From JACRDV01 sp024860865 [NCBI: Methanobacteriota archaeon] (GTDB taxonomy: Archaea > JACRDV01): 5,564 nt of DNA. The DNA lies in assembly GCA_024860865.1 (NCBI GenBank), contig JACRDV010000012.1, positions 1-5,564 of the forward strand. Reading direction: 5' to 3'. This document shows, one piece after another, positions 1 to 5,564 of the stretch. The position numbers and the translations under genes are program-made. The notes below the pieces were generated by a model. The model ran no database searches and was not told the origin of the DNA. It saw only the letters and a list, made by a program, of their open reading frames with translations. The first letter of the stretch is position 1; each line of letters starts with the position of its first letter.

Positions 1-53
1 AATTTCAACTTGCTTTTGTTAGTCAAAATAAATTGTATTAAATAGGTTAAAAT

Positions 54-2288
54 ATGGCTGAATATATTACTCACCCGCTAATCAAACCAAATACAATTGA
101 AGCTCGACCGTACCAACAAAGTATGCTAGCTACAGCCATCTCAAAAAATACCCTTTGTGTGCTCCCAACAGCTTTAGGTAAGACTGCACTATCTCTCATG
201 TTGGCAGCACATCGATTACAAAAATTTCCAGAATTTAAAATTATCTTTATGGCTCCAACAAAACCGCTAGTTGAGCAGCATTTTTCATTCTTTAATAAAG
301 CATTAAAAATTGAACCTGAAGGGATGGCTGTTTTTACGGGCGAAATACAACCTGAACATAGATTGCAGTTATGGGAAAAAATAAAGATTGGATTTGCTAC
401 ACCCCAGTGTGTAGAAAATGATTTAGTTTCTTCAAGGCTTAATTTGAAAAATGTTGGTTTGGTTATTTTTGATGAGGCTCATCGCTGCATTGGCGACTAT
501 TCTTACAAATTTATTGCTGACCAGTACATCAAGAATGCAACTAATCCATTGATCCTAGGGCTGACGGCGTCGCCAGGCGGTGATGAAGATAGAATAAAAG
601 AAGTTTGCCAGAATCTACATATCGAAGCCGTTGAGATCAGGAAAGAAAATGATCCTGATGTAAGGCCTTATGTTCAAAAAATTGATGCTGATTGGAGATA
701 TGTTGCTCTTCCAGAGGATTTTAAGAAATTACAACTCTGTTTAAGAAGTTCTCTTGAAAGAAGGCTCTCAACTTTACGCGAACTCGGTTATTGGAGGAAT
801 GACCAGGCAACGAAGAAAGGATTGCTAGAACTTAGAGAGAGACTTCAAGGGATTCTAAGTAAAGAACTCCAACCACCAAGAGAAGTTTTTATTGGAATTT
901 TGATGGGCAACATCGCTTTTAAAGCTTTACATGCACTTGAATTGTTAGAGACGCAAGGAACAACTGCTCTTTCAAAATATTTTGAGAGACTAATCAACCA
1001 AAAATCAAAAGGAGCGAAAACTTTCTTAAATGATAATGAAGTTGTTGAAGCCAAAATACTTTTGCGAAAACTACTGGCTGAAAATATAGAACATCCAAAG
1101 ATCCAAAAGTCCATTGAAATAATCCAAAACCAATTAAACGATAATCCCAATTCTAAGATAATTTTGTTCACTCACTTTAGAGATACTGCTGAAAAAATGG
1201 TTAACTTGCTATCAAAAATAGATGGGATAAGACCGGTTAGATTTGTAGGTCAAAGTGATAAACTCAACGATCCGGGCTTATCGCAAAAAGAACAAATTGA
1301 AATACTCGAGCGCTTTCGGTCTGGAAACTATAATGTTCTTGTAGCTAGTCAGGTGGCAGAGGAGGGTCTCAACATACCATCAGTTGATTTGGTGGTTTTT
1401 TACGAACCAGTTCCAAGTGAAATTAGAACAATTCAAAGGCGAGGAAGGACAGGCAGACTTCGCCCCGGGAAAGCAGTTGTTTTAATAGCTAAGGGGACTC
1501 GCGATGAAGCTTATTATTGGAGAAGTTTTTATAAAGAACAAAAAATGAGAAAGATACTCAATTATTTGCCAACTGAACTAAAACCTCAACCGGAGCAAAT
1601 GGCTATTACTGAATTTGCTGAGAGAAACCAAAAAATTACGATCTATGTTGATTCAAGAGAGCTTGCGTCTGGGATTGGCAGAGAGTTGTTGGAGTACAAC
1701 ATAAACATTCAATCTACTCAGTTAGAAGTGGCAGATTACTTGCTGTCTAATAGAATTGGTGTTGAGAGAAAAACAGTTGAAGACTTCTTACAATCATTAA
1801 TTGATGGGCGCTTATTGTCTCAATTAATAGAATTAAAAAGAAACTTTGCAAAGCCAATTTTAATTGTAGAGGGAGAGGACCTTTACTCCCACAGAAACAT
1901 ACACCCAAATGCAATACGCGGAGTAATAGCAAGTATTGCAGTAGACCTTGGAATGCCAATGATTTGGACAAAAGATAGGCAAGAAACAGCTGCATTTCTA
2001 TTTTCAATAGCTAAGAGAGAGCAAGAAGAGCAAAAAGTTGAAATTAGATTAAGAGGAGAAAAAAAGGCTATGACATTAGCTGAACAACAGCAATTTATAG
2101 TAGAAGGGTTACCAGGGATTTCAGCTGAGCTAGCCAAGCGCTTGCTTGAGAAGTTTGAAACAATTCGAAAAATAGTTAATGCTTCCCAAGAGGAGCTCAA
2201 AGAAGTCAAAGGAATAGGAGAAAGCAGGGCAAAAGAAATAGAAACAATGGTTACATCTAAGTATCAATCGGAAGAAAATGAGAATTAA
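54..2288 (+). CDS. hef: Hef: fused SF2 helicase and ERCC4/XPF-type structure-specific nuclease
   Basis: This 744-aa protein has the complete Hef architecture. SF2 helicase motifs seen: Walker A PTALGKT (38-44), Ia APTKPLVEQ (67-75), DEAH (140-143), TAS (171-173), IV around ILFTHF (370-375), V VAEEGLNIP (434-442) and VI QRRGRTGR (461-468). Residues ~225-345 form the helical insert between the two RecA lobes. The nuclease half shows YVDSREL (531-537), D561 and the catalytic ERK triad (571-573) followed by D577. Two helix-hairpin-helix motifs follow (LPGIS 686-690, VKGIG 718-722). Family knowledge: Hef unwinds and cleaves forked and branched DNA at stalled replication forks, and is the archaeal counterpart of FANCM/XPF. 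Length is close to that of other Hef proteins and nothing is broken. The start is the ATG at 54; only a weak AGG precedes it, and an A/T-rich box at ~25-34 would suit a nearly leaderless message. Walker A has A where related helicases usually have G (TALGKT versus TGxGKT). Identification is very secure. Confidence 0.96.
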   Translation: MAEYITHPLIKPNTIEARPYQQSMLATAISKNTLCVLPTALGKTALSLMLAAHRLQKFPEFKIIFMAPTKPLVEQHFSFFNKALKIEPEGMAVFTGEIQPEHRLQLWEKIKIGFATPQCVENDLVSSRLNLKNVGLVIFDEAHRCIGDYSYKFIADQYIKNATNPLILGLTASPGGDEDRIKEVCQNLHIEAVEIRKENDPDVRPYVQKIDADWRYVALPEDFKKLQLCLRSSLERRLSTLRELGYWRNDQATKKGLLELRERLQGILSKELQPPREVFIGILMGNIAFKALHALELLETQGTTALSKYFERLINQKSKGAKTFLNDNEVVEAKILLRKLLAENIEHPKIQKSIEIIQNQLNDNPNSKIILFTHFRDTAEKMVNLLSKIDGIRPVRFVGQSDKLNDPGLSQKEQIEILERFRSGNYNVLVASQVAEEGLNIPSVDLVVFYEPVPSEIRTIQRRGRTGRLRPGKAVVLIAKGTRDEAYYWRSFYKEQKMRKILNYLPTELKPQPEQMAITEFAERNQKITIYVDSRELASGIGRELLEYNINIQSTQLEVADYLLSNRIGVERKTVEDFLQSLIDGRLLSQLIELKRNFAKPILIVEGEDLYSHRNIHPNAIRGVIASIAVDLGMPMIWTKDRQETAAFLFSIAKREQEEQKVEIRLRGEKKAMTLAEQQQFIVEGLPGISAELAKRLLEKFETIRKIVNASQEELKEVKGIGESRAKEIETMVTSKYQSEENEN

Positions 2289-2300
2289 TTGGTAATTTCT

Positions 2301-2633
2301 ATGGAGAAGGCAGCACAAGACATCAAAAAGGCAGCTGCTGATATTAAACAAGCAGCAACTGAACTGCTTGATGGGTTTAAAAAAACAGTATCCAATACGC
2401 CGCAATTTACTCTATATGCAACAATCGATTTTGAATATAGCCGTGAGAATGATATCCATCACGTTTTAATTACTTTTGACGGTTGCAATGGAGAAGAATT
2501 GTCTTTTCTTGCATCAAAGCTATTGCAATATTCGCCTGGCAAAGTTGATTATTGGGAGGTTTTTATTGAATATTTTGACCCAAAAACTGAGGAATGGAAA
2601 GAATATAGGTTTGAAGAAGCTGAAGAAGAATAA
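2301..2633 (+). CDS. Unrecognised 110-aa acidic protein, probably co-transcribed with hef
   Basis: I do not recognise this protein. The first ~28 residues form three consecutive near-identical heptads (MEKAAQ, DIKKAAA, DIKQAAT) and then ELLDGFKK, which predicts an amphipathic helix able to form a coiled coil. Residues ~35-105 look like a compact alpha/beta domain with alternating hydrophobic strands (FTLYATIDFEY 36-46, HHVLITFDG 53-61, YWEVFIEYFD 84-93) around one helix (EELSFLASKLLQY 65-77). The C-terminus is strongly acidic (EEAEEE). There is no signal peptide, membrane segment or metal-binding cysteine pattern. It starts 12 bases after the hef stop with no promoter between them, so the two are likely one operon. 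The ATG at 2301 was chosen, with a weak GGT seven bases upstream; the TTG at 2289 would add four residues. Its stop directly abuts the stop of the convergent gene. A role as a Hef accessory or adaptor is inference from position only. Confidence 0.8.
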   Translation: MEKAAQDIKKAAADIKQAATELLDGFKKTVSNTPQFTLYATIDFEYSRENDIHHVLITFDGCNGEELSFLASKLLQYSPGKVDYWEVFIEYFDPKTEEWKEYRFEEAEEE

Positions 2634-2993
2634 TTACTTGAATTCTTGTACTCTTCTTAATACTTGAAGCAATAAATCCATGTTTTTTAATATCTCAGCA
2701 ATTGCTTCGCTCTCGCGCTCTATCTTAAGTTGATTTGCTAACTCTCTAAGTTTTTCAGACAACACGCTTTCAAGCAGCTCAAGATCAACTTTTTCTGGGG
2801 CAGGTATTTTTGGACTTGGTGCAACTTCAGGCTTTGGTTTCTCTTCAATTGTAACTTTCTTACGGCAAGAAGGGCAGATTATTTCGCCTTGATATTCAAA
2901 AAGTGGGCTTCGACACTCCTTGCAATGATGCGCTAGCATCCGCCCGCCGGAGTACAATATTTCAACCATTTTCTCTAAATTTTGCTTTTCCAT
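2634..2993 (-). CDS. UPF0148 / autoantigen p27 (SSA1) family zinc-ribbon protein
   Basis: The 119-aa product carries a four-cysteine zinc ribbon near the N-terminus: C24-x2-C27 (HCKEC) and C40-x2-C43 (CPSC). It is preceded by the family's typical lead-in helix, ending in a GGRMLAHHC stretch like the usual GakMLdehCpkC. A Pro/Lys/Glu-rich linker (~50-67) joins it to a long C-terminal helix (68-119) with heptad spacing of Leu/Ile, likely a coiled coil. This layout matches archaeal UPF0148 proteins related to human Sjogren's syndrome/scleroderma autoantigen 1. The biochemical role of the archaeal members is not established. The ATG at 2993 has no Shine-Dalgarno, but a TATA-like box about 33 bases upstream would place the transcript start within roughly ten bases of it, so the message is probably leaderless. 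ATG at 2969 is an alternative but would cut into the lead-in helix. The gene converges with the 110-aa gene, their stop codons lying back to back in TAATTA (2631-2636). Confidence 0.88.
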   Translation of the reverse strand: MEKQNLEKMVEILYSGGRMLAHHCKECRSPLFEYQGEIICPSCRKKVTIEEKPKPEVAPSPKIPAPEKVDLELLESVLSEKLRELANQLKIERESEAIAEILKNMDLLLQVLRRVQEFK

Positions 2994-3000
2994 CGTCTAA

Positions 3001-3036
3001 CCAAAAATTTTGGAATCGTACCTTGTATAATGAGTC
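3001..3036 (-). promoter_or_regulatory. Predicted promoter of the zinc-ribbon gene, with a 13-bp inverted repeat
   Basis: Read on the minus strand, TTATACAA (3030-3023) is a TATA-like box. A start about 25 bases downstream falls near 3001-3003, only some ten bases before the ATG at 2993, which explains the missing Shine-Dalgarno. Between box and start lies a perfect odd inverted repeat, CCAAAAATTTTGG (3001-3013), placed where a repressor could block initiation. The TATA assignment is by eye. Confidence 0.45.
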
Positions 3037-3065
3037 CCATTCTAAAGAATATAACTACATCATAA

Positions 3066-3077
3066 TTTATTTAATAA
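3066..3077 (+). promoter_or_regulatory. Candidate TATA box for the UPF0147 gene
   Basis: TTTATTTAATAA is the best A/T box upstream of the UPF0147 gene and would give a leader of roughly 75 bases. A second candidate, AGTATTAAAC near 3110-3119, would give a leader of ~35 bases. The sequence alone does not separate them. Confidence 0.35.
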
Positions 3078-3175
3078 TTCCCGCACCAGAACAAGTGGGG
3101 GTTACCGAAAGTATTAAACAATTCATCCATCAACTAAAAGCAGACAGTATTCTTGGCTTTAAATCAGGTGGTTCA

Positions 3176-3448
3176 ATGCAGAAAATAAGCCCTAATGAAA
3201 AACTTAAACAAGTTGCTGAGGTTCTAGTTCAAATTGTCGAGGATACCTCAGTCCCCAGGAATATACGCAGGGCAGCAACGGAGGCACGAGATATACTTCT
3301 AAAAGAAGACCAATCGCCTGCCCTCAGGGCAAGCACGGTTATTACTATACTTGACGATATGGCTAACGACCCAAATATTCCAGTGCATGCGCGCACATTG
3401 GTCTGGAATGTAGCTAGTGAATTAGAGCCCATAGCGGTTGAAAAATGA
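3176..3448 (+). CDS. UPF0147 family protein, 90 aa
   Basis: This is a small all-helical protein of the archaeal UPF0147 family, recognised from VEDTSVPRNIRRAA (21-34) and DDMANDPNIPVHARTLVW (60-77). These two blocks look like copies of one helical unit: each has D-x-x-[IV]-P followed by a basic/alanine-rich helix, suggesting an internal duplication. Length is typical for the family. The molecular function is unknown. The start is the ATG at 3176, because AGGTGG (3166-3171) sits four bases upstream, the same spacing as in the 275-aa gene further on. The frame stays open far upstream (a GTG at 3095 would add 27 residues), but that start has no Shine-Dalgarno and would exceed the usual length. 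The gene is divergent from the zinc-ribbon gene and followed by a T-rich terminator. Confidence 0.9.
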   Translation: MQKISPNEKLKQVAEVLVQIVEDTSVPRNIRRAATEARDILLKEDQSPALRASTVITILDDMANDPNIPVHARTLVWNVASELEPIAVEK

Positions 3449-3449
3449 C

Positions 3450-3470
3450 TTTTTTCGCTTTATTTTGCTT
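3450..3470 (+). terminator. T-rich archaeal terminator after UPF0147
   Basis: A run of six T (3450-3455) and further T-rich sequence (CTTTATTTTGCTT) begin one base after the UPF0147 stop. Archaeal RNA polymerase terminates at such oligo-T tracts without needing a hairpin. The next promoter follows within 50 bases, so this separates two transcription units. Confidence 0.55.
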
Positions 3471-3517
3471 AATAAACAAAATTTAATAATTTCGTTATTT
3501 TATTATATTATGTATAG

Positions 3518-3525
3518 TTTAAATA
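3518..3525 (+). promoter_or_regulatory. TATA box of the two-gene unknown cassette
   Basis: TTTAAATA is a near-ideal archaeal TATA box. A start ~25 bases downstream (around 3545-3550) leaves a leader of about 28 bases containing GGAG (3564-3567), eight bases before the TTG start at 3576. The agreement of box, leader and Shine-Dalgarno is the main reason for rejecting the ATG codons at 3438 and 3510, which lie at or before the promoter. Confidence 0.6.
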
Positions 3526-3575
3526 GTTATTTTTTAATACTAAACTTAATATTCCTGATCCGTGGAGTTGTTCAG

Positions 3576-4163
3576 TTGCCTAACCACACAAAATTGTTTG
3601 GCCAACAAATAACTGAAAAAATTCTGGCCATCACAAAATTAGTCGGAATTACTTCAGACAGAGAGCTTCACAAAATTTTCCAGACTATTTTTGGAAAAGT
3701 AAGCATCGAGACTTTTAAAAACCACATTGCAGAGGCCATTCAAACAAAAGATTTGATTGATGTGCCAAAGGATGTTTTAAAAAATATCCCATTTAAATCC
3801 AAAAGGTTCCTTTTGCTCGGACCTTCTGAAAGTGCTCCTAGCGATAAAGAGCTTTGGAAAAGTATTACAACACTTGGAATTACATATAGAGATCCTCTTG
3901 AATTTGTTGGTTGGGAAAAGTTAGCTGCTAAAAAGTGGCTTGCGCTAGAGCAGAAAATTAATGAGTTGAAGTCTCAATTACAAGGTGAATTAAGCCCTAA
4001 GTCAAAGCAAGCTATTGAAATAAAATATTTTGAATTAACTGTAGAATATCATCAACTTTCAAATTGGTTCTATGGAAAAATTGAAAACAATTCTAGAAAA
4101 GATTTGCTAAATATTTTAGAGACTTTAAAAGAACATTTTGATTCTCCTAAGTATATTATTTAG
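3576..4163 (+). CDS. Unrecognised 195-aa helical protein with possible N-terminal HTH (TTG start)
   Basis: I do not recognise this protein. It is predicted mostly helical, basic and cytoplasmic, with no signal or membrane segment once the correct start is used. Residues ~13-55 (EKILAITKLVGITSDREL, then FGKVSIETFKNHIAEAI) have the spacing of a helix-turn-helix of phage-repressor type, where an SDREL helix is followed by VS-x-x-T and a recognition helix. This resemblance is suggestive only. Residues 77-112 (RFLLLGPSESAPSDKELW onward) may form a small alpha/beta insert. Residues 114-190 are long charged helices (KKWLALEQKINELKSQLQ), likely coiled coil. The TTG at 3576 is preceded by GGAG eight bases upstream and by a good TATA box; longer in-frame starts would add a hydrophobic tail encoded by promoter sequence. 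Its TAG stop lies inside the Shine-Dalgarno of the next gene, so the two proteins are probably made together. It could be a regulator or one subunit of a two-component system. Confidence 0.75.
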   Translation: MPNHTKLFGQQITEKILAITKLVGITSDRELHKIFQTIFGKVSIETFKNHIAEAIQTKDLIDVPKDVLKNIPFKSKRFLLLGPSESAPSDKELWKSITTLGITYRDPLEFVGWEKLAAKKWLALEQKINELKSQLQGELSPKSKQAIEIKYFELTVEYHQLSNWFYGKIENNSRKDLLNILETLKEHFDSPKYII

Positions 4164-4167
4164 GTGG
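4162..4167 (+). promoter_or_regulatory. Shine-Dalgarno AGGTGG overlapping the upstream stop
   Basis: AGGTGG includes the last two bases of the TAG stop (4161-4163) of the 195-aa gene and sits four bases before the TTG at 4172. Identical motif and spacing precede the UPF0147 start. This decides the TTG start over the ATG at 4187 and implies translational coupling. Confidence 0.7.
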
Positions 4168-4171
4168 AATT

Positions 4172-4999
4172 TTGGTTTTTTCTGTTATGCTTGGATCTAT
4201 CGGAATCTCTGCTCTTGATCGAATTGGTGCTCTCGATGCCTTCCAAAGAATTTCAGATGCTACATTGGTTGGTTTTTTAAATGAAATCTCTGAAAAATAT
4301 CCTAACCTTGCTGAAAGATTACGGCCTAGAGCATGGGAAGAAAACAACTTGCGGGCTGAATTCTCAAAGGATGAGTTGATATTTGACGAGGCTGAACGGG
4401 CCCTGAAGACAAAATTTAAGCTTGAATTGCCTGAACGGCTGCTTGAGACATGGAGTGAAAAATATGAGTTCAAACCCGTCATTAAGGTTGAGACCCATTT
4501 GAGGCTTCAAACGGGCTTAATTGAAGTTTACTTGCCTATAAAATATAACATCATTATTGAGAGAATTGGGTATATGTTAGCGCATTATTTAAAAAATGAC
4601 CCATTAGAATTTCGTAGGGTTCGATTTGATGAAACGCATTTAGATGGTTGGATTAACTGGGTAATGTTTAAAGAGCTAAGAAGCGCTAGATTTAAAGAGG
4701 TGCAAAAGGGAAATTTAAGGAATGTATATTTTAATGGATTTCAGTTAACTGAGGACCCGGACTATAAAGCATATAGAGAAAATAATTTCGGTCGGCTTCA
4801 TGCTATTAGTTTTTTAGCTGAGACTTCTTTGGATAAAACTGTTGCAATTTCAATCAGCGGAGACAAGGGCAAAATCACGGTATTTACTGAAGATTTATCA
4901 GATGTTGAGCACGCAGTAGATCGAGCAGAAGAAATTCTAGCAATAAAAAATAAGAGAGAGAACAAGTTCAACTTCATTAAAAAATTATTTTTTAAATAA
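4172..4999 (+). CDS. Unrecognised 275-aa protein, second gene of the cassette (TTG start)
   Basis: I do not recognise this protein. Residues 1-100 are mainly helical and charged (ALDAFQRISDATLVGFLNEI, then KYPNLAERLRPRAWEE). A middle region (101-165) mixes strands and helices, with IIIERIGYMLAHYL (127-140) the most hydrophobic part but too short and polar-flanked to be a clear membrane span. The region 145-215 is rich in Arg, Trp, Tyr and His (FRRVRFDETHLDGWINWVMF). Residues 222-240 (KTVAISISGDKGKITVFTE) predict a beta-hairpin, followed by helix DLSDVEHAVDRAEEILAIK and a Lys/Phe-rich tail (FNFIKKLFFK). I see no known catalytic motif, Walker box or cysteine cluster. TTG at 4172 was chosen for its AGGTGG four bases upstream; ATG at 4187 would remove five residues. 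It is coupled to the 195-aa gene and likely works with it. It converges with the 78-aa gene across a bidirectional A/T terminator. Confidence 0.78.
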   Translation: MVFSVMLGSIGISALDRIGALDAFQRISDATLVGFLNEISEKYPNLAERLRPRAWEENNLRAEFSKDELIFDEAERALKTKFKLELPERLLETWSEKYEFKPVIKVETHLRLQTGLIEVYLPIKYNIIIERIGYMLAHYLKNDPLEFRRVRFDETHLDGWINWVMFKELRSARFKEVQKGNLRNVYFNGFQLTEDPDYKAYRENNFGRLHAISFLAETSLDKTVAISISGDKGKITVFTEDLSDVEHAVDRAEEILAIKNKRENKFNFIKKLFFK

Positions 5000-5060
5000 A
5001 ATGCTTGCAAATACTCTCAGTCACCTTTTCCCTGCTGTTCGATCATCTAGGTCTAAATAA

Positions 5061-5077
5061 ATTTCAAAAATTTTTTA
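5061..5077. terminator. Bidirectional A5T6 terminator between convergent genes
   Basis: AAAAATTTTTT (5066-5076) supplies a T-run on both strands. It lies ~65 bases after the 275-aa gene and immediately after the stop of the 78-aa minus-strand gene, so it can end both transcripts. A related TTTTCAAAAATTGG lies at 5084-5097, inside the end of the 78-aa gene. Confidence 0.5.
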
Positions 5078-5079
5078 GT

Positions 5080-5316
5080 TCACTTTTCAAAAATTGGCTC
5101 AACAACTTCATACGCTCGAAGTTTTCCCCTCGTTATTTTTTTCGAGAGTTCTTGGAGAAAACTCTCTCCTAAGTCATCATTCGAAACAACTAAAACGCTC
5201 TTTTGCAAGCGCTCGATTTCTAACCCAATATTCATTGCTCTTTGAATTGCTCGAAAAATTCGTGCTCGCTCTGCCCCGCTTTTACTGTCATATAAAATTA
5301 GTATTTTTGTTCTCAA
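5080..5316 (-). CDS. Unrecognised 78-aa protein, weakly Cas2/VapD-like (TTG start)
   Basis: The predicted fold is beta-alpha-beta-alpha-beta: strand TKILILYD (3-10), a basic helix AERARIFRAIQRAMN (15-29), strand LQKSVLVVS (37-45), helix ESFLQELSKKI (51-61), strand LRAYEVVEP (66-74). A YD at the end of the first strand and a Q-x-S-V second strand are hallmarks of Cas2 and of ferredoxin-fold relatives such as VapD. However, the YD-to-Q spacing here (28) is about five or six residues longer than usual, the protein is at the short end for Cas2, and no other cas gene is visible. I treat the similarity as a hypothesis. The TTG start is supported by GGTGAT (5328-5323), a strong match to the archaeal anti-Shine-Dalgarno, six bases upstream; the frame above it has no ATG, GTG or TTG before its stop. 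Palindrome copy 1 overlaps the predicted transcript start, so a repressor could control it. The opposite-strand ORF looks far less protein-like. Confidence 0.7.
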   Translation of the reverse strand: MRTKILILYDSKSGAERARIFRAIQRAMNIGLEIERLQKSVLVVSNDDLGESFLQELSKKITRGKLRAYEVVEPIFEK

Positions 5317-5329
5317 TTCATCATCACCC

Positions 5330-5343
5330 GTAACTAAAGTTAT
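5330..5343. repeat. Palindrome copy 1 (GTAACTAAAGTTAT), likely operator
   Basis: The core TAACTAAAGTTA is identical to copies 3 and 4. It overlaps the predicted transcription start of the 78-aa gene and lies just upstream of its Shine-Dalgarno, the classic position for a repressor site. It is the most diverged copy outside the core (16 of 23 bases match copy 4 over the extended unit). Confidence 0.75.
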
Positions 5344-5358
5344 GGGCCAACTATGTTC

Positions 5359-5368
5359 GTTTAAACTG
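5359..5368 (-). promoter_or_regulatory. Candidate TATA box of the 78-aa gene
   Basis: On the minus strand, CAGTTTAAAC-type sequence (AGTTTAAAC, 5367-5359) resembles the TTTAAATA box of the two-gene cassette. A start about 25 bases downstream falls around 5336-5340, inside palindrome copy 1 and some 20 bases before the TTG at 5316. Confidence 0.45.
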
Positions 5369-5396
5369 ATAATCTTTTTCAGTATATTAGATTAAA

Positions 5397-5412
5397 CGTA
5401 ACTATAGTTACG
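5397..5412. repeat. Palindrome copy 2 (CGTAACTATAGTTACG), perfect 16-bp
   Basis: This is the only fully symmetric copy: every base of the 16-mer pairs with its partner. It begins 68 bp from copy 1. Over the extended 23-bp unit it matches copy 4 at 18 positions. Confidence 0.8.
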
Positions 5413-5474
5413 CTTGGATCCAACCCCATAATTTCATGTGGAATCCAAATAATTTCGGATATTTTCCAATAGAA

Positions 5475-5497
5475 ACATAACTAAAGTTACACTAAAA
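5475..5497. repeat. Palindrome copy 3 with extended 23-bp unit
   Basis: The core ATAACTAAAGTTAC (5477-5490) begins 79 bp from copy 2. Its flanks AC on the left and ACTAAAA on the right are shared with copy 4, giving 22 of 23 identical bases. The right-hand extension is not part of the symmetry, so this unit has a direction. Confidence 0.8.
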
Positions 5498-5539
5498 ACA
5501 AGTAAAAACCATCATTGCACAGGAAATATAGGGGTGCGC

Positions 5540-5562
5540 ACATAACTAAAGTTACGCTAAAA
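5540..5562. repeat. Palindrome copy 4 with extended 23-bp unit, at the window edge
   Basis: The core ATAACTAAAGTTAC (5542-5555) begins 65 bp from copy 3, with flanks AC and GCTAAAA. The unit ends two bases before the window does, so more copies may follow. An ATG at 5562-5564 could open a further plus-strand gene, with AAATATAGG (5524-5532) as a possible TATA box. Confidence 0.8.
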
Positions 5563-5564
5563 TG

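What the first reader, a model, noticed from the sequence alone, without database searches (positions are those of the whole stretch)
5330..5555. Four interspaced copies of a 14-bp palindrome in a gene-free stretch
RTAACTAWAGTTAY occurs at 5330, 5398, 5477 and 5542, with spacings of 68, 79 and 65 bp, and I found no copy in the rest of the window. Four 12-bp cores in ~230 bp cannot be chance. The stem (5 bp, two-base centre) is too weak for an RNA hairpin, so a dimeric DNA-binding protein is the natural reader: a multi-site operator, a partition or origin iteron cluster, or a repeat array.
Basis: partly seen in the sequence, partly recalled or inferred. Interest (0 to 1): 0.65.

Follow-up and report, generated by a model that had tools for sequence, protein, structure and literature searches.

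The report
Palindromes interleaved with archaeal origin boxes
The four short palindromes sit inside what looks like the chromosome replication origin of an archaeon, woven between the boxes where the initiator protein docks, and are probably docking sites for a second, still unidentified protein that controls the copying of the chromosome.

Summary
In detail: four exact RTAACTAWAGTTAY copies at 5330, 5398, 5477 and 5542, far beyond chance. The window is a whole contig (C5). Its last 141 bases equal the first 141 of contig C20, which continues into orc1/cdc6 and the two PolD subunits (DP1, DP2). The joined 504-bp gap carries three origin recognition boxes (ORBs): one exact match to the published common archaeal motif, two with 3 mismatches. 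Two form an inverted pair around the gap's most AT-rich 60 bp. The palindromes flank and split that pair: P2, ORB(-), P3 in the AT-rich core, ORB(+), P4; P1 lies outside. UPF0147 lies just upstream of orc1 in 8 of 80 named relatives too, 5 of them also with hef, which supports the join. So the finding lies in a predicted oriC. Paired copies occur in 0 of 393 other archaeal genomes; this is the only genome held for its phylum, so conservation could not be tested. Architecturally it resembles a palindrome listed among Thermococcaceae origin motifs, with a different sequence. Operator control of the neighbouring 78-aa ORF is not excluded.

The parts
5330..5343 (+). Palindrome P1, GTAACTAAAGTTAT; outside the ORB pair, 13 bp upstream of the 78-aa ORF's TTG start
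   Evidence: exact match
5398..5411 (+). Palindrome P2, GTAACTATAGTTAC, perfect (16 bp with its flanks); 11 bp from ORB(-)
   Evidence: exact match on both strands
5423..5442 (-). Origin recognition box, 3 mismatches to the published common archaeal motif, G-string pointing outward (left)
   Evidence: motif from PMC4164010
5447..5506 (.). Most AT-rich 60 bp of the intergenic (78% AT), between the two inverted ORBs: candidate DNA unwinding element
   Evidence: 2.0% of 60-bp windows in the flanking genes are as AT-rich
5477..5490 (+). Palindrome P3, ATAACTAAAGTTAC, inside the AT-rich core
   Evidence: exact match; also on C20:54-67
5516..5535 (+). Origin recognition box, 3 mismatches, G-string pointing outward (right)
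   Evidence: same site as C20:93-112
5542..5555 (+). Palindrome P4, ATAACTAAAGTTAC, 6 bp from ORB(+)
   Evidence: exact match; also on C20:119-132
5424..5564 (+). 141 bases identical to C20:1-141; the locus continues on C20 with a third, exact ORB (C20:292-311, composite 5715-5734) and orc1/cdc6 (C20:398-1624)
5080..5316 (-). 78-aa ORF, TTG start, GGTGAT Shine-Dalgarno-like stretch read by eye; no clear family; its promoter region would hold P1 and P2
   Evidence: weak hits in 2 of 393 other archaeal genomes; low-confidence alpha/beta model
4172..4999 (+). 275-aa ORF (269 aa from 4190 was searched) without family; distant paralogue on C25 of the same genome
3564..4163 (+). About 199-aa ORF (start codon uncertain), uncharacterised protein family that recurs beside UPF0147 and/or orc1 in other archaea; possible origin-associated DNA-binding protein
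3176..3448 (+). UPF0147 (PF03685), conserved upstream neighbour of orc1
2634..2993 (-). Auto_anti-p27 / SSSCA1-like zinc-ribbon protein (PF06677), conserved neighbour
54..2288 (+). Hef-type helicase/ERCC4 nuclease, conserved neighbour
   Evidence: DEAD, Helicase_C, ERCC4, HHH

Best explanation
The four palindromes are part of the chromosomal replication origin (oriC) of an archaeon of a poorly sampled phylum. They are binding sites of a symmetric (dimeric) DNA-binding protein other than the Orc1/Cdc6 that reads the ORBs. Three of them bracket and split the core: P2, ORB pointing left, AT-rich segment containing P3, ORB pointing right, P4. A protein on P2-P4 would contact or crowd Orc1 on both ORBs and sit on the DNA that must melt, so it most likely regulates origin firing (block, release, or help assembly) rather than a promoter. 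Shown here: the exact copies, their single location in the genome, the ORBs, the AT-rich core, the link to orc1/cdc6-DP1-DP2 and the conserved neighbourhood. Inferred: origin activity, dimeric reader, regulatory role and its sign.
For: Four exact copies against a shuffle maximum of 1; single cluster in the genome. C5 and C20 share 141 bp end to start, the only two places that match; P3, P4 and one ORB lie on C20 itself, on the same contig as orc1, so the link does not rest on the join alone. C20 encodes Orc1/Cdc6, DP1, DP2. ORBs: exact match to TCCA[CG]T[TG]GAAA[TC][GA]AAGGGGT (PMC4164010 Table 1, passages) at C20:292, two with 3 mismatches at 5423(-) and 5516(+); genome-wide 7 distinct places with up to 3 mismatches, 3 of them here, control 0. 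AT-richest 60 bp of the gap lies between the inverted ORBs. UPF0147 lies 614-1225 bp upstream of orc1 in 8 of 80 named loci, 5 of them with hef as well. Thermococcales origins carry another palindrome interleaved with ORBs, 12 of 27 loci with 2 or more copies, 7 of 27 with a 68-79 bp spacing.
Against: No reader protein identified. No relative of the same phylum held, so the palindromes' conservation is untested. The palindrome is absent from the origins of other lineages, also of those that share the 199-aa neighbour family. P1 and P2 would fit an operator of the 78-aa ORF. GC skew has the same sign on both arms (+0.067 and +0.085), so no skew switch supports an origin here, though only about 5 kb a side could be read. 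The AT-rich core is not extreme (2.0% of genic windows match it).
Confidence: 0.6

Rival explanations
1. Operator array: the palindromes are sites of a transcriptional regulator (perhaps autoregulatory) of the leftward 78-aa ORF; the position in oriC is incidental.
For: P1 is 13 bp from the ORF start, and an AT-rich TATA-like stretch (read by eye) lies between P1 and P2; the ORF has a GGTGAT Shine-Dalgarno-like stretch. The ORF and the palindromes are both lineage-specific as far as could be seen.
Against: P3 and P4 are about 160-240 bp upstream of the ORF start, far for an archaeal operator (recalled), and their placement fits the ORBs better. The low-confidence fold of the 78-aa product is beta-alpha-beta-beta-alpha-beta, not an obvious DNA binder. 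Regulators usually have other targets, yet no second cluster exists.
Confidence: 0.2
2. The palindromes are read by an Orc1/Cdc6 itself: a variant ORB for Orc1, or sites for the second Orc1/Cdc6 paralogue (C6:5245-6402).
For: Winged-helix Orc1 proteins bind ORBs of dyad symmetry (PMC9738581, passages); the genome has a second orc1/cdc6; P2 and P3 are preceded by AAAC, and P3 by an ORB-core-like TTCCAATAGAAAC.
Against: ORBs (TCCA..GAAA + G-string) and RTAACTAWAGTTAY share no core. No core with 0-1 mismatch was listed on C6 next to the paralogue. The crenarchaeal Orc1-2 element ANTTTC (PMC9738581) is not contained in the 14-mer.
Confidence: 0.12
3. Centromere-like (parS/SegB-type) sites near the origin, used for chromosome segregation.
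For: Origin-proximal clusters of palindromes are how bacterial parS works (PMC5120986, passages), and archaeal SegB reads a palindrome (PMC12284271, passages).
Against: No ParB_N match in the genome, although the control rings in 10 of 14 genomes. SegB's motif TCTAGASTCTAGA is different. The three AAA_31/ParA-type hits read as two CooC-like proteins in a CODH/ACS-like operon and one lone MinD-like protein (names from reading the translations). The assembly is about 92% complete, so a missing gene is possible, and SegB itself was not searched with a model.
Confidence: 0.06

Closest known systems
Archaeal Orc1/Cdc6-dependent oriC (Pyrococcus type: oriC directly upstream of cdc6, near replication genes)
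   Same: Intergenic directly upstream of orc1/cdc6, ORBs with G-string, inverted ORBs around an AT-rich core, DP1/DP2 downstream
   Different: Carries four copies of a non-ORB palindrome around and inside the core; lineage without a close relative in the collections
Thermococcaceae third origin motif AATG[ACT]ACA[AT]A[AGT]ATG[TA][TG]CATT (Ori-Finder 2, PMC4164010 Table 1)
   Same: Palindrome, several copies in the orc1-upstream origin, interleaved with ORB matches, spacings of 68 and 76-79 bp occur
   Different: Different sequence; also 34-bp spacings; listed there among ORB motifs, without a function
Haloarchaeal oriC1 G-rich inverted repeat (Haloarcula hispanica, PMC3936714)
   Same: A non-ORB inverted repeat inside an inverted ORB pair; mutating it lowered origin efficiency
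   Different: G-rich and one inverted repeat, not four dispersed AT-rich palindromes
Bacterial origins with regulator sites among initiator boxes (CtrA at the Caulobacter origin; recalled, search listing only)
   Same: Works-like comparison: a second DNA-binding protein's sites interleaved with initiator boxes gate firing
   Different: Unrelated proteins and domain of life; not a membership claim

Membership tests
Archaeal Orc1/Cdc6-dependent oriC | Intergenic region next to an orc1/cdc6 gene | tested here: met
   C20:398-1624, Cdc6_C and Cdc6_lid; P3, P4 and two ORBs are on the same contig
Archaeal Orc1/Cdc6-dependent oriC | Several ORBs | tested here: met
   1 exact and 2 with 3 mismatches to the published common motif
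Archaeal Orc1/Cdc6-dependent oriC | AT-rich unwinding element flanked by ORBs | tested here: met
   78% AT 60-bp window between inverted ORBs; modest, 2.0% of genic windows reach it
Archaeal Orc1/Cdc6-dependent oriC | Extreme of the disparity/skew curve | tested here: inconclusive
   Both arms have positive GC skew (0.067, 0.085); only about 5 kb each side
Archaeal Orc1/Cdc6-dependent oriC | Orc1 binding and initiation in vivo | not testable with these tools
   needs binding and marker-frequency data
Thermococcaceae origin palindrome | Sequence AATGNACAWANATGTNCATT | tested here: not met
   best matches within the own origin region have 6 mismatches
Thermococcaceae origin palindrome | Several copies interleaved with ORBs upstream of orc1 | tested here: met
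   P2-ORB-P3-ORB-P4
SegAB / ParABS centromere | SegB motif TCTAGASTCTAGA or a ParB with its parS | tested here: not met
   motif differs; ParB_N 0 hits in the genome
SegAB / ParABS centromere | segAB gene pair | tested here: inconclusive
   3 AAA_31 hits, none read as SegA next to a SegB-like gene; SegB not searched; assembly about 92% complete
CRISPR array | Longer repeats with near-constant unit length | tested here: not met
   14-bp repeat, spacings 68, 79, 65, with ORBs in the spacers

The most novel reading that the evidence does not exclude
Archaeal origins of several lineages carry, besides ORBs, their own palindrome set read by a lineage-specific dimeric protein that gates Orc1 at the origin: an archaeal counterpart of bacterial origin gatekeepers. 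Here it is RTAACTAWAGTTAY in a lineage alone in its phylum, in Thermococcales AATGNACAWANATGTNCATT. The uncharacterised 199-aa family encoded between UPF0147 and orc1 would be one candidate for an origin-associated partner.
Probability: 0.35. Interest if true: 0.75.

Novelty: new variant of a known kind. Interest (0 to 1): 0.5.

Why it matters
How archaea control the firing of Orc1/Cdc6 origins is little known. A second, symmetric element that brackets the ORBs and sits in the unwinding region gives a concrete handle: a defined 14-bp bait for finding the protein, and defined sites to mutate. The parallel with Thermococcales, where laboratory strains and genetics exist, makes the general question testable even though this organism is not in culture as far as I know.

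Tried and rejected
Generic dispersed repeat: rejected, a single cluster in the genome. Assembly artefact: rejected, the 141-bp C5/C20 identity is an end-to-start contig overlap and no third place matches. The overlap does mean that the assembly graph branched here. RNA element: no Rfam match in the window. CRISPR: wrong repeat length and spacing. Plasmid origin: no match of window 5083-5564 to the plasmid collection.

Motif in other origins: exact core looked for in all 142 loci then held; outside the array only C81, C11 (own genome, TAACTACAGTTA) and one single TAACTGAAGTTA in L052 appeared. Repeated exact 12-mers containing a dyad: 11 of 79 orc1-upstream regions (own included) against 0 of 79 controls. 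Of the 11, seven are ORBs themselves (L076, L078, L087, L091, L094, L101, L133), L064 is AT-rich, L130 lies behind a small ORF and was dropped, which leaves own and L066. One search read 16 unnamed loci in the wrong orientation; it was superseded and is not used as evidence.

Reader hunt: the 78-aa, 269-aa and 199-aa ORFs have no Pfam match up to E = 10 other than one sub-cutoff hit for the 269-aa. NCBIfam gave only hits far below cutoff: purH for the 199-aa, and a secretion-effector domain at 16 bits against a cutoff of 38 for the 78-aa; taken as chance. The 199-aa single-sequence model has mean pLDDT 48 and the 78-aa model 62, so no fold search was run. The 199-aa family is not the obvious reader, because the origins beside its homologues in G011, G181 and G107 lack this palindrome.

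Literature: the 12-mer TAACTAAAGTTA appears in 3 held papers, by their titles none on archaeal origins (listing only). No held paper describing this element was found; subscription journals are mostly not held.

Full report
What was checked. The 14-mer RTAACTAWAGTTAY is present exactly at 5330, 5398, 5477 and 5542. Shuffled windows give 0.0003 exact sites on average, maximum 1 in 3000; shuffled intergenic DNA never repeats a 5+2+5 palindrome more than twice in 5000 trials, against 4 here. With up to 3 mismatches the window is only mildly enriched (10 strand-matches, 8 of 200 shuffles reach that). In the whole genome the exact 14-mer occurs outside this locus once, at C81:690, where the reversed control also gives one hit; near-copies are at control level. 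P1, P3 and P4 have the AA centre on the same strand; P2 is perfectly symmetric.

Where it lies. The window is all of contig C5 (5564 bases). C20:1-141 is identical to C5:5424-5564, and a search with window 5320-5564 finds only these two places. Reading on into C20 gives orc1/cdc6 (Cdc6_C, Cdc6_lid), PolD DP1 and PolD DP2. P3, P4 and two ORBs are physically on C20, so the link to orc1 does not depend on the join. The join is further supported by synteny. Of 80 named orc1 loci (the best 80 of 330 relatives; 44 of them reach at least 5.5 kb upstream), UPF0147 lies 614-1225 bp upstream of orc1 in 8. Five of these also have a Hef match upstream (one of them partial) and four an SSSCA1 match; L125 has UPF0147 and SSSCA1 on the other side.

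The origin. Between the 78-aa ORF and orc1 are 504 bp (5317-5820 in the joined sequence). The common ORB motif of Ori-Finder 2 (PMC4164010, passages read) matches exactly at C20:292-311 and with 3 mismatches at 5423-5442(-) and 5516-5535(+). Genome-wide there are 7 distinct places with up to 3 mismatches (8 rows, one site counted on both contigs) and none in the control. The most AT-rich 60 bp of the gap (5447-5506, 78% AT) lies between the inverted pair, though 2.0% of windows in the flanking genes are as AT-rich. Upstream enrichment of ORBs was checked on the 80 named loci: with a recalled consensus and up to 4 mismatches, 80 hits within 1.2 kb upstream of orc1 (0.87 per kb) against 37 elsewhere (0.05 per kb). 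The GC skew does not switch sign between the two arms.

Anatomy. P1 5330-5343; P2 5398-5411; ORB(-) 5423-5442; AT-rich core with P3 5477-5490; ORB(+) 5516-5535; P4 5542-5555; third ORB at 5715-5734; orc1 at 5821. P2 and P4 lie 11 and 6 bp outside the G-strings of the inverted ORBs, and P3 sits near the middle of the pair. This is the main reason to read the palindromes as part of the origin rather than as a promoter element. P1, and possibly P2, could still serve the 78-aa ORF.

Who else has it. The two-copy pattern TAACTNNAGTTA-N40-70-TAACTNNAGTTA matches this genome and 0 of 393 other archaeal genomes; no other genome of the phylum is held. An Orc1 tree places the lineage, on a long branch, near Methanofastidiosia, Hadarchaeota and Thermococci (91/85 support). 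Ori-Finder 2 lists, for Thermococcaceae, a palindromic third motif AATG[ACT]ACA[AT]A[AGT]ATG[TA][TG]CATT. In 27 loci that I took as Thermococcales-like (five of them unnamed, and L066, which the tree puts beside Hadarchaeota), 12 have two or more copies with up to 4 mismatches, 7 have a spacing of 68-79 bp, 6 a spacing of 34 bp, and 10 have none. The density is 55 strand-hits in 31.9 kb against 6 in 87.3 kb of other origins and 3 in 130.8 kb of coding control. The sequence differs from that of the window; the architecture is alike.

Candidate readers. Between UPF0147 and the origin this genome has three ORFs without a family: 199, 269-275 and 78 aa. The 199-aa product has distant relatives in 11 of 344 other genomes. 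Of 9 loci fetched, 7 have UPF0147 beside it, and 3 (G011, G181, G107) have it directly upstream of orc1. It is thus an uncharacterised origin-neighbourhood family, and two relatives begin with what looks like a winged helix by eye. The origins beside these relatives do not carry the palindrome, so it is a candidate partner at most. The 269-aa product has only a distant paralogue in the same genome (1 of 345 genomes). ParB_N is absent, and the ParA-type hits do not read as SegA.

Verdict. Predicted oriC: about 0.93. Palindromes read by a dimeric non-ORB protein: about 0.8. Main role in origin control rather than transcription or segregation: about 0.6. New variant of a known kind: archaeal oriC with an added palindromic element set.

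Noticed in passing
L169:1545-1564 (G000:C76:6844-6863, minus): An ORB with 1 mismatch lies just upstream of an MCM helicase gene (ORF from L169:1613, intein-like insertion after the GKC Walker-type stretch, read by eye): Orc1 may also act at the mcm promoter.
   Followed up: partly
L170:1499-1518 (G000:C86:5398-5417): An ORB with 2 mismatches upstream of a 133-aa ORF of unknown function.
   Followed up: no
window 3564-4163; L172-L180: Uncharacterised protein family encoded between UPF0147 and orc1, in 11 of 344 other genomes; directly upstream of orc1 in three lineages.
   Followed up: partly
L066, 535 and 471 bp upstream of the orc1 match: Two identical 42-bp copies of a large dyad (12-bp arms CAAACAACTAAT/ATTAGTTGTTTG), 64 bp apart, in the origin of Thermococci archaeon B88_G9.
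   Followed up: partly
L153-L155, L157, L158, L160, L161: Seven IMG/VR contigs (about 45% GC) share GTTATAACTATAGTTAC-type palindromes 64 bp apart, in most with a third copy 67 bp away; no similar record in the phage collection. Probably convergent.
   Followed up: partly
L159:4063-4780: A viral contig with 16 copies of TAACTNNAGTTA, often at multiples of 20 bp.
   Followed up: no
L149 (G000:C52): CODH/ACS-like operon with two CooC-like ATPases (names from reading translations), which suggests a Wood-Ljungdahl-type metabolism.
   Followed up: no
L144:1207-1710, L145: The 78-aa ORF's only weak relatives (34-35% identity) are longer proteins in two genomes of one genus (f42 g52); two other genomes of that genus gave no match to this Orc1.
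   Followed up: partly
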